From Candidatus Methanoplasma sp. (GTDB lineage: Archaea; Thermoplasmatota; Thermoplasmata; Methanomassiliicoccales; Methanomethylophilaceae): a stretch of DNA of 64,000 nucleotides. The number at the start of each line of letters is the position of its first letter. Positions within the stretch are counted from its first letter, which is position 1. Positions 1-64,000 of the stretch are shown here, piece after piece. The notes under the pieces were generated by a model. The model was not told where the DNA came from. It saw only the letters and a program-made list of their open reading frames with translations, and did no database searches. Made by a program: the position numbers and the translations under genes. The stretch covers positions 62,001 to 126,000 of the forward strand of contig JAIRPP010000013.1 of NCBI GenBank assembly GCA_031256955.1, given 5' to 3'.

Positions 1-895
1 TAACGGCGGGCACGTCCCTCAGCACTGGGTCCCCCTTCAGCGCGTCCAGGTCCGCCTGCGTCATGGGCGTTACGTCGATCATGACCTCCGGCGCGGCGGA
101 CGCTATGGATTCCTTGGAGACGACCGCGTACATCTCGGGTATCCCCGCGGCGAACGCGTTCGTCCCTCCGAGCATCTCTATCATGGGCGATCCGGGCAGG
201 TATTTCACTCCGCACGCGTACGTGCCCCATTCGGACCCGATCCCCATGAACGTCCCCACCCTGGGGGACGGGGCGCCGAGGGACTCCGTCCACCCGACTA
301 TCCTGCCTATGGCGGACTTCATCCCCGCGACCATCTCGCCCGCGGCGCCGTCCCTGCCGAGGGCCTTGCCGTACATGGCGATGTTGAAGTATATGTTGTC
401 CAGCGAGTTGTCGTCCTTGCCGACGACCACGGGGATCCCCATGTCCCCCAGCCGCTTTATGGTCGCGTCGGAGTAGAAGTACCCGCCCATGAGGACCAGG
501 TCGGGGGAGCATTTGAGTATCGATTCGGCGGAGATGTTGTACATCCCGCCGAGCGCGACGAGCCTCCCGTCGGCCAGCATCTTCTTGGCGTCTCCCGGGA
601 ACCCGTCGTCGGGCATCCCCAGGATCAGCTCGTCGGAATCGTATATGCCGTCGTCGGTGGTGACCCCAGCCAGCTTGGAGGAGGCCCCCAGCCCGAAGGC
701 GATCTCGGTCACGACGGAGCCTATGGTGGCGACCCTGTCAGAAGACGATACGGTAACGGTCTCCCCCCTGCCGTCCACGAGGGTGACGGGCCCGGAGCCC
801 CCCCTGTCGGGCGAGGCGGAGGCCGCCAGGGCGCCCGCGGCGATCACGATCGCGGCTACGGCGACGGCGGCTATTGCGAGGTGGATGCTCTTCAA
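1..895 (-). CDS. FeCT-type ABC transporter substrate-binding protein, partial (3' end off window)
   Basis: This encodes an extracytoplasmic binding protein of the BtuF/FepB (periplasmic-binding-like, Fe/cobalamin/haem) family. It begins with an N-terminal hydrophobic helix (IAAVAVAAIVIAAG). A PVTLVDGRGETVTV strand and the family motif NISAESILKCSPDLVLMGG follow. No lipobox cysteine is visible, so a membrane anchor through the N-terminal helix is likely. No in-frame ATG exists: translation must start at TTG (893-895) or GTG (902-904). The closest relative in the window is the protein at 1071-2159, which shares the GTFMGIGSEWGTYA motif. It has its own promoter with a 17-bp operator directly upstream, so it is an extra binding protein rather than part of a visible permease operon. 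Substrate is unknown; a cobamide, haem or metallophore is expected for the family. Confidence 0.85.
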   Translation of the reverse strand, partial: MKSIHLAIAAVAVAAIVIAAGALAASASPDRGGSGPVTLVDGRGETVTVSSSDRVATIGSVVTEIAFGLGASSKLAGVTTDDGIYDSDELILGMPDDGFPGDAKKMLADGRLVALGGMYNISAESILKCSPDLVLMGGYFYSDATIKRLGDMGIPVVVGKDDNSLDNIYFNIAMYGKALGRDGAAGEMVAGMKSAIGRIVGWTESLGAPSPRVGTFMGIGSEWGTYACGVKYLPGSPMIEMLGGTNAFAAGIPEMYAVVSKESIASAAPEVMIDVTPMTQADLDALKGDPVLRDVPAV

Positions 896-904
896 TGGAA
901 TCAC

Positions 905-921
905 TTGGATGTATTATCCAA
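905..921 (-). promoter_or_regulatory. 17-bp inverted-repeat operator, site 1
   Basis: TTGGATGTATTATCCAA has arms TTGGA/TCCAA and lies 9 bp before the TTG start of the binding protein ending at 895. It is one of ten related sites in the first 23 kb, all in front of transport, chelatase or isochorismatase-like genes. Confidence 0.75.
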
Positions 922-1012
922 TTAAAGATGCGGGTACTCGTAGATATGCCTATCGCCAGGCTGTCGCGCCATGGCGGGCCGCGCGCCGTGAGACATGAGG
1001 AAAAACGATTCC

Positions 1013-1036
1013 CGGCGGCGCTTCCATGCGCCGCCG
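1013..1036 (-). terminator. Terminator of the 1071-2159 gene
   Basis: A GGCGGCG/CGCCGCC hairpin is followed on the minus strand by a T-rich stretch (CGTTTTTCC). It lies about 35 bp past the stop codon at 1071. Confidence 0.6.
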
Positions 1037-1070
1037 CCCCTTGTCGGAAATCCGGTTTAGGAAAGGGCCG

Positions 1071-2159
1071 TCAGGCGTTTATCAGAGTCCAGAACTTGTC
1101 CAGGTATCCCGGGTAGTTCCCGTCGTCCAGCATGTTGTCGATGGCGAAGCCCAGATGGCTCTGGTACATGCACATGGCCATTATGGCGTACGAGTTCACG
1201 AACCCCTGGGTGGTTATGGTCACGGCGTTGTTCGCGCCGTTGAAGCACCCGAACACCTTGTTGTTCTTCACCGCGTCCACGTCCTTCAGGACGGGGTCGG
1301 TCTTCAGAGAGGTGATGGCCGACGGGTCGCTGGCGCTGATGTCTATCATGATGGCGGGGTTCGCGTTAATTATGGCTTCTTTGGAGATCTGGGCGTACAT
1401 CTCGGATATGGTGCCGGAGAACACGTTGACCCCGCCCAGCGCTGTGATCATGGGGGTCCCGGGGAGGTACTTGTCGCCGTTGGCGTACGTGCCCCATTCG
1501 GACCCGATCCCCATGAACGTCCCGACCCTGGGCTTCTCGCCGGACCACTTCTTGGTCCAGTCGAGGACCTTGCCGATGGCGCTCTTCATCTGGTTCACCA
1601 TGGCCTTCGCCTCCGCGTCCTTCCCGAGCGCCTTTCCCGCGAGCTCTATGTTGTAGTATATGTCTTCAAGGGAGTTGTCGTTCCTGCTGACGACCACGGG
1701 TATCCCGAGGGCCTCCAGGTCCTTCACGGTGTTCTCGTCGTTCCCGTAGCCTCCCATTATGACCAGGTCGGGGTTGCATTTCAATATGGATTCGGCGGAG
1801 ATGTGCCACATGTTGCCGAGATCCGTGATCTTCTTGGAGCCCATCCTCTTGACGACCTCGCCGGGGAACCCGTCGTCGGGAAGCCCCATGACCTTCTCGT
1901 TGGTGTCGTATATCCCCGTGTCCGAGGTGGCCCCCGCCAGCTGGTCTATGGCTCCCAGCCCGCACATTATCTCCGTCACCGTCGCGTTGGTGGACGCGAC
2001 CCTCGAAGAGGATTCGATGGTGACTTCCCTGTCCTGGGCGTCTATGAGCGAGACGGGCCCCTTCTCCTCGTCGCCGCCGAGCATCACGTACGCCGTCGCG
2101 GCTATCACGAGCACGGCCACGACCGCGACTGACGCGATTATGAGTTTTCCATTTTTCAT
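1071..2159 (-). CDS. FeCT-type ABC transporter substrate-binding protein
   Basis: A 362-residue extracytoplasmic substrate-binding protein of the BtuF/FepB class. Residues 1-25 form a hydrophobic anchor (MKNGKLIIASVAVVAVLVIA). The mature part opens with PVSLIDAQDREVTI and contains the two-lobe family motifs HISAESILKCNPDLVIMGGYG and GTFMGIGSEWGTYANG. The ATG at 2157-2159 was chosen because it immediately precedes the hydrophobic helix. A longer in-frame extension to 2267 would run through the promoter. A TATA-like tract (TATATATGG, about 2206-2213) lies about 25 bp upstream of the operator, which therefore sits at the expected transcription start. The gene is monocistronic, with a 3' terminator. 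Its ligand cannot be read from sequence. It is paralogous to the truncated gene at the left edge and more distantly to those at 9328 and 10560. Confidence 0.9.
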   Translation of the reverse strand: MKNGKLIIASVAVVAVLVIAATAYVMLGGDEEKGPVSLIDAQDREVTIESSSRVASTNATVTEIMCGLGAIDQLAGATSDTGIYDTNEKVMGLPDDGFPGEVVKRMGSKKITDLGNMWHISAESILKCNPDLVIMGGYGNDENTVKDLEALGIPVVVSRNDNSLEDIYYNIELAGKALGKDAEAKAMVNQMKSAIGKVLDWTKKWSGEKPRVGTFMGIGSEWGTYANGDKYLPGTPMITALGGVNVFSGTISEMYAQISKEAIINANPAIMIDISASDPSAITSLKTDPVLKDVDAVKNNKVFGCFNGANNAVTITTQGFVNSYAIMAMCMYQSHLGFAIDNMLDDGNYPGYLDKFWTLINA

Positions 2160-2167
2160 GTCATCAC

Positions 2168-2184
2168 TTGGATGTATAATCCAA
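2168..2184 (-). promoter_or_regulatory. 17-bp inverted-repeat operator, site 2
   Basis: TTGGATGTATAATCCAA lies 8 bp before the ATG at 2159 and downstream of a TATA-like tract. A bound protein here would cover the transcription start, which fits repression. Confidence 0.75.
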
Positions 2185-2316
2185 TTAGTATTAGCCCATC
2201 CACCCATATATATCCATCGCATTTGCGGGCGCCCAGCCCCCCCGCATACGCTGTAGAAATCGAACAAAAGCCGCCGCGGGCGAGAAAACGCGGGGCGCGG
2301 CGGCGGCGTGGCTAAA

Positions 2317-2335
2317 GGGAGGGGGGACCCCTCCC
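2317..2335 (-). terminator. Terminator of the 2344-2928 gene
   Basis: A GGGAGGGG/CCCCTCCC hairpin lies just past the stop codon at 2344, followed on the minus strand by TTTAGC. Confidence 0.5.
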
Positions 2336-2343
2336 GGGTCAGG

Positions 2344-2928
2344 TCAGTCCAGCTTGGGATGGTCCGTACCGAGCATCCCCGCGGGCACGTCCACCTTGGT
2401 CGCGCACAGGTTCTCCGCCACGTCGCCGAGGTCGAACGTCTTGCATATGACGCACGCCGCGTCGTCGTACTTGTCCTCCGTGGCGATGGTGCCCCCCACC
2501 AGCAGGTACGGGCTGAGGTCGCGCTCCATGGCTCCGAAGTAGGTCCCCATGACGCAGTACTGCGTGACCATGCCGCATACCAGTATGCTGTCGCACCCGC
2601 ACGCCTTCACGACCTCCGCCAGCTCCGTGCCTATGAACGAGTTCATGTGCCCCTTGTGGACGACTATATCCCTGGGGTCGGAGACGATCCCGTGCAGGTA
2701 CTCGTCGCCGTCGCCCTTGTCGTAAGCGGAGCAGTGGCAGGGGCCGTCGTAGTACACGAACACGACGGGCCTGCCGTGCTCGCGGAACATCTCCGCCGCC
2801 TTGTTCATGACCTCTATCTTGTCCTTGCTCCCGTTCTCCGGTATGGATCCGCCGGTGAACTTGCGCTGGACGTCTATCACCACGAGGGCTATCTTCCTGT
2901 CTTTTTTGTCAGGCAGCTGATGGGACAT
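2344..2928 (-). CDS. Isochorismatase-family cysteine hydrolase
   Basis: A 194-residue cytoplasmic alpha/beta hydrolase of the isochorismatase-like (cysteine hydrolase) superfamily. The catalytic triad is visible: Asp19 in LVVIDVQRKF, Lys92 in VVHKGHMNSF, and Cys125 in GMVTQYCVMGT. Family members hydrolyse isochorismate, nicotinamide or other amides, and the substrate here cannot be assigned. There is no isochorismate synthase, DhbE-like or NRPS gene nearby, so siderophore synthesis is not supported. The gene is a paralog of the next one (3001-3582), with nearly identical N-termini (MSHQ.PDK...RKIALVVIDVQRKFTG). Each is expressed from its own promoter carrying the island operator. A T/A-rich TATA element (about 2946-2957) 25 bp upstream suggests a nearly leaderless mRNA. 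Confidence 0.85.
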   Translation of the reverse strand: MSHQLPDKKDRKIALVVIDVQRKFTGGSIPENGSKDKIEVMNKAAEMFREHGRPVVFVYYDGPCHCSAYDKGDGDEYLHGIVSDPRDIVVHKGHMNSFIGTELAEVVKACGCDSILVCGMVTQYCVMGTYFGAMERDLSPYLLVGGTIATEDKYDDAACVICKTFDLGDVAENLCATKVDVPAGMLGTDHPKLD

Positions 2929-2931
2929 AGA

Positions 2932-2948
2932 TTGGAAGATACATCCAT
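2932..2948 (-). promoter_or_regulatory. 17-bp inverted-repeat operator, site 3
   Basis: TTGGAAGATACATCCAT (sense ATGGATGTATCTTCCAA) lies 3 bp before the start codon at 2928, between a TATA-like tract and the ATG. Confidence 0.75.
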
Positions 2949-2963
2949 AAAATAAAAACCTGA

Positions 2964-2986
2964 CCGTCCCGCGGCGCGCGGGACGG
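2964..2986 (-). terminator. Terminator of the 3001-3582 gene
   Basis: A perfect 10-bp stem CCGTCCCGCG/CGCGGGACGG has a 3-nt loop. On the minus strand it is followed by TCAGGTTTTTATTTTA. The same T-rich stretch serves as the TATA region of the 2344-2928 gene. Confidence 0.75.
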
Positions 2987-3000
2987 GCGCGGGAGAGCCG

Positions 3001-3582
3001 TCACGGGTCGCACGGATGGTCCGTCCCGAACATCCCCGCGGGCACGTCAACCCTGGTCGCGCGCAGGTTCTCCTCCGCGTCCGCCAGGCTGTACGTCCTG
3101 CAGACCACGCGGGACGCGTCGTTGTAGCTGTCGTCAGGGGCGATGGTGCCTCCCGCCAGGAGGTACGCGCCCAGCCCCCTCTCGCCCGCGCCGTAGTATG
3201 TGCCCATGACGCAGCAGTGCGTGATCATGCCGGCGAGCAGGACCCCGTCGCACCCGCACCCTTTAACCACGTCGGCGAGCCTGCTCCCGAGGAAGGCGTT
3301 CATGTGCGCCTTGCGCACGGTTATGTCGCTCGGATCCGTGACGATCCCATGGAGGTACTCGTCCCCGTCCGCGCCCTCGAAGTCGCAGTGGCTCTCCCCC
3401 TCGAAGCGCACGAACACGACGGGCCTGCCGTGCTCGCGGAACATGGACGCGGCTTTGTTTATCACGTCTATCTCTCTCCCGCAGCTCTCCTCCCGTATGT
3501 AGGAGCCCGTGAACTTGCGCTGGACGTCGATCACCACGAGGGCTATCTTCCTGCCTCTCTTGTCAGGCGTCTGGTGGGACAT
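3001..3582 (-). CDS. Isochorismatase-family cysteine hydrolase (paralog)
   Basis: A 193-residue paralog of the 2344-2928 protein. The same triad is intact: Asp19 (VVIDVQRKF), Lys91 (VRKAHMNAF), and Cys124 within GMITHCCVMGT. The latter holds a CC pair where the paralog has YC. Most divergence is at residues 59-70, which could alter substrate choice. The gene is transcribed divergently from the ABC exporter at 3705 and shares a 120-bp intergenic region with it. Its operator copy is the most symmetrical in the window. The exact reaction is unknown; amidase/nicotinamidase-like or isochorismatase-like activity are both possible. Confidence 0.85.
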   Translation of the reverse strand: MSHQTPDKRGRKIALVVIDVQRKFTGSYIREESCGREIDVINKAASMFREHGRPVVFVRFEGESHCDFEGADGDEYLHGIVTDPSDITVRKAHMNAFLGSRLADVVKGCGCDGVLLAGMITHCCVMGTYYGAGERGLGAYLLAGGTIAPDDSYNDASRVVCRTYSLADAEENLRATRVDVPAGMFGTDHPCDP

Positions 3583-3585
3583 GTG

Positions 3586-3602
3586 ATGGAAGATACATCC
3601 AT
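3586..3602 (-). promoter_or_regulatory. 17-bp inverted-repeat operator, site 4
   Basis: ATGGAAGATACATCCAT has perfect 5-bp arms ATGGA/TCCAT and lies 3 bp before the start codon at 3582. It is also about 100 bp upstream of the divergent ABC exporter gene. Confidence 0.75.
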
Positions 3603-3704
3603 CGGTTAAGATTGTTTTGTTCTCCCCGCGCCCCCGCCGCTTCGCCCCGGAGCGGGCTCCCCCGCCCCGGCAAGATTAATAACGCATTGGCGAATACCTC
3701 CATT

Positions 3705-4631
3705 GTGTCTTCATCGAAACGCCCCTCCCGCGATCCCGAGGCCGGAGCATCAGAATATATAATCGACGCCGAGGGCGTAGTCGTCAGGTTCGGGGAGAAG
3801 ACGGCCGTGGACGGGGTCGATGTGAAAGTTTTGCCCGGAGAGATATACGGGCTCCTGGGGCCCAACGGGGCCGGGAAGACCACCACCATACGCGTGCTGA
3901 CCACGCTCCAGACCCCGACCGCCGGGAGGATATCCGTCGGGGGGCTGCCCATGCCGTCCGAGAACAAGGGCATACGCGAGAAGATAGGGATAGTCCAGCA
4001 GATGATCAGCCTGGACAAGGACATCTCCGTCAGGGAGAACATAATCTGCCACGGCTACTTCCAGAAGGTGCCGAAGGCGGACATAATGAGGAGGATGGAC
4101 AGCATATCCTCCGCCATGGGGCTCACCCCGTTCCTGGACTCCACGGTGGTGAGGCTGTCCGGCGGGTGGCAGAGGAAGACCTCCATAGCCTGCGCCCTCA
4201 TGCACGACCCCGAGATCCTGTTCCTGGACGAGCCCACCGCCGGCCTGGACACCCAGTCCAGGCACATGCTGTGGGACATGATCCGCCAGCTGAACAAGGC
4301 GGGCACCACGATATTCCTGACCACCCACTATATAGAGGAGGCCGAGAGCCTCTGCAACAGGGTGGCCATACTGAACGGCGGCAGGATGGCCGCCCTGGGG
4401 AGCCCGAGGGAGCTCTGCGACGGCATAGGCAGGTTCGCCGTGGAGCACAACAACGAGGACCACACCAGGAGCTACCGCTACTTCTCGGACTGGGACGGCG
4501 CGAAGGCGTTCGCGGCGGGCTTCGGGGACGACGAGTCCGTCGTCCTGAGGAAGACCTCCCTCGAGGACGTGTTCCTGGAGCTCACCGGGAGGAAAGTGAC
4601 CGCCGACTTCGTGAAGGTCGTGAGGATATGA
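3705..4631 (+). CDS. ABC transporter ATP-binding protein (DrrA/ABC-2 type)
   Basis: A 308-residue nucleotide-binding subunit of an ABC-2 exporter. Visible motifs are Walker A GPNGAGKTTT, Q-loop IGIVQQMIS, the signature VRLSGGWQRK (a slightly unusual LSGGW), Walker B ILFLDEPTAGLD and the switch histidine in LTTHYIEEAE. The C-terminal extension VVLRKTSLEDVFLELTGRKV is typical of the daunorubicin-resistance ATPase subfamily. An open frame extends to 3612, but a TATA-like AGATTAATAA (about 3673-3682) lies about 25 bp before the GTG at 3705. That GTG is therefore preferred as a leaderless start. The stop overlaps the permease start by 4 bp (ATGA). Substrate is unknown; the island context suggests a metal chelate or toxic metabolite. 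Confidence 0.88.
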   Translation: MSSSKRPSRDPEAGASEYIIDAEGVVVRFGEKTAVDGVDVKVLPGEIYGLLGPNGAGKTTTIRVLTTLQTPTAGRISVGGLPMPSENKGIREKIGIVQQMISLDKDISVRENIICHGYFQKVPKADIMRRMDSISSAMGLTPFLDSTVVRLSGGWQRKTSIACALMHDPEILFLDEPTAGLDTQSRHMLWDMIRQLNKAGTTIFLTTHYIEEAESLCNRVAILNGGRMAALGSPRELCDGIGRFAVEHNNEDHTRSYRYFSDWDGAKAFAAGFGDDESVVLRKTSLEDVFLELTGRKVTADFVKVVRI

Positions 4632-5398
4632 GCCTGCTGTCCGTGTTCGACGAGGCCCTCAGGGTGGCCAGGCCCGACGTGTACTACCTCCGGCGCAACT
4701 TCCTGTCCGTCCTGGTGACCATGCTGGTCACGCCCCTGCTGTACTTCGTGTCGTTCTGCTACGGGCTCGGCTCCAGCGTGAGCGACATAGGCGGGGTCTC
4801 GTACGTCGCCTTCGTCATACCCGGGGTGGTGGCCCTCTCCACGCTCACGTCCAGCTTCTCCGCCATAGCCAACAAGGTCCTGGCCCAGAGGATATACTAC
4901 ACCTCTTTCGACGAGATAGTGCTGTGCCCCCTGTCCCCGTCCGCGGTCATACTGGGGAAGGCCCTGGTCGGGTTCCTGAAGAGCATGCTGGCGTGCTCCA
5001 TACTGCTGGCGATAGGGTTGCTCATGTCGGCGGACGGGATGCACGTGACCCCCATGCTCTACCTGTGCATAGCGGTCTCGTGCCTGACGTTCTCCTTCCT
5101 GGGGGTGCTGGTCGGGTTCATATCCAAGAGCCTGACGGACATAATCATGTTCACCAGCCTGATAGTGGTGCCCATGACGTTCCTGTGCGGGACCGTCTTC
5201 TCGGTGTCGTCGCTGCCGGAGGCCGTCCAGTACTTCATATCCGCCCTGCCCCTGACGTACTCCGTGGAGTGCATCCGCGCGGCGGCGCTGGGATGGGGGG
5301 TGCCCCTGCTGTCCCTCGCGGTCACGGCGGCGTTCGGGGCCGCGTTCTTCGCCATATGCCACTGGATGCTGGTCAGCGGGAGGATCTCGAAGAAGTGA
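4628..5398 (+). CDS. ABC-2 type transporter permease
   Basis: A 256-residue integral membrane protein with about six hydrophobic segments and the ABC-2 family organisation. A cytoplasmic N-terminus (VARPDVYYLRRNFLSVLVTML) is followed by a helix pair, a central loop (VLAQRIYYTSFDEIVLCPLSPSA) and paired C-terminal helices. The segment FSVSSLPEAVQYFISALPLTY matches the conserved pre-C-terminal motif of DrrB/NodJ permeases. It starts at ATG 4628 inside the ATPase stop codon, so the two subunits are translationally coupled and probably form a homodimeric exporter with 2 ATPases and 2 permeases. Confidence 0.88.
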   Translation: MSLLSVFDEALRVARPDVYYLRRNFLSVLVTMLVTPLLYFVSFCYGLGSSVSDIGGVSYVAFVIPGVVALSTLTSSFSAIANKVLAQRIYYTSFDEIVLCPLSPSAVILGKALVGFLKSMLACSILLAIGLLMSADGMHVTPMLYLCIAVSCLTFSFLGVLVGFISKSLTDIIMFTSLIVVPMTFLCGTVFSVSSLPEAVQYFISALPLTYSVECIRAAALGWGVPLLSLAVTAAFGAAFFAICHWMLVSGRISKK

Positions 5399-5409
5399 GG
5401 CGGGCGCGG

Positions 5410-7221
5410 TCATCCGAACGCCGCGCCCACGCACCGCCCGATCTCGTCCAGCTCCCCGGGCTCCGCCGCGCCGCGCTCCAGGATCCCCCTCACAAGCGAT
5501 ATCGCTCTGATGGAATGCTCGCTCTCCGGGTCCGGGATGGGGAAGGCCTCCACGTACCTGGACATGAAGCGCCTCTTCCCCGAGTATAGCCTGTTGTTGA
5601 ACCGCGCGTCGTAGTACCTCTCTATGAAGCGGCTGTTCGCCACCGCCAGGGCCAGGTACACCAGGTCGCGGGGAACGTCGTCCCCGATCGCTATCCAATA
5701 GCAGTCGCCGTTCACTATCGAGCCCTCGTCCAGCCAGAACTGCGGGGCGTCGCAGATGTCCCTGAACACTATCTTCGTCCCGCCCCACTCCCTCGGCTTC
5801 TGGGGGACCCAGATCTCATACCACCTCCGCCCCGCGTCCGCGACGTATCTCCTGGACTCCAGCCTCTCCCTGCGGCTCTCCAGATACTCCCTGGACCTGG
5901 GGTACCCGTCCAGGTCTAGACAGACCCGCCTGTCCTCCCCCATGTCGTATGGGTACAGGACGGACCACGCGGGCGCGCCGCTGGGCACGATCTGTCCCGC
6001 GTTCCTGTGAGTCACCAGGGGCCTGGCGAGCTCGAGGGGCTCCGCGCCGCTTTGCTCCCCGAGTATGAACACGTCGTCGGCGGTGGTCTTTATCCCCACC
6101 TTCACCTTCCCGAGGTCCGAGAACCTGCAATATGTCTTGGAATCGACCCCGGACAGCCACGCCGCCGTCTCCGGCGTGGACACCGTCCACGAGTCCCCCG
6201 CGCAGAGGCTCCCGCGCTCCACTCTGAAGACCCTCCCGTCCTTCAGAGAATGCATTCCCGGGGCGGACAGGGCCTCGAATATGGAACCGGAGACCGGGGC
6301 CGCACCTAAATCAGTCTGGTAGACCGTAGTGAAGTCCACATCCTCGGGAGACGTCTTTCCCTTCCCGAATATGGTGACGCACGGTAGCACAGAGGCTCCG
6401 AACAGCTTTGTGTCCCCGAAATCCGTTATCTTTTCGATGCGGGTGTTCTTTTTGAGATATTCTCTGACGCATTTTCCAGCCTTCGTCGTCATGAACTTGT
6501 TCGACGTTATGTATCCAGCCACGCCGTCATTTTCGAGGAGCCGGTCTGCGATAATCAGAAAAGCGTAGTAGATATCGACCCTTCCGGAGAGTCCCATCCA
6601 TTTAGAGAGGCTCTGCGACTTCTCCGAGCCGAGAATCTGTGTTCTCACATAGGGCGGGTTAGCGATAATATAGTCGAATTTTGCAATCCCCACATGGTTC
6701 TTGGCATACTCTAGAAAGTCAGCAACAAAGATATCGGCTTTCACTTCGGGAAACAGATCATGCAACCTGTTGCGAGTGGATTCAGCCGCTTTTTCATCCA
6801 GTTCGAACCCGACGACCTCGATTGTGCAGTCCCCCATCGACTTTATTTTTTTTATCAGAGGCACGACTAGCCCCCCGTCGCCTATCGCGGGGTCGAGTAT
6901 CTTCACGAGACCCTTGTTCACGTTTCGTGCCATGGACGAAGAGAGATACTCCGCCAAGTCGGAGGGAGTGTATACGACACCATTGGACTTCTCTGTCGAT
7001 TCCTGCGAATAGCGTATGGCGGATCCCTCTGAATCGACAACGCTTTCAATGTCGCATCCGAGAGCACAACATATCTTGTCGAGGCTTTCTAAGGAGATCT
7101 GCTCCTTCCGTCCCATTTTCGACAATACATTAGAGCTTATGCCCGCGATGGCGATAAGATCTGTGCGGTTCATATCCAGATCTATCAGCAATTTCCACAG
7201 CCTGTTATATGAGACAGTCAT
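5410..7221 (-). CDS. HTH-adenine-specific DNA methyltransferase fusion (TaqI/Eco57I-like)
   Basis: A 603-residue protein predicted to be an N6-adenine DNA methyltransferase. Residues 1-65 form a Cro/C1 (XRE)-type helix-turn-helix (RTDLIAIAGISSNVLSKM...SLESLDKICCALGCDI). The entry motif GVVYTP is at 81-86, SAM motif I DPAIGDGG at 110-117 (canonical DPACGSG), and catalytic NPPY at 188-191. The C-terminal third resembles a TaqI-like target-recognition domain. The DNA encoding about residues 1-300 (6320-7221) is visibly AT-richer than the rest, so the gene looks chimeric or horizontally acquired. No restriction endonuclease is adjacent; it may be an orphan methyltransferase or a remnant of a type II/IIG system. 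Confidence 0.88.
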   Translation of the reverse strand: MTVSYNRLWKLLIDLDMNRTDLIAIAGISSNVLSKMGRKEQISLESLDKICCALGCDIESVVDSEGSAIRYSQESTEKSNGVVYTPSDLAEYLSSSMARNVNKGLVKILDPAIGDGGLVVPLIKKIKSMGDCTIEVVGFELDEKAAESTRNRLHDLFPEVKADIFVADFLEYAKNHVGIAKFDYIIANPPYVRTQILGSEKSQSLSKWMGLSGRVDIYYAFLIIADRLLENDGVAGYITSNKFMTTKAGKCVREYLKKNTRIEKITDFGDTKLFGASVLPCVTIFGKGKTSPEDVDFTTVYQTDLGAAPVSGSIFEALSAPGMHSLKDGRVFRVERGSLCAGDSWTVSTPETAAWLSGVDSKTYCRFSDLGKVKVGIKTTADDVFILGEQSGAEPLELARPLVTHRNAGQIVPSGAPAWSVLYPYDMGEDRRVCLDLDGYPRSREYLESRRERLESRRYVADAGRRWYEIWVPQKPREWGGTKIVFRDICDAPQFWLDEGSIVNGDCYWIAIGDDVPRDLVYLALAVANSRFIERYYDARFNNRLYSGKRRFMSRYVEAFPIPDPESEHSIRAISLVRGILERGAAEPGELDEIGRCVGAAFG

Positions 7222-7266
7222 ATCGATCCCGCGCGAGAATAATATTTGATATGTCTCAATCGATAT
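7207..7266 (-). promoter_or_regulatory. Inverted repeat spanning the methyltransferase promoter
   Basis: ATATCGAT (7220-7227) overlaps the start codon and is repeated inverted as ATCGATAT (7259-7266), next to the TATA-like GATATAAATT. GAGACA..ATATC (from 7211) is likewise mirrored by GATATGTCTC (7249-7258). These could be binding sites for the HTH domain fused to the methyltransferase (autoregulation), by analogy with C-proteins. This is inference. Confidence 0.4.
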
Positions 7267-7389
7267 AAATTCTTCTATGGTCAGGCTCCAATCAACAAAA
7301 AATAGAGTATGCCGGCGTTTTTCATAGCCAGCAGAAATGCGTTTTGGAGAGCCGCCCGGCGGGGGACGGCGGGCGGCCCTCCTCGCAGG

Positions 7390-8232
7390 TCAGAGCTCCA
7401 CCCTGAACTCCTCCTCGCCCGCGCTCGGCGGGTTGGGGATTATGTACGGCACGCCCTCGTCCAGGATCACCTTCACGTCGATCTGGAAGACCTTCATTAT
7501 GGATTCCTTCGTGACCACGTCCACGGGCCTGCCGTAGCTTATTATTTCCCCCTCGCTGAGGAGCATGACCTTGTCGCAGTACCTGGTGACCAGGTTCAGG
7601 TCGTGGGACGCCATTATGACCGTCAGCCCCGATCTGGACAGCCCCTTCAGCATCTCCATGACCTGTATCTTGTACTTTATGTCCAGGTGCGCGCTGGGCT
7701 CGTCCACCATCATGAGCTTCGGCCTCTGCACCACGCCCTTGGCCAGGAGCGCGCGGGCCCTCTCCCCGCTGCTGAGCTCGTGGAGCTTGCGGTCGGAGTA
7801 GTGGAGTATGCCGAAGTCCCACATGGCCTTCTCCACTATGGCCGCGTCCTCCTCCGACTCCCACCACCAGCTGACCACGTACGGGGACCTCCCGAGCATG
7901 ACGAACTCCCTGGCCGTGAGGGAGAAGTCGGGGGGTATGTCCGCCGGGACGGTGGTGCACAGCTTGGATATGTCGCCCCTCCCCAGCTTCTTCACGTCGT
8001 TTCCATCGATAACCACGGACCCCCCCTTGATCTGGAGGATCTTGTTTATGCAGCGCATGAGCGTGGTCTTCCCCGACCCGTTGGGGCCCATGAGGGCTAT
8101 GAACTCCCCCCCGCCCGCCTCGATGTTCACGTCCTTCAATATGTCCAGGTCCGACGTGTACCCGAACACCAGCCCCGCCACGTCCAGCAGCGAGGAGCAC
8201 TCCCCAAGGGATCCCTTCTCGTCACATCGCAT
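7390..8232 (-). CDS. FeCT-type ABC transporter ATP-binding protein (BtuD/FepC-like)
   Basis: A 280-residue ATPase energising the importer encoded just upstream. Motifs are Walker A GPNGSGKTT, signature LSSGERARALLAKG (variant of LSGGQ), Walker B KLMMVDEPSAHLD and the switch histidine in VIMASHDLNL. The N-terminal SLLDVAGLVFGY...LKDVNIEAGGGEFIALMG matches cobalamin/iron-siderophore ATPases. The C-terminal extension (IMKVFQIDVKVILDEGVPYIIP) is usual for archaeal homologs. Its start overlaps the permease stop by 11 bp. It is the third gene of a binding protein-permease-ATPase operon under two island operators. Confidence 0.9.
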   Translation of the reverse strand: MRCDEKGSLGECSSLLDVAGLVFGYTSDLDILKDVNIEAGGGEFIALMGPNGSGKTTLMRCINKILQIKGGSVVIDGNDVKKLGRGDISKLCTTVPADIPPDFSLTAREFVMLGRSPYVVSWWWESEEDAAIVEKAMWDFGILHYSDRKLHELSSGERARALLAKGVVQRPKLMMVDEPSAHLDIKYKIQVMEMLKGLSRSGLTVIMASHDLNLVTRYCDKVMLLSEGEIISYGRPVDVVTKESIMKVFQIDVKVILDEGVPYIIPNPPSAGEEEFRVEL

Positions 8233-9331
8233 ATCTCTTTCCCTCCTTCATCATCAGGAACAGGAAGAACGGCACGCCTATCACGGCTACCACCGCCCCT
8301 ATGGGCAGCTCGGACGGCGCGGCGGCCGTCTTGCAGAACACGTCCGCTATGAGCAGCACCAGCGCCCCCAGGACGGCGGACGCCGGTATCAGCAGGCGGT
8401 GGTCCCCGCCTATGACCATCCTGCACACGTGCGGTATGATCAGCCCGATGAACCCGATCACCCCGCAGTACGCCACGCAGAACGCCGCGAGGACGGCTAT
8501 AAGCACCATCAGCCCCTTCTTCAGCATCGCCGTGTCCACGCCCAGGTACTTGGCGTGCTCGTCGCCCAGGAGCATGACGTTCAGCTTCCTGGCGAAGCAC
8601 AGGGTTATGGCTATCGGTATTATCGTTCCGACGGCGATCGCGGCCGTGCTGCTCCAGGGGATGTCCGCGAACGACCCGAACATCCACTTCATGATCTGCT
8701 GGTACTCCTTGGAGTTGAAGTATATCAGCAGGGTTATGGCGGCGGAGAGCCCCGTCGATATTATCACGCCGCTGAGCACGTAGCTCATCGCCTTGCCCCC
8801 GGCCATCTCGGCTATCAGCATGGTGAGGCCGAACGCGCACAGCGCGCCGATTATCGCGGCTATGGGTATCGACAGGGACGACGCGCCCAGGCTGAACCCG
8901 CCGATCGTGAAGAGCACCACCATGAACGACGCGCCGGAGGACACGCCGGTTATGTACGGGTCCACCAGCGGGTTCCGTATCAGGGCCTGCATGGCGGCCC
9001 CCGCGGTGGCCAGGCCCGCCCCGACGCACAGCACCGCCACGGACCGGGGCATCCTCAGGTGGTAGATCACCCTCTCGCTCATCTCCCCGGACGGGCCGAG
9101 GTTCGCGATTATGCTCCAGATGTCCCCCATCGCGTCGGAGAAAGATATGGGGTATATGCCCATGGTCAGCGAGTACACGAACAGGAGCGCGATCCCCAGG
9201 GCCCCCCCGCCCAGTATGAGCGCCAGCTTCTCCTTGGCGTGCCTCCTCCTCCATCTCTCCCCGCTCCCGCCGGCCTGAGCCTCGGGGGCGGGCGCGGAGG
9301 GGAGGGCCTGCGCCCCGTCCCCATCGGTCAT
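8222..9331 (-). CDS. FeCT-type ABC transporter permease (BtuC/FecCD)
   Basis: A 369-residue membrane protein of the FecCD family with about ten transmembrane helices. A soluble basic N-terminus (SGERWRRRHAKEKL) precedes the first helix. The conserved motifs RMPRSVAVLCVGAGLATAGAAMQ, NPLVDPYITGVSSGA and VIGFIGLIIPHVCRM are all present. They form the translocation pore and the contact with the ATPase. The ATG at 9329-9331 overlaps the stop of the upstream binding-protein gene (ATGA). It imports whatever the binding proteins deliver; cobamide, haem-like tetrapyrrole or ferric chelate are the family options. Confidence 0.92.
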   Translation of the reverse strand: MTDGDGAQALPSAPAPEAQAGGSGERWRRRHAKEKLALILGGGALGIALLFVYSLTMGIYPISFSDAMGDIWSIIANLGPSGEMSERVIYHLRMPRSVAVLCVGAGLATAGAAMQALIRNPLVDPYITGVSSGASFMVVLFTIGGFSLGASSLSIPIAAIIGALCAFGLTMLIAEMAGGKAMSYVLSGVIISTGLSAAITLLIYFNSKEYQQIMKWMFGSFADIPWSSTAAIAVGTIIPIAITLCFARKLNVMLLGDEHAKYLGVDTAMLKKGLMVLIAVLAAFCVAYCGVIGFIGLIIPHVCRMVIGGDHRLLIPASAVLGALVLLIADVFCKTAAAPSELPIGAVVAVIGVPFFLFLMMKEGKRYAM

Positions 9332-10437
9332 CCGGAGACCACCGCCCAGAACTTCGAGAGGTATTCGGAGCAGTTGCCGCTGTCCAGGACCGGCGGGACG
9401 TCGAAGGGCAGGCTGTCGTGGTAGATGAACATCGCCCATATGGCGTAGGCCCTCACGAAGCCCTGGTTCGTATAGGACGTGGCGTTCTTGGCCGCGTCCA
9501 CCGTGGCGAATATGGATCCGCTCCCGGCCGCGCTGGTCCGCCCTATGACGGGATCGCCGTACAGAGACATCACGTACTCCGCGGGGGAGGACACGTTGTC
9601 CCCCATGCCGACGTTCTGGTACATCAGCGCCTCGGGGTCCTCCGCGGCTATGCTCTCCTTGCTCACCGGGGCGTACCTCCCGACGTATCCGAACACGTTG
9701 TCGGCGCAGAGCGCCTTCAGCACGTCCCCCCCGATGTAGCCGTCGCCCGTGGCGTAGGTGGAGGTCATCATGAGCGCCACCCTGGGCCTCGTCCCCCCCA
9801 TCTCCTTGTCCACTATCGATTCGCACCAGCCCGAGATCTTCCCTATGGCGGACCTCATCTCCGATTCCATCTTCTCGGCCTGCGCCTCCCTGCCGACGGC
9901 CTTGCCTATGATGGCCATGTCGGCGTAGAGGTCCTCTATGGTGTTATGGCTCATGCTGGTGACTATGTAGGTCGCCCCGAGGTCGTCCAGCTTCTTCCTG
10001 GTCTCCGGGGTGATCCCGTAGCTCCCGATTATGATCAGGTCCGACTCCACGGACACGAGGGTCTCGGCGGACATGTTGTACATGCCCCCCAGCTCCTTGA
10101 TCCTCCCGGCGGCGATGCCGTCCTTCACGGCCTTCGGGAAGTCGTCGTCCGCCATCCCGATGACGCCGGGATCCTCGTCGTATATCCCCGCGTCGCTGGA
10201 CGCGGCCACTATCCTGGAGCCGACCCCCAGGCCGCACAGCATCGCCGTTATGTTGGCCTGCTGGGAGACTATCCTGTCGGAGGACCCGATGGTGACCTCG
10301 CGGTCGAGATAGTCCGTTACGGTTACCGGCCCGCTCCTCTCCTCCCCCCCGCCCGGGGACGACAGGGCTACCGCCGCGCCGGCGGCGACGATTATGGCTG
10401 CGGCGGCTATCGCCGCGACGATTATGGCTGACTTCAC
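9328..10437 (-). CDS. FeCT-type ABC transporter substrate-binding protein
   Basis: A 369-residue binding protein, first gene of the complete importer operon. It has an N-terminal hydrophobic anchor (IIVAAIAAAAIIVAAGAAVAL) and a Gly/Glu-rich linker. The binding fold opens with VTVTDYLDREVTIGSSDR and includes the family signature NMSAETLVSVESDLIIIGSYG. It lacks a lipobox cysteine. Its C-terminal half (ALMMTSTYATGDGYIGGDVLKAL) is closest to the standalone paralog at 10560-11669, so those two form one subfamily and the 1-2159 pair another. An AAATAAATA TATA element near 10483-10492 sits between two operator copies. Confidence 0.9.
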   Translation of the reverse strand: MKSAIIVAAIAAAAIIVAAGAAVALSSPGGGEERSGPVTVTDYLDREVTIGSSDRIVSQQANITAMLCGLGVGSRIVAASSDAGIYDEDPGVIGMADDDFPKAVKDGIAAGRIKELGGMYNMSAETLVSVESDLIIIGSYGITPETRKKLDDLGATYIVTSMSHNTIEDLYADMAIIGKAVGREAQAEKMESEMRSAIGKISGWCESIVDKEMGGTRPRVALMMTSTYATGDGYIGGDVLKALCADNVFGYVGRYAPVSKESIAAEDPEALMYQNVGMGDNVSSPAEYVMSLYGDPVIGRTSAAGSGSIFATVDAAKNATSYTNQGFVRAYAIWAMFIYHDSLPFDVPPVLDSGNCSEYLSKFWAVVSG

Positions 10438-10450
10438 TGCAGATCACCAC

Positions 10451-10467
10451 TTGGATGTATTTTCCAA
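10451..10467 (-). promoter_or_regulatory. 17-bp inverted-repeat operator, site 5
   Basis: TTGGATGTATTTTCCAA lies 13 bp before the importer operon start at 10437, downstream of the AT-rich TATA region at about 10483-10492. Confidence 0.75.
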
Positions 10468-10494
10468 CTAATGGATTCTAACGATCGTATTTAT

Positions 10495-10511
10495 TTGGTT
10501 CTATGATCCAA
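10495..10511 (-). promoter_or_regulatory. 17-bp inverted-repeat operator, site 6
   Basis: TTGGTTCTATGATCCAA keeps the TTGG/TCCAA arms and 17-bp span. It lies directly upstream of the same TATA region, so the importer operon promoter is flanked by two sites. Confidence 0.6.
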
Positions 10512-10559
10512 CTTGATTTTCAGCGCCATGGGCTGGCAGACCCCCCTCCCCCGCACAGG

Positions 10560-11669
10560 TCAGCCGCCGACCTCCGCCCAGAACTTAGTCAGGTGCTCCA
10601 TGTAGTTCCCCCCGTCCAGCAGGTGGGGCACGTCGAACGGCAGATAGTCGCGGTAGACGAACATCGCCCACGTGGCGTACGTCCTCACCAGCCCCTGGTT
10701 GTAGTAAGTGACGGCGTTCTTGGCCTCCTTCACCGTGGCGAAGACGGACCCGCTCCCCGCGGCCCTGGTCCCTCCCAGGACGGGGTCTCCCCCCAGCCCC
10801 GCGACGAAACCCGCCGGGTCGTCTATGCCGTCGTTCACCCCTATGTTCTGATATATCAGCACCTCGGGGTCAGCCGCCGCTATGGATTCAGCGGAGACCT
10901 GCATGTACCTCCCCGCGCCCTCGAAGACGTTGTCCACGCACAGCCCGCCGAGGATGCTCCCGCTGATGTATCCCGGGCCGACCGCGTAGGTGCGGGTCAT
11001 CATCAGCGCCACGTCGAGCCTGTCCCCGCCCCTCTCCTCCGCCACTATGCGCTCGCACCAGCCCGAGATCTTCCCTATGGCGGACCTCATCTCCGACACG
11101 ACCCTGTCCGCCTGCGCCTCCCTGCCGACCGCCTTCCCCATCATGGCTATCTTGTCGTACACGTCCTGGACCCCGTTGGGGCTGCCGTTGACCACGATGT
11201 AGGTCGCGCCGAGCGCGTCCAGCGCCTTCCTTATGTTCTCGTTGGTGCCGTAGGTGCCCATTATGATCAGGTCGGACTCCACGGAGACCATGGTCTCGGC
11301 GGACATGTTGTACATGCCCCCCAGCTCCTTGATCCTCCCCCCGTCTATGCCGTCCCTTATCGCCTTCGGGAAGTCGTCGTCCGTCATCCCTATGACGCGG
11401 GGGTCCTCGCTGTATATCTCGTCGTCGCTGGAGACCCCCACCAGCCTGGAGCTCACGCCCAGCCCGCACAGTATGGCGGCGGTGTTCACGTCCTGGGAGA
11501 CGATCCTGTCGGAGGATTCTATGGTCACCTCCCTCCCGAGGAAGTCGGTCATGGTCACAGGCCCTCTGTCGGAGCCCCCGTCCCGGGGGATGGCCATCAG
11601 GCCCGCGCCCGCGATCGCGACGACCGCGGCGATCGCTATCGCGGCTAAGATCTTGGATTTGTTCCGCAT
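10560..11669 (-). CDS. FeCT-type ABC transporter substrate-binding protein (standalone)
   Basis: A 369-residue paralog of the 9328-10437 protein, with the same anchor-linker-binding fold layout (ILAAIAIAAVVAIAGAGLMAI, then VTMTDFLGREVTIESSDR). It carries the signature NMSAETMVSVESDLIIMGTYG and a C-terminal PHLLDGGNYMEHLTKFWAEV matching the other three. No permease or ATPase follows; it presumably feeds the adjacent BtuCD-like pair or one outside the window. The ATG at 11667-11669 was chosen over the longer frame because TATA-like CATATATTGG (about 11689-11697) sits about 25 bp upstream with the operator between. Confidence 0.9.
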   Translation of the reverse strand: MRNKSKILAAIAIAAVVAIAGAGLMAIPRDGGSDRGPVTMTDFLGREVTIESSDRIVSQDVNTAAILCGLGVSSRLVGVSSDDEIYSEDPRVIGMTDDDFPKAIRDGIDGGRIKELGGMYNMSAETMVSVESDLIIMGTYGTNENIRKALDALGATYIVVNGSPNGVQDVYDKIAMMGKAVGREAQADRVVSEMRSAIGKISGWCERIVAEERGGDRLDVALMMTRTYAVGPGYISGSILGGLCVDNVFEGAGRYMQVSAESIAAADPEVLIYQNIGVNDGIDDPAGFVAGLGGDPVLGGTRAAGSGSVFATVKEAKNAVTYYNQGLVRTYATWAMFVYRDYLPFDVPHLLDGGNYMEHLTKFWAEVGG

Positions 11670-11674
11670 GGATG

Positions 11675-11691
11675 TTGGATGTATATTCCAA
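11675..11691 (-). promoter_or_regulatory. 17-bp inverted-repeat operator, site 7
   Basis: TTGGATGTATATTCCAA lies 5 bp before the ATG at 11669, between the TATA-like element and the start codon. Confidence 0.75.
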
Positions 11692-11756
11692 TATATGGGA
11701 GTTGCTAGCCGCGGCATCGTTTCTAGGCTGATGCGCCCCTTGCGCGGGGAGGGAAG

Positions 11757-11773
11757 ATGGAAGATACAACCAA
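11757..11773 (+). promoter_or_regulatory. 17-bp inverted-repeat operator, site 8
   Basis: ATGGAAGATACAACCAA lies upstream of the AT-rich putative TATA region (about 11774-11784) of the chelatase operon. Confidence 0.7.
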
Positions 11774-11785
11774 CAATAGAAATAG

Positions 11786-11802
11786 CCGGATCAATATTCC
11801 AA
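11786..11802 (+). promoter_or_regulatory. 17-bp inverted-repeat operator, site 9 (degenerate)
   Basis: CCGGATCAATATTCCAA matches 13 of 17 positions of site 7. It lies 27 bp before the chelatase operon start, so this promoter, like that of the importer operon, is flanked by two sites. Confidence 0.5.
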
Positions 11803-11829
11803 TTCAAAACCACCGAGAGTCGTCATATC

Positions 11830-12864
11830 ATGAAGAAGAGATCCGTATACCCGTTCGCCGCCATAGTCGGCCAGGAAAACATGAAGGAGGCCCTGATCCT
11901 GAACACGATATACCCCCTGATAGGGGGGGTCCTCATAAGGGGCGAGAAGGGGACCGCCAAGTCCACCGCCGTGAGGGCCCTGGCGGATCTGCTCCCGGAG
12001 AGGAGCGTCGTCGCCGGCTGCGCCTGCGGCTGCGACTGGGGCGCGTCGGACCTCTGCCCCGAGTGCATCGAGAGGAGGGCGTCCGGGGAGGCGTCGGAGG
12101 CGAAGGCCCCCATGAGGGTGGTGGAGCTCCCGCTGAGCTCCACCGAGGACCGCATAGCCGGGACCCTCGACATAGAGCACGCCATAAAGACCGGCAGGAA
12201 GAAGTTCGAGCCCGGGGTCCTGGCCAAGGCCAACGGCAACATACTGTACGTGGACGAGATCAATCTGCTGGACGACCACATCGTGGACCTCCTGCTGGAC
12301 GCCGCCGCCATGGGCGTGAACTTCATCGAGAGGGAGGGCATATCGTACTCCCACCCGTCCCGGTTCATACTGGTGGGGACCATGAACCCCGAGGAGGGGG
12401 ACCTGAGGCCGCAGCTCCTGGACAGGTTCGGCCTGATGGCGGACGTGGCGTCGGAGCGCGACGAGAAGCGCAGGATGGAGATCATAGAGAGGCGCATGGA
12501 GTTCGAGAAGGACCCCGACGGCTTCAGGGAGGACTACGCCGCGGAGCAGCAGAGGCTCCGCGCGGACATAACGGAGGCCAGGTCCCTCGCGTCCGAGATA
12601 TCCCCCGGCCCCGATGTCATACGGGCGGCGGTGAGGATCCCCCTGCACCTGGGCACGGACGGCCATCGCGCCGACCTGACTCTGATAAAGGCCGCCGTGG
12701 CGTACGCGGCCCTCTGCAAGAGGGCCGAGGTGCTGCCTGAGGACGTGGTCCACGTCTCCGGGCTGGTCATGCCGCACCGCATGAGGAGGAACCCGTTCCA
12801 GGATTCGACCCTGAAGACCGAGGAGCTGGACAAATGGGCGAAGACGGCGTTCGGAACGGGATGA
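11830..12864 (+). CDS. Chelatase AAA+ ATPase subunit (ChlI/BchI-like)
   Basis: A 344-residue AAA+ motor subunit of the Mg-/Co-chelatase family. It has Walker A GEKGTAKST, Walker B ILYVDEINLLDDHIVD and sensor segment ILVGTMNPEEGDLRPQLLDRFG. These are the ChlI hallmarks, including the NPEEG and LLDRFGL motifs. A cysteine-rich insertion at about residues 61-78 (CACGCDWG...LCPEC) is seen in chelatase I subunits of some archaea and actinobacteria and may bind a metal. It starts at ATG 11830; upstream in-frame codons run through the promoter. Its stop overlaps the next gene by 4 bp. It would hydrolyse ATP to drive metal insertion with the ChlD-like and CobN subunits of the same operon. Confidence 0.92.
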   Translation: MKKRSVYPFAAIVGQENMKEALILNTIYPLIGGVLIRGEKGTAKSTAVRALADLLPERSVVAGCACGCDWGASDLCPECIERRASGEASEAKAPMRVVELPLSSTEDRIAGTLDIEHAIKTGRKKFEPGVLAKANGNILYVDEINLLDDHIVDLLLDAAAMGVNFIEREGISYSHPSRFILVGTMNPEEGDLRPQLLDRFGLMADVASERDEKRRMEIIERRMEFEKDPDGFREDYAAEQQRLRADITEARSLASEISPGPDVIRAAVRIPLHLGTDGHRADLTLIKAAVAYAALCKRAEVLPEDVVHVSGLVMPHRMRRNPFQDSTLKTEELDKWAKTAFGTG

Positions 12865-14756
12865 GGCCCGCGTTCCCCTTCTCCGCCGTGGTCGGCAACG
12901 ACCTGGCGAAGAAGGGGATAGTGTGCGCCCTGTCGTCCCCCGACATAACGTCCGCGCTGGTCTGCGGGCCGAAGGGGTCCGGCAAGTCGGTCCTGGCCAG
13001 GTCCATATCCGCCATATCCGGCGACAGGAGGCTCATAACCCTCCCGCTGAGCGCGACGGAGGACCAGATATTCGGCGGGATCGACCTCGAGAAGACCATG
13101 AGGGACGGAACAAAGGCCCTCTCGGACAGCGTCCTGGTACGATCCGACGGCAACATACTGCTGGCCGAGAACGCCAACCTCCTCCCGGAGGCCGTGCTGC
13201 ACCAGGTCCTCAACGCCGCGGGGACGGGGTTCAACACCGTGGAGAGGGAGGGGGTGTCCGAGACGCACGACTGCCGCTTCCTGCTGGTGGCGACCATGGA
13301 CGCGGAGGAGGGCGGGCTGTCCGAGCACATCCTGGACCGCTTCGACGTGTGCGTGTTCATGTCCGCCATGGAGGACGAGTCCCTGAGGGCGGAGGTGGTC
13401 TCCAGGAGGCTGGCGTTCGAGGCGGACCCCGAGGGGTTCGCGTCGAGATACGGGGAGCGGGATTCTCGGCTGGCCGCGGAGATAGCCCGCGCCAGGTCCG
13501 CCGCCAGGTTCACCAGGGTCCCACCCGGGTACTGCGGAGCCATATCCGAGGTGTGCAACGACCTCAACGTGGCGGGCCACAGGGGGGACATATCCGTGAT
13601 GAACGCCGCCTGCGCCATCGCGGCGCTGGACGGCAGGGACGTGGCGAACCTCGAAGACCTGAAGGCGGCCGCGTCCATATGCCTGGAGCACCGGCGCAAC
13701 GACCAGGATCGGAGCGACCAGCCGCCCCCGCCGCCTCCCCGGGAGCAGGAGCGGGAGGAGCGGGACGACGACAGGGAGGACGATAGGGAGGATGACAAAG
13801 GGGACGACATGGGGGGCGAGGGAGACGCGGATCGGAGCGATCCGCCGGAGGACTCCCCCCCGCCCGACGCGCCGCCCCCGCCGCCTCCCCCCGACGACGG
13901 GGAGCTCCGCGAGGAGGTGTTCTCCGTCGGGGAGTCGTTCAAGATAATCGACTACATGCCCGGGGCGGACAAGGCGCCCAGGGCGTGCAAGTCCGGCAGG
14001 CGCTCCAAGGCCGATTCCGAAGACAGGTCCGGCAGGTGCATCGGCTTCAGGATCCCCAGGGGGAAGGTGCGCGACATAGCCCTGTGCGCCAGCATCAGGG
14101 CGGCGTCCCCGTACCAGCTGGCCAGGGACCACGGCGAGATGGCGGTGGTCCTGGAGCCGGACGACCTGCGGGAGAAGGTGAGGGAGAAGAGGCAGGGGAG
14201 CAGCATACTGTTCCTGGTGGACGGGAGCGGGTCCATAGGCGCGCAGAAGCGCATGGTCGCCGTCAAGGGCGCGATCCTGTCGATGCTGAAGGACGCGTAC
14301 CAGAAGAGGGACGAGATAGGCATGGCGGTCTTCCGCATGGACAAGGCGGAGGAGATACTGCCCATCACCAGGAGCGTCCTGAAGGCGTACAAGGTTCTGG
14401 CGGAGATACCGACCGGGGGGAGGACCCCCCTGATACACGGACTGATCAAGGGCCACGAGATGCTGAGGGAGAAGATCACCAGGGAATCCGCCCCCGTGAT
14501 GGTGGTCATCTCCGACGGCAAGTGCAACGTCCCGTACACCCCCGGGGCGAAGCCCATAGACGAGATGCTGTCCACGGCGAGGTCGATGTCGGGGTCGGGG
14601 GTGCGCTTCATAGTCATAGACACCGAGACGGGGAGCCTGCGCTTCGGCCTGGCCCTGGAGCTGTGCAGGGCCCTGAACGGCACGTACCTGTGCCTGGAGG
14701 ACCTGAACGCCGAGTACATAGAGAGCTCGGTCAGAGCGGCGATGAGGGATGCGTGA
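12861..14756 (+). CDS. Chelatase subunit D (AAA+ plus von Willebrand A domain)
   Basis: A 631-residue ChlD/BchD-like subunit. Residues about 1-280 form a second ChlI-like AAA+ domain (Walker A GPKGSGKSV). A low-complexity linker of about 80 residues is rich in Pro, Asp, Glu and Arg (PPPPPPREQEREERDDDRED). The C-terminal vWA domain has a complete MIDAS motif, FLVDGSGSIGAQ. In chelatases this subunit scaffolds the ATPase ring on the H/CobN subunit. Here its AAA domain keeps a Walker A lysine, unlike many degenerate ChlD. It starts at ATG 12861 inside the stop of the ChlI gene and ends 6 bp before cobN. This places the I, D and CobN subunits in one operon. Confidence 0.92.
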   Translation: MRPAFPFSAVVGNDLAKKGIVCALSSPDITSALVCGPKGSGKSVLARSISAISGDRRLITLPLSATEDQIFGGIDLEKTMRDGTKALSDSVLVRSDGNILLAENANLLPEAVLHQVLNAAGTGFNTVEREGVSETHDCRFLLVATMDAEEGGLSEHILDRFDVCVFMSAMEDESLRAEVVSRRLAFEADPEGFASRYGERDSRLAAEIARARSAARFTRVPPGYCGAISEVCNDLNVAGHRGDISVMNAACAIAALDGRDVANLEDLKAAASICLEHRRNDQDRSDQPPPPPPREQEREERDDDREDDREDDKGDDMGGEGDADRSDPPEDSPPPDAPPPPPPPDDGELREEVFSVGESFKIIDYMPGADKAPRACKSGRRSKADSEDRSGRCIGFRIPRGKVRDIALCASIRAASPYQLARDHGEMAVVLEPDDLREKVREKRQGSSILFLVDGSGSIGAQKRMVAVKGAILSMLKDAYQKRDEIGMAVFRMDKAEEILPITRSVLKAYKVLAEIPTGGRTPLIHGLIKGHEMLREKITRESAPVMVVISDGKCNVPYTPGAKPIDEMLSTARSMSGSGVRFIVIDTETGSLRFGLALELCRALNGTYLCLEDLNAEYIESSVRAAMRDA

Positions 14757-14762
14757 ACAGAG

Positions 14763-17700
14763 ATGGCGAGACATTACGAGAACAATCCGGAGAGCCCCGA
14801 GAGGGAGATAAGAGTGGTGAACCTGAGCGTCGTGAACTTCGACAGCGTCTTCCTGGGGAAGGCGCTGGAGGAGGTCTGCGACGTGCCCGTGAAGATAAGG
14901 ATGTGCTGCGGGGACTCGCAGGAGATGGACGCGGACGAGGAGTCGTTCCTGGACTTCATGATGGCGGTCCGCGGCGCGGACTTCGTCATCGGGAGGTTCC
15001 ACGGCGACGAGTCCATGTTCAAGAAGTACCCCCGCATGAAGGAGGTCCTGGACAGGAACGGCACCGACATGATCTACCTGGGCAGCATGCCCGAGTTCAA
15101 CTCGGAGAACCGCGGCAGGTTCAAGCACTCGGATTCGGAGTACAACAGGCTCATGGCACTCTGCCTGCTGGGCGGGGAGGAGAACAACAGGTCGGTGTGC
15201 AGGTGGCTGTGCAGCGTCATAGGCGGGCGCCCGGACGTGGAGGTCCCCCCGCCCGCGTTCGTGAGGACGGAGGGGCTGCACGAGAAGTTCACCGGCGGGG
15301 AGACCGACGGGGAGAGGTACCTGAGGGGCCTGGACCCGTCCAGGCCCACGGTGGCGGTGATGCTGCACCAGGCGACGCTGACCAAGGGGCGCGCCCAGGC
15401 GGTGGAGGACCTGATAGAATCGCTGACGGGGAAGGGCGCGAACGTCGTCCCCGTGTTCTTCGAGTCGTCCCCCAACGAGTTCACCGGGAGCCTCGGCATA
15501 AGGAAGACGATAGAGAAGTACCTCTATCTGGACGGGCGGCCCGCCGTTGACTGCGCCGTCCTCGGATCGAGCTTCTCCCAGCTGGCGGTGGGGACCCCGG
15601 GCGCCGGCGAGACGGGCGGCCCGTACAACTTCTTCAAGGACCTGGGGGTCCCCCTGATACAGGGCCTGAGCCTCCTGAGGGACGTGGGGAAGTGGGAGGA
15701 GGACATCTACGGGCTCACGTCGGTGGAGATAGGGACCACGGTCATATGGCCCGAGTTCGACGGGCAGATCATCTCGGTGCCGCTGAGCTTCAGCGTGGTG
15801 GACGACGAGGGGAGGTACGCCAGCGTGTCGGTGGCGGACAGGATAGACAGGATAGCCTCGCTGGCCATAGCCTGGGCGGAGCTCCGCAGGACGCCTCCCG
15901 CGGAGAGGAGGATAGCCATCCTCCTGAACATGTACCCCCCCACCAACGACCGCGTCGGGGGGGCCGCGGGCCTGGACAGCTTCGAGAGCATACGCAGGTG
16001 CATGATCCTGATGAGGGAGCAGGGATACTCCATAGACCACATCCCGGGGCCCGGCAACGAGCTGGTGAGCGAGGTCCTGGCGGGGGTCACCAGCGACCTG
16101 GAGTGGGTCCCGGAGGGCGAGATAGCCGAGAGGGCCGCGGACATGGTCGGGGTCGAGAGGTACACGGAGTGGTTCGACCCCCTGTCCGACAAGGCGAAGG
16201 AGGGGATCCGCAGGAGCTGGGGGGACCCGCCCGGGATCATAACCACCCACGGCGGGGAGTTCGTGATACCGGGGATACGCAACGGCAACCTGTTCATAGG
16301 CATACAGCCCAACAGGGGGCAGCACGAGCAGGCGGAGACGCTGTACCACGACCCCCGCGTGGTGATGCCGCACCAGTACCTGGCGTACTACAGGTGGCTC
16401 AGGGACGAGTTCAAGGCGCACTGCGTGGTGCACATGGGCACACACGGGACGCTGGAATGGCTCCCGGGCAAGGGCAACGGGCTGTCCCGGGACTGCTACC
16501 CCGACGTGATCCTGGACACCATGCCCAACGTGTACCCGTACATAATAGACGACCCGGGCGAGGGGGTCCAGGCCAAGAGGAGGACCAACTCCGTCCTCAT
16601 AAGCTACATGTGCCCCGCCATGACCCGCGCCGGCGGGTACGACGAGCTCATGGACCTGGACGGCAAGCTCCAGGAGTACCTGCACTACCAGAACACGGGG
16701 CTGCTGGACAAGTGCGCCGCCCTGGGCGAGGACATATTCGGGATAGTCCAGAAGATAGACATGCTGAAGGAGCTGGGGCTGGAGAAGGGATGCTCCGTCG
16801 GGGACGTGACCGAGAAGATAGACCTGATCTACGACTACGTCTCCGACCTGAAGGACGCGATGATAAAGGACGGCCTCCACATTCTGGGGGAAGTCCCCGA
16901 GGGCGAGAGGCTCATGGAGACGGTCTACAGCCTGTGCAGGCTGAGGAACGGGAGCGTGGCGTCCCTGCGCGGGTCGGTGGCGGCCGCCAGGGGGCTGGAC
17001 CTGGACGAGCTCCTGGACAAGCCGTCCGCTGTGAACGCGGCGTCCGGGAGGCTCAACGGCGCGCTGACGGACGAGGTGGACAGGGACTTCAACCTGCTGC
17101 TGGACGGGATGCGCGACGCGGGGTTCGACGCGGAGAGGTCGGTCGGCAGGGCGAGGGAGATGTTCGGGGAGCTGCCGGGCGGGATGGAGGAGTCCATATC
17201 CTACGTCTGCGGCCACACCTACCCGTCGGTCATGAGGATGTCCGACGAGACGGACAGCTTCATGACGGGGATCGGCGGGGGGTACGTGCCCCCGGGCCCG
17301 TCGGGGTCGCCCACCAGGGGCAACGCCCACCTGCTGCCGACTGGCACCAACTTCTACTCCATAGACCCGTCCGCCGTCCCGTCGGAGGCCAGCTGGCGCG
17401 TCGGGTCCAAGATGGCGGGGGACATGGTCGCAAGGTACGTGGAGGACAACGGCAGGTATCCCGAGAGCATAGGCATCGTGGTGTGGGCCACGGACACCAT
17501 GAAGACCTGCGGGGACGACGTGGCGTACATCATGAGCCTCATGGGCGTGAAGCCCACGTGGGGGTCCGTGGGCGGCAAGGTCACCGGCATGGAGCTGATC
17601 CCGCTCTCCGAGCTGGGGAGGCCCAGGATAGACGTGACGTGCCGCATAAGCGGGCTGTTCAGGGACTCGTTCCCCAACCTCAGCGACATGATCTCGGACG

Positions 17701-18569
17701 CGTACCGGATGATATCGGAGCTGGACGAGTCCGACGAGGAGAACTACTACAAGAAGCATTTGAAGGAGGACATGAAGAGGTACATCCGCGAGGGGATGTC
17801 CGCGGCGGACGCGGACGACATGTCCAGGCTGAGGATCTTCGGGGACCCGCCGGGGCAGCACGGGAACGGGGTCTCGGTGCTCATAGCGTCGTCCAAGTGG
17901 GAGACGCTGGACCAGATAGCGGAGACCTACGCCACGTGGGGCGCGTACGCATACGGCGGGAAGTGGAAGGGGCAGAAGGTGACGGCGGCGTTCAAGTCGC
18001 GCATGGGCGCGCTGGACGTGACCGTGAAGAACCACAACGACCGCGAGTACGACATGCTGGACATAGACGACGACTACGACTGCCTCGGGGGCATGAACGC
18101 GTCCGTGAGGACTTTCGGGGGGCACATGCCGTATTCGGTCATAGGCGACAGCTCGGACGTGGACCGCCTCAAGACGCGCACGCTGGACGAGGAGACCGCG
18201 TACGTGATGAGGAGCAGGGTCCTGAACCCGAAGTGGTTCGAGGGGCTGAAGCCGCACGGGTACAAGGGCGCAATGGAGATGTCCAAGCTCACGGAGTACA
18301 TGCTCGGGTGGAGCGCGACGTCCGGGAACATAGACGAATGGATGTTCCAGGCGGTGACGGACAAGTACCTCTTCGACGAGGAGAACAGGAAGTGGATCGA
18401 CGAGAACAACCCGTACGCGCTCAGGGAGATGCTGGAGGACATGCTGGAGGCCATAAGCCGGGATCTGTGGGACGCGCCGGAGGACGTCAGGGAGAGGCTG
18501 AGGGAGCTGTACCTGGAGTCCGAGGGCAGGATGGAGGAGCTGTCGTCGGGCAGGCCCCCGCTCGCCTGA
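14763..18569 (+). CDS. cobN: CobN/ChlH-type chelatase large subunit
   Basis: A 1268-residue porphyrin/corrin-binding subunit of the CobN/BchH family, of full family length. Recognisable segments are the [16 protein letters not shown] region, [35 protein letters not shown] (the metal/tetrapyrrole-site motif [13 protein letters not shown]) and the C-terminal [13 protein letters not shown] region. It is the last gene of the ChlI-ChlD-CobN operon and would insert a metal ion into a tetrapyrrole using ATP. The true metal and substrate are open. Anaerobic archaea normally insert cobalt early with CbiK/CbiX, and a CbiK gene is present at 21772. This complex may therefore act on a different metal (for example Ni) or an imported corrinoid. 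Confidence 0.93.
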   Translation: [1268 protein letters not shown]

Positions 18570-18649
18570 CGGGCCCGAGGCGCCCCGCCGCGCCGGCCGG
18601 GCGGGGGCGCCTATATGCGGTCGCGCTCCGCCGCATCCCCCCTCCCCGG

Positions 18650-19999
18650 TCACTCCCCGCCGCCCAGCTCCTCGAACTTCGCCTTCATGGTGGGGTTGTT
18701 GCGGGTGAGCCTCTTCACCGTGAGGCCCTCCGCCTTGTCGTTGGCGAGCCTGAGGTTGTTCTCGGAGCCTATGAGCGCCGCCTTGATCTTCTCAAGCTCC
18801 TTTATGGTCTTGTCTATGCGGTCGACCGCGTCCTGGAACTTCTCGCTGGCCAGCCTGTAGTTCCTGGAGAAGCCCTCCCTGAAGTCGTTGAGGTCCCTCT
18901 CGAAGTTGGTCACGTCGACGTTCTGGTTCCGGATCTGCTCCAGCTCCGTCCTGTACGCCACCGACTTCATCGCGCTGTCGCGCAGTATCGTGATCATGGG
19001 GATGAAGCTCTGGGGGCGGATCACGTACATCTTCTCGTAGCGGTAGGACACGTCCGCTATGCCTGAGTTGTAGAAGTCGTTGTCCATCTCCAGGAGCGAG
19101 ACCAGGACGGCGTACTCGCACCCCTTGGCGGCCCTGTCCCTGTCCAGCTTGTCGAAGAAGTCCTCGTTCCTCTTCTTGGCGGCGGTGGCGTCCGCCTCGT
19201 TCTTCATCTCGAACATTATGGATACGAGCTCGTTGCCGTCGCGGTCCATCTCGCGGAAGATGTAGTCGCCCTTGCTGCCGTCCCTGGCGTCGCTGTCCTT
19301 CTCGAAGTACGAGTTCTTGAAGGCGGTGGCCCTCAGCTTGTTGAACTCGTTCTCGCAGTGCTGCTCCAGGGACTCCCCGATCATCTTCGTGGACTGCCTC
19401 GCCTTGAAGTCCTTGTAGTAGGCGATCTGCTCCTCCTTCTCCTTCAGCCTGGCCTCATAGGCCTCCTTCAGGCTGCTCTCCGAGAGCGCCTTCTCCGCAT
19501 CCTTGCCCTGGATCTGGCTCTTGAGCGCGTCGCGCTCCCTCTCGATGTTCGCGATGATCTCCCTGGTCTCCAGCTGCTTGGACGCCTCCTGGCTCTCCAT
19601 CTTGCCCTTGAGCTCCGCTATCACGGAGTTCTTCCTCTCGACCTCCGCGGCCAGCTCGCCGTCCTTCTCGGCCATGAGGGTCCTGAGCCCCTCTATCTGC
19701 AGCCTGAGCTCGGAGGTGGCCTTGCTCACGACCAGCTCCTCCGTGGCCTTGGCGGACTCTATCCTGGCCCTGAGCTCGGCGTTCTCCGCCTCCCTCTTCT
19801 TGACCTCCTCCCCCATGGCCTCCCTGGCCGCGCTGGCTGCGTTGGCCGCCGCCAGGTCCCTCTCCGCCCGCCACTTCTCCTCCCTGGCGGCCACCTCCTT
19901 CTCGAACTCCGCGTTGCGGACCTGCCTGACTATGTCCGCAGACAGGGACTCGTCCACCTTGAAGACCTCGCCGCACTTCGGGCACCTTATCTCGCTCAA
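18650..19999 (-). CDS. DUF2130 coiled-coil protein
   Basis: A 449-residue protein of the DUF2130 (COG4487) family. An N-terminal zinc-ribbon half-site ([15 protein letters not shown]) is followed by a long coiled coil (about residues 30-215, alternating Ala/Glu/Arg/Lys). The conserved DUF2130 core includes [32 protein letters not shown] and [16 protein letters not shown]. The core resembles a nuclease-like fold, but function is not established. No ATG is available; translation likely begins at TTG 19997-19999. It is convergent with cobN, and a GC-rich inverted repeat at 18579-18611 separates the two. Confidence 0.88.
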
Positions 20000-20067
20000 C
20001 AGAAACCACCTGCCCGCATATCGGGCGCCGGGTTGAAAACCGTTTCTCCGACGCGCGGGATCCCCCG

Positions 20068-20859
20068 TCACCCGAGGGCCACGTCCAGCACCATCATCGC
20101 CGCGAACCCGGCCAGGACCCCGAGCGTGGCTATGGTCTTGCTGTCCCTGAACGACTCCGGTATCAGCTCGGAGCACACCACCGCGATCATCGCCCCCGCG
20201 GAGAACGACAGCGCCATGGGGAGGGCCCCCCTCACGGACATCGCGAACATCACGCCCACGACCCCTGCGACGGGCTCCACTATGCCGGACCCCTGCCCTA
20301 TGAGGAAGCTCTTCAGGCGCGAGTACCCCTCCCTGCGCAGCGGGAGGGACACGCACGCCCCCTCAGGGAAGTTCTGAAGCCCTATCCCGAGGGCCAGGGC
20401 CATGGCGGCGGCCACCGTCATGCCGTCCGCCCCCATGGCGGCCCCGCCGAACGCCACGCCCACCGCCAGCCCCTCGGGGATGTTGTGCATGGTGACGGCG
20501 GAGGTCAGCAGGAGGGACCTCCTGACGGAAGGCCCCCTGGCGGCGATCTTCGCCGTCCTGGACATGACGAGGTCGGAGAAGACCACGAACGCCCCTCCCG
20601 CGAGGAACCCGATCCCCGCGACCATCCACGACACTCCCCCCATCTCGGCGGACAGGTCTATGGCGGGGGCGAGCAGCGACCAGAACGACGCGGCCATCAT
20701 GACGCCCGCGGCGAACCCCATCATCATGTCGAGGGCCTTCCTGTTCATGGCCTTGAAGAAGAACACCATGGCGGCGCCGAGGGCGGTGACCGCGTAGGTG
20801 AACAGCGTCGCGAGGAGCCCCTGCACGACGGGGCTCTGTTCGAAGAACCACGACATCAT
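20068..20859 (-). CDS. ZIP-family divalent metal transporter (GufA-like)
   Basis: A 263-residue membrane protein with about eight helices. The ZIP metal-site motifs [17 protein letters not shown] (helix IV) and [15 protein letters not shown] (helix V) are both intact. GufA-like ZIPs import Zn, Fe or Mn. The start at tandem ATGs 20854-20859 is preferred over an in-frame extension to 20895 because it directly precedes the first helix. Its promoter region carries a perfect DtxR-like palindrome and TATA box about 150 bp upstream. A metalloregulator responding to Fe or Mn may therefore control it separately from the 17-bp-site genes. Confidence 0.9.
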
Positions 20860-21002
20860 GCGGGGCCGGCCCCCGCATGAAAACAAGCCTCGCAAGCGCC
20901 GCGCCCCTGGTCCATAGATCCGCCTCCGTCCGCGCCGCCTGCGATCTGGCTGTAGGCGCGCGCGGCCATACGTCTGATACGGGGGGTGCGACGGCTTTTT
21001 TG

Positions 21003-21029
21003 CTATATATAAATTTAGGATATCCTAAA
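21003..21029 (-). promoter_or_regulatory. DtxR-like palindrome and TATA box of the ZIP gene
   Basis: The 16-bp perfect palindrome TTTAGGATATCCTAAA (21014-21029) lies immediately upstream, on the minus strand, of ATTTATATATAG. The spacing resembles archaeal DtxR/MntR-family operators. A nearly identical box occurs at 34524. Confidence 0.65.
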
Positions 21030-21062
21030 ATAATTCGGGGGATCGATCCGCGGGGAGCGCGG

Positions 21063-21413
21063 TCACTCGGCGGACCTGTGCCCGGCTGGAGTCATCTTCA
21101 GGCCCGCCACCCCCGCCAAGATCACCGCCAGGAACGCCGCGGTGAGGGGGCTGACGGACTCCAGCCCCATGGCGGCGGACGCCGCCACCGTCCCGACGAC
21201 CCCTATGCCTATCCACACGGTGTACGCCGTGCTCACGGGGATAGCCGCCTTCATGGAGGCGGAGAGGCACCATATGCTCAGGAACAGAAACGCCACCACG
21301 ACCGCGTCCCACAGGGGGTCCGTGAACCCGTCCGTGTAGTCCAGCCCTATGGCCCAGACTATCTGGAACGCGCCCCCCAGGGCTATGGCGGCCCATCCCG
21401 CCCCCTCCCTCAT
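21063..21413 (-). CDS. SMR-family transporter subunit with Glu-to-Gln substitution
   Basis: A 116-residue four-helix protein of the small multidrug resistance family, closest in pattern to SugE/Gdx (FQIVWAIGLDYTDGFTDPLWDAV and IPVSTAYTVWIGIGVVGTV). The membrane-embedded glutamate essential for proton coupling in SMR proteins is Gln17 here, aligned to Glu15 of the partner encoded at 21410-21742. The genes overlap by 4 bp (ATGA), which implies an obligate heterodimer with a single coupling carboxylate. Its substrate could be guanidinium-like or a cationic compound. Confidence 0.85.
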   Translation of the reverse strand: MREGAGWAAIALGGAFQIVWAIGLDYTDGFTDPLWDAVVVAFLFLSIWCLSASMKAAIPVSTAYTVWIGIGVVGTVAASAAMGLESVSPLTAAFLAVILAGVAGLKMTPAGHRSAE

Positions 21414-21742
21414 ATCATCCCCCCGGAGGACAGCCTGACCCCGATCACGCCTATGACGATCATGGACACGAACGCGACCCTCCTGGCGGACAGCGCCTCC
21501 CTGTAGGCGACCGCGCCTATGCCCACGACTATGACCGCGCCGATCCCCGCCAGCAGGGCGTAGGACAGGCCGGGCCCCAGCTCGGCGACGGCCAGCGCCA
21601 GCAGGTACAGGCACGCCATTATGGAGGCTATCGTGACGGCTCCCCATAGCGCCCTCCTGAATCCGTCCGACTTCTCCAGAGCCACCACCCAGCACGGCTC
21701 GAGCGCGCTGGCCGCGAGCAGGTACGCCCAACCCATTTCCAT
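21410..21742 (-). CDS. SMR-family transporter subunit
   Basis: A 110-residue four-helix SMR protein (GWAYLLAASALEPCWVVALEKSDGF) retaining the essential Glu15. TATA-like AGATATATCC (about 21763-21772) lies about 25 bp upstream of the ATG at 21740-21742, so the mRNA is probably leaderless. It forms the first gene of a two-gene SMR operon directly downstream of cbiK on the same strand. Paired SMR genes act as heterodimers in EbrAB/YkkCD systems. Confidence 0.85.
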   Translation of the reverse strand: MEMGWAYLLAASALEPCWVVALEKSDGFRRALWGAVTIASIMACLYLLALAVAELGPGLSYALLAGIGAVIVVGIGAVAYREALSARRVAFVSMIVIGVIGVRLSSGGMI

Positions 21743-21771
21743 GGGCGGTGGCAACGGCGAGCGGATATATC

Positions 21772-22593
21772 TTATGTAGCCCCGCCGGAGGCCCTCTCCG
21801 CCGCCTCGGCGGCGTGGCGCACGAATATGTCCCTGAACGCCGCGTACTCGCCCAGCCCCTTCAGGACGCACCGCACCCTGTACCCCTCGCCCTCAAGGGC
21901 CTTCTTCAGGGAGCCCTCCCCGTCCCCCGCCATGTCGTTCACGGCGTGGTCCCCGGCCACCAGCATGAACGGGAACAGGACGGCGTCGTCGTATCCTCCC
22001 TCCCCCATCAGGCGCATGGTCTCCTCGAAGCCCGGGAACCCCTCGACGGTGGTGACGTACACGTCCGGCATCCCCGCGAACAGCAGCTTCAGGTACAGCT
22101 GGCTGTACGCCGCGTTGGCGTGGTGCTCGGACCCGTGCCCCATGAGGACGACCGCGGCGCCCTCTCCGGCGACGTCGCGCGCCTCCGCGGCCAGGGAGGA
22201 CGATATCGCCTCGACCGCGAGCCCGTAGTCCTCGTCGGAGGTCAGCATGGGCTTGCCGACGGCGAGGGACGCGAAGCGCCCCTCGTACCTCAACGCGATC
22301 CTCGCCACGTCGTCGTACTCCATGCCGTTCATGACGTGGACCGGCTGCACCGCCACGGTGTCGAACCCGTCCGCGGCGAGCCTGTCGAGGGCCTCGTCGA
22401 TGTAGTCCACCTTCTCCCCGTCCCTCTGCGCCAGCTTCTTTATGACCATCTTGCTGGTGAAGGCGCGCCTGAACTCCCAGTCGGGGAACGCCTTCGCGAT
22501 CGCGTCCTCTATGGCGCCTATGGTCTTCTTCCTGGTCTCGGCGTAGCTGGTCCCGAAGCTGGCTACGAGCATGGCTTTCTTATGGGGGGTCAT
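21772..22593 (-). CDS. cbiK: Sirohydrochlorin cobaltochelatase, CbiK type
   Basis: A 273-residue anaerobic class II chelatase. The N-terminus KAMLVASFGTSYAETRKKTIGAIE is the CbiK signature. VQPVHVMNGMEYDDV carries the first metal-ligand histidine, VVLMGHGSEHHANAAY supplies the GHGSEHHAN motif, and FMLVAGDHAVNDMAG carries the third histidine. It inserts cobalt into sirohydrochlorin early in anaerobic cobalamin synthesis and acts without ATP. An extended variant of the island operator precedes it, linking de novo corrin synthesis to the same control as the chelatase and importer genes. In archaea the short CbiX/CfbA form is more usual, so a CbiK-type enzyme is worth noting. Confidence 0.9.
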   Translation of the reverse strand: MTPHKKAMLVASFGTSYAETRKKTIGAIEDAIAKAFPDWEFRRAFTSKMVIKKLAQRDGEKVDYIDEALDRLAADGFDTVAVQPVHVMNGMEYDDVARIALRYEGRFASLAVGKPMLTSDEDYGLAVEAISSSLAAEARDVAGEGAAVVLMGHGSEHHANAAYSQLYLKLLFAGMPDVYVTTVEGFPGFEETMRLMGEGGYDDAVLFPFMLVAGDHAVNDMAGDGEGSLKKALEGEGYRVRCVLKGLGEYAAFRDIFVRHAAEAAERASGGAT

Positions 22594-22601
22594 ATGATCA
22601 A

Positions 22602-22618
22602 TTGGATATATCTGCCGA
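22602..22618 (-). promoter_or_regulatory. 17-bp inverted-repeat operator, site 10 (degenerate)
   Basis: TTGGATATATCTGCCGA keeps the TTGGATnTATCT half but has a weaker right arm. It lies 8 bp before the cbiK start, below TATA-like TATCTATATC, the same geometry as the better sites. Confidence 0.5.
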
Positions 22619-22649
22619 TATAGATAACGGTGACGGGCGCGCGCCCGCC

Positions 22650-23017
22650 GCGGGCGCCGCCCCCCCTGTCGAGGAGCCAGTCCACCGCCCCCTGACCGTT
22701 ATGCCCTCCTCCGTCGAGGACCTGGGCCACCCGTTCAGCAGGATGGCCGTCTTCGGATGGCTGTCCCTTATGGCTCCGAGCGGCGCCGGCTCCCTCTTCT
22801 CGGCCTCCTCGTCGTAGTATCCGAGGCAGACCTGGAAGCACTCCGTCCCGCCCAGGGGCGCCCTGGCGACGAAGTCCACCTCCTTGGAATCCCACGTCCC
22901 GACGCGCGCGCCGTAGCCGCGTCTGATCAGCTCCAGGCGCCTCTTCCTTCTGACGGCCTCGACGATCGTGGGCCGCACCGCTCTACAGATCGATTTTATG
23001 TCGATTATATTGTACAA
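22650..23017 (-). pseudogene. Remnant of DUF4143-type AAA ATPase (C-terminal part, frameshifted)
   Basis: The minus strand encodes a DUF4143-like C-terminal stretch (ELIRRGYGARVGTWDSKEVDFVARA, FQVCLGYYDEEAEKREPAPLGAIRDSHPK, then STEEGI). The expected closing segment (GAVDWLLDRG) is in a different frame near 22660-22695, so there is a frameshift. Nothing upstream encodes the ATPase domain; the reading frame begins within about 20 codons of the conserved region. A decayed copy of the ATP-binding families found in this patch. Confidence 0.7.
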
Positions 23018-23057
23018 AGTCGGCTATAAATTGGGTTTGTGTACAGTATAATGTACA
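23010..23057. repeat. Cluster of TGTACA palindromes around a TATA element
   Basis: TGTACA occurs at 23011-23016, 23040-23045 and 23052-23057, the last two as TGTACA-N6-TGTACA, flanking CTATAAATT. A further TGTACA lies at 24957-24962 before the intact ATPase gene at 24978. These may be regulatory sites inherited with the ATPase genes. Confidence 0.45.
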
Positions 23058-23099
23058 ATTTCACCCTATCGTGCGTCCCGCATGCGCAGGGCGCGGGAG

Positions 23100-24407
23100 T
23101 CACGCGTCGTCCATCGAGAGCCCTCTCAGGCGGACCTCGTACCCGTCGAGGAGGCTCCCGAGAGCCTCCGCCTTCGCCGCCAGCGCGCGCATGTCGAGCC
23201 TGTCCCGGCTCTTCTTTATCTCAATCACGTCCGCCGTCCCGTCGAACCCGTTGAGGACGATCGCATCGATCTCCACGCTCCCGTCCCTGGACCAGTACCC
23301 CCCGATCTCGGTGTACGTCTCCTCCTCGGCGATCCTCTGCCTGAAATAATCCTCCAGCGCCCTCCCCATGTACTCGTCCAGCCCCTCCCGCACGGCCCTG
23401 GCCAGCAGGTCCAGCCTGCCGGATTCGACGTAGTCCGAGTTTGGCAGGACGAACCTGAAGTAGAACCGCAGGTACATGTCGGATATGCGCCATCTCGCGT
23501 TGCGCCCGCCCCGCTCCGAGAAGACGGGGCGGCTCTGCCTTATCAGGGAGTGCTCCGCCTCCAGCTTCCTGAGGTACGCCCCCGAGTCCACTCCGAGGGC
23601 GGCACTGATCTCCGATCTGCGGTTCCTGCCGCCCGCTATGAGCTGCAGGATGGAGAAGTACGTCCTATAGTCCCTCCCGAACTCGGACACCAGCAGGTCC
23701 CTGCCGTCCCTAAGGAACACGGAATCCGCCGATATCGCCCTCTCGACCATGTCTTCCGCCGTGCGGCACCCTGAATCCATCAGGGCCCTCACGTACTCGG
23801 GGACCCCGCCCGTGAGCATGTACAGCGCGACCGCGTCCTCGGGGGACCCGCCCCCGCCGTGGTCCGCCAGGATCTCCTTCAGGGTCCCGATGGCGAAGGG
23901 GCGAACCTCGATCTTGGAGGTGGCCCGCCCGAACAGGGGCTCCCCCGCGCCCTCGAACAGCTTCGTCATCATGGAATGGACGGAGCCGCTGACGATCAGG
24001 TTGATCCTGGAGGAATCGCGGTAGAGGTCCCATATCTTCTGGATCTCGCCGTATATGGCGGGGTTGACGTGCGCCAGGTCTTGGAACTCGTCGATCATGA
24101 CCGTGATCGGGTCCGACCTGGAGGAGATCATCAGGGCCTTGAGCAGGTCTCTGAACCTGGTCGCGCTCCCGGCGATCTCTATGCCCGCCTCCATGGCGGC
24201 CTTCTGCATCTTCTCGCACAGGAGGGGCTCCGCCACCCTGGACACGAAGAGGTAGACGGACCTGCGCCCCTCGGCGGACCTGACCATCAGCGCGGTCTTC
24301 CCGACCCGGCGCCTCCCCAGCAGAACGGTGAACGCGCTCGACCGCTCCGACCGCTCCCTGATCCGCTCCAGCGCCTCGAGCTCCTCTTCCCTCGCGTAGA
24401 ACCTCAT
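23100..24407 (-). CDS. Archaeal AAA ATPase with C-terminal DUF234 domain
   Basis: A 435-residue STAND/AAA-type ATPase of the large archaeal ATPase family. It has an FYAREEELEALERI opening, Walker A LLGRRRVGKTAL, Walker B VMIDEFQDL and the arginine-rich segment LFGRATSKIEVRPF. A winged-helix region (SEISAALGVDSGAYLRKLEAEHSLI) follows, then a C-terminal DUF234 nuclease-like fold (EIGGYWSRDGSVEIDAIVLNG...VIEIKKSRD), which keeps the E-D-EIKK pattern. The start at ATG 24405-24407 precedes the family motif directly. Such genes are accessory and mobile in archaea, and their biological role is unknown. Remnants and another relative flank it. Confidence 0.85.
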   Translation of the reverse strand: MRFYAREEELEALERIRERSERSSAFTVLLGRRRVGKTALMVRSAEGRRSVYLFVSRVAEPLLCEKMQKAAMEAGIEIAGSATRFRDLLKALMISSRSDPITVMIDEFQDLAHVNPAIYGEIQKIWDLYRDSSRINLIVSGSVHSMMTKLFEGAGEPLFGRATSKIEVRPFAIGTLKEILADHGGGGSPEDAVALYMLTGGVPEYVRALMDSGCRTAEDMVERAISADSVFLRDGRDLLVSEFGRDYRTYFSILQLIAGGRNRRSEISAALGVDSGAYLRKLEAEHSLIRQSRPVFSERGGRNARWRISDMYLRFYFRFVLPNSDYVESGRLDLLARAVREGLDEYMGRALEDYFRQRIAEEETYTEIGGYWSRDGSVEIDAIVLNGFDGTADVIEIKKSRDRLDMRALAAKAEALGSLLDGYEVRLRGLSMDDA

Positions 24408-24433
24408 GTTCCTCGGATGTGTGACGCATACTA

Positions 24434-24481
24434 TAGTAATATAAATTACGGTAATACACGTTACGATAATTTCGGTTACGA
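24434..24481. repeat. Three tandem GTAAT..ATTAC-like palindromes
   Basis: About 16-bp units in tandem: GTAATATAAATTACG, GTAATACACGTTACG and ATAATTTCGGTTACG. The first two have dyad symmetry (GTAAT/ATTAC and GTAA/TTAC). They lie just upstream of the ATPase gene starting at 24407 and may be an operator array. Confidence 0.5.
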
Positions 24482-24489
24482 TAGCTCCG

Positions 24490-24854
24490 CAAAACGCGGG
24501 GCGGGCGCGGTGCTCGCGGACGCGCCGGGGAGCGAGGGGTTCAGGGGAGGCATCGCGGAGAACTTCGTCGCTACGGAGATCGCGGCCGCGCTGGAGGCGG
24601 ACATGTATTACTGGGGGTCCGACGGGAGCGCGGAGGTGGATCTGCTGATATCTGACGGGAGGTCCGTCGTGCCCATGGAGGTGAAGTCCGGGGACAGGTT
24701 CAGGGCGGCGGGCCTGAAGGAGTACATCGATCGCTACTCCCCCGAGAAGTCTGTGATCGTGTCGAGGAAGGGGCCGCGCGACGGGAGCGTGACGCACATC
24801 CCGCCGTATCTCGTATGGGACGCCCGCAGGCGCCTGGACTGGGATGGCTCGTGA
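24490..24854 (+). pseudogene. C-terminal remnant of DUF4143 ATPase
   Basis: The plus strand encodes only the C-terminal DUF4143 nuclease-like region (GGIAENFVATEIAAALEADMYYW, SAEVDLLISDGRSVVPMEVKSG, GLKEYIDRYSPEKSVIVSRKG, THIPPYLVWD). It lacks an ATPase domain and any credible start; the region upstream is the antisense ATPase gene. It is a truncated ATPase whose 5' part was probably replaced by the inserted neighbour. Confidence 0.75.
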
Positions 24855-24865
24855 GCGTAGAGACA

Positions 24866-24957
24866 TCGACTTGGGAAGCGGAACACAGTCAACTTGGGAA
24901 GCGGAACACAGTCAACATGGTAAGTAAAATATAGTCAAAATAGGAAGTATAATATTT
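24866..24957. repeat. Four-copy 23-bp direct tandem repeat
   Basis: Copies start at 24866, 24889, 24912 and 24935. The first two (TCRACTTGGGAAGCGGAACACAG) differ at one position. The third and fourth are diverged and AT-rich (for example TCAACATGGTAAGTAAAATATAG). The array ends 20 bp before the GTG start of the ATPase gene at 24978, so it may overlap that promoter. Confidence 0.75.
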
Positions 24958-24977
24958 GTACATATGATCTGGACGTT

Positions 24978-26237
24978 GTGCCCAAAAAATACGTGAGCCG
25001 GGTCATAGACTCTTTTATAGAGAAGCGCCTCGAATCAGCTGGCGCGATACAGATCGAGGGCTCCAAGGGATGCGGCAAGACGCGCACCGCCGAGAAGTTC
25101 TCTAAGAGCGCATTCTATCTCGTCGATCCCAACAATCCCGGCAATCTTTCTATGGCCCTCTCATATCCCGCAGAGGCTCTCAAGGGGGGCGTTCCGAGGC
25201 TGATCGACGAATGGCAGCTTGCGCCGAACCTGTGGGACGCGGTCAGGTTCACGGTCGACGAGCGCGGCGAGAAGGGGCAGTTCATACTGACGGGATCGTC
25301 CGTCCCGCGGGACGACGGATACCATCACAGCGGCGTGGGTCGCATATCCCGCGTCCTGATGAGGCCCATGAGCCTCTTCGAATCGGGGGAATCGGACGGA
25401 TCCGTATCCCTCGGCTCGCTTTTCAGAGGCGATGGCATAACGCCGCGCGAATCCGGGCTGCGCATATCCGACCTGGCCTCCCTGGTCGCCCGGGGGGGAT
25501 GGCCGTCCAGCGTAATCGACGGGAGGCGGGACGCGTCTTACGCGCAGGACTACATCGAGATGGTGTCGGGTTCGGAGATATCCCGCGTCGACGGCGTGAG
25601 GCGCGATCCCGAGACGGCCATGAGGGTCATCAGGTCCCTGGCCCGCAACGTGTCTTCGACGGCGAGCGTGGAAACGATCGCGGGAGACGTGGCCGGAGAC
25701 GGCAGGGCGGTGTCCGCGAAGACGGTGCAACAATACGTCGGGGCCCTCGCCCGCATATTCGTCTCGGAGGACGTCCCCGCATGGAACGCGTCCACGCGCT
25801 CCAAGACCGCCATCCGCACGTCCCCTAAGAGGCAGCTGGCGGACCCGTCCCTGGCCGCCGCCGCTCTGGGCATGGACGCGGACGGGATCCTCAGGGACTT
25901 CAGGACCTTCGGCCTGCTGTTCGAATCTCTGTGCGTCAGGGACCTCAGGGTTTATTCGCAGCCGCTCGGCGGGAAGGTGTTCCATTACAGGGACCGCTAC
26001 GGGCTCGAGGCGGACGCGGTGGTGTCCCTCAGAGACGGCAGATGGGGGGCGGTGGAAGTCAAGCTGGGCATAGACGGCGTAGAGGCCGGCGCCCGGAGCC
26101 TGCTGAGGCTGAGCGAGAGGATAGACCATGAGAGGATGAACCCGCCCTCGTTCCTGGCAGTCATCACGGGGACGGGGTACGCGCACAGGCGCGGGGACGG
26201 CGTCCTGGTCGTCCCCATAGGCCTCCTCGGCCCGTGA
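24978..26237 (+). CDS. AAA ATPase with DUF4143 domain
   Basis: A 419-residue ATP-binding protein of the AAA_14/DUF4143 family. It has Walker A GSKGCGKTRTAEKF, Walker B RLIDEWQLAPNLWDAVRFTVD and sensor FILTGSSVP. A central helical region follows, then a C-terminal DUF4143 nuclease-like fold (RDRYGLEADAVVSLRDGRWGAVEVKLG). It starts at GTG 24978, the only plausible start preceding the conserved KYVSRVIDSFIEKRLE. Function in archaea is unknown. Its 5' end is AT-richer than surrounding genes, consistent with transfer. The flanking tandem repeat and fragments suggest a turnover hotspot. Confidence 0.87.
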   Translation: MPKKYVSRVIDSFIEKRLESAGAIQIEGSKGCGKTRTAEKFSKSAFYLVDPNNPGNLSMALSYPAEALKGGVPRLIDEWQLAPNLWDAVRFTVDERGEKGQFILTGSSVPRDDGYHHSGVGRISRVLMRPMSLFESGESDGSVSLGSLFRGDGITPRESGLRISDLASLVARGGWPSSVIDGRRDASYAQDYIEMVSGSEISRVDGVRRDPETAMRVIRSLARNVSSTASVETIAGDVAGDGRAVSAKTVQQYVGALARIFVSEDVPAWNASTRSKTAIRTSPKRQLADPSLAAAALGMDADGILRDFRTFGLLFESLCVRDLRVYSQPLGGKVFHYRDRYGLEADAVVSLRDGRWGAVEVKLGIDGVEAGARSLLRLSERIDHERMNPPSFLAVITGTGYAHRRGDGVLVVPIGLLGP

Positions 26238-26296
26238 CCTCCCCTGCGGCCGCGCGTGGTCGCAAACAACCGGGCCGCCGTGCGCAGGCGGCGCAC

Positions 26297-26480
26297 ATGC
26301 TAGGGGCGACAGCAGGCGACATAATCGGTTCGGCGCACGGGCGGAACAACGTCGAGACGAAGGGCTTCCCGCTGTTCCGCGGGGACCGCTTCTCCACGGA
26401 CGACGCCGTCATGGCCGCCGCGGTGGCGGAGGCGATGCGCATATGCCGCGCGCACCCGGAGAAGAAAGGCATAGGGGGAC
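26297..26480 (+). pseudogene. Truncated ADP-ribosylglycohydrolase (N-terminal fragment)
   Basis: From ATG 26297 the frame encodes the N-terminal signature of ADP-ribosylglycohydrolases (MLGATAGDIIGSAHGRNN, then GDRFSTDDAVMAAAVAEAM), including the metal-binding STDD motif. Similarity stops after about 60 residues and the frame runs into the antisense tRNA. The remaining roughly 200 residues are absent. Confidence 0.75.
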
Positions 26481-26513
26481 CCGCGGCGGGAGGCTGGCTA
26501 GAAGGGTGGACAA

Positions 26514-26590
26514 TGGTGGACGAGGCGAGATTCGAACTCGCGGCCTCTGCCTTGCGAAGGCAGCGATCTACCGGGCTGATCTACTCGCCC
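26514..26590 (-). tRNA. tRNA-Ala (anticodon CGC)
   Basis: A 77-nt cloverleaf with an encoded CCA end. The acceptor is GGGCGAG/CTCGTCC with the diagnostic G3:U70 wobble of alanine tRNAs. The anticodon stem-loop is CTGCC-TTCGCAA-GGCAG with CGC in the loop, and the T-arm contains GTTCGAATC. It has no intron. It lies antisense to the end of the truncated ADP-ribosylglycohydrolase frame and may have served as an integration border. Confidence 0.95.
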
Positions 26591-26666
26591 ATTGTGTTGA
26601 ACGTGACAATCCAGCAAAGGATATAAACTTTAGCAGAGCCGGACGGGGGGTTGAAAACGAAAGGCC

Positions 26667-26684
26667 CCGGGCGCGAGCGCCCGG
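26667..26684 (-). terminator. Terminator of the 26694-27080 gene
   Basis: A CCGGGCGC/GCGCCCGG stem with 2-nt loop lies just after the stop codon, followed on the minus strand by a CTTTCGTTTTC tail. Confidence 0.65.
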
Positions 26685-26693
26685 TAAAGGGTT

Positions 26694-27080
26694 TCAGGTC
26701 TTCTTGAGCTTCCACTTCACGAGGTAGATCAGCCCGCTGATGATCACAAGCATAACCACTGCGACGACCCCTCCCCAGATGTCCCCGAGGAGGTAGTACG
26801 CCACGAGGAGGCCGGCTATGCCGATCACGCCGTACTTCTTCAGTATGCGCCCGCCTCCGAGCGCGAACGTGAACCCTATGATTATCAGCCACATTATGAG
26901 GCTGACCAGCACGTCGGATCCGAGGGACCCTATGCTCGCGTCTCCCACTAGCTTGTCCACTTCCCCGGAGAGGAAGTGCCCGCAGAGCGCGGGCACGACT
27001 ATGAGCAGGATCAGAGTGAAGAATATCCCTCCGACCAGGCTGTGCAACGCGCCCGGCTTGTCGCTGTCTTCTTTAGACAT
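26694..27080 (-). CDS. Small integral membrane protein, unknown function
   Basis: A 128-residue protein with four hydrophobic segments. The N-terminus is hydrophilic and acidic/basic (SKEDSDKPGALHS). Helices are FFTLILLIVVPALCG, VSLIMWLIIIGFTFAL, GVIGIAGLLVAYYL and VVAVVMLVIISGLIYLV, ending in KWKLKK. No family is recognised. The ATG at 27078-27080 or the in-frame GTG at 27086 could start it. TATA-like CGTATTTAAACG (27100-27110) about 25 bp upstream suggests a leaderless transcript. Confidence 0.75.
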   Translation of the reverse strand: MSKEDSDKPGALHSLVGGIFFTLILLIVVPALCGHFLSGEVDKLVGDASIGSLGSDVLVSLIMWLIIIGFTFALGGGRILKKYGVIGIAGLLVAYYLLGDIWGGVVAVVMLVIISGLIYLVKWKLKKT

Positions 27081-27178
27081 GTCCACTGGAGGAGCGGGCG
27101 CGTATTTAAACGGTGTTTCGAAATCGGAATCGGCAATCTAGAAATAGGGACGACCCCGTTCCCCCAACGGCGGTAAAA

Positions 27179-27583
27179 ATGACAAAGCTCAGCGAAGACG
27201 TGAAGAAGGTGCTGTCCGCGAACAAGCTGTTCCCGCTCGCGACGTCGTCCAGGGACGGGACCCCCAACGTGGTGCCCGTGGGGATGCTAATGCTCCAGCC
27301 GGACGGGGAGACCATATGGATCGTGGACAACTTCATGGGGAAGACGCTGTCCAACCTGCGGGAGAACCCCGCGGCGTCGTTCTACGTGTGGTCCGCCGAC
27401 AGCCCGGACTCCTACCAGATCAAGGGGGAGGTGACCCTCGAGGACTCGGGCGAGGACTACGAGAGGGCGGTGTCCATAGCGCACGCGAGGAAGGAGACGC
27501 TGCCGGCCAAGACGCTGATAAAGATGAGGGTCTCCGAGGTGTTCTACACCACGCCCGGGCCCAAGGCGGGGAAGAGGGCCTGA
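27179..27583 (+). CDS. Pyridoxamine 5'-phosphate oxidase-fold FMN-binding protein
   Basis: A 134-residue protein of the PNPOx-like split-barrel flavin family. It contains NKLFPLATSSRDGTPNVVPVGM, then TIWIVDNFMGKTLSNLRENPAASFYVW and a C-terminal KMRVSEVFYTT. These small proteins bind FMN or F420 and reduce unknown substrates. The ATG at 27179 is chosen because conserved sequence starts there; the open frame extends upstream to 27113 without similarity. It is convergent with the small gene ending at 27587. Confidence 0.85.
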   Translation: MTKLSEDVKKVLSANKLFPLATSSRDGTPNVVPVGMLMLQPDGETIWIVDNFMGKTLSNLRENPAASFYVWSADSPDSYQIKGEVTLEDSGEDYERAVSIAHARKETLPAKTLIKMRVSEVFYTTPGPKAGKRA

Positions 27584-27586
27584 GGG

Positions 27587-27739
27587 TCACTCGGGGTCGC
27601 CCTTCACGCGCTGCGTGAAGTACCCTATCAGGGCCCCCGCGGGTATCATGACGGCGCTGGCGATCCCCGCGCCGGAGGAGTAGAACAGCGCGAAGACTAT
27701 CGCGCCGGACACGGCCCCGAAGATCGCGCCGTACCTCAT
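27587..27739 (-). CDS. Small two-helix membrane protein
   Basis: A 50-residue protein read from ATG 27737-27739, with two hydrophobic stretches (IFGAVSGAIVFALFYSS and SAVMIPAGALIGYFT) and a charged tail (QRVKGDPE). It lies 23 bp downstream of purB on the same strand and is probably co-transcribed. No family is recognised. Confidence 0.6.
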   Translation of the reverse strand: MRYGAIFGAVSGAIVFALFYSSGAGIASAVMIPAGALIGYFTQRVKGDPE

Positions 27740-27762
27740 GTCCGAGCGCGCCTTGTCCGAGG

Positions 27763-29136
27763 TCAGCCCGAATCCCTCCTTCCGACGGCCTCCGCCGCGC
27801 TCTCCACCATCTTGTCGACGATCTCCCTGGACCGTCCGACGTAGCCCGCGGGGTCCATGGCCTCGTCCAGCTCCTCCGCGGTCATGGCGTCCGTCACCTC
27901 CCTCCTCTCGAGGAGGGCGGACCTGAGGTCGGACCCCTCGGCTATGGCGCGCATGGACGCCTCCCTGAGGATCTCGTGCGCCGCCTGCCTGCCCATGCCC
28001 TTCTCGGCGAGCCTCATCATCACGGGCTCGGCCATTATGAGCCCCTTGGCGGAATCTATGTTGGCCCTCATCCTGTCGGCGTGGACCTCCAGCCCCGAGA
28101 ACACCGCGTCCATCTTGTGGAGCATGTCGTCCAGGATGACGAACGCGTGGGGCAGCGTGAACCTCTCCGCGGAAGAGTTGGAGAGGTCCCTCTCGTGCCA
28201 CAGGACCTGGTTCTCGAACGTGGGCTGGACGAACCCCCTCAGGACCCTGGCCAGCCCGGTGACGTTCTCCGAGCTTATGGGGTTGCGCTTCTGCGCCATG
28301 GTGGAGCTCCCCACCTGCCTGGACGCGTCGAAGGGCTCCGACACCTCCGCGATCTCGGACCTCTGGAGGTTCCTGACCTCCGTCCCGTACCTCTCCAGCG
28401 ACGTGGCGACGTTGGCCAGGAGGCACACCAGCTCGGTGTATCTGTCGCGGCCCACCACCTGCGTCGCGGCGGGCTCGTAGGTGAGCCCGAGGCCGCGCAT
28501 GACCTCTATCTGTATCCTCGGGAACTCCTTCCCGAGGGCGGCGCCGGTCCCGACCGCCCCCGCCATCTTCCCGGCGCAGGCGCGGGGCATTATCTGCAGG
28601 ATCCTCTCCCTGTGCCTGAGCATCTCGGCGATGTACCCCGCGATCTTGAACCCGAAGGTTATCGGTATGGCGAACTGGGCGTGCGTCCTGCCGATCTGGA
28701 GGGTGTCCCTCTCCCTCTCCGCCAGGGCCGCGAGGGTGCGGAGCAGCGAATCCACGTCGTCCAGGATGATCTCCATGGCCGCCTTGATCTGGAGCGCCGT
28801 CGCGGTGTCCACTATGTCGTTGGACGTGGCGCCCAGGTGGACGTACCTGCCCGCGCCGCCCGCGCACTGCTCGGAGATCGCCTTGACCATGGCCATGAGG
28901 TCGTGGTTGGTCTCCCTCTCGATCTCCTTTATGCGGGATATCTTGACCGCCTCCAGGCTGGAGGCGCGGGCGATCTCCTCCGCGTCCGCGGCGGATATTG
29001 TGCCTATGGAGGCGTGCGCCCTGGCGAGGGCCGCCTCCACTGCCATCTGGTATCCTATGCGGCCGCTCTCGGAGAACACGGCTTTCATCTTCTTCCGCCC
29101 GTAGCGGTAGTCGAGGGGGCATATGGCGTCTTCCAT
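27763..29136 (-). CDS. purB: Adenylosuccinate lyase
   Basis: A 457-residue enzyme of purine synthesis. It cleaves adenylosuccinate to AMP and SAICAR to AICAR, releasing fumarate. Superfamily motifs are present: ERETNHDLMAMV, RYVHLGATSNDIVDTA, the histidine-bearing IGRTHAQFAIPITFGFK, and the signature loop GSSTMAQKRNPI. The length is typical. A TATA box (TATAAATA, about 29167-29174) lies about 30 bp before the ATG, giving a short leader. A 50-aa membrane protein follows. Confidence 0.95.
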   Translation of the reverse strand: MEDAICPLDYRYGRKKMKAVFSESGRIGYQMAVEAALARAHASIGTISAADAEEIARASSLEAVKISRIKEIERETNHDLMAMVKAISEQCAGGAGRYVHLGATSNDIVDTATALQIKAAMEIILDDVDSLLRTLAALAERERDTLQIGRTHAQFAIPITFGFKIAGYIAEMLRHRERILQIMPRACAGKMAGAVGTGAALGKEFPRIQIEVMRGLGLTYEPAATQVVGRDRYTELVCLLANVATSLERYGTEVRNLQRSEIAEVSEPFDASRQVGSSTMAQKRNPISSENVTGLARVLRGFVQPTFENQVLWHERDLSNSSAERFTLPHAFVILDDMLHKMDAVFSGLEVHADRMRANIDSAKGLIMAEPVMMRLAEKGMGRQAAHEILREASMRAIAEGSDLRSALLERREVTDAMTAEELDEAMDPAGYVGRSREIVDKMVESAAEAVGRRDSG

Positions 29137-29400
29137 CTGCTATCGTCCAATGGGATCGCTTAGGCTTATTTATACCATGTTGCGCCCCGGGCGCGGATCG
29201 CGCCTCGCGAGGGCGTGCGCCCAGACGCATTCCGCGCGCGCAAAAGCCAAGGCGGAACCCTCCGTCCCGGGGGCGGGAAGGCGCCGTCGCGGGCCCCGCG
29301 CATAGGCGACCGAGCCCCGCGCGCACAGCCAGGCATGCGATCCCATTATATCCGCAGAGCGCATGGCATGCACTCAAACTCATTACCCAGGAGGAATCAG

Positions 29401-31104
29401 ATGGACGAAACCCGATCAAAAGGGGTCCGAAAAGGGACTGGGGCGGGGGATGAAAAAGGAAAGAAGAACAAGATCGCGATTATATCGGTCGCGCTGGCTG
29501 CAGCGATATTATGCATCGCCGCCGTCGCGCTCATCGCCTACGACGGCGGGCCCGCCGGAAACGAGAACGGCGCGCCCGGAGGCTCTGGCGGTGACGCGGG
29601 GAGGGGGGGCGGAGAGGACCTCTCCGCCGTCACGTACTCTCTAAGCTTCGACGTAGACGGCGGGACGCCTATAGCCCCGCAGGCCGTCTACAAGGGGGAG
29701 AAGGCCCACAAGCCCTCTGCGCCCGCTAAGCCCGGGATGGATTTCGCGGGATGGTACAGGGATCCCGCCCTGTCCGTCCCGTGGAGCTTCGACGACAAAG
29801 TGACCGGCAACATGGTTCTGTACGCCAAGTGGGCGAGCGAATCGCGCGAGACCGGCCCGACCTTCAAGGTGTCCTTCGTCACCGGGATAGCCCCCGCGCT
29901 GCCCGACGCCACCGGCATAGCTTCCGGCTCGCGCATGGTCGCGCCGCCGGCCCCGGTCATGGACGGATACCGCCTGAACGGATGGTACAAGGACGAGGCC
30001 CTGACCGAGAGATGGGACTTCTCTACCGACCGCGTGACCGGCGATTCCACCCTGTACGCCTGGTGGGTGGAGGTGTACGCGGTGAGGTACCACTTCCCGG
30101 TCGCGGGGGTCGCGGAGTCGGACTGGACGGTGGAGGAGACGTACTTCGCCATAGGGGACGACTTCGGCCTCATGCTGCCCGAGAGGGAGCCGTACGCCTT
30201 CGGCGGATGGTTCCTGAAGCCGTGGGGGGTCAACTACGGTCATGACGATCTATCCCAGGACAACCTCGATTCATACCCCGACGGCACCCAATGGAGCCAG
30301 ACAACGGAGCTGGATCTCTACGCGTACTGGGAGGGGACCGCGGACATAGAGTATCGTCAATTCCAGTCCCTCTTCTCGCCCATCGGCTACGAGTTCGAGG
30401 CCAAGTCCCTGAGCGGCGCGGACGGGGCGCAGAAGGTGGTCCAGGAATACTATCGCGGGGTCCCCGTGACCAGGATAGCGGAGAGAGGGTTCCTGAATTC
30501 CGCTATGACCTCCATGTCTCTGCCTGACACGATAACATCGATCGGGAATGTCGCATTCAGCGGCTGCGCCGCCCTGGTCTCCATATCTCTGTCGAACGCG
30601 ATAACGGAGATCGGGCAAAGCGCCTTCTACCATTGCGCCTCCCTGGAAGGCATAGTCCTCCCGTCCAATCTCCAAACCATACGGGAAGGCGCGTTCGACG
30701 GCTGCTCTGCGATCGGCGAGCTAGCCATCCCGTCGAGTATGAAGTCCCTAAAGTCGGGGGCGTTCGCCAAATGCATTGGGATAAAGAAGCTCGTGTTCGC
30801 CCCGCAGCAGACCGCCGCAGAGGGCTTGGAGATAGGGGGCGGCGTGTTCTCCGGCTGCTCGGGGATCGAAAACGCACTGATCCTGCCCTCGGGTCTGAAA
30901 TCTATAGGGCTGCAAGCGTTCGATGCTTGCATAAACATCCCATTGGTGTTCATACCGAATACTGTGACCACTGTGGGGGAGAATGCGTTCCCATCCTCCC
31001 AGAGCATGACCATATGCTTGGAGGCCACTGTACCTTCGACGGGATGGAACTCGAATTGGCACCACGGCAACACGTTCCAAGAGAACTCCGTGCGCCCGCA
31101 GTGA
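29401..31104 (+). CDS. Surface protein with InlB B-type and BspA leucine-rich repeats (copy 1)
   Basis: A 567-residue extracellular protein. A basic N-terminus and hydrophobic anchor (KKNKIAIISVALAAAILCIAAVALIAY) are followed by a Gly-rich linker (GGSGGDAGRGGG). Two Listeria-Bacteroides (InlB B/Flg_new) repeats end in GWYRDPALSVPWSF..LYAKW and GWYKDEALTERWDF..LYAWW, then a third diverged repeat. Residues about 360-550 are BspA-type LRR_5 repeats (for example ITSIGNVAFSGCAALVSISLSN). The start is fixed by a strong Shine-Dalgarno AGGAGG 6 bp upstream. Such proteins are frequent in host-associated Methanomassiliicoccales and are thought to mediate adhesion. It is tandemly duplicated with the next gene. 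A 7-G tract (29603-29609) in the linker keeps the frame intact here. Confidence 0.9.
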   Translation: MDETRSKGVRKGTGAGDEKGKKNKIAIISVALAAAILCIAAVALIAYDGGPAGNENGAPGGSGGDAGRGGGEDLSAVTYSLSFDVDGGTPIAPQAVYKGEKAHKPSAPAKPGMDFAGWYRDPALSVPWSFDDKVTGNMVLYAKWASESRETGPTFKVSFVTGIAPALPDATGIASGSRMVAPPAPVMDGYRLNGWYKDEALTERWDFSTDRVTGDSTLYAWWVEVYAVRYHFPVAGVAESDWTVEETYFAIGDDFGLMLPEREPYAFGGWFLKPWGVNYGHDDLSQDNLDSYPDGTQWSQTTELDLYAYWEGTADIEYRQFQSLFSPIGYEFEAKSLSGADGAQKVVQEYYRGVPVTRIAERGFLNSAMTSMSLPDTITSIGNVAFSGCAALVSISLSNAITEIGQSAFYHCASLEGIVLPSNLQTIREGAFDGCSAIGELAIPSSMKSLKSGAFAKCIGIKKLVFAPQQTAAEGLEIGGGVFSGCSGIENALILPSGLKSIGLQAFDACINIPLVFIPNTVTTVGENAFPSSQSMTICLEATVPSTGWNSNWHHGNTFQENSVRPQ

Positions 31105-31114
31105 CCCCATAAAC

Positions 31115-31139
31115 GGATCCGCCGAGGATCGGCGGATCC
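31115..31139 (+). terminator. Terminator of surface-protein copy 1
   Basis: A perfect 11-bp stem GGATCCGCCGA/TCGGCGGATCC with 3-nt loop lies 11 bp after the stop, followed by CGTCTTTTCATTTTTAT. An identical hairpin follows copy 2 at 33186. Confidence 0.85.
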
Positions 31140-31341
31140 CGTCTTTTCATTTTTATCTCGAGCGCGGGCATCGGCCCGCGATCTATTCACGGAGGCCTCA
31201 TCCGCAGCGCATCGGCTGGAAGGCGGGGCCGCGGAGCTCCCCGCGCGGCGACGGATCCCGATGCGTGCAGCCAGGCGCGCGATCATCTTATATGCGCGGA
31301 CCGCGATGTCATGATCAAACTGATTACCCAGGAGGAATGAG

Positions 31342-33175
31342 ATGGACGATACCCAAGCTAGGGGGGTCCGCAAAGGGACTGGGGAGGGGGATGAAGGAAA
31401 GAGGAAGAACAAGGCGCTGTTGCCCGCATTGCTGCTGGCGCTGTCGATCTGCGCGGTGGGGGTCGCCTGCGTCGCCGCGGCCGGAGGCTTCGGAGGCGCG
31501 GGCGACGCGCCTGGAGGTTCGGGCGGCGACGCGGGGAGGGGGGGGGGGCGGAGAGGATCTCTCCGCCGTCACGTTTTCGCTGAGGTTTGACTCCGGCGGC
31601 GGGACGCCCGTCGAGGCGCAGGCCGTCTTCAAGGGAGAGAGGGCGCACGAGCCCTCCGACCCCGCCAAGGCTGGGATGGAGTTCGCGGGATGGTACCGGG
31701 ACTCTGCGTTGACCGTGCCCTGGAGCTTCGGCGACAATGTGGCCGGGGACATGACCCTCTACGCCAAGTGGGTGAGCGAGTCCCGCGAAACCGGCCCGAC
31801 TTTTAAGGTGTCCTTCGACACGGGCATAGCCCCCGCGCTGCCGGACGCCACCGGCATAGCGCCCGGCTCGCGCATGGTCGCCCCGCCCGCGCTCGCCATG
31901 GACGGATACCGCATGACGGGATGGTACAGGGACGAGGCCCTGTCCGAGAGATGGGACTTCTCGGTCGACCGCGTGACCAGCGATTCCACCCTGTACGCGG
32001 GATGGGCGAGGCTGTACACGGTGAGGTACCACTTCCCGGCCGCCGCGGTATTCGAGGACAGCTGGCGGGTCGTGACGGAGAGCCATGTTTCAGGGGAGGC
32101 GCGCGCCCTCCTGGACCCTGGGGCCAGGGACCCGTACTCCTTCGGAGGCTGGTACCTGATGGTGGGGGGAGTGAACCGCACCCCGGGGGACGACGCGTCC
32201 GATGACAACCACGTCGGGTATCCCGATGGAGGGCTGTGGAGCCTGTCCGGGGATCTGGACCTCTACGCATACTGGGAGGGGACCGCTAGCCTCAGCTACG
32301 GCGATCTCGGCAACGGGCTGAGCGTGAGGCCATCGGACAAAACAGCGACCGACGTGGCGATCCCGGAATATTATCGGGGCCGCCCAGTGACCGAGATCGG
32401 AATCGTTGCATTCAGCGGCTATGCCACCCTCGAGAGCATAGCGATCCCGCCCAGCGTCACGACCATCGGGTTCGCCGCTTTCGCTAATTGCTACGCCCTC
32501 AAGAGCATAGCCATCCCGCCCGGGGTCACGACGATACAAGGCAGCGCATTCTACGGCTGCGCGGCCCTGGAGAGCGTAACCCTCCCGCAAGGCATCGATA
32601 CCGTCGGAAATGATGCGTTCTCATTCTGCACGAGCCTGAAAAGCATAATCCTCCCCTCGGGTCTCAGGACTATAGGTGAGAGGGCATTCAATGGCTGCGA
32701 CGCCTTGAAGACCGTGACTCTCCCGCAAGGCCTCGAAGAGATAAAATCCTCCGCGTTCCTGTATTGCTCTGCGATCAGCGAGATATACATCCCGTCGAGC
32801 GTGAAGAGCATCTGGCCACAGGCGTTCGCTAATTGCACGGGGATGAAGAAGATCGGGTTCGCCGCGCAGCAGACCGCTACGGGGGGCTTGGAGATAGAAA
32901 ACGCCGCGTTCCTCGACTGCTCGGGGATCGAAGAGGCCGTGGTCCTGCCTTCGGGCTTGAAGAAGATAGGGGGCGGTGCGTTCACGGGATGCGTAAACAT
33001 CCCGTCGGTGTTCATACCGAATACCGCTAGCAAGGTGGAAACCGCCTTCCCGAATGCGCTGACAATGACCAGCCCCATGACCATATACGTGGAGGCCGAC
33101 CCCATACCCTCGGGATGGGACGCGAACTGGAATTACGACAACGCGTACCAGTTAGGCTCGGCTCGCCCCCAGTGA
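31342..33175 (+). pseudogene. Surface protein copy 2, out of frame at an 11-G tract (possible phase-OFF state)
   Basis: A paralog of 29401-31104 with the same architecture: AGGAGG Shine-Dalgarno, ATG 31342, N-terminal anchor (ALLPALLLALSICAVGVACVAAAG), Gly-rich linker, InlB B repeats and BspA LRR repeats (for example VTTIGFAAFANCYALKSIAIPPG). As given, translation from 31342 leaves frame in the G tract 31538-31548 and stops at 31590 after 82 residues. All downstream repeats are intact and stop-free in the next frame to 33175. A tract of 10 G restores GRGGGGEDLSAVTF, matching copy 1. The preserved downstream frame argues against an old pseudogene; it is either a slippage switch or a sequencing error in a homopolymer. 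Confidence 0.85.
31538..31548 (+). repeat. 11-G homopolymer inside surface-protein copy 2
   Basis: An uninterrupted run of 11 G in the linker codons, versus 7 G at the matching site of copy 1 (29603-29609). Lengths of 7, 10 or 13 keep the frame; 11 breaks it. Confidence 0.9.
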
Positions 33176-33185
33176 CCCCATAAAC

Positions 33186-33210
33186 GGATCCGCCGAGGAT
33201 CGGCGGATCC
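33186..33210 (+). terminator. Terminator of surface-protein copy 2
   Basis: The same 25-nt hairpin as at 31115-31139 (GGATCCGCCGA/TCGGCGGATCC), followed by CGTCTTTTCATATTTAT. The duplication unit therefore included the terminator. Confidence 0.85.
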
Positions 33211-33392
33211 CGTCTTTTCATATTTATTTCAAGGCCCCCGCTTCGCCCGCCCCGAGGAGGGTTGCGCGGGCGCACGGGGGCGGCCGCGGGTCCGATGGGG
33301 GAAAATGCTTATAAACGGTGGCCCTATCACCCAATCACGAAGCGGACCATGCTTCTGATCATGGTCAAGTCGAACATATTGAGTGATGATTT

Positions 33393-34433
33393 ATGGAAGA
33401 GTTTGTGGAGGAAAAGCAGGCAGATTCTCAGGAAGAGCAGCTACAGGCGGCCGAGGCCGTCGATGCCACTGTAGAACAGGGAGCGCAGGTCGAAGAGACG
33501 CCCGTCCAGGACGCAGAGCCTGAGGCGGCGGCCCCCGTCGAGGGAGACGAGGCCGTTTCGTCTGAGAACCTTGAAAATCTTGAGCAGAAGCGCAGCATCG
33601 TCAACAACGACGCCGAGAGGCACAGGCGCCTGAGGGACGATCTGAACCGCCAGACCAAGGAGTGGAAGGCCAAGAGGGACGGCCTCAACTCCCAGGTCAG
33701 GGCGCTCGTCGACGAGGCGGGCAGATGCAGGGAGGAGAGGGACTCCTTCAACCAGAAGGTCAGGGACACGAAGGTCGTCAGGGACGAGTGGAACCAGAAG
33801 GTCTCCGCCCTGAAGGACCAGATATCCGCCCTCAGGCCCGAGCGGTCCGCCGACGAGAAGAACGAGGTGCCCGTGAAGGCGCTCAAGAAGCAGCTCCAGG
33901 ATCTCGAGCTCACCCAACAGACCAGGACTCTCGGGAAAGACAAGGAGAACGAGATCGTCAAGCAGATCTCGCAGCTCGCCCGCCAGATAGAATCCAGGGA
34001 GAAGTCCCTGGAGCAGAACGGCGAGGTCAGGGAGGTCATACTGCAGCTCAGGGAGGCGAAGACGCAGGCGGAGGAATGCCACCGCCAGGTGTCCGAGCAC
34101 GCCGAGGCCGCGCAGACCGCCCACGACAAGATGCTGAAGCTCTACGGCGAGGCGGACGCCCTCAGGAAGGAGGCGGACGGGGCGCAGGCCAAGTTCGTCG
34201 AGTGCAAGCAGGCCGCCGACGAGGAGCACAAGAAGCACATAGAGCAGATCAGGTCCGTCCACGAGATAGACAAGGACGTGGCCGGCATCAGGACCAAGAA
34301 GAGCGCGTCGAGGAAGAAGAGCTTCGACGACGGCGCCAAGAAGGAGGCCAAGGAGCTTTTCGAGCGCTTCAAAGCGGGAGAGAAGCTCAGCACGGACGGC
34401 CTCATGACCCTTCAGAAGTCCGGGTACCTCTGA
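33393..34433 (+). CDS. Archaeal coiled-coil protein (COG1340-like)
   Basis: A 346-residue, almost entirely charged helical protein. An acidic, Glu/Ala/Gln-rich N-terminus (EEFVEEKQADSQEEQLQAAE) is followed by a long coiled coil (about 65-310) with heptad Leu/Val/Ile and Lys/Glu/Arg. Within it, DRLRDDLNRQTKEWKAKRD-like and LNSQVRALVDEAGRCREERD segments match the conserved archaeal coiled-coil family COG1340. The C-terminal helix KEAKELFERFKAGEKLSTDGLMTLQKSGYL is the most conserved part of that family. Function is unknown; it is a cytoplasmic, possibly ribosome- or chromosome-associated structural protein. A TATA box GCTTATAAAC (33308-33316) serves it. Confidence 0.85.
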   Translation: MEEFVEEKQADSQEEQLQAAEAVDATVEQGAQVEETPVQDAEPEAAAPVEGDEAVSSENLENLEQKRSIVNNDAERHRRLRDDLNRQTKEWKAKRDGLNSQVRALVDEAGRCREERDSFNQKVRDTKVVRDEWNQKVSALKDQISALRPERSADEKNEVPVKALKKQLQDLELTQQTRTLGKDKENEIVKQISQLARQIESREKSLEQNGEVREVILQLREAKTQAEECHRQVSEHAEAAQTAHDKMLKLYGEADALRKEADGAQAKFVECKQAADEEHKKHIEQIRSVHEIDKDVAGIRTKKSASRKKSFDDGAKKEAKELFERFKAGEKLSTDGLMTLQKSGYL

Positions 34434-34523
34434 AGATCCGCCCCAAACCCCTTCCCCCAAACCGATTCCCCTTCGCGGGCGCGCGTTTTCAGATGCGACC
34501 CGCGGGCCGTCCAGGGGCTTATA

Positions 34524-34558
34524 TTTAGGATATCCTTAACGCCTGAACAAACTATAAA
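34524..34558 (+). promoter_or_regulatory. DtxR-like box and TATA element
   Basis: TTTAGGATATCCTTAA (34524-34539) differs from the ZIP-gene palindrome at 21014 only near its 3' end. It is followed by ACTATAAATA (34551 onward), so transcription should begin near 34580. This is the same operator-then-TATA order as upstream of the ZIP gene. Confidence 0.6.
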
Positions 34559-34579
34559 TATCCCTTCAGCGATAGGACA

Positions 34580-34660
34580 CTTAGTGGGTAAAACGGTCGG
34601 TCCGTAGAGTGCATCCCATCCCTTCTGGCTGACTGACCGTTCCCGCACTACTTTCTCTTC
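34580..34660 (+). other. Possible structured leader or small RNA
   Basis: Downstream of the TATA element at 34551, AACGGTCGGTC (about 34592-34602) can pair with GACTGACCGTT (about 34633-34643) and flanking AGTGGG with CCCGCACT, giving a long hairpin with an apical loop. No open reading frame in this 175-nt stretch is credible. It may be the 5' leader of the gene at 34755 or a separate RNA. The rest of 34434-34523 shows nothing recognisable. Confidence 0.35.
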
Positions 34661-34754
34661 TCGGTTCTCTGCGCGTCCCCGCACGCGATGGTTAAAATAT
34701 CCGTAAGCCGTTTCTCGGATAGGCCTGGGGTGATGGGATACGGTCTGGAGACTC

Positions 34755-36068
34755 GTGAGGGTGGCATTCGCGGCGGCAGCGGCGGCGGCCCTATTCGCGA
34801 TGCTCGCCTCCGTCTGCGCTTCCGACGACGCCCATGCCGCCACCGCCATGGACATCACTGCGGTCTCCGGGGACACCTCCGAGTACGGCCAGCAGGTCAC
34901 ATTCATCGTGTCCCGCGGCGGCGACCACCTGACCGACAACCTGGTCATATACCTCGACGGCGACATAATCCGCCAGGCGTCCTTCGGCGCGAGCGACGTG
35001 TTCTCCTTCGACCTGGACTGGACGCGCCTCGCCGTGGGCCAGCACGCCCTGAGGGCGGTGTACGGCGCGGGCGTGACCGAGGAGGCCACCCTGTACCACG
35101 TCGTGCAGAAGCGCTCCATAACCGTCACCGCGGAGGACAAGTCCAAGTACTTCGACGACCCCGACCCCGCCCTGACCGTGAAGATATCCAAACCCACCGT
35201 GGGCGGGGACGTGCTCATAGGCATGGTGGGCTACGAGGGCGGCGAGGTGGGGGACCACAAGATAGCCGAGACGATCGCGTACTACGTCTCCCCCAGGTCG
35301 TCCGAGGGCAGCTACGAGATAACGTTCGTCCCCGGGACCATGAGGATACTCCCGACGTCCAACATAAGCGACGCCATCGCGAAGCTCGAGAGGATGCCCG
35401 AGAAAGCCGTGACCACGGACGACGCGGACAGGATCGCGGAGGCGTACCGCCTCTACGCGTCGCTGTCCGAGGAGGGCAAGTCTCAGATCCCTTCGGCCCT
35501 GATGGCCAAGATGGAATCCGCGATACTGGCCGCCAGGAGCCTCAACCACAGCACGGGGCTGTCCTTCATAACGAACGTCGAGGGAAAGCCCGGCGTGCCG
35601 TGGTACGTCCGCCTGAGCTTCCCCCCGGTATCCGACCAGGAGCGCGCGCGCTTCGAGGGCGAGATGAGCCGGATGGACTCCCTGTCCATGTACCACATAG
35701 CCCTGGTGGACACGGCCACGGGCTCGGAGTACATCCCGCTGTCCGACTCCATAGAGATAGCCATGCCCGTCGGCGACCTGGCCCGCGGAGGGGCGTACCT
35801 CGTGCGCGAGATAGACGGCGAGGCGGCGGTGATCCTGGTCTACGTCGAAGACGGGCTGGCCAGATTCCGCCTGGACTCCTCCGGGCTCTACGCCGTGGTC
35901 GTGAACGCGGACGTCAGGGAGCTGGAGGACGCGTCCGGCGCGTCCATCGCCATAGTGCTCATCATAGGGGGCATAGCCGCCTCGGTCACGCTGGACAGGA
36001 AGCTGAAGTCGGGCTCCGACGGCGGATCCAAGGGAGGGTCCAAGAAATCCCCCCCGCGGAGCCTCTGA
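34755..36068 (+). CDS. Secreted/surface protein with MBG-like domain and C-terminal membrane anchor
   Basis: A 437-residue protein with a typical signal peptide (VAFAAAAAAALFAMLASVCASDDAHA). An Ig-like beta region (MDITAVSGDTSEYGQQVTFIVSRGG) precedes a segment resembling MBG repeats (RSITVTAEDKSKYFDDPDPALTV). A helical linker and a second beta domain follow. One C-terminal transmembrane helix (ASIAIVLIIGGIAASVTL) ends in a Lys/Ser-rich tail. No ATG is available; GTG 34755 or GTG 34761 starts it. The leader is long (about 175 nt), unusual in this genome where short leaders dominate, and a DtxR-like box lies upstream. Function is unknown; the layout is that of a cell-surface protein. Confidence 0.75.
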   Translation: MRVAFAAAAAAALFAMLASVCASDDAHAATAMDITAVSGDTSEYGQQVTFIVSRGGDHLTDNLVIYLDGDIIRQASFGASDVFSFDLDWTRLAVGQHALRAVYGAGVTEEATLYHVVQKRSITVTAEDKSKYFDDPDPALTVKISKPTVGGDVLIGMVGYEGGEVGDHKIAETIAYYVSPRSSEGSYEITFVPGTMRILPTSNISDAIAKLERMPEKAVTTDDADRIAEAYRLYASLSEEGKSQIPSALMAKMESAILAARSLNHSTGLSFITNVEGKPGVPWYVRLSFPPVSDQERARFEGEMSRMDSLSMYHIALVDTATGSEYIPLSDSIEIAMPVGDLARGGAYLVREIDGEAAVILVYVEDGLARFRLDSSGLYAVVVNADVRELEDASGASIAIVLIIGGIAASVTLDRKLKSGSDGGSKGGSKKSPPRSL

Positions 36069-36125
36069 CCCGCCGCCGGGCTGATGAATATCTAAATAGG
36101 CCGGAGCCCATGACCGACCGATTCC

Positions 36126-37478
36126 ATGGTGCTTGAAGGACTGGGAAAATCCCTCAGAGACGTGATCGGGCACATAGGCAGCTCGTCGGTCGTGGACGAG
36201 GCCCTCATAAAGGACGTGTCCAGGGAGCTGCAGAGGGCCCTTCTGCAGGCCGACGTGAACGTCCAGCTGGTGCTGGAGCTCACCAACAGGATACAGGAGC
36301 GCGCCCTCGGCGAGAAGCCCCCCGCCGGGAAGAGCACGAAGGACCACGTCGTGGGCATAATACACAAGGAGCTCGTGTCGCTCCTGGACAACGGGGAGGG
36401 CCTGCCGCTCAGGCCCCAGAGGATAATGATGGTCGGCCTCTACGGCCAGGGCAAGACCACCACCACCGGCAAGCTCGCCCAGTACTTCATCAAGAAGGGC
36501 TTCTCCGTGGGGATGATAGGCGCGGACGTGTACAGGCCCGCCGCCCTCGACCAGCTGAGGCAGCTGGGCGAGAAGGTCAACGCCGAGGTCTACGGCGAGC
36601 CCGGCGAGACGGACGCGGCCGCGATAGTGGAGCGCGGCCTCGCCAAGCTCTCCGACAAGAAGATAGTGCTCATAGACACGTCCGGGCGCCACGCGCTGGA
36701 GGACGACCTGATCCGCGAGATAAGGGACATAGCCGCCGCCGCCTCCCCCGACGAGAGGATCCTGGTCCTGGACTCCCAGGTGGGCCAGCAGGCGGGCCCG
36801 CAGGCCGCGGCCTTCCACGAGGCGGTGGGGGTCACTGGGGTCATACTCACCAAGATGGACGGCACCGCCAAGGGCGGCGGGGCGCTCTCCGCCGTGGCCA
36901 AGACCAACGCGCGCATCGTGTTCATGGGGACGGGGGAGCACATAAGGGACCTGGAGCCCTTCAGGGCGGACAGGTTCATATCCCGCCTCCTGGGGATGGG
37001 GGACCTGGCGTCCCTGGTCAGCATGGCCAAGGAGGAGATCGGCGACGAGGACGCGATGGAGCAGATCGCCCGCAACATGCTCTCGGGGAGGTTCACCCTG
37101 AACGACATGTACAAGCAGATGGCGGCGGTGACCAAGATGGGCCCGCTCCAGAAGGTCATGTCCATGCTCCCGGGGTTCGGGGGCATGGAGGGCAAGATAG
37201 ACTACGAGGCGTCCCAGGCCAAGCTGGCGAAGTTCAGGGTCATAATGGACTCCATGACCTCCGGGGAGAGGGACGAGCCCTCCATCATCAAGGGCAGGAG
37301 GGTCGAGAGGATAGCCCGCGGGGCGGGGGCGTCCCCCCACGACGTGAAGGAATTGCTGAAGCAGTACAACCAGAGCAAGAAGATGATGGGCTCCATCGGC
37401 AAGGACCGCAAGATGCGCAGGCAGATGATGAAGCAGTTCGGGAACGTGGACCTAGAATCGATCCAGGATGCGGAGTGA
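36126..37478 (+). CDS. srp54: Signal recognition particle GTPase SRP54
   Basis: A 450-residue GTPase binding signal sequences and 7S RNA (encoded at 58012). The N domain (LGKSLRDVIGHIGSSSVVDEALIKDV) is followed by the G domain: G1 GLYGQGKTTTTGKLA, DVYRPAALDQLRQL, G3 DTSGRH, and TKMDGTAKGGGALS. A Met-rich M domain (GPLQKVMSMLPGFGGMEGK) ends with KKMMGSIGKDRKMRRQMMKQF. G1 has Tyr-Gln-Gly where most archaea have Gln-Gly-Ser, while all catalytic residues are kept. It overlaps nothing upstream and sits 1 bp before trmY in the same operon. Confidence 0.95.
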   Translation: MVLEGLGKSLRDVIGHIGSSSVVDEALIKDVSRELQRALLQADVNVQLVLELTNRIQERALGEKPPAGKSTKDHVVGIIHKELVSLLDNGEGLPLRPQRIMMVGLYGQGKTTTTGKLAQYFIKKGFSVGMIGADVYRPAALDQLRQLGEKVNAEVYGEPGETDAAAIVERGLAKLSDKKIVLIDTSGRHALEDDLIREIRDIAAAASPDERILVLDSQVGQQAGPQAAAFHEAVGVTGVILTKMDGTAKGGGALSAVAKTNARIVFMGTGEHIRDLEPFRADRFISRLLGMGDLASLVSMAKEEIGDEDAMEQIARNMLSGRFTLNDMYKQMAAVTKMGPLQKVMSMLPGFGGMEGKIDYEASQAKLAKFRVIMDSMTSGERDEPSIIKGRRVERIARGAGASPHDVKELLKQYNQSKKMMGSIGKDRKMRRQMMKQFGNVDLESIQDAE

Positions 37479-37479
37479 C

Positions 37480-38091
37480 ATGGCCAGGCGCTTCGTTGTC
37501 GTGGGGCACAAGGCGTCGACGACGGCCGACTTCAAGCTCGACGACATAGCCGGCGGGGCCGGGAGGCTGGACATACTGGTCAGGTGCGTCAACGCCTCGT
37601 TCTTCCTCAGCCACGGCATAAGGAGGGACGCCGAGGCGTACCTCGTGCTGCTGGGCGGGGAGGACGCCCCCAAGACGGTCAGGTTCTCGGGGGAGGCCAT
37701 AAGGTACCTCAACCCGGACGAGAGGAGCACCTCCGCCCTGGTCAGGAACGCGCTGATGAAGCCGATCCCCCCGGGGGCGGAGGTCCAGTCGTCGCCCGGG
37801 GTGCACGTGTCCAGGATGTCCTTCGGGGACGTCCTGGACAGGCTCTCCGGGACGGGGGGCTTCGTGTATCTGAAGGAGGACGGGGAGGACTGCAGGTCCG
37901 CCGAGCTCCCCCCGGACCCGGTGTTCGTGCTGGGGGACAACAGGGACCTCACCGAGGAGGAGGAGCGCCTGCTCCTGGAGAAGTCGCCCATGGCGGTGTC
38001 CATCGGGCCGAAGAGCCTCCATGCGGACCACTGCATAATCGTCGCCCAGAACGAGCTGGACAGGCGGCAGGGGCCCGAGGGCGGCGCCTGA
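37480..38091 (+). CDS. trmY: tRNA (pseudouridine-54 N1)-methyltransferase TrmY
   Basis: A 203-residue SPOUT-class enzyme making m1-pseudouridine at tRNA position 54, an archaeal modification. Family motifs are RFVVVGHKASTTADFKLDDIAGGAGRLDILVRCVNASFFLSHGIR (shown in part by its GHKAST and RCVNASFFLSH segments), GEAIRYLNPDERSTSALVRNAL and VFVLGDNRDLTEEEE. ATG 37480 starts 1 bp after the SRP54 stop; an in-frame ATG at 37468 lies inside it. It is convergent with the RNase P RNA gene. Confidence 0.92.
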   Translation: MARRFVVVGHKASTTADFKLDDIAGGAGRLDILVRCVNASFFLSHGIRRDAEAYLVLLGGEDAPKTVRFSGEAIRYLNPDERSTSALVRNALMKPIPPGAEVQSSPGVHVSRMSFGDVLDRLSGTGGFVYLKEDGEDCRSAELPPDPVFVLGDNRDLTEEEERLLLEKSPMAVSIGPKSLHADHCIIVAQNELDRRQGPEGGA

Positions 38092-38111
38092 GCGCGCCCC
38101 CCGGGGCCGGT

Positions 38112-38420
38112 TGCGTCGAGTCATGATAGTACCCCCCCTTCTGTTTCAGGCGGCATTCGACTATGCGCCCTACCCGCCGGTCAGGGGCACGTCACCCCGG
38201 CTGTATGGGTTTGCTCCGATGAGGTGTCGCCGTTTCACCATATCCTCGGGAACGTCACTGTCCGCAGATCATCCTGTCTACCGAGGCTGTGTCGTTTCTG
38301 GGCCCTTGCCAAGGCTCTCGCCCTGCCGGATTTCCCGGCTCATCTCGCCCTGTGGAGGAGGGAAGTTCCTCAGCCGGACCTGAGTCCTACCGTCGGCCGC
38401 CCTTCATCTCTCGACGGCGC
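38112..38420 (-). ncRNA. rnpB: RNase P RNA (archaeal type A)
   Basis: The catalytic RNA that matures tRNA 5' ends. The minus strand reads through conserved blocks: GAGGAACTTCCCTCC (CR-I), ACAGGGCGAGAT, AGAAACGACACAGC, GGTGAAACGGCGACACC and GGGTAGGGCGCATAGTCGAATG, ending ACAGAAGGGGGGTACTA. The ends pair as P1 (CGTCGAG at the 5' end with CTCGACG at 38114-38120). A TATA-like TTAATATC lies at about 38435-38444, some 25 bp upstream. Length is about 309 nt. Exact ends are estimated from P1. Confidence 0.9.
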
Positions 38421-38507
38421 CCCCACGCCTTGGGGATATTAATCCGTATCGGATCCGCGGCGGGGGGGCTTGTCAAAGTTTATTACGTCCCCCCAGGATA
38501 CGGTGGC

Positions 38508-38717
38508 ATGACCGACCACCCTGACAGGATACCGCAGCACAGGCATTGCCGCGAATGCGGGAAGGCGTTCGCGGGAGACGGCTTCTTCTGCGGGGACGAA
38601 TGCAAGGGCTCCGCCGGCGCGGTGGCCAAGAAGAAGATCCGCAGGCTCATGCTCATATGGCTGGCCCTGGTCGCCGGCACGATCGCCGCCGTCTTCGCCT
38701 TCTCCGCCGCGTCATGA
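38508..38717 (+). CDS. DUF2116 zinc-ribbon membrane protein
   Basis: A 69-residue protein. The zinc ribbon HCRECGKAFAGDGFFCGDEC provides two CxxC/CxxxC-type half-sites. A basic stretch (AKKKIRRL) and one C-terminal helix (MLIWLALVAGTIAAVFAFSAA) follow. The layout matches archaeal DUF2116. Its stop overlaps the coaD-fusion start by 4 bp (ATGA). Confidence 0.8.
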   Translation: MTDHPDRIPQHRHCRECGKAFAGDGFFCGDECKGSAGAVAKKKIRRLMLIWLALVAGTIAAVFAFSAAS

Positions 38718-39664
38718 CCAGATCCGTCGTCGCCGGCACGTTCAACGCGCTCCACGCGGGCCACGAGGCGCTCATACGCAGGGCGTTCGAGGAGGGGGAC
38801 GAGGTCCTCGTAGGCATAACCTCCGACGCCGCGGCCGCCAGGGCCGGCCGCCCCTCCGTCCCGCTGTACCTCAGGAGGAGGGAGCTGGAGAGGCTCCTGT
38901 CGGGGATGGGCAAGCCGTGGTCCGTCGCCGTTATAGACGACATGTTCGGCCCGCGCCCCCTCATGGACCCCGCAGAGGTGCTGGTGGTCTCCTCCGAGAC
39001 TGCGGCCAACGCTGCCCTGGTCAACGGGGAGAGGGCGGGCAGGGGGGTCCCCCCCATGAGGGTGGTGGAGGTCCCCATGGCGGTCTCGTCGGACGGGTCC
39101 AGGATAAGCTCCACGGGGGTCCTCTCGGGGAGGTACTCCCGCGACGGGCGCGCGGACGCGCCCGACGTGTCCGTGGGGTCCCTGAACCCCGTGAAGGTGG
39201 AGGCCGTCAGGGCGGTGATGGAGAGGGCGCTCGGCGGCGCCCGCGTCACCCCGGAGGACGTCTCCTCCGGCGTCCCGGAGCAGCCTTTCGGGGACGAGAC
39301 CCGGGAGGGCGCGGTGAACCGCGCCGAGCGCGCATTGAAAGGGCACAGCATGTCCGTGGGGATAGAGGCGGGCGCGTTCGAGACCCGCGACGGGCTGTAC
39401 GACGTGCAGTACTGCGCCATCCTGGACGACCGCGGGAGGCTGACGATCGGGACGGGGATGGGCTTCAGGTACCCCGACGCGGTGGCGGAGCTGGTCCGCG
39501 GCGGGGAGACCGTGGGGAGCGCGATGCGCCTGGCCTACGGCGGCTCCGTCTCCGGCAGGGGGCAGGGGGCCATAGGCTTCCTGAGCGACGGGCTGATAGA
39601 CCGCAAGGAGCTGACCGAGGCGGCGGTGAAGGCCGCCATGGTCCCCAGGATGAGGGACGGGTGA
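38714..39664 (+). CDS. CoaD-like phosphopantetheine adenylyltransferase fused to DUF84 NTPase
   Basis: A 316-residue two-domain protein. Residues 1-about 145 are an archaeal CoaD-like nucleotidyltransferase with AGTFNALHAGHEALIRRAFE (the HxGH motif) and VSSDGSRISSTGVLSGRY (the ISSTxxR region); it makes dephospho-CoA from phosphopantetheine. Residues about 155-316 are a DUF84/YjjX inosine/xanthosine triphosphatase domain (VGSLNPVKVEAVRAVMERAL, DETREGAVNRAERAL, VGIEAGAFE). The frame is open through both, so this is a true fusion. It is uncommon to find CoA synthesis joined to nucleotide-pool cleaning; the same domain order is reported among Thermoplasmatota to my recollection. Start ATG 38714. 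Confidence 0.88.
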   Translation: MTRSVVAGTFNALHAGHEALIRRAFEEGDEVLVGITSDAAAARAGRPSVPLYLRRRELERLLSGMGKPWSVAVIDDMFGPRPLMDPAEVLVVSSETAANAALVNGERAGRGVPPMRVVEVPMAVSSDGSRISSTGVLSGRYSRDGRADAPDVSVGSLNPVKVEAVRAVMERALGGARVTPEDVSSGVPEQPFGDETREGAVNRAERALKGHSMSVGIEAGAFETRDGLYDVQYCAILDDRGRLTIGTGMGFRYPDAVAELVRGGETVGSAMRLAYGGSVSGRGQGAIGFLSDGLIDRKELTEAAVKAAMVPRMRDG

Positions 39665-39667
39665 CGC

Positions 39668-41200
39668 ATGCTGCGCGCGACGCCCCTCGGCCCGGAATCC
39701 CCGTACCTGGGGGACGAATCGAAGATGACCGGGAGCGCGTCCCTGCTGCTGTCCCCCGAGTGCGAGGCGGACGTGATAGAGGCGGTCCGCAGGGCGAGGG
39801 AGTCCGGGGAGCCGCTGACCGTGTCGGGCATGAGGACGGGCATGTGCGGCGGGTGCGTGCCCATGGGCGGGGCGGTGCTTACCATGGAGAGGATGGGCGG
39901 GATAAGGGGGATCGGGAGGGACGGCCGCGGCTTCTTCGTCAGAGTCGGCCCCGCCGCCACCATCAGGGAGATAAACGAGGCCCTCCGCTCCGGGGCGCCC
40001 CTGGCGAGCGCCACCCCCGGCGCGGCGGAGGAGATGCCCCGGGGTGCGTACTTCTATCCAGTGGACCCCACCGAGCTGAACGGGTCCATCGGGGGCAACA
40101 TAGCCACCAACGCGTCCGGGCCCAGGACGCTCAAGTACGGCCCCACCAGGGACTGGGTCCGCCGCGTGCGCCTGGTCATGTCGGACGGGTCCGTCCTCGA
40201 TGTGAAGAGGGGCGACCGCCGCGCCCGCGGGAGGGTCGTCTCGGTCCCCATGGGGGGAGGCCCCGTAGAGGTCCGCCTCCCGTCCTACGAGTTCAACACC
40301 CGCGTGAAGAACACGGCGGGCCTGATGTCAGCCGACGGCATGGACCTGGTGGACCTCTTCGTGGGGAGCGAGGGCACGCTCGGGATAATCACCGAGGCGG
40401 ACCTGTACCTGGCGGAGAGGCACCCCCTGATATCCAACATATTCTTCTTCCCCAGCGACGCGGACGCGTACGCGTTCGTCAGGGACCTGCGCGGATCGTC
40501 CGCGGACCCGGAGTTCCTGGAGTTCCTGGACTCGGGGTCGCTAGACCTCATACGGGGGGTGAGGGAGAGGGACAGGGGGTTCACATCGATGCCGGACCTG
40601 CCGGAGTCCGCCCGCTCCGCGGTCTTCATGGACCTGGAGATGGACGGCCGCCTCGCCGGCAAGTACCGCGAGATAGGGGTCCTGGCGGAGAGGCGCAGCG
40701 GGTCCCTGGACGACAGCTGGTGCGGGCACGAGCTCAGGGACAGGGAGAGGTTCTTCGGCCTGAGGCACTCCGTGCCCCGGACCGTGTTCGAGTACGTGGC
40801 GGGGCTGAAGAGGACGGTTCCCGGCATACACAAGATGGCCACGGACATGTCCGTGCCGCTGGACAGGCTGGACGAGATGGTGGCCGCCAACGAGGCCGCC
40901 ATGGACGCGCACGGGCTGGAGCGCGTGACGTTCGGGCACATAGGCAACGGGCACCTCCATCTGGAGATCATACTGAAGGACATGAGAGACATGGAGGAGG
41001 CGAAGATCGCGTACCGCGAGCTGGCCGCCAAGGCCATAGAGCTGGGCGGGTCCCCCAGCGCGGAGCACGGGATAGGGAAGATGAAGAGGGAGTTCCTGCT
41101 GATGCTCTACGGGGAGGCCGGAGTCGAAGAGATGAGGGAGGTCAAGCGGGCGCTCGACCCCGCAGGCGTATTGTCTCCCGGGAACATGGCGGGACCGTGA
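39668..41200 (+). CDS. FAD-binding D-lactate/glycolate dehydrogenase (GlcD/LctD-like)
   Basis: A 510-residue PCMH-type FAD flavoprotein. The FAD-binding half includes EPLTVSGMRTGMCGGCVPMGG, the conserved PTELNGSIGGNIATNASGPRTLKYGPTRDWV region, and FVGSEGTLGIITEADL. The C-terminal half carries VTFGHIGNGHLHLEI and SPSAEHGIGKMKREFL, where the active-site and FAD histidines of D-2-hydroxyacid dehydrogenases lie. It is immediately followed, with overlap, by etfB and etfA. This order is that of the electron-confurcating lactate dehydrogenase of acetogens. The product probably passes electrons from a 2-hydroxyacid to the Etf pair; the substrate is inferred. Confidence 0.88.
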   Translation: MLRATPLGPESPYLGDESKMTGSASLLLSPECEADVIEAVRRARESGEPLTVSGMRTGMCGGCVPMGGAVLTMERMGGIRGIGRDGRGFFVRVGPAATIREINEALRSGAPLASATPGAAEEMPRGAYFYPVDPTELNGSIGGNIATNASGPRTLKYGPTRDWVRRVRLVMSDGSVLDVKRGDRRARGRVVSVPMGGGPVEVRLPSYEFNTRVKNTAGLMSADGMDLVDLFVGSEGTLGIITEADLYLAERHPLISNIFFFPSDADAYAFVRDLRGSSADPEFLEFLDSGSLDLIRGVRERDRGFTSMPDLPESARSAVFMDLEMDGRLAGKYREIGVLAERRSGSLDDSWCGHELRDRERFFGLRHSVPRTVFEYVAGLKRTVPGIHKMATDMSVPLDRLDEMVAANEAAMDAHGLERVTFGHIGNGHLHLEIILKDMRDMEEAKIAYRELAAKAIELGGSPSAEHGIGKMKREFLLMLYGEAGVEEMREVKRALDPAGVLSPGNMAGP

Positions 41201-41973
41201 GGATCATAGTGTTCGTGAAGCAGGTGCCGGACACCGACAAGGTGTCCGTGGACGGGGAGGGCCGCCTGGTGAGGTCCGGCGCCCCCGCCGTGATGGACGC
41301 GTACAGCGAGTGCGCGCTGGACATGGCCTGCGGGCTGGCCGGGGATGGGGACGAGGTCATAGCGGCGTCCATGGGGCCCCCCGGGGCCCGCGCGGCCCTG
41401 CTCAGATGCCTGGAGCTGGGGGCGGGCGAGGCGTTCCTCATATGCGACCCGGCCTTCGCCGGGTCCGACGCGCACGCGACCGCCACGGTCCTGAGCGCCT
41501 TCGCGATGGAGATCGCCCCGGGCGCGGACCTGATCCTGTGCGGCAAGCAGGCCTCCGACGGGGACACGGCCGAGGTCCCGCCGGAGCTGGCGGAGAAGCT
41601 GGGCGCGCCGCAGTTCTGCTACGTCGAAGATATAAGGATAGAGGGGGGCTCGATGCTCCTGGTCCAGAACTACGGCGACGAGCTGAGGGCGTGCAGGCAC
41701 CCCCTCGGCGCCCTCGCGGTCGCATCGGTGTCCAAGGGGGGCGCCAACCGCCGCCTGCCGTCGGTGAGCGCGTACCTGAGGGCGGCGGCCATGGAGATAA
41801 AGACGGTGGACGCCGCCGCGCTCCGCCTCCCGGAGGGCGCGGCCGGGGCCAGGGGCTCCAAGACCAGGATAGCTTCGACCATGGCGTCGGGGGCCGGCAG
41901 GCGCGGGGAGGCCGTGGACGGGTCGGACCCCGCGCTCGCCGCGTCCGCCATACTGAGGGGGATGGCGCCTTGA
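41197..41973 (+). CDS. etfB: Electron transfer flavoprotein beta subunit
   Basis: A 258-residue EtfB/FixA-family protein. It contains the N-terminal IIVFVKQVPDTDKVSVD, MDAYSECALDMACGLA, LILCGKQASDGDTAEVPPELAEKLG and RRLPSVSAYLRAA, all family hallmarks. It starts at GTG 41197, overlapping the dehydrogenase stop by 4 bp, and its own stop overlaps etfA's TTG start by 4 bp. EtfB binds AMP or, in bifurcating complexes, FAD and NADH; which applies cannot be read here. It works as a heterodimer with EtfA. Confidence 0.9.
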   Translation: MRIIVFVKQVPDTDKVSVDGEGRLVRSGAPAVMDAYSECALDMACGLAGDGDEVIAASMGPPGARAALLRCLELGAGEAFLICDPAFAGSDAHATATVLSAFAMEIAPGADLILCGKQASDGDTAEVPPELAEKLGAPQFCYVEDIRIEGGSMLLVQNYGDELRACRHPLGALAVASVSKGGANRRLPSVSAYLRAAAMEIKTVDAAALRLPEGAAGARGSKTRIASTMASGAGRRGEAVDGSDPALAASAILRGMAP

Positions 41974-43025
41974 GCGACAGGTGCGGCGCGGGCGGATGCG
42001 GCGAGCGCCTGCCTCCGGGGATGCTGGAGGCGTTCGACCTCGGATCGCCCGCCGCGGACGGCGCCCTCGTGTGGCTGGAGGTAACGGGGGGGCCGGAGCC
42101 CGAGATCTCCCAATCGTCCCTGGAGGTCCTCGGCAAGGCGGCGGAGCTGGGCGCGGGCAGGGTGTTCGGCATGATGTTCGGGGGATCCGCCCTCAGGCCC
42201 CTGTATGGCGAGGCGTTCTCCCGCGGGGCGGACACCGTGTACCACATAAGGGACGGGAGGCTGTCCGCGTTCCATCCGGAGGCGTACTGCGAGGCCGCCA
42301 GGGACCTGGCGGAGAGGATAAGGCCGTCCGTCATACTCATGGGCGCCACGCCCAGGGGCAGGGAGCTGGCCCCGCGCCTGGCGTCGGCCCTGTCCGCGGG
42401 GCTGACGGCCGACTGCACGGGCCTCCGCATGGAGGGGGGGAGCCTGGTCATGACCCGCCCCGCGTTCGGCGGCGACCTGATCGCCGACATAGTCTGCGAG
42501 GGGCGCCCGCAGATGGCCACGGTCCGCCCGGGGGTGTTCCCGGCGCCGCCCCCCGCCCCGGGGAGGAAGGGGACCGCCATATGCCGCGGGTACGGCGGGT
42601 CGTCGCTCAAGGACATAGCGCACTCGGCCCCGGTCCCCCCCGACGGCGGGGACATATCGCGCGCGAAGGTGCTGGTGTCCCTGGGCAGGGGGGCCGCCTC
42701 GAGGGAGGCGCTGGAGGCGGCGGAGTCCGTCGCGGCGAGGCTCGGCGGCATGGTCTCGTGCTCGAGGGCCCTGGTGGACAGGGGGCTGCTCCCGCAGAGC
42801 AGGCAGGTGGGCCAGTCCGGGAGGAGCGTCCGCCCGGACGTGTACCTGGCGTTCGGCATATCGGGGTCGGTCCAGCACAAGGCGGGCATGAGGCTCGCCA
42901 AGCGCGTGATCGCCGTCAACAAGGACCCGGACGCGCCCATAAGGGACGACGCGGACCTGTTCATAGAGGGAGACGCCCTGTCCGTCCTGAGAGAGCTGGA
43001 CAAGGCGCTCCGGTCACCTCTTTGA
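41970..43025 (+). CDS. etfA: Electron transfer flavoprotein alpha subunit
   Basis: A 351-residue EtfA/FixB protein. The N-terminal domain contains VILMGATPRGRELAPRLASALSAGLTADC. The C-terminal FAD domain has KVLVSLGRGAASREAL, the conserved SRALVDRGLLPQSRQVGQSGRSVRPDVYLAFGISGSVQHKAGM region (here beginning with CSRALVD) and VIAVNKDPDAPI. It starts at TTG 41970 inside the etfB stop. It is the last gene of the dehydrogenase-etfBA operon and overlaps the convergent peroxiredoxin-like gene by 12 bp. Confidence 0.92.
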   Translation: MSDRCGAGGCGERLPPGMLEAFDLGSPAADGALVWLEVTGGPEPEISQSSLEVLGKAAELGAGRVFGMMFGGSALRPLYGEAFSRGADTVYHIRDGRLSAFHPEAYCEAARDLAERIRPSVILMGATPRGRELAPRLASALSAGLTADCTGLRMEGGSLVMTRPAFGGDLIADIVCEGRPQMATVRPGVFPAPPPAPGRKGTAICRGYGGSSLKDIAHSAPVPPDGGDISRAKVLVSLGRGAASREALEAAESVAARLGGMVSCSRALVDRGLLPQSRQVGQSGRSVRPDVYLAFGISGSVQHKAGMRLAKRVIAVNKDPDAPIRDDADLFIEGDALSVLRELDKALRSPL

Positions 43026-43448
43026 CAGGGATATCGCCCTTTCCAGGACCCTCTCCGCGTGCCCCGGGCCCTGCGCCCCGCGCCACGCGGCCTCAACCAG
43101 CCCGTCCCTCCCGACTATGAACGTCGCCTCGGCGATCCCGCCCCCCTCCCAGGCGCCCGCGCCGCGGGCCAGGGACCCGTCCCCGTCGCTGAGCATGACG
43201 ATCCCCGGCGGCCGGTCCCCGATCAGCTCCGCGAGCCTCCGAGGGGATTCCCCGCTGACCCCTATGACGGGGACGTTCCTCATCATGAACCTCGGGCGCA
43301 GGGCGCCGAAGGCCTCGGCCAGGGCCGGCTCGCCGCCGGGCGGGCAGAAGAACACCACGCGCCTCAGGCCCGACAGGCCCGCCCCGTCGAAGGAGCCGGA
43401 CCCGGCGCACGGGAGGCGGAACTCGGGGAACCTGTCCCCGGCGTCCAT
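43014..43448 (-). CDS. Thioredoxin-fold protein related to AhpC/TSA peroxiredoxins, lacking the peroxidatic cysteine
   Basis: A 144-residue protein with peroxiredoxin layout: MDAGDRFPEFRLPCAGSGS, a beta strand RVVFFCPPGGEPALAEAF, then VPVIGVSGESPRRLAELI and IAEATFIVGRDGLVEAAW. The PxxxTxxC motif reads PPGGEPALA, so the peroxidatic cysteine is replaced. A cysteine occurs instead just before it (FFC). It probably no longer acts as a standard peroxidase; a structural or redox-sensing role is a guess. It is translationally coupled to pheT (ATGA overlap). Confidence 0.75.
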   Translation of the reverse strand: MDAGDRFPEFRLPCAGSGSFDGAGLSGLRRVVFFCPPGGEPALAEAFGALRPRFMMRNVPVIGVSGESPRRLAELIGDRPPGIVMLSDGDGSLARGAGAWEGGGIAEATFIVGRDGLVEAAWRGAQGPGHAERVLERAISLSKR

Positions 43449-45103
43449 CAGAACAGGCTCCCGCTCTTCTCCGCGGCGATGCGGGACAGGTCCGCCTCGA
43501 ACATGGACACGGGATGGCTCAGGTCGAAGGACGTGACGACCTCCGGCGAGACCTCCCCGAAGAACCCTATCTCCATGCCCCCGGAGGCCACGGACGCGCC
43601 CCTGCCGGGTACGAACGCGGCGGCGTCGGACGGGGACAGGGAGAATTCCGCGCCCGCCTCCCTGAGGACGCTCTCCGATATCGACTTGATCTCGGAGAAC
43701 GGCGCCTTGGACGACGCCGACAGCGCGCAGAGCCTGAGGGACGCCTTGCCGCCCCTGACCGCGTACCCTATCTCGAATATCCTCTGCGGCAGATCCCTGT
43801 GCTTGTTGTGCCTGAGGATCCTCATCAGCCCGGGCATGAGGTACGGGCGGAGGCATGTGTGGTCCTCCGTCACCGGGTTCAGCAGGCGGACGACGCCCGT
43901 CTCCGGCAGGCCCGACCTCTCGAACTCGTCCCTCTCGTTGCTGAGGGTGAGGGCGGAGACCTCGGTGAACCCGAGCCCTATCATCACGTCCCTCATCTTC
44001 TCGGAGAACGCGGTCTCCGGGAGGAGGCGGCCCACCGTCTGCGCCACAGGGTGGCGGGACCCGAACCTCTCGAACCCGTATCCTATGGCCGCGTCCTCGA
44101 AGACGTCCACGTCGTGCATGACGTCCAGCCTGGTGGCCGGGATCCGGACCGCTATGGAATCGCCGTCGGCCTCCGCGCCCATCCCCATCCTGCGGAGGGC
44201 GTCCGCCAGGTCCCGCGGCGACGCGGGGACCCCCAGGAACCTCCCGCATTCGGACGCGGACACGCGGCGCTCCGACGCGGACAGGTCGGGAGAGACCCTC
44301 CCGCCCTCGCCCGTCACCCTTACGGAGCGTATCTCCCCGCCCCTCTCGGCCAGAGCGGAGGCCACTATGTTCAGCGCCCCGTCCACGGCCTTGCCGTCCG
44401 TCCCGGTCACGTCTATGAACACGTTCCTCGTGTTCGTGGTGACTGCGGTCAGCGCGCCGTTTATTATGGGCGGGAAGGACAGCACCCTCCCCTCCGCATC
44501 GGTTATGAGGGGGTATTCGGAGAAGCCGTCCAGCAGGTGGGCGTACTCCCTCCCCTTGTCGTGCCCGGACAGGATCCCGCGCAGGGTCATGGGCTCCCTG
44601 TGCCCCAAGGGCGCGAACGAGGCGCCGTCGGGGTCCGCGACCCCGTATCTGAACGGGGGGGCGACAGCGTCCATGTCGTGGATCCCTATGGCCAGCTTGG
44701 CCCGCTTCCTCCCGATGGTCAGGTGGAGCTTCTCCTGGAGCTCCATCATGGACCTCAGCAGCGCGTCGTCGATCCCCACCCCGACGACCGCGGCGCAGGC
44801 GAAGAAGGGCCTCACGCCCTTCACCCCCGGATCGACCGAGACCTCCAGCAGGGGGGGCCCTACGGGGTACTCCCTGAGCCCCGGCTCTATGGACAGGAAC
44901 GCCCTGAGCGCCCTGGCCAGCCCCTCGACGGAGAACAGGTCCGGGCGGTCCGGGAAGAACTCCACGGACATCTCGTCGGAGCCGTCGCCCTCGTCGTGCA
45001 TGTCGGCCCCTATGAGCGGTATCCTCTCCACCAGCTCCTCCCTGGGGACGTCCGCGCCCATGAGGGAGCACAGGTCGCGGTAGCTGAAGTTGATCACCGG
45101 CAT
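43448..45103 (-). CDS. pheT: Phenylalanyl-tRNA synthetase beta subunit
   Basis: A 551-residue archaeal-type PheT. It opens with VINFSYRDLCSLMGADVPREEL and has the B3/B4 editing region (VEFFPDRPDLFSVEGLARAL). The motifs GRKRAKLAIGIHDMDAV, VFIDVTGTDGKAVDGALNIV and RLLNPVTEDHTCLRPYLMPGLMRILRHNKH follow. It forms the alpha2-beta2 enzyme with PheS, which is not in the window. It is the middle gene of an hmgA-pheT-thioredoxin-fold operon, with a 4-bp gap after hmgA. Confidence 0.95.
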   Translation of the reverse strand: MPVINFSYRDLCSLMGADVPREELVERIPLIGADMHDEGDGSDEMSVEFFPDRPDLFSVEGLARALRAFLSIEPGLREYPVGPPLLEVSVDPGVKGVRPFFACAAVVGVGIDDALLRSMMELQEKLHLTIGRKRAKLAIGIHDMDAVAPPFRYGVADPDGASFAPLGHREPMTLRGILSGHDKGREYAHLLDGFSEYPLITDAEGRVLSFPPIINGALTAVTTNTRNVFIDVTGTDGKAVDGALNIVASALAERGGEIRSVRVTGEGGRVSPDLSASERRVSASECGRFLGVPASPRDLADALRRMGMGAEADGDSIAVRIPATRLDVMHDVDVFEDAAIGYGFERFGSRHPVAQTVGRLLPETAFSEKMRDVMIGLGFTEVSALTLSNERDEFERSGLPETGVVRLLNPVTEDHTCLRPYLMPGLMRILRHNKHRDLPQRIFEIGYAVRGGKASLRLCALSASSKAPFSEIKSISESVLREAGAEFSLSPSDAAAFVPGRGASVASGGMEIGFFGEVSPEVVTSFDLSHPVSMFEADLSRIAAEKSGSLF

Positions 45104-45107
45104 GGGG

Positions 45108-46262
45108 TCACCTGCCCAGCTCCCTGTGCGCCTTCCCCAGGTGCCCGGCCGCCTGCGCGGCTATGGTGGATATCTCCCCCGCCAGGACCGTGGCCGCCAC
45201 TATCTCGGACAGCTTCCTCGCCCCGCCGTCCCCCAGGCACCCCATCATCGCGAGCGCCTCGGACTGGCAGGGGAGCCTCGTGCCCCCCCCGACGGTGCCG
45301 ACCTCCACGGACGGCATGCGGACCGCGGCGTACAGGTCCCCGCCGGAGTCCTCGAACGTGGTGACGGTCATGCTCCCGCCCACGACCTGGGCGGGGTCCT
45401 GCCCGGTGGCGATGTACATCGCCGCGACCATGTTGGCCGCGTGGGCGTTCGCGCCTATGGTCACCGCCATGGCGCTCCCGACGAGGTTCTTGCGGTACCC
45501 CGTCTCCACGATGGCGGCGGTGCTCGACCCCAGCTTCCTCTCCACCACGTCCGCGGGGATCAGGGCCTCCGCGGCGACGGTCTTCCCGCGGCCCTTGATC
45601 ATGTTGATCGCGGCGGGCTTCTTGTCGCTGCACATGTTGCCGGAGACGGACACCAGGACCGCCCCCGTCTCCGCCTCTATGAGCCTGCACGCGGCCTCGG
45701 TGGCTATGGTGGCCATGTTCATGCCCATGGCGTCCCCCGTGTCGAACAGGAACCGCAGGAACAGGCTGCGCCCCACGGGGTAGGGCTCTATGGAGTGGAG
45801 GCTCCCGTGGCTGGTGGTGGACTTGACGCCGTCGGACAGCACGCCGAAGTTCGCGTCGATCCAGTCCATTATCTCCCTGGAATGGTCTATGTCGCGGACG
45901 CGGAACACGGGGGCGCGGGTCATGTGGTCCCAGAACACGCCGGTCCTGGCGCCCCCGCTCTCGTTTATCGCGCTCATGCCCCTGGACACCGACGCGACCA
46001 GGGCGCCCTCGGTGGTGGCCAGGGGGACTATGAACTCCCCCTTGGCGTAGTCGCCCGATATGGCGACCGGCCCCGCGAACCCCAGCGGGATCTGCGTGGC
46101 GCCGATCATGTTCTCTATGTTCTTCGAAGCGGCCTCCGAGCTGAAGCAGAATTTCGATATCGACTCGAGGCGCGCGCCCGTGAACTCCTCCACGGCCCTC
46201 CGCCTCTCGTCCACGTCAGAATGCGAGTATCCCCTGTTCTTCAGCCCTTTCGGTCCTGCCAT
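45108..46262 (-). CDS. hmgA: 3-hydroxy-3-methylglutaryl-CoA reductase, class I
   Basis: A 384-residue enzyme converting HMG-CoA to mevalonate with NADPH, the committed step of archaeal lipid synthesis. Class I hallmarks are ENMIGATQIPLGFAGPV, the catalytic-Glu segment LATTEGALVASVSRG, DTGDAMGMNMA, NMCSDKKPAAIN (catalytic Lys) and VGTVGGGTRLPCQSE. The C-terminal QAAGHLGKAHRELG carries the catalytic His. It is the first gene of the operon with pheT. Confidence 0.96.
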   Translation of the reverse strand: MAGPKGLKNRGYSHSDVDERRRAVEEFTGARLESISKFCFSSEAASKNIENMIGATQIPLGFAGPVAISGDYAKGEFIVPLATTEGALVASVSRGMSAINESGGARTGVFWDHMTRAPVFRVRDIDHSREIMDWIDANFGVLSDGVKSTTSHGSLHSIEPYPVGRSLFLRFLFDTGDAMGMNMATIATEAACRLIEAETGAVLVSVSGNMCSDKKPAAINMIKGRGKTVAAEALIPADVVERKLGSSTAAIVETGYRKNLVGSAMAVTIGANAHAANMVAAMYIATGQDPAQVVGGSMTVTTFEDSGGDLYAAVRMPSVEVGTVGGGTRLPCQSEALAMMGCLGDGGARKLSEIVAATVLAGEISTIAAQAAGHLGKAHRELGR

Positions 46263-46353
46263 GGCCTCCGGATCGTTTTTCCGATAATATACCTATCTGA
46301 TACAGCGGGGCCACCGGCAAACGGAAATATACGCCCTAGCCGTTGTCCAGGCG

Positions 46354-47487
46354 ATGGCGCTCGGATACAGGGGGGGCACGGAAGGCGGAGAGGTCCTCTT
46401 CGGGGTCCCGGAGACGGAGATCCCGAGCGAGGAGGCGCGCCAGGACAGGTTCGAATCGGGGATAGTCAGGGCGTTCCCCCCGTTCCTCGCGGCGTGCGTG
46501 GCCCTCGTGGCCGCCCTCACGGTTTATCTCGGCAACTACACCTTCGCCGGCGCGCTGTACTGCACGTGCGCCGGGTTCGCGCTGGGGTTCGCGGCGCTGG
46601 GCCTGGTGTGCGTCTTCATGTCGAGCCCGGGCGTGATCCCGCGCAGGCACGTCCTCCCCATAGTGATCGCCCTCCCCGCGGCGACCGCGGTGGCGCTCAA
46701 CAGGTTCGGCACGGGGCAGAACGAGTTCGTGGTGAGGTTCTTCGACATGTTCGGGTACAGCACGTCCTTCAGCTCGCTGCTGATAAGCACGTACTCCATC
46801 ACGCTGCTGATGTTCCTGGTGGCGTACGGCGTCACGTCCGTGATAGTCGGGTACTTCAGGAAATACTTCTACAGGGCGCTCCTGTCCCTGGAGTCCCCGA
46901 GCGAGGCGAGGGGGGCCCGCATCGCCAAGTGGCTGTTCAAGGTGCCGGACGTCCTGGACGTGGACGAGGTCGTCCTGGACCCCGAGGGCGACGACGGGTT
47001 CGACTTCAAGCTCTTCGCGGAGACCGCCTCCAGCCTGTTCATACTGGGCGTGGCGGTCTGCACGTACATATTCCTCAACCCCGTGTTCCTGCGGGCGGTC
47101 CCGTTCGGGGAGATGCTGTTCATAGGGGTGGTGCTCTCGCTGTTCATGTCCCCCCTGGTCCTGCCGTGGAGCATCGTCAGGTCCCTGGGGGCGAAGGCCC
47201 TGTCGTCCGCGCCCCGCCCGTTCTATCTCTGGAAGGGGATGAGGGAGCGCATATACCAGGGGTTCTTCGCCGTCTCCGTGTTCATGATGCTCCTGACCAT
47301 CTCGGCGTACATGGGGTCGGACCTGCTCAGGATAACCACCACCTACGTGGGGTACATGGCGTTCATGGCGATGATCTCCGTGACGACGTCCTTCGTGTAC
47401 GTCAACGTGTTCTACAGGGGGTTCAAGAGGGGCATCGTGCGCAGCTTCGACCGCGCAAGGGAGTCCATGGGGAGGGGAGGGGCGTGA
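46354..47487 (+). CDS. Multi-pass membrane protein, unknown function
   Basis: A 377-residue membrane protein with about eight hydrophobic segments (for example FLAACVALVAALTVYLG, VLPIVIALPAATAVAL, LFILGVAVCTYIFL). There is a soluble central loop (about residues 170-225) and a positively charged C-terminus (KRGIVRSFDRARESMG). TATA-like GAAATATACG (46322-46331) lies about 25 bp before the ATG. It is coupled to a TPR protein gene (4-bp overlap), suggesting they work together. I recognise no family. Confidence 0.75.
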   Translation: MALGYRGGTEGGEVLFGVPETEIPSEEARQDRFESGIVRAFPPFLAACVALVAALTVYLGNYTFAGALYCTCAGFALGFAALGLVCVFMSSPGVIPRRHVLPIVIALPAATAVALNRFGTGQNEFVVRFFDMFGYSTSFSSLLISTYSITLLMFLVAYGVTSVIVGYFRKYFYRALLSLESPSEARGARIAKWLFKVPDVLDVDEVVLDPEGDDGFDFKLFAETASSLFILGVAVCTYIFLNPVFLRAVPFGEMLFIGVVLSLFMSPLVLPWSIVRSLGAKALSSAPRPFYLWKGMRERIYQGFFAVSVFMMLLTISAYMGSDLLRITTTYVGYMAFMAMISVTTSFVYVNVFYRGFKRGIVRSFDRARESMGRGGA

Positions 47488-48092
47488 GCGCGGTCGGGGA
47501 GGCGGAGGCCCTCTCGGAGAAGGGGGACCACGCGGCGGCCGCCGCCCTTCTGAAGTCCCGCCTGGAATCCGATCCGGGGGACGCCGAGGCGGAGATGGCC
47601 CTGGCCAGGATATGCGTCTACGGCCTGAAGGACAGGGAGCGGGGGATAGCGATACTGAAGGGGGCGGCGGAGAGGCGCCCGGGGGACGCGGGCGTCCTCA
47701 AGGCGCTGGCGACCGTCCTGGCCATGGACAAGAGGCGCAGGGCGGAGGCGGACGCGGCCTACCGCAGGCTGGCCGAGGAGTTCCCGGACGCGGGCGTGCT
47801 GGGGGCGTACGCGGTGTTCGCCAGGATACAGATGCTGGACTTCGAGAGGTCCGCCGAGCTGCACGAGGCCGCCATAGCCCTCTCCCCCGGCGACGGCAGG
47901 CTCCACAGGAACTACGCCGTCCTGCTCCTGAACGACCTCAGGGACTACGAGAGGGCGCGGGCGGAGCTGGAGGAGGCCGTCAGGCTGGACCCGGGGGACG
48001 AGGCGTCGGCCAGGAACCTGAAGCTGCTCATGGAGAGGAAGTTCGATCCCGAGGGCAATCTGAAGCCCAGGCGCAGGCTGTTCGGCAGGTGA
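47484..48092 (+). CDS. TPR-repeat protein
   Basis: A 202-residue protein made of about five tetratricopeptide-like helical pairs (ALSEKGDHAAAAALLKSRLESDPGD; GVLKALATVLAMDKRRRAEADAAYRRLAEEFPD; LHRNYAVLLLNDLRDYERARAELEEAVRLDPGD). It starts at GTG 47484, overlapping the stop of the membrane-protein gene. A scaffold role with that membrane protein is inferred from coupling. Confidence 0.8.
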   Translation: MSAVGEAEALSEKGDHAAAAALLKSRLESDPGDAEAEMALARICVYGLKDRERGIAILKGAAERRPGDAGVLKALATVLAMDKRRRAEADAAYRRLAEEFPDAGVLGAYAVFARIQMLDFERSAELHEAAIALSPGDGRLHRNYAVLLLNDLRDYERARAELEEAVRLDPGDEASARNLKLLMERKFDPEGNLKPRRRLFGR

Positions 48093-48171
48093 CCGGCCGC
48101 GACCGGCCCCATCCCGCCGATTGTGCAAGGTTCTTTATCCCGCCGATGGGATGGACGGGCGAGGTCATACC

Positions 48172-48714
48172 ATGGTTGAACTCAAAGGATCTAAAACGGA
48201 AGCCAACCTCCTCGCCGCCTTCGCGGGCGAATCCCAGGCGAGGAACAAGTACACGTACTACGCCGACCAGGCTAGGAAAGAGGGATACAACCAGATCGCG
48301 GATCTCTTCCTGGAGACGGCGGAGAACGAGAGGGAGCACGCCAAGCTGTGGTTCAAGGCGCTGCACGGCGGGACGGTCCCGAAGACCCTGGAGAACCTGA
48401 AGGACGCCGCCGGCGGAGAGAGCTACGAGTACAACGAGATGTACAAGAACTTCGCCGCGACGGCGAAGTCCGAGGGGTTCAACGAGATCGCGGAGCTCTT
48501 CCTCGCGGTGGGCGAGATAGAGAACGTCCACGACAAGAGGTACAGGGAGCTCTACGACAGCGTCCAGGCGGGCAAGGTCTTCAAGAAGGACTGCGCGGCC
48601 ATATGGAAATGCAGGAACTGCGGGCACATCCACGTCGGCGCAGAGGCGCCCAAGATCTGCCCCGTGTGCAGCCACCCCCAGGCTTACTTCGAAGTGCAGG
48701 CGCACAACTGGTGA
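48172..48714 (+). CDS. rbr: Rubrerythrin
   Basis: A 180-residue diiron peroxidase for oxidative-stress defence in anaerobes. The ferritin-like domain has ANLLAAFAGESQARNKYTYYADQA and AENEREHAKLWFKAL, then FNEIAELFLAVGEIENVHDKRYRELY, which supply the Glu/His ligands. A C-terminal rubredoxin-like domain uses WKCRNCGHIHVG...CPVC to bind one iron. The ATG at 48172 follows TATA-like TTCTTTATCC about 40 bp upstream. A strong terminator follows. Confidence 0.95.
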   Translation: MVELKGSKTEANLLAAFAGESQARNKYTYYADQARKEGYNQIADLFLETAENEREHAKLWFKALHGGTVPKTLENLKDAAGGESYEYNEMYKNFAATAKSEGFNEIAELFLAVGEIENVHDKRYRELYDSVQAGKVFKKDCAAIWKCRNCGHIHVGAEAPKICPVCSHPQAYFEVQAHNW

Positions 48715-48725
48715 GCCAGAAACCG

Positions 48726-48750
48726 CCGGCCCCGCGAGGGGAGGGGCCGG
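48726..48750 (+). terminator. Rubrerythrin terminator
   Basis: A CCGGCCCC/GGGGCCGG stem lies 12 bp after the stop, followed by GACTTATTTT. Confidence 0.75.
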
Positions 48751-48847
48751 GACTTATTTTACAGCTTTTCCATCCGCCGCGCGCCGCGCCCTCGGGCATA
48801 TCCGCGCACATTGCTCCATGGAATCAAAAACAAAGGGTTGAGGGAAA

Positions 48848-48863
48848 GGCGCCCCGGGGCGCC
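48848..48863 (-). terminator. Terminator of the 48872-49420 gene
   Basis: The perfect palindrome GGCGCCCCGGGGCGCC lies 9 bp after the stop codon, with TTTCCC following on the minus strand. Confidence 0.5.
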
Positions 48864-48871
48864 GTTTACGG

Positions 48872-49420
48872 TCAGCTCTCGAACTCGCCCCTCTTCTTGT
48901 TGAGCATGTAGGCGAGTATGAGGCCGACGAACCCGACGATAATCACGAGGCCCGCTATGGACGCGAGGACCAGGAACAGGACCGCGGCCTTGTGCATCTT
49001 CCTCAGCGCGCAAAGGACCACCGCGGGGACGGTCAGGGCCGCGCTGGCGATGGACGCGTACGCGGCGACCACGAGGTACGAGTACAGCGTGTCCGTCATA
49101 TCCGCGGCCTCCAGGGGCGAGATGCCCGCTTTGATCAGTTCATCCCATAGCCTCAGCTTGAACTCGAGCTCGTCCAGCATGGCGAGGGATCCCCCCTCTA
49201 TCGCGGCCATCAGTATCCAGATGACCGACAGTATGATTATGACCAAGAGCCCGCCGCTGAACCCGTAGGCGCGCGAGGGCTGCCCGTACGCGCCTCCGCC
49301 CTGGGGCTGGGGCGCTCCGTCGCCGCTTATGTTGCTCCCGCACGCGGGGCAGAACCCGCTGCCTGCGCGGATAGCCGATCCGCACTGCGGGCAGAAAGCC
49401 GACTGCTCGTAAGAATCCAT
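48872..49420 (-). CDS. Zinc-ribbon membrane protein
   Basis: A 182-residue protein. A zinc ribbon of the zinc-ribbon_2 type (FCPQCGSAIRAGSGFCPACGSN) sits at residues 9-30. A Gly/Gln/Pro-rich linker follows, then four transmembrane helices (LLVIIILSVIWILMAAI; YLVVAAYASIASAALTVPAVVL; AAVLFLVLASIAGLVIIVGFVGLILAYML). A KKRGEFES tail ends it. Such proteins are common in gut methanogens and uncharacterised. Confidence 0.8.
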   Translation of the reverse strand: MDSYEQSAFCPQCGSAIRAGSGFCPACGSNISGDGAPQPQGGGAYGQPSRAYGFSGGLLVIIILSVIWILMAAIEGGSLAMLDELEFKLRLWDELIKAGISPLEAADMTDTLYSYLVVAAYASIASAALTVPAVVLCALRKMHKAAVLFLVLASIAGLVIIVGFVGLILAYMLNKKRGEFES

Positions 49421-49716
49421 GGCCGGCGCAACGGCGTGACCGGATTTATTGTTATGCCCCCCGTCATGGCCGCTCCCTCCCCCTCCCCTCCCGATGGCTT
49501 ATTATACTGCGTCTCCGATGATGCCGTCACGGGCAAAGGCGCCGCGAGGCGTCTCCGTGGCAGGTTTTTCTCCTGCAGGCCGCGCGGGGGCCTAGGTCGG
49601 ACGCGCGGGATAGGCTTTGGCATCATGCGAAATCATAGCTATGCTTTTATATGCGTTCTAAGATACCAGTCCCGTTGCCGCCCGGGCGCGTCCCGGCGGC
49701 CTCGAGAGGAATGAAA

Positions 49717-50145
49717 ATGGTAACAGTCTATGATGTTCCTGCCGAGAAGCTCATACTCAAAACCGCCCAGAAGCTGAAGGAGAACGACAAGATCGTCCCT
49801 CCCGAGTGGGCGGAGTATGCGAAGACCGGCAGGCACACTGAGAGGGCCCCCTTCCAAGAGGACTGGTGGTACACCAGGGCGGCCTCCGTTCTGAGGAAGC
49901 TCTACGTCAAAGGACCCATGGGGTCGTCCAAGCTCGCCGCCGAGTACGGCGGCTACGCGGACAACGGATCGATGCCGAACAAGGCGGTCAAGGGAAGCCG
50001 CAACATCGCCAGGAAATGCATGATGCAGCTCGAGGCGGCGGGATACCTCGTGTCCAAGGACAAGATGGGCCGCGCCATAAGCCCCAAGGGGCAGTCGCTG
50101 CTGGACAACACGGCGAAAGAGGTCTTCGACGAGAGCGGAAAATGA
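49717..50145 (+). CDS. rps19e: Small ribosomal subunit protein eS19
   Basis: A 142-residue archaeal/eukaryal ribosomal protein. It reads [51 protein letters not shown] and a C-terminal [29 protein letters not shown] 49717 is chosen over ATG 49711 for its GAGAGGA Shine-Dalgarno spacing. It heads the eS19-PDCD5-eL39-eL31-aIF6 operon, with TATA-like CTTTTATATGC near 49640. The upstream gap 49421-49640 shows no gene. Confidence 0.95.
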
Positions 50146-50486
50146 AGGTGGACGGCATGGAAGACCCCGAACTCGAAGCTCTCAGACAGAAACGGCTCGC
50201 CGAGATACAGAGGCAGCAGGGAGGCCAGTCCGCCAAAGAGGAGCAGGAAAGGCAGTTCGAGATGCAGAAACAGTCCGTGTTGAGGCAGATACTCTCCCCG
50301 GAGGCGAGGGACAGGCTGGCGAACATAAAGCTGGCCAGCCCCGAACAGGCCAACATGGTGGAGATGCAGCTCATACAGCTCGCCCAGAGCGGCAGGCTGA
50401 GGGGGGTCATAACGGACGCCATGCTCAAAGAGATCCTTCAAAAGATCATCCCCCAGCAGAGGGAGATCAAGATACAGAGGAGATAA
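50142..50486 (+). CDS. PDCD5-family DNA-binding protein
   Basis: A 114-residue archaeal homolog of programmed cell death protein 5. It has a charged N-terminal helix ([21 protein letters not shown]) and the three-helix bundle [38 protein letters not shown]. It ends in KIQRR. It starts at ATG 50142 overlapping the eS19 stop (ATGA), although ATG 50157 is possible. It is encoded in the usual archaeal ribosomal context. Its role is probably nucleic-acid binding. Confidence 0.92.
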
Positions 50487-50488
50487 AG

Positions 50489-50644
50489 ATGTCAGGCACT
50501 AAACCGCCGGCCATGAAGGGCAGGCTTAACAAGAAGATCAAGCAGAACCGCCGCGTTCCGGCTTGGGTTATGATGAGGACCAACAGGCAGTTCGTTCGCC
50601 ACCCCAAGAGAAGGTCGTGGCGCATGACCAAACTGAAGGAGTGA
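50489..50644 (+). CDS. rpl39e: Large ribosomal subunit protein eL39
   Basis: A 51-residue basic protein ([41 protein letters not shown]) matching eL39, which lines the exit tunnel in archaea and eukaryotes. It lies between PDCD5 (2-bp gap) and eL31 (5-bp gap). AGAGGAGA precedes the ATG. Confidence 0.95.
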
Positions 50645-50649
50645 CGGAT

Positions 50650-50913
50650 ATGGCAGACGACAGAGAAAGGATAATAACCGTCCCCCTCAGGGCGACGAAG
50701 CAGGCTCCCCGCACCAAGCGGGCCGCGCGCGCCATAAAAGAGATCAGGGCGCAGATAGCCAGGCACATGAAGGCTGACGCGGAGAGCGTGTGGATCGACG
50801 CGTCCCTCAACGAGAAGGTCTGGGAGAACGGGATCAGGAACCCGCCCTCCAAGGTCACGGTCAAAGCGGTCAAGTTCGACGACGGGCTCGTCGAAGTGTC
50901 CCTCGCAGAGTGA
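50650..50913 (+). CDS. rpl31e: Large ribosomal subunit protein eL31
   Basis: An 87-residue ribosomal protein with RIITVPLRATKQAPRTKRAARAIKEIRAQIARHMK, then VWIDASLNEKVWENGIRNPPSKVTVKAVK. It corresponds to eL31, at the rim of the exit tunnel. It is the fourth gene of the operon, directly upstream of aIF6. Confidence 0.96.
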   Translation: MADDRERIITVPLRATKQAPRTKRAARAIKEIRAQIARHMKADAESVWIDASLNEKVWENGIRNPPSKVTVKAVKFDDGLVEVSLAE

Positions 50914-50921
50914 TCGCCGTG

Positions 50922-51578
50922 ATGAGGCTATCGAGATGCTCGGGCACGCCCAACATAGGCGTGTACGCCAGAGCGAGCGACGGCCTCGCCATAGTCTCCG
51001 CCGCCGCCGACCCCGCGTTCGTCAGGGACGTGGAGGAGGCGCTCGGCGTCGAGGCCGTGCTGGCCACGGTCTCGGGCACTTTTCTCACCGGGCCGCTGGC
51101 GGCCATAAACTCCAGCGGCGCGGTGGTGTCCGGGGCGATCGAGTCCGCGGAGCTGGAGGCCCTGCGGAAGCGCGTCCCGGTCACCGTGATCTCGGACAGG
51201 CTCAACGCCGCCGGGAACAACATCGCCGCCAACGACAGGCGCGCCCTGGTGAACCCCGCCCTCGGCAGGAAGGCGGAGAAGGAGATAGAGGACGCGCTCG
51301 GGGTCGAGGTGGTGAGGGCGTCGGTGGCGGGGTACGGGACCGTGGGGTCCGTGTGCGCCGTGACGAACAAGGGCTGCGTATGCGCGGCCTCCGCGTCCGA
51401 CGAGGACCTGAGGCTGCTGCGCGAGGTGTTCGGCTTCGACGCGAAGAGGGTCTCGGTCAACCACGGCTCGGCGCAGGTCGGCGCGGGGCTCGTGTGCAAC
51501 TCCAGGGGCGCGCTCGTCGGCGACGACACCACGCCCATAGAGATGGGGAAGATAGAGGACGGGCTCGCCCTGTTCTGA
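50922..51578 (+). CDS. eif6: Translation initiation factor aIF6
   Basis: A 218-residue pentein-fold protein that binds the 50S subunit (uL14) and prevents premature joining. It shows the five-fold pseudo-repeat (GTPNIGVYARASDGLAIV; GTFLTGPLAAINSSGAVV; NIAANDRRALVNPAL; GTVGSVCAVTNKGCVC; QVGAGLVCNSRGALVGDDTTPIE). ATG 50922 or GTG 50919 starts it. It is last in the ribosomal operon and abuts a convergent hydrolase gene with no spacer. Confidence 0.95.
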   Translation: MRLSRCSGTPNIGVYARASDGLAIVSAAADPAFVRDVEEALGVEAVLATVSGTFLTGPLAAINSSGAVVSGAIESAELEALRKRVPVTVISDRLNAAGNNIAANDRRALVNPALGRKAEKEIEDALGVEVVRASVAGYGTVGSVCAVTNKGCVCAASASDEDLRLLREVFGFDAKRVSVNHGSAQVGAGLVCNSRGALVGDDTTPIEMGKIEDGLALF

Positions 51579-52220
51579 TCACCTGTCGAAGACCCAGACT
51601 CCCATGAACTCGGAGAGGTCCTCCGCGAGCAGCTCGACCTCGTTGCCGACGTAGACCACCGATTCCTCGGGCACGTTCTCCAGGAACGCGTCCAGCGAGC
51701 TCAGGGGTATGGTCAGGCCGCCCACGCGGTAGTGCATGGGCACCACGATCTTCGCGCCTATGTCCCCTATGACCCCCATCAGCTTCTTCACGGGGATGGT
51801 GTACACCTCCCCCACGGGGACGAACAGTATGTCCACCCCGCGGATCGCGTCCATGACCTCCGCCGACGGCGCGTCGCCCAGGTCCCCGCAGTGGCATACG
51901 GAGATCCCGTCCATCTCGAACCTGTATATCACGTTGCTCCCGCGGACCGCCCCGCCCTCCTCGTCGTGGAACGAGGGGAACCCCTCGAAGTCCATCCCGC
52001 AGACCGTCTTCCTGCCGGTCTCCGCCACTATGTCCGCATGGTCTCCGCGCACCACGCGCACCGCGTTATGGTCGTAGTGGCCGTGGGACACGAGGACCAC
52101 GGACGCGGACGACACCGGCGGCCGTATGCCTATCGACTTCCCGTCGTGCGGGTCCGTGAGGACCGATACCCCCGAGCCAACGAGCTCGAAGCATGAATGC
52201 CCGTGCCATCTGATCTTCAT
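51579..52220 (-). CDS. Metallo-beta-lactamase-fold hydrolase (UPF0173-like)
   Basis: A 213-residue cytoplasmic metal-dependent hydrolase. The metal-site motifs are IRWHGHSCFEL, VSHGHYDHNAV (HxHxDH), VCHCGDLGD and VPMHYR. This matches the UPF0173/UlaG-like branch of archaea and bacteria, with unknown substrate. The ATG at 52218-52220 starts at the conserved MKIRWHG; an in-frame ATG at 52229 is an alternative. It is convergent with aIF6. Confidence 0.9.
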   Translation of the reverse strand: MKIRWHGHSCFELVGSGVSVLTDPHDGKSIGIRPPVSSASVVLVSHGHYDHNAVRVVRGDHADIVAETGRKTVCGMDFEGFPSFHDEEGGAVRGSNVIYRFEMDGISVCHCGDLGDAPSAEVMDAIRGVDILFVPVGEVYTIPVKKLMGVIGDIGAKIVVPMHYRVGGLTIPLSSLDAFLENVPEESVVYVGNEVELLAEDLSEFMGVWVFDR

Positions 52221-52432
52221 GCCGGCCATAACGCGCACCGCCGATAAAAACCGCTCGCCCCAGGCGCCGCCCCGGACGCGATCCGGGAGGGGCCGGGAGG
52301 GCGATCCGGGCCGGGATCCGCCCGCTCGGGGCGCCGGCGGAACCCCGCGGCTGGCAAATCGCCCGGGCGGCGGGCGCCCGCGGCCGGAGGCCATGCATAG
52401 GGATAATATACGTCCCCGCAGATAGTAAAGCG

Positions 52433-53545
52433 ATGAAGAAGACCCTGGTCCTCGTCGTAGACAGAGACGACGATTTCGGCATCAAAGGCGGCGTCGACAC
52501 CCCCGTCATAGGGGTGGAGCAGTGCTCCGTGGCGGCGATGCGCCTTGGGATAGCCGATCCCGAGGATTCCGACGTGAACGCGCTCTACGCGGCCATAAAC
52601 ATATACCGCGAGATAATCGCGGAGGCGGGAGGGGACGTGGAGGTCGCCCTCATATGCGGCAACGAGAAGGTGGGCTACAGGTCGGACACTGCCATAGTGG
52701 ACGAGCTGGAGGCCGTATTGGAGGAAGTGGGGCCCGACCGCATAATCCTAGTGGGCGACGGGGCGGAGGACGAGTACGTGTACCCCATAATCTCGTCCCG
52801 CATAAAGATCGATTCGGTCAGGAAGGTCTACGTAAAGCAGGCGCCGGGGATAGAGGGCACAGTATACATCATATCCCGCATATTGGAGGACCCGGCCAAG
52901 AGGAAGCGCTTCCTGGCGCCGCTGGGGTGGATCATAGCCCTCGTGTCGCTGGTGTACATCGTCCCCGCCGCGGTGTCCGGCTCCAGCGTGTTCAGCGTCA
53001 CGGGCCCCCTCATCGCCTTCCTGATAGGGGCCATCTTCCTCCTGTACGCGTACAGCGTGCCAGACTGGCTGTCGAAATGGAGGGAGAAGTGGGTCAGGAG
53101 GATACGGCACGGGAGCGTGACCGTCACATTCTTCATGATATCCTCCCTGTTCATAGTGTTAGGGATGATCATAGGGTACCTCTCCCTGGGCGAGGTGTAC
53201 TCCGGGTCCGTTTTCCAGGGGGCGGCGTGGTTCATGTCCAACGCCATGTGGCCGTTCATATTCGCCGTCCTCGTCTACGAGGTCGGCGGGCTGGCGGACG
53301 CGTACCTGTCCACCCGCACGGTCAAGCTGAAGTACGTGGTGCTGAGCGTCATCGTGGTGGCCATGGGGCTGGTGCTCACGGGCATGCTGGACGTGCTGCT
53401 GGGCTATTACGGCATAGGCGCATCCAACACGCTCCTGATGACGGCGGAGATCATAGCCGGGATCAGCCTCGCGCTCGCCATAGCCATAGTGCAGAGGCGC
53501 ACCGGCAGGTCGGGCGCCGCCGCGGCGGAGGCGTCGGAGGGATGA
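52433..53545 (+). CDS. DUF373 family membrane protein
   Basis: A 370-residue archaeal DUF373 protein. The soluble N-terminal domain (residues 1-about 150) reads TLVLVVDRDDDFGIKGGVDTPVIG and IILVGDGAEDEYVYPIISSRIKI. Seven or so transmembrane helices (LGWIIALVSLVYIVPAAV onward) follow. Function is unknown, but the family is archaeal-specific. The stop overlaps mptE's start by 4 bp. The 210-bp gap before it shows no gene. Confidence 0.9.
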   Translation: MKKTLVLVVDRDDDFGIKGGVDTPVIGVEQCSVAAMRLGIADPEDSDVNALYAAINIYREIIAEAGGDVEVALICGNEKVGYRSDTAIVDELEAVLEEVGPDRIILVGDGAEDEYVYPIISSRIKIDSVRKVYVKQAPGIEGTVYIISRILEDPAKRKRFLAPLGWIIALVSLVYIVPAAVSGSSVFSVTGPLIAFLIGAIFLLYAYSVPDWLSKWREKWVRRIRHGSVTVTFFMISSLFIVLGMIIGYLSLGEVYSGSVFQGAAWFMSNAMWPFIFAVLVYEVGGLADAYLSTRTVKLKYVVLSVIVVAMGLVLTGMLDVLLGYYGIGASNTLLMTAEIIAGISLALAIAIVQRRTGRSGAAAAEASEG

Positions 53546-54243
53546 GGTTCTCGGAGTGGGAGCCCGTCTACGAGGCGATACTGGCGGACATGGGGTACGA
53601 CGGGGATTGCGACGAGAGGTCCGCGAGGGTCGCCAAGGCCGCGCTCCAGCGCCTGGACCTGGCGGACGACGACATCTTAAGGGACGTCATAGGGGCGGAG
53701 GCCACCGTGCTCGGGAACGCCGCGCGCCTGGCGGGCGACCTGTCCTCCATGGGGGCCGTCGGGGCCGTGCTGTGCTCCGGGTCCGCCGCGGGGGCGGCCA
53801 TGGCCGCCGGATGCATGCCCGACGCGGTCGTGACGGACCTCGACGGGGACATAGGCCCGCAGATCGAGGCCAGCGCCGCGGGGGCCGTGACCCTCATCCA
53901 CGCCCACGGGGACAACGCCGAGCTCATCCTGAGGCACGCGCCGGAGTTCAGGGGCCCCGTGATCCTCACGGTGCAGTCCAAGCCGAGCGGCATAGCCTGC
54001 AACTACGGGGGCTTCACCGACGGGGACCGCGCAGTGTGCGTCGCCCGCCACTTCGGGGCCCGGAGGATACGCCTGCTGGGGTTCGACTTCTCGGAGCCGT
54101 CTCCCAAGGGCGGGTCGGACCCCGCGGAGAAGATGAGGAAGCTGGAGTGGGCCCGGAGGATAATCTTCGGGGGCGGGGGCCTGGACATAGAGGCGCCGGA
54201 GGGCGTGCGCCCCCCGGAAGGGTTCGCATGGCCCGGCGTCTGA
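53542..54243 (+). CDS. mptE: 6-hydroxymethyl-7,8-dihydropterin pyrophosphokinase MptE
   Basis: A 233-residue archaeal DUF115 enzyme adding pyrophosphate to 6-hydroxymethyldihydropterin on the path to tetrahydromethanopterin, a methanogen C1 carrier. Motifs are MPDAVVTDLDGDIGPQIEAS, VTLIHAHGDNAELI and ILTVQSKPSGIACNYGGFTDGDRAV, then ARRIRLLGFDFSEPS. It is coupled to the DUF373 gene. A palindromic element directly follows the stop. Confidence 0.92.
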   Translation: MRFSEWEPVYEAILADMGYDGDCDERSARVAKAALQRLDLADDDILRDVIGAEATVLGNAARLAGDLSSMGAVGAVLCSGSAAGAAMAAGCMPDAVVTDLDGDIGPQIEASAAGAVTLIHAHGDNAELILRHAPEFRGPVILTVQSKPSGIACNYGGFTDGDRAVCVARHFGARRIRLLGFDFSEPSPKGGSDPAEKMRKLEWARRIIFGGGGLDIEAPEGVRPPEGFAWPGV

Positions 54244-54246
54244 AAG

Positions 54247-54374
54247 ATTTTCTCGACACTGTCGAGAAAATTCATCTGAGACGCCTGGGTAACCCGGTTC
54301 AGAAGCCCCGTGTGGCTTTCATCCGTCGCCTCTCTCTCAGGCAGGATCGATTTTCTCGACAGTGTCGAGAAAAT
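54247..54374. repeat. Paired 25-bp palindromes around a foldable 78-bp spacer
   Basis: Two perfect palindromes, arms ATTTTCTCGACA/TGTCGAGAAAAT, centred on a single base (C in 54247-54271, G in 54350-54374), enclose 78 bp. The spacer can fold: CTGAG (54276 onward) pairs with CTCAG near 54340, enclosing hairpins CTGGGTAACCCGG and AAGCC/GGCTT. It begins 3 bp after the mptE stop and ends about 50 bp before a TATA box (GATATTTAATAC). It could be a terminator pair, a small RNA gene or a mobile repeat. Confidence 0.7.
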
Positions 54375-54526
54375 CTTCCGCGGCCGTCCGGGCGGCGCCT
54401 CGCGGGCCGCTCCGCCCGCCCCGGCAGATATTTAATACGGAGACGCCGTTACGCCCAGACATAGAGAGGCCGCGGGCCCCGCGCCGCGTCGGGGCCCCGC
54501 GCGATCGAACCAAGGGAGACATCGGT

Positions 54527-56065
54527 TTGGAGCTAACTTACATCGTCCTGCTGGCGCTGGCCATAGTCTACGTCCCCATATACGTCTGGGTCAGGAAGGG
54601 GCCCAGGAGGGCTGGGCGGTACGGGCTGAGGAAGTACGGCCCGACCATAATGGTCGAGACCGAGTGGGGCAAGAGGCTCATGGACCGCCTCGCCGGGCAC
54701 ACGCGCTTCTGGAGGGCGTTCGGCGCCGTCTCCATCGCGCTCATGTTCCTTATGATGGCGCTCATAGTCTACATCCTGGCGATGGGCGCCCTGAACCTCC
54801 CGTCGGCGTTCTCCTCCCCGGGGATGGGGCTGGAATACACCCTCGCGATACCGGGCCTCAACCCCCTCCTCCCGATATGGTACGGGCTCATCGGGCTCAT
54901 CGCCGCGATGGTGATCCACGAGCTGGCCCACGGGTTCCAGTCCAGGGCGAACGGGATCGGGGTGGAGTCCACCGGGGTGCTGTACTGCGTGGTTCCCCTG
55001 GGGGCGTTCGTCAACCCGGACGAGAAGGACGTGGAGAAGGCCAGCAGGAGGGCCAAGCTGGACCTGTACGCCGCGGGAGTGTCCATAAACGTGATCTCCG
55101 CCGCGGTCGTGTTCCTGCTGTTCGCGGTGCTGATGCTCGGGGGCATATCCTCCCCCTACGGCGACAACGCGGCCGTGTACCAGGTGACCGGGGATTCGCC
55201 CGCGTCCGACGCGGGCATACCCACCGGCGCCATAATCCTGGAGGTCGACGGGGAGAGGTACGCGTACTCGTCGGACCTGGGCAAGAGCTACTCCTGGAGC
55301 CCGGGCGACATGGTCTCGGTGAAGTACCTGCTGGAGGACGGGGAGCACGAGGCGGAGATGCGCTGGGGCCTGTACATAGAGCGGGTCACGTCGGACCCCG
55401 CGGGGCAGGCGGGCGTGGAGAGGGGCTCGTTCCTGATATCCGTGACCGACAAGGCGTCCGGCGTCAAGACGCAGATCTACGGGTACCCCGAGTTCATATC
55501 GTACATGGGCTCCACCAGGCCGGGCATGACGGTCGCGCTGGAGCTCATGGACAGGGGCGGCGCCGTCTCCGAGAGGGACGTCACGCTGGGCTCCAAGGGG
55601 GACATAGGCTTCCTGGGGATCGCGACCACCACCTCGGGGATGAACTTCAGGACCCCGGCGGAGATCCTGGACATCGCCAGGAACCCGCTGCACGGGGCGG
55701 ACACCCCGAGAGAGGCGGCGACGTCCATGCTCGGGTACATGTCGGGGCCGTTCAACGGCTTCTCGCCCATGCCGGAGAAGGTCCACTGGTGGTACGACGC
55801 CCCCATGGGGGACGCGTTCTGGATCCTGCTGGCCGCGCTGTACTGGATATTCTGGCTGAACCTCCTGCTGGGGATCTCCAACGCCCTGCCGGCGTTCCCG
55901 TTCGACGGCGGCTTCGCGTTCCTGCTGGGCCTGGACTCGGCGCTGGAGAGGATCGGGGTGAGGGACCCCGAGAGGCGGGAGAGGATCTCCGGCAGGATAT
56001 CGGGGATCGTGTCGTCGGCGGTGCTGGTGGTGTTCCTGCTGATAACGCTCTCGGTGGCCCTGTGA
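54527..56065 (+). CDS. Site-2 protease family membrane metalloprotease with PDZ region
   Basis: A 512-residue intramembrane zinc protease (M50). Catalytic motifs are AMVIHELAHGFQ (HExxH) and SNALPAFPFDGGFAFLLG (NxxPxxxxDGG). Between them lies a PDZ-like region (ITGDSPASDAGIPTGAIILEVDGE-type segment and a second SDPAGQAGVERGSFLISV). About seven membrane helices are visible. It probably cleaves membrane-anchored regulators or signal peptides. No ATG fits; TTG 54527 is preferred because AAGGGAGA precedes it and TATA-like GATATTTAATAC (about 54426-54437) lies upstream. Confidence 0.88.
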   Translation: MELTYIVLLALAIVYVPIYVWVRKGPRRAGRYGLRKYGPTIMVETEWGKRLMDRLAGHTRFWRAFGAVSIALMFLMMALIVYILAMGALNLPSAFSSPGMGLEYTLAIPGLNPLLPIWYGLIGLIAAMVIHELAHGFQSRANGIGVESTGVLYCVVPLGAFVNPDEKDVEKASRRAKLDLYAAGVSINVISAAVVFLLFAVLMLGGISSPYGDNAAVYQVTGDSPASDAGIPTGAIILEVDGERYAYSSDLGKSYSWSPGDMVSVKYLLEDGEHEAEMRWGLYIERVTSDPAGQAGVERGSFLISVTDKASGVKTQIYGYPEFISYMGSTRPGMTVALELMDRGGAVSERDVTLGSKGDIGFLGIATTTSGMNFRTPAEILDIARNPLHGADTPREAATSMLGYMSGPFNGFSPMPEKVHWWYDAPMGDAFWILLAALYWIFWLNLLLGISNALPAFPFDGGFAFLLGLDSALERIGVRDPERRERISGRISGIVSSAVLVVFLLITLSVAL

Positions 56066-56117
56066 GCCCGGGGGAGGGCGGGCAATCATTTTATCCGGGG
56101 TACCGCATTGAGGCGGC

Positions 56118-57092
56118 ATGTCTCTGGAGTCGTTGATCGACGCCATACGCTCTTTCCCGGGAGTCACCAGGAAGCGCCCCATCCGAAGCATAGTCGGGTC
56201 CTTCCCGACGGGGGCGTTCCCGCACGTGGCCGCCTCCATCGGCGAGGACGCCGCCGCGATAGAGCACGGCGACAGCTGCATCCTGTTCGCCGCCGACGGC
56301 ATAATGGAATCCCTGGTGGAGGCGGACCCGTACTACGCCGGGTACTTCGCGGTGCTGGTCAACGTGAACGACATAGCCGCCATGGGGGGCAGGGCCCTGG
56401 CCATGGTGGACGTGATATCCATGTCGAAGAGCAGGGTGTGCGGCAAGATCCTGGAGGGTCTCGCCGCGGGGGTGGAGAAGTTCAACGTGCCCATAGTGGG
56501 CGGGCACACCCATCCCGACTGCAGGTACAACGCCATAGACGTATCGATCATAGGCACGGTCCGCAGGGAGGACATCGTTCTGAGCTCCACCGCGCAGGAC
56601 GGCGACGACGTGGTCTTCGTCATGGACCTGGACGGCTTCTACCCGCCCGGGCTCAGCTACGCGTGGGACACCACCAGCAGGAAGAGCGCGGCGCAGGCGC
56701 AGGCGCAGATGGAGGCGGCGGCGAGGGTCGCGTCCGCCCATCTGGTCCATGCCGGGAAGGATATGAGCAACCCCGGGTGCGTGGGGACCCTCGGCATGAT
56801 GCTGGAGAGCTCCGGCAAGGGCGCGATAGTGGACGTGGGGAAGATACCCGTCCCGGAAGGGGCGGACCTCACCCGCTGGCTGCTGTCCTACCAGGGGTGC
56901 GGCTTCGTGTTCTCGTGCCCGCCGGAGAGCTCCGGGGAGGTCGTCAGGATCTTCGGGGAGGCCGGATGCGCCGGGGCGGTCGTGGGGAGGGTGGACTCGT
57001 CCCGCCGCCTCAGGCTGTCCATGGGCGGGGAGGAGAGGGTCCTGTTCGACTTCGAGAGGGACATCATAACAGGCTGCGGGCCCGGCGCGTGA
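56118..57092 (+). CDS. Methanogenesis marker protein 2 (AIR synthase/ThiL-like)
   Basis: A 324-residue PurM-like ATP-dependent protein found in methanogens. It contains TGAFPHVAASIGEDAAAIEHGD, DGIMESLVEADPYYAGYFAVLVNVNDIAAMGGRALAMVDVIS (visible in its NVNDIAAMGGRAL core) and NVPIVGGHTHPD. The C-terminal MSNPGCVGTLGMMLESSGKGAIVDV matches the family. Its role in methanogenesis (possibly methyl-coenzyme M reductase assembly or cofactor synthesis) is unknown, but it is a marker that supports a methanogen. Confidence 0.9.
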   Translation: MSLESLIDAIRSFPGVTRKRPIRSIVGSFPTGAFPHVAASIGEDAAAIEHGDSCILFAADGIMESLVEADPYYAGYFAVLVNVNDIAAMGGRALAMVDVISMSKSRVCGKILEGLAAGVEKFNVPIVGGHTHPDCRYNAIDVSIIGTVRREDIVLSSTAQDGDDVVFVMDLDGFYPPGLSYAWDTTSRKSAAQAQAQMEAAARVASAHLVHAGKDMSNPGCVGTLGMMLESSGKGAIVDVGKIPVPEGADLTRWLLSYQGCGFVFSCPPESSGEVVRIFGEAGCAGAVVGRVDSSRRLRLSMGGEERVLFDFERDIITGCGPGA

Positions 57093-57125
57093 GGGCCCCG
57101 CCCGCGGCGCGGGCGGAGCCCGCTC

Positions 57126-57988
57126 ATGCATTACGCCGACTACAAGACGATGCTCTCCCCCGGCAACGGCATGAACGTCTACCGCGGCTGCACACACGGC
57201 CGCATATGCTGCGACAGCAGGAGCTCGCGCTACCGCACGGGCCGCGGCTTCGAGGACGTGGAGGTCAAGCGAGGCGCCGCCCCGATCCCGGACGGGCAGC
57301 TCCGGCGGAAGAGGAGGCCCTGCATGATAGGCACCGGCTCCATGTGCGACCCCCACATCCCCCTGGAGGAGGGCCTCATGGCCACACGCGGGTGCCTGGA
57401 GGCGATAGAGAGGCGCGGGTTCGGGCTGTCGATCCTGACCAAGTCCGACCTGGTCCTGAGGGACCCGGACCTCCTGAAGTCGATCAACGCCAAGGCCAAG
57501 TGCGTGGCGCAGACGACCCTGACGACGTTCGACGACGGCCTCTGCCGGAAGCTGGAGCCGAACGCCCCCGCCACTTCGGACAGGGTCCGCGCGCTGGAGG
57601 CCCTCAGGGACGCGGGAGTGCCGACGGTCGCGTGGCTGTGCCCCATCCTGCCGTTCATAAACGACACGGAGGAGAACCTGCGCGGCCTGCTCGGATATTG
57701 CGCCCGGCGGGGGTCAGGGGGGCGATGTGGTTCGGGGCGGGCGCGACGCTGCGCGACGGCAGCAGGGAATGCTTCTACGAGAGCCCGGACCGCCTCTTCC
57801 CGGGGATGAGGCGGAGGTACGAGCGCGCCTTCGGAAGCGCCTACGCGTGCGAGAGCCCCGACGCGCCGCGCCTGGACGCGGTCCTGAGGGGCGAGTGCGA
57901 GAGGCTGGGGATCATGTGGAGGAGGGAGGACGCGTTCGCCTACCTGAGGGAGCTGGAGCCCAAGTGGAGGCAGTCGACGCCGGTTTGA
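57126..57988 (+). pseudogene. SPL-family radical SAM protein, frameshifted and with a broken cluster motif
   Basis: An SPL-like radical SAM (COG1533) protein. It opens with SPGNGMNVYRGCTHGRICCDSRSS, where the CxxxCxxC cluster motif has Arg instead of the second Cys. It continues with CMIGTGSMCDPHIPLEEG, GLSILTKSDLVLRDPDLL and VAWLCPILPFINDTEENLRGLLGYCA. At about 57700-57712 (GCCCGGCGGGGG) the frame is lost. The family's C-terminus (MWFGAGATLRDGSRECFYE...LFPGMRRRYERAFG) continues in a different frame to 57988. Inserting one G restores it. It is a recently inactivated gene or carries a sequencing error, and the Cys change argues for real decay. Confidence 0.82.
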
Positions 57989-58011
57989 GCGGCGGCGCGG
58001 ACGGATAAGGG

Positions 58012-58321
58012 GGCGTTAGGCCACAGAGGTGGGCCTCGTCTCCCGGCGCGGGTGGACCGCATCGATCCTCGACCCCGTATCCCCGCAAACGTCAGTGGCT
58101 CAGGGTGAGGCTGCTCCCGTCAGGACCTGACCCGGTTCCCCTGATTATTCCGCGCGATGCGACCCTCCGGCCGCCCGCAACGGCTACGCCGACTCTGCAG
58201 GACGAGATCTCATGGTCTCTCTGCGGGCCCGAGCGTTCGACTCGGCCGCCCTCTGCTGTCACCCCCGCTGTTGACGGTTGCGGGTACAGGGCACGCCAAG
58301 CTCCCCGGTCAAGCCTAACGC
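58012..58321 (-). ncRNA. Signal recognition particle 7S RNA
   Basis: The minus strand encodes an archaeal SRP RNA of about 310 nt. The domain IV core GGGAACCGGGTCAGGTCCTGACGGGAGCAGCC-type segment (58091-58130) is present. The 5' end GCGTTAGGC (58313-58321) pairs with the 3' end GCCTAACGC (58013-58021), forming helix 1. TATA-like ATTAAATATCC lies at about 58339-58349, 25 bp upstream. Its protein partner SRP54 is encoded at 36126. Confidence 0.9.
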
Positions 58322-58391
58322 TACGGTTATCGGGGGAGGATATTTAATGGCTTTCGGGAAGGGGGCCGGGCCCCGGGCCCGGGGGTAAGGC

Positions 58392-58440
58392 ATGTATTAT
58401 ATACGGCATGCGCATTGGAGCGTGCTAATTGTTAGCACGC
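58392..58440 (+). promoter_or_regulatory. Symporter operon promoter with 9-bp-arm palindrome
   Basis: TATA-like GTATTATATACGG (58394-58405) is followed by GCGTGCTAA-TTG-TTAGCACGC (58420-58440). The palindrome starts about 18 bp after TATA, covering the expected transcription start, and ends 15 bp before the ATG at 58456. It is probably an operator or a leader hairpin. Confidence 0.65.
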
Positions 58441-58455
58441 ATCAAGGTGAATCAG

Positions 58456-58605
58456 ATGGACATCCTAGGATTATCGGACCCCTACATCATCGCCGCGTAC
58501 GCGGGGTGCTTCCTCACGGTGGCGCTGTGCGTCGCGTGGGCCCTGCTCTCGGGGGGCGACGGGGAGCGCCCGCGCCTGTTCAAGAGGGGGGGCGGGAAGA
58601 GATGA
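58456..58605 (+). CDS. Symporter small accessory protein
   Basis: A 49-residue protein with one helix (YIIAAYAGCFLTVALCVAWALLSG) and a basic tail (RPRLFKRGGGKR). The stop overlaps the symporter ATG by 4 bp (ATGA). It matches the small accessory-protein pattern encoded directly upstream of sodium:solute symporters in archaea. AAGGTGA precedes the ATG. Confidence 0.8.
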   Translation: MDILGLSDPYIIAAYAGCFLTVALCVAWALLSGGDGERPRLFKRGGGKR

Positions 58606-60263
58606 TACAGCTCGAGGGCGGCGTGGCGGCGGCGCCGTTCGCCGCGATGATGGCCGCGTTCGTGGCCGCCACCGTGCTCCTGGGGATCTACGGGTACAGG
58701 CACACCAGGGACAGCCAGGGGTTCCTCCTGGGGAGGGAGAAGACCAACTCCGCCGTCATCGCCCTCTCCTACGGCGCGACGTTCCTGAGCGCGTCCGCCA
58801 TAATAGGGTTCGGCGGGCAGGCCGCGATACACGGCATGGGGCTGATGTGGCTGTGCTTCCTCAACCTGTTCCTGGGGCTGTTCGTGGCGTTCGTGGTCTT
58901 CGGCAAGCGCGTGAGGCGCATGGGGAGGAGCCTGGGCGCGTCCACGTTCTCGGAGCTCCTGGGGGGGATATACGGGTCCAGGGCCATCAGGGCGTTCGCG
59001 GCCGCGATAATACTGATAATGATGCCCATCTACTGCGCGGCCGTCCTGAAGGGAGGGGTCAACTCCATCGCCGTCATAACGGGCGCGGGCGAATACTACA
59101 ACGTCATACTCATAGTGCTGGCGGTCCTGGTGGGCATGTACGTCGCATACGGGGGCATAATCGCGGTGATGTACAACGACGCCCTCCAGGCGGGGATCAT
59201 GCTGGCGGGCATGGCGGTCATACTCGCGGTGACCTACTACACGCTCGGCGGGGTCCACGCCGCGAACTCGGGGCTCTCCGACCTGTGGGGCACGGCGATA
59301 TCCGACCCGTCGCTCTACACCCGCAGCCCGGGCTTCAACGGCTGGACCAGCATGGCGGGCTTCGGCACCCCCGAATGGCTGACCCTGGTCACCACGTTCA
59401 CCCTGGGGGTGGGCATAGGCGCGCTGACGCAGCCGCAGCTGGTCGTGAGGTTCATGTCCGCCAGGGACGACAGGACGATCAACAAGTCCCTGATGATAGG
59501 GAGCGTGTTCATCTTCGTCATAGTGGGGGCGGCGTACACCATAGGCCCCCTCACCAACCTGTACTTCTTCGAGCGGTACGGGGAGACCGCCATCAACGTC
59601 CAGCTGGGCACCGACTTCATAATCCCGGCGTTCATACTGGACGTGTTCAGCGGGGTGAGGTTCGGGGACGTGTTCGTGTCCCTGTTCCTGCTGGCGCTCA
59701 CGTGCGCCGCCATATCCACGCTCAGCGCGCTGATGCACACCATAGGCTCCGCCGGGGGGCACGACATGCTGGCCCTCTGGAGGGGCAGGGGCGGGCTCGC
59801 GGGCAGGGAGGGGGGGTCCGTCAGGGTCAACCGCGCCTGCACCGCCATGGCGATGGTGCTGGTGGTCGTGTACTGCTACCTCATGCCGTCGGACATAATC
59901 GCGAAGGCCACGTCCCTGTTCATGGGCGTGACCGCCGCGACGCTGCTCCCGATGTTCGCCCACGGGCTGTACTCGAAGAGGCCGGACAGGAGGGCGGCCA
60001 TGGCCAGCGCCGCCGCCGGGGCCGCGTCGTACCTGTTCTGGGCGCTGTTCGTGAACGCGGGCTCGTCCGTCTTCCTGCCGGTGTGCAGGTGGATCACCGG
60101 CAGGCAGGTGCTCTTCTCCGGGGGGATAGAGTGCGTGGACGCGCTGATGGTCGCGCTGCCGGTATCGGCGGCCGCGATGGCGGCGCTCCTCCTGCTGTCG
60201 AGGGCGCGGCGCGCCCGGGAGGCCTCCCCCGAAGCCTCCCCGGACCCCCGGGGCGGGCGGTGA
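58602..60263 (+). CDS. Sodium:solute symporter (SSS family)
   Basis: A 553-residue transporter with about 13 membrane helices. SSS motifs include FLLGREKTNSAVIALSYGATFLSASAIIGFGGQA, GKRVRRMGRSLGASTFSELLG and VYVAYGGIIAVMYNDALQAGIML-like helix 6 (seen as GMYVAYGGIIAVMYND). The segment GALTQPQLVVRFMSARDD is the helix 8-9 region. It cotransports Na+ with an organic solute, perhaps a carboxylate, amino acid or osmolyte; the substrate is not identifiable. It is translationally coupled to its small accessory protein. Confidence 0.9.
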   Translation: MIQLEGGVAAAPFAAMMAAFVAATVLLGIYGYRHTRDSQGFLLGREKTNSAVIALSYGATFLSASAIIGFGGQAAIHGMGLMWLCFLNLFLGLFVAFVVFGKRVRRMGRSLGASTFSELLGGIYGSRAIRAFAAAIILIMMPIYCAAVLKGGVNSIAVITGAGEYYNVILIVLAVLVGMYVAYGGIIAVMYNDALQAGIMLAGMAVILAVTYYTLGGVHAANSGLSDLWGTAISDPSLYTRSPGFNGWTSMAGFGTPEWLTLVTTFTLGVGIGALTQPQLVVRFMSARDDRTINKSLMIGSVFIFVIVGAAYTIGPLTNLYFFERYGETAINVQLGTDFIIPAFILDVFSGVRFGDVFVSLFLLALTCAAISTLSALMHTIGSAGGHDMLALWRGRGGLAGREGGSVRVNRACTAMAMVLVVVYCYLMPSDIIAKATSLFMGVTAATLLPMFAHGLYSKRPDRRAAMASAAAGAASYLFWALFVNAGSSVFLPVCRWITGRQVLFSGGIECVDALMVALPVSAAAMAALLLLSRARRAREASPEASPDPRGGR

Positions 60264-60376
60264 GCGGGGGCGCCGGAAGCCCTCCGGGGCGGGCCTCCGG
60301 GGTTCCTCGCAGCCCCAGCCGGGGCCCTGGAGCGTCGCAAGGGCATCTTTTTAAATAGGCAACGCCATCAAAGGGC

Positions 60377-60805
60377 ATGGCAGGAAGACCAATCCTGATA
60401 ACCATCATCGCCCTCATAACCTTGATCGAGGGGGCGGTGGTTCTCGTTTCCGGCTCGCTGCTGACGGCATCGTCATCGAACGGCTTCGTCAACGACGTCC
60501 TGGATACGCTGGACCTTGCGACTATATTGAAAGACATATCCGATATCGTGGGCGCGTCCATGGTCGTCATCGGCATAGTCCTGCTGGTAGCTGGGCTGGG
60601 CCTGCTGATGGGCTGGAAGTTCTCATGGTATCTGGCCACGGTCCTGTATTTCGTGACCCTCATAGCGGGCATGTTCTACGTGGCGGTGGCGCTGGTGGAC
60701 GGGGAGTATGTGGGGTTGTCCGGGATATTGCCGACGCTGATCGCGATACTGCTCATATATTACATGTTCCGCCCGAAGGTCAAAGAGTTCTACAAGGTCG
60801 GGTAA
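60377..60805 (+). CDS. Small membrane protein, unknown function
   Basis: A 142-residue protein with four hydrophobic segments (ILITIIALITLIEGAVVLVSG; SMVVIGIVLLVAGLGLLMG; YLATVLYFVTLIAGMFYVAVAL; ILPTLIAILLIYYMF) and a basic C-terminus (RPKVKEFYKVG). TATA-like TTTTTAAATAGG (60348-60359) lies about 20 bp upstream of the ATG. No family is recognised. Confidence 0.75.
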   Translation: MAGRPILITIIALITLIEGAVVLVSGSLLTASSSNGFVNDVLDTLDLATILKDISDIVGASMVVIGIVLLVAGLGLLMGWKFSWYLATVLYFVTLIAGMFYVAVALVDGEYVGLSGILPTLIAILLIYYMFRPKVKEFYKVG

Positions 60806-60812
60806 ACCTCTT

Positions 60813-60840
60813 CGCGCCCGAGAGGGCGCGGCATTTTTTC
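60813..60840 (+). terminator. Terminator of the 60377-60805 gene
   Basis: A CGCGCCC/GGGCGCG stem with GAGA-type loop is followed by GCATTTTTT. Confidence 0.85.
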
Positions 60841-60896
60841 CCCTCTCGCGGGATCGCCGCCCAATGTATTTAGTCGGGATCCGACATGGGCCTCCC

Positions 60897-61706
60897 ATGA
60901 AGGCCCTGTCCATGAGGAACGTGTCCGTCGTCAGGGGCGGCAGCAGGATCCTAGACTCCGTGAGCCTGGACATAGACGAGGGGGAGAACGTGGCGATCCT
61001 CGGGCGCAACGGCTCCGGGAAGACCACCCTCGTCAGGCTGCTGCGCGGCGAGGTCCGCCCGTACTACGACGAGTCGGACCCCCCCCGCATGAGCATCTTC
61101 GGGGAGGAGGACTGGGACCTGTTCAGCCTCAGGAGGTCCATGGGGGTGGTCTCCATGGACCTGCAGTCCGCGTTCGGCGGGGGGACCACGGTGGCGGAGG
61201 CCGTGGCCTCCGGCTTCTTCGGGGCCATGGACGTGTTCAGGAACACGAGGGTCACGGCGGAGATGGCCGCCGCCGCGCACAGGTCCGCGCGCCTCATGGG
61301 GATGGAGGACCTCATGGACAGGCGCATGGACACCCTCTCCCTGGGAGAGGCCAGGCGGGCCCTGATCGCCCGCGCCATGGTCACCGACCCGCGGGTGCTG
61401 GTGCTGGACGAGCCCATGACGGGGCTGGACATAGTCATGGCTTCCAGGTTCAGGCGCATGTTCGACCTGCTGGCGGGCCGCGGGGTCGGCATAGTCATGG
61501 TCACCCACGACCCGTCGGACATACCGGAATGCGTGAGGCGCGTCGTCCTCATGAGGGAGGGCGCGGTGTTCGCCGACGGGCCCAAGGAGGAGGTGCTGGC
61601 CTCCGAGACGGTCAGCGCGGCCTACGGGGAACGTATTAATGTCGGGATGGACATGGGAGTCTATCACATGCGCATGGGGGATGCGCCGGGAGGGTCCGAT
61701 CCATGA
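60897..61706 (+). CDS. ABC transporter-type ATPase
   Basis: A 269-residue ATP-binding cassette protein. Walker A is LGRNGSGKTTLVRLLRGE, signature TLSLGEARRALIARA (LSLGE rather than LSGGQ), Walker B VLVLDEPMTGLDI and switch histidine VTHDPSDIPE. The pattern resembles the COG1119/ModF-like ATPases. No permease is adjacent. ATG 60897 follows TATA-like ATGTATTTAG (about 60865-60874). The stop overlaps the next gene by 4 bp. Confidence 0.85.
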   Translation: MKALSMRNVSVVRGGSRILDSVSLDIDEGENVAILGRNGSGKTTLVRLLRGEVRPYYDESDPPRMSIFGEEDWDLFSLRRSMGVVSMDLQSAFGGGTTVAEAVASGFFGAMDVFRNTRVTAEMAAAAHRSARLMGMEDLMDRRMDTLSLGEARRALIARAMVTDPRVLVLDEPMTGLDIVMASRFRRMFDLLAGRGVGIVMVTHDPSDIPECVRRVVLMREGAVFADGPKEEVLASETVSAAYGERINVGMDMGVYHMRMGDAPGGSDP

Positions 61707-62194
61707 GCGAGATATGCGTCGAATGCGGGGCGGAGATCCCGGGCGGCTCCGACTTCTGCCACTGGTGCGGCCGCATGAGGAAGGCGCCGGCCGAGGGCGG
61801 GGCGGAGATCCCCGCCGCGGAGGCGTGCCCCGCCTGCGGGGAGGAGTTCATCCCCGGGGAGCGGTTCTGCAGGAGGTGCGGAGGCCTGCGCATAGACAGC
61901 GTGTCCGTGTCCCTCAGGCTCGGCAGGCTGGAGGCGGCGGCGATACTGCTGGCGGTGGTCCCGGGCATGCTGGCGCTCGTCCCCGGCTTCGTGAGCGTCT
62001 TCGGCCTCGGCCTGCTCCTGCTCAGGAGATGGAGCCGGGCCGCCGTGTACCTCGCGCTGTCGGCGATGCTGGGGTACCACAGGCTCACGTCGGGCGGCGG
62101 CCTCATGTACGTGGTCGTGGCCGCGTTCACGGTCTTCGTGTTCCTGATGCACGCGGCGGAGACGGCGGGGTGCGCCCTGTCCCGCAGGAGGTGA
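61703..62194 (+). CDS. Double zinc-ribbon membrane protein
   Basis: A 163-residue protein with two zinc ribbons (ICVECGAEIPGGSDFCHWCGRM at 4-25 and ACPACGEEFIPGERFCRRCGGL). Three hydrophobic segments (AAILLAVVPGMLALVPGFVSVFGLGLLLL; AAVYLALSAMLGY; LMYVVVAAFTVFVFLMHAA) follow. It is translationally coupled to the ABC ATPase upstream and 2 bp from rfcL downstream. Function is unknown. Confidence 0.8.
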   Translation: MSEICVECGAEIPGGSDFCHWCGRMRKAPAEGGAEIPAAEACPACGEEFIPGERFCRRCGGLRIDSVSVSLRLGRLEAAAILLAVVPGMLALVPGFVSVFGLGLLLLRRWSRAAVYLALSAMLGYHRLTSGGGLMYVVVAAFTVFVFLMHAAETAGCALSRRR

Positions 62195-62196
62195 CC

Positions 62197-63588
62197 ATGG
62201 CGCAGGACTGGACGGAGAAGCACAGGCCGCGGGCGCTGTCGGAGATCGCCGGGAACCCGGCGGCGGCGGACGCCCTCCTGGCGTGGGCGAAGTCCTGGGA
62301 GCGCGGGATCCCCCCCAAGAGGGCCGCCGTGCTGATGGGCCCTCCCGGCGTCGGGAAGACCTCCGCCGCGTGCGCCCTGGCGAGCGACATGGGCTGGGAC
62401 CTGGTGGAGATGAACGCGTCGGACCAGCGCACCGGGGACGCGATCAGGGAGGTGGCCGCCAGGGGGTCCATGTCCGGGTCCCTGGACGGGGGGAGCGGGA
62501 GGAGGCTCGTCGTCCTGGACGAGGCGGACAACTTCTTCGGGAACGCGGACAGGGGCGCGATGCCGGCGGTCAGCGAGCTCATAAAGAAGACGAGGCAGCC
62601 CCTGATACTGATAGTCAACGACTTCTACGCCCTGTCCAAGAAGAGCTCCGCCGCCAAGTCGGACACCCTGCAGATAACCTTCAGGAAGCCGTCCGCCGCG
62701 TCGGTGGCGAAGGTCCTCCGCAAGATAGCGGCGGCGGAGGGCGTGGAGATAGACGATGAGGCGATCGCGGGCATAGCAGCCAACGCGGGGGGCGACGTGA
62801 GGGCCGCGGTCAGGGACATGGAGTCCATCGCCCAGGGCGGGGGCGCGCTCACGGCCGCCGACGCGGGGCTCCTCTCGGAGAGGGACTCCAGGAGCGACAT
62901 GTACGCGGTGCTGGACATGATCTTCAGGAAGCGCGACCCGTCCGGCGCCAGGAAGGCGCTGTCGAAGGCGGACGCGGACCCCGAGACCGCCATACTGTGG
63001 ATAGACGAGAACCTGCCGCACGAGTACTCCGGCGGGGACCTGGTGCGCGGCTACGAGAGGCTGGCCCGCGCGGACGTGTTCCTGGGGAGGGTCCACAGGC
63101 GCCAGCACTACGGCTTCTGGTCCTACGCCGGCGACATGATGACCGCCGGGGTGGCCGCCGCCAGGCTTGGGGGCGAGGTCTCCCGCGACAGGCTCAGGTT
63201 CCCGTCGTACCTGTCCAAGATGTCCAGGTCCAAGGCGGTGAGGGCGTCCAGGGCGGCGGTGTGCCTCAAGCTGGCGATCCTGCTGCATACGTCCACCAAG
63301 AGGATCGAGCAGGACGTGCTGGAGCCCCTGAGGTGGATCGCATCCAGGGACCCCGCGGCGGCGGCCGCCCTGGTTAGGGACGGGGGCCTGGAGCCGGAGG
63401 AGCTGGGGTTCCTGCTGGGCGAGAAGGCGGACTCCGCCGCGGTGAAGGCCGCCGCCAGGGCGGCGGAGGAGCCCGCCCCCGTCGCCCGCCCCTCCCCGCC
63501 GGCGAGCGCGGAGCGGATCCCGGACGCCCCTCCGCGGCAGGACGCCGGCGCGAGGGAGAGGGCGCAGAGGAGCCTGCTGGACTTCTGA
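62197..63588 (+). CDS. rfcL: Replication factor C large subunit
   Basis: A 463-residue clamp-loader subunit. It has the archaeal RfcL start WTEKHRPRALSEIAGNPAAADALLAWA, Walker A LMGPPGVGKTSAACALA, DEAD-box LVVLDEADNFFG and sensor LILIVNDFYALS. The long C-terminal region ends in a PCNA-interacting (PIP) motif QRSLLDF at the extreme C-terminus. It loads PCNA with RfcS, which is not in the window. The Ala/Pro-rich linker before the PIP motif is typical. ATG 62197 is 2 bp after the upstream stop. Confidence 0.94.
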   Translation: MAQDWTEKHRPRALSEIAGNPAAADALLAWAKSWERGIPPKRAAVLMGPPGVGKTSAACALASDMGWDLVEMNASDQRTGDAIREVAARGSMSGSLDGGSGRRLVVLDEADNFFGNADRGAMPAVSELIKKTRQPLILIVNDFYALSKKSSAAKSDTLQITFRKPSAASVAKVLRKIAAAEGVEIDDEAIAGIAANAGGDVRAAVRDMESIAQGGGALTAADAGLLSERDSRSDMYAVLDMIFRKRDPSGARKALSKADADPETAILWIDENLPHEYSGGDLVRGYERLARADVFLGRVHRRQHYGFWSYAGDMMTAGVAAARLGGEVSRDRLRFPSYLSKMSRSKAVRASRAAVCLKLAILLHTSTKRIEQDVLEPLRWIASRDPAAAAALVRDGGLEPEELGFLLGEKADSAAVKAAARAAEEPAPVARPSPPASAERIPDAPPRQDAGARERAQRSLLDF

Positions 63589-63597
63589 GGGGATGCC

Positions 63598-64000
63598 ATG
63601 GACGAGGGATACCGCGACCTGCTAGCCCGCCAGCAGTACAGGCTGTGCGGCGACCACGCCGCGGTGAAGCTGTGCCACTGGCTGAAGGAGAGCCTGGTCC
63701 GCGGGAGGCATTGCTACAAGCAGGACTTCTACGGCATAGAGAGCCACAGGTGCCTGCAGATCACGCCCGCGATAAACGAGTGCAGCCACAGGTGCTCCTT
63801 CTGCTGGAGGGTCCAGGACAGCGACTTCGAGGTGACCGACTGGATGGAGCCCCGCGAGATGCTGGACTCCCTCATCGCGCACCAGAGGCTCCTCATATCG
63901 GGGTTCAAGGGGGACCCGAGGTGCTCCGGGGAGATGTTCGAGGAGGCCTGCGACCCCAACCAGGTGGCCATATCCCTCGCGGGGGAGCCCATAACGTACC
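63598..64000 (+). CDS. taw1: 4-demethylwyosine synthase TYW1, partial (3' end off window)
   Basis: The first 134 residues of a radical SAM enzyme making the tricyclic wyosine base at tRNA-Phe position 37. After a helical start (LLARQQYRLCGDHAAVKLCHWLKESL), CYKQDFYGIESHRCLQITPAINECSHRCSFCWR contains the CxxxCxxC cluster motif (Cys62, Cys66, Cys69). The segment GFKGDPRCSGEMFEEACDPNQVAISLAGEP follows, all specific for TYW1/Taw1. An additional Cys pair near the start may hold the second cluster found in archaeal Taw1. ATG 63598 starts 9 bp after rfcL. Confidence 0.92.
   Translation, partial: MDEGYRDLLARQQYRLCGDHAAVKLCHWLKESLVRGRHCYKQDFYGIESHRCLQITPAINECSHRCSFCWRVQDSDFEVTDWMEPREMLDSLIAHQRLLISGFKGDPRCSGEMFEEACDPNQVAISLAGEPITY

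Follow-up and report, generated by a model that had tools for sequence, protein, structure and literature searches.

In genes for YhcG/DUF1016 nucleases, the part that encodes the DUF1016_N domain contains a conserved palindrome whose two arms change together. Two palindromes in the window, the 64,000-nt stretch of Candidatus Methanoplasma sp. DNA analysed here, very probably belong to the same class, and it is likely that they both belong to it and serve as sites of some kind. The pair is best read as orphan sites recognized by a nuclease of the YhcG family, for which we infer binding and cleavage. Nucleases of the YhcG/DUF1016 family are widespread, are listed in PADLOC as phage-defence candidates and have no known substrate; the covarying in-gene palindrome together with matching extragenic copies yields a testable guess at their target. 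Palindromes in the gene or close to it are mentioned in none of the open-access DUF1016 papers found, and the open-access literature searched contained no description of DUF1016/YhcG palindromes or of the palindrome sequences.

Twin palindromes between mptE and an M50 peptidase gene

The palindromes lie in an enlarged intergenic region with the following features.

53542–54243, plus strand: MptE-like gene (PF01973); its stop codon lies 3 bp before palindrome 1
54244–54526, no strand: enlarged mptE–M50 intergenic region, about 285 bp, including the element
54244–54276, no strand: left arm of a 33-nt inverted repeat, 94% complementary to 54345–54377
54247–54271, no strand: palindrome 1, 25 bp, perfect, with 12-bp arms and centre C at 54259; ATTTTCTCGACACTGTCGAGAAAAT
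54272–54348, no strand: spacer between the palindromes, folding at chance level and without an Rfam match
54345–54377, no strand: right arm of the 33-nt inverted repeat, pairing with 54244–54276
54349–54375, no strand: palindrome 2, 27 bp, perfect, with centre G at 54362
54527–56065, plus strand: M50 peptidase with a PDZ domain; probable TTG start at 54527, judged from the sequence and from relatives

An earlier note on this DNA had described two perfect 25-bp palindromes with identical arms and a central C or G, the whole element forming an inverted repeat; both points were confirmed. The core of palindrome 2 (54350–54374, ATTTTCTCGACAGTGTCGAGAAAAT) has the same arms as palindrome 1, and the two centres are 103 bp apart. 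With up to three mismatches, the palindrome pattern occurred twice in the window and in none of 100 shuffles. A single palindrome of such size is unremarkable (of 20 Markov-simulated 64-kb sequences, two reached an equal score); the non-random feature is the presence of two palindromes with identical arms, rather than one palindrome alone.

The spacer, by contrast with its earlier description as foldable, is indistinguishable from shuffled sequence: the 78-nt segment gave z-scores of −0.17 and −0.06 on the two strands, with 78 and 82 of 200 shuffles folding as well. The strong folding of the whole element (z −8.4/−8.7) arises because its arms are palindromic. These data bear on the suggestion that the element is a small RNA gene or MITE-like, a reading that its inverted-repeat architecture favours. 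A search of the element and the window against Rfam gave no match at the element, the spacer lacks structure and the locus is not conserved, which speaks against a small RNA gene. A MITE is expected in multiple copies with target-site duplication; the exact pair is found at a single locus in the roughly 1.55 Mb of the window genome, and 292 further genomes from the phylum contained no copy with up to two mismatches. We therefore consider either option highly improbable. The exact palindrome was also absent from the viral contigs searched. The low copy number led us to reject a high-copy dispersed repeat, and membership of the REP/RAYT system was rejected because the palindrome foot carries no GTAG or CGTC tag and the locus is single. 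RNA genes identified in the window, all on the minus strand, include the archaeal RNase P RNA (38118–38412), the SRP RNA (58014–58320) and a tRNA-Ala (26514–26590).

Next, the locus was compared with relatives of this GC-rich (65% GC) genome, the close ones including termite-gut Methanomassiliicoccaceae metagenome-assembled genomes (MAGs). The gene order DUF373–mptE–M50 is common to most of them. In 18 of the 19 measurable relatives with the same order the mptE–M50 gap is 29–110 bp, and it is 490 bp in the remaining one; none of the 18 short gaps contains palindromes. Set against about 285 bp here, the short gaps indicate that some 230 bp, including the palindromes, are extra in the window lineage. 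For the exact sequence and site, the element is thus single-copy and unconserved in close relatives, two of the three points (the third being the lack of a transcript) that together the earlier note would have taken as a refutation; the palindrome class, as described below, is nonetheless widespread.

Covarying palindromes inside YhcG/DUF1016 genes

Weak matches to the window palindromes in relatives of the same genus fell within YhcG/DUF1016 genes: ATTGTCGCGACACTGTCGCGACAAT in G016 (contig 90 of this relative matches record WQTN01000090), TTGGCGACACTGTCGCCAA in G007 and ATTCTCTCAACACTGTCGAGAGAAT in G004. In all three, the palindrome codes for the residues directly preceding a conserved (L)SW motif. 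A scan of bacterial and archaeal genomes yielded 80 DUF1016 loci from many phyla, of which 76 could be read at the motif. In most of these 76 genes, a 25–27-bp palindrome occupies the same codons, directly before the conserved Trp codon, and in many a second palindrome is centred exactly 108 bp upstream, such pairing being usual. The design is an odd-length palindrome of about 25 bp, ATT...CASTG...AAT. The peptides that it encodes differ (IVATLSRQL, IVSPLATQL, ILPPLAAKL, IVTSLMSQL and IRVSPIREL). In the DUF1016 genes of G006 (L072) and G017 (L077), the palindrome-coded segment before the Trp codon has internal expansions.

Measured against redraws of synonymous codons, the main copy had 9.46 of 12 positions paired against 5.31 expected (Fisher 6e-84) and the upstream copy 8.42 against 4.68 (Fisher 1e-64), P values that overstate independence because the genes are related and kinship was left uncorrected. 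Relatedness does not affect in the same way the control offsets, the sliding controls or the diversity of pair types. At eight other offsets in the same genes, pairing was at the null level. The arms also covary: 94.0% of cells were paired, compared with 74.7% after shuffling, with a score of 0.500 versus 0.162, and versions slid along the gene scored at most 0.164. Changes on both sides were observed at 10 of the 12 arm pairs. Last, copies within a gene resembled each other more closely than copies in different genes (0.853 versus 0.695; the maximum of 20,000 permutations was 0.759).

Mutation alone, through template switching or gene conversion between arms or copies, could in principle build such palindromes, and the window pair would then be a neutral relic. 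Arms that are perfect although their sequences differ, and the homogenization of copies within a gene, are what conversion would give. Against this, the same design occurs outside genes in E. coli and in relatives (see below), the palindrome persists at the same codons across phyla and the arms change in a compensatory manner at the 10 pairs; the last two observations imply selection as well, and we regard mutation alone as improbable. The in-gene palindromes share with Rickettsia palindromic elements the placement of palindromic DNA within coding sequences. Those elements are selfish inserts of 100–150 nt in many unrelated genes (PMC4316617), whereas here a 25-bp palindrome occupies one fixed place in one gene family.

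Extragenic copies in the window genome and elsewhere

We then scored the window pair with a matrix built from 94 DUF1016-gene palindromes, none of them from the window. Across the 1.55 Mb of the window genome, the two window sites ranked joint first at 34.5 bits each, about the 75th percentile of the gene palindromes, and the next match reached 18.3 bits. The window score is attained by random perfect palindromes with p 3e-6; when the window arm was shuffled 300,000 times with its AT/GC content kept, it was never attained. Both sites have the ATT...CASTG...AAT design of the palindromes embedded in the family's genes, and in the frame used by those palindromes the sequence translates as I-F-S-T-L-S-R-K-F. 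Their spacing of 103 bp compares with 108 bp in genes and with about 73 bp and 82 bp in two other extragenic groups, in G051 and on C16 of the window genome itself. The exact palindrome sequence was absent from every DUF1016 gene searched. The pair is intergenic and its flanking reading frames are not DUF1016; because it lies outside any DUF1016 gene, we classed it as an extragenic copy and not as part of a gene. A decayed DUF1016 gene at this position was rejected: spacer and flanks bear no likeness to DUF1016, and the spacing of 103 bp cannot be divided by 3. By eye, the spacer also has no likeness to the coding spacer of DUF1016 genes.

The matrix result also bears on the idea that a local regulator of the M50-protease gene uses the pair as its operator, with no connection to DUF1016. 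Before that gene, a TATA-like stretch (54427–54437, found by eye) follows the end of palindrome 2 at a distance of about 50 bp, a position that would suit an operator; the pair is not conserved before the M50 gene in relatives, and a chance match to the DUF1016 matrix would be needed, so that this explanation is very unlikely. Of the three options raised by the earlier note, a paired protein-binding site comes nearest, since palindromes of this class are tied to the DNA-acting YhcG/DUF1016 proteins.

The matrix runner-up in the window genome (18.3 bits) is ATTGTGCAGACGGCGTCTGCACAAT at G000:C16:68091, with an imperfect partner 82 bp away. The two form a second intergenic palindrome pair (C16:68009–68033 and 68091–68115; L280:8009 and 8091) with another core, GCAGACGGCGTCTGC; the pair looks like the palindromes that a DUF1016 gene of G043 has within it and downstream of it. 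A further pair of matrix matches, 109 bp apart at G000:C5:6341/6450, is intergenic and not palindromic, and was set aside as probably due to chance. A perfect 23-bp intergenic palindrome, GCGCAAAAACGCCGTTTTTGCGC, is found at G000:C5:160652–160674 (L236:14652).

Extragenic copies accompany DUF1016 genes in some other genomes. In G043, at two such genes, the extragenic palindrome matches the internal one of the same gene. In G051, a DUF1016 gene is flanked on both sides by CASTG-centred palindromes in tandem arrays that repeat about every 73 bp; these resemble, rather than match, the in-gene palindrome.

L033:1–140 and 1322–1566 (G051:C84): palindrome arrays of G051
L034:1–256 (G051:C103): palindrome array of G051

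In a termite-gut Propionibacteriaceae MAG, an exact copy of the in-gene palindrome closely follows a stop codon in intergenic DNA, 15 kb away from the DUF1016 gene. Ten bacterial and archaeal genomes with typical DUF1016 genes had their copies of that design almost exclusively in-gene, indicating that extragenic copies are rare for the typical subfamily; half of the complete relative G006 (positions 1–800,000) contained no palindrome of this design. On a Dyadobacter plasmid (L330:15604), an orphan perfect 29-bp palindrome with a CACTG centre, CAATTGCGAATACACTGTATTCGCAATTG, lies upstream of a DUF1016 gene at a distance of 4.4 kb; the arms in that gene are different.

E. coli K-12 has three palindromes in yhcG and one perfect palindrome about 16 bp after the yhcG stop codon (L336:5828–7010), the latter matching an internal one; a further near-perfect copy lies directly after gltD. 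ATTCTGCAGACAGTGTCTGCAGAAT is, alongside the in-gene palindromes, a putative target of K-12 YhcG. Sampled E. coli alleles of the yhcG region differ by compensatory arm changes, and across strains the site after yhcG shows paired arm changes and flips of the centre within nearly invariant flanks. At least part of the K-12 yhcG region was matched by 5,048 of 5,426 E. coli genomes, and 946 of the 5,426 matched 80% or more of the gltD–palindrome–nanQ junction of strain U12A. The two junction genomes read directly, U12A and SFAD3, lack yhcG and retain one palindrome; palindrome-only sites thus exist in E. coli.

The positions of these copies could also suggest ordinary bidirectional terminators or mRNA-stabilizing hairpins between genes, with convergence accounting for the resemblance to DUF1016. 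Palindrome 1 begins just 3 bp past the mptE stop codon, the E. coli and Propionibacteriaceae copies likewise follow stop codons, and the whole element folds strongly. Such a role is at odds with the short, palindrome-free gaps in 18 of the 19 same-order relatives and with the absence of a U-tract after either palindrome. Nearly all extragenic copies examined are complementary up to the central base, which is useless to a hairpin loop, and so good a match to the DUF1016 matrix is rare among random perfect palindromes, as given above. We judge this explanation unlikely, and favour recognition sites.

A possible self-addressed nuclease system

The DUF1016 protein combines PF17761 and PF06250 domains and matches PADLOC candidate PDC-S02. 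Its nuclease domain was already known (PMC1189080, PMC1913061), and the predicted structure (pLDDT 71.7, pTM 0.44) places at the C terminus a PD-(D/E)XK domain like those of NucS/EndoMS and Card1/Can2. In the model, the palindrome-coded segments appear to fall in the helical N-terminal domain. No solved structure matching DUF1016 by sequence was found. The N-terminal part resembled the ParB helix–turn–helix (HTH) weakly in Foldseek (E about 0.01); matches of the PF17762 profile to DUF1016_N had E values of 8e-4 to 0.07, all below the Pfam cut-off, and an hhalign comparison with one ParB was collinear and not significant (E 0.05, probability 1%).

The sole DUF1016 gene found in the window genome (G000:C1, about 23,222–23,992; L078:1225–1995) keeps its nuclease domain and only positions 2–69 of the 137 of DUF1016_N; the missing second half is the palindrome-coding part. 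No cognate nuclease gene with the same in-gene palindrome was found in the window genome; at 88% completeness, the assembly may be missing an intact one. Because the only gene found lacks the palindrome-bearing N-terminal part, we favour the reading of the window pair as a probable remnant, two sites left behind with no intact cognate gene.

We suggest a mechanism of binding and scarring whose chances, judged from sequence, fall a little short of even. A DUF1016 protein dimer would bind the palindrome through its N-terminal domain, given the weak ParB-type HTH evidence, and would bring the PD-(D/E)XK domain to the site. In-gene copies could act in cis, in autoregulation or self-recognition, and extragenic copies may be targets or scars that mark where a DUF1016 gene or cassette has gone missing or could enter; in this archaeon, a site pair would have ended up in the gap between mptE and M50. 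More broadly, we tentatively propose that YhcG/DUF1016 proteins are self-addressed nucleases: the gene would encode, within its own DNA-binding domain, the palindrome that its protein recognizes. Site and specificity would evolve together, with paired arm changes giving new specificities, and extragenic copies, including the window pair, would mark, as sites or scars, the gain and loss of genes by this element. A DNA site and the protein segment that it encodes may here be evolving jointly.

The palindrome system would work like REP/RAYT or ParB–parS and is best placed under neither definition. One B. subtilis parS is located within the parB (spo0J) gene, and parS is nearly invariant. The likeness to ParB–parS would be that a ParB-type HTH binds a palindrome, DUF1016_N being weakly ParB-HTH-like; the differences are that here both arms vary in step between genes and that a nuclease domain replaces the CTPase domain. 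As in REP/BIME–RAYT systems, short extragenic palindromes are tied to a cognate family of DNA-processing enzymes. REPs carry a GTAG or CGTC tag at one end and reach high copy number (PMC3733652); the palindromes here are untagged and low in copy, the enzyme is PD-(D/E)XK and not HUH, and the site lies in the enzyme's own coding sequence. E. coli K-12 has all parts of the system. On an Aeromonas caviae plasmid (L331:944–6984), a two-palindrome DUF1016 gene lies between type I restriction methyltransferase and specificity genes.
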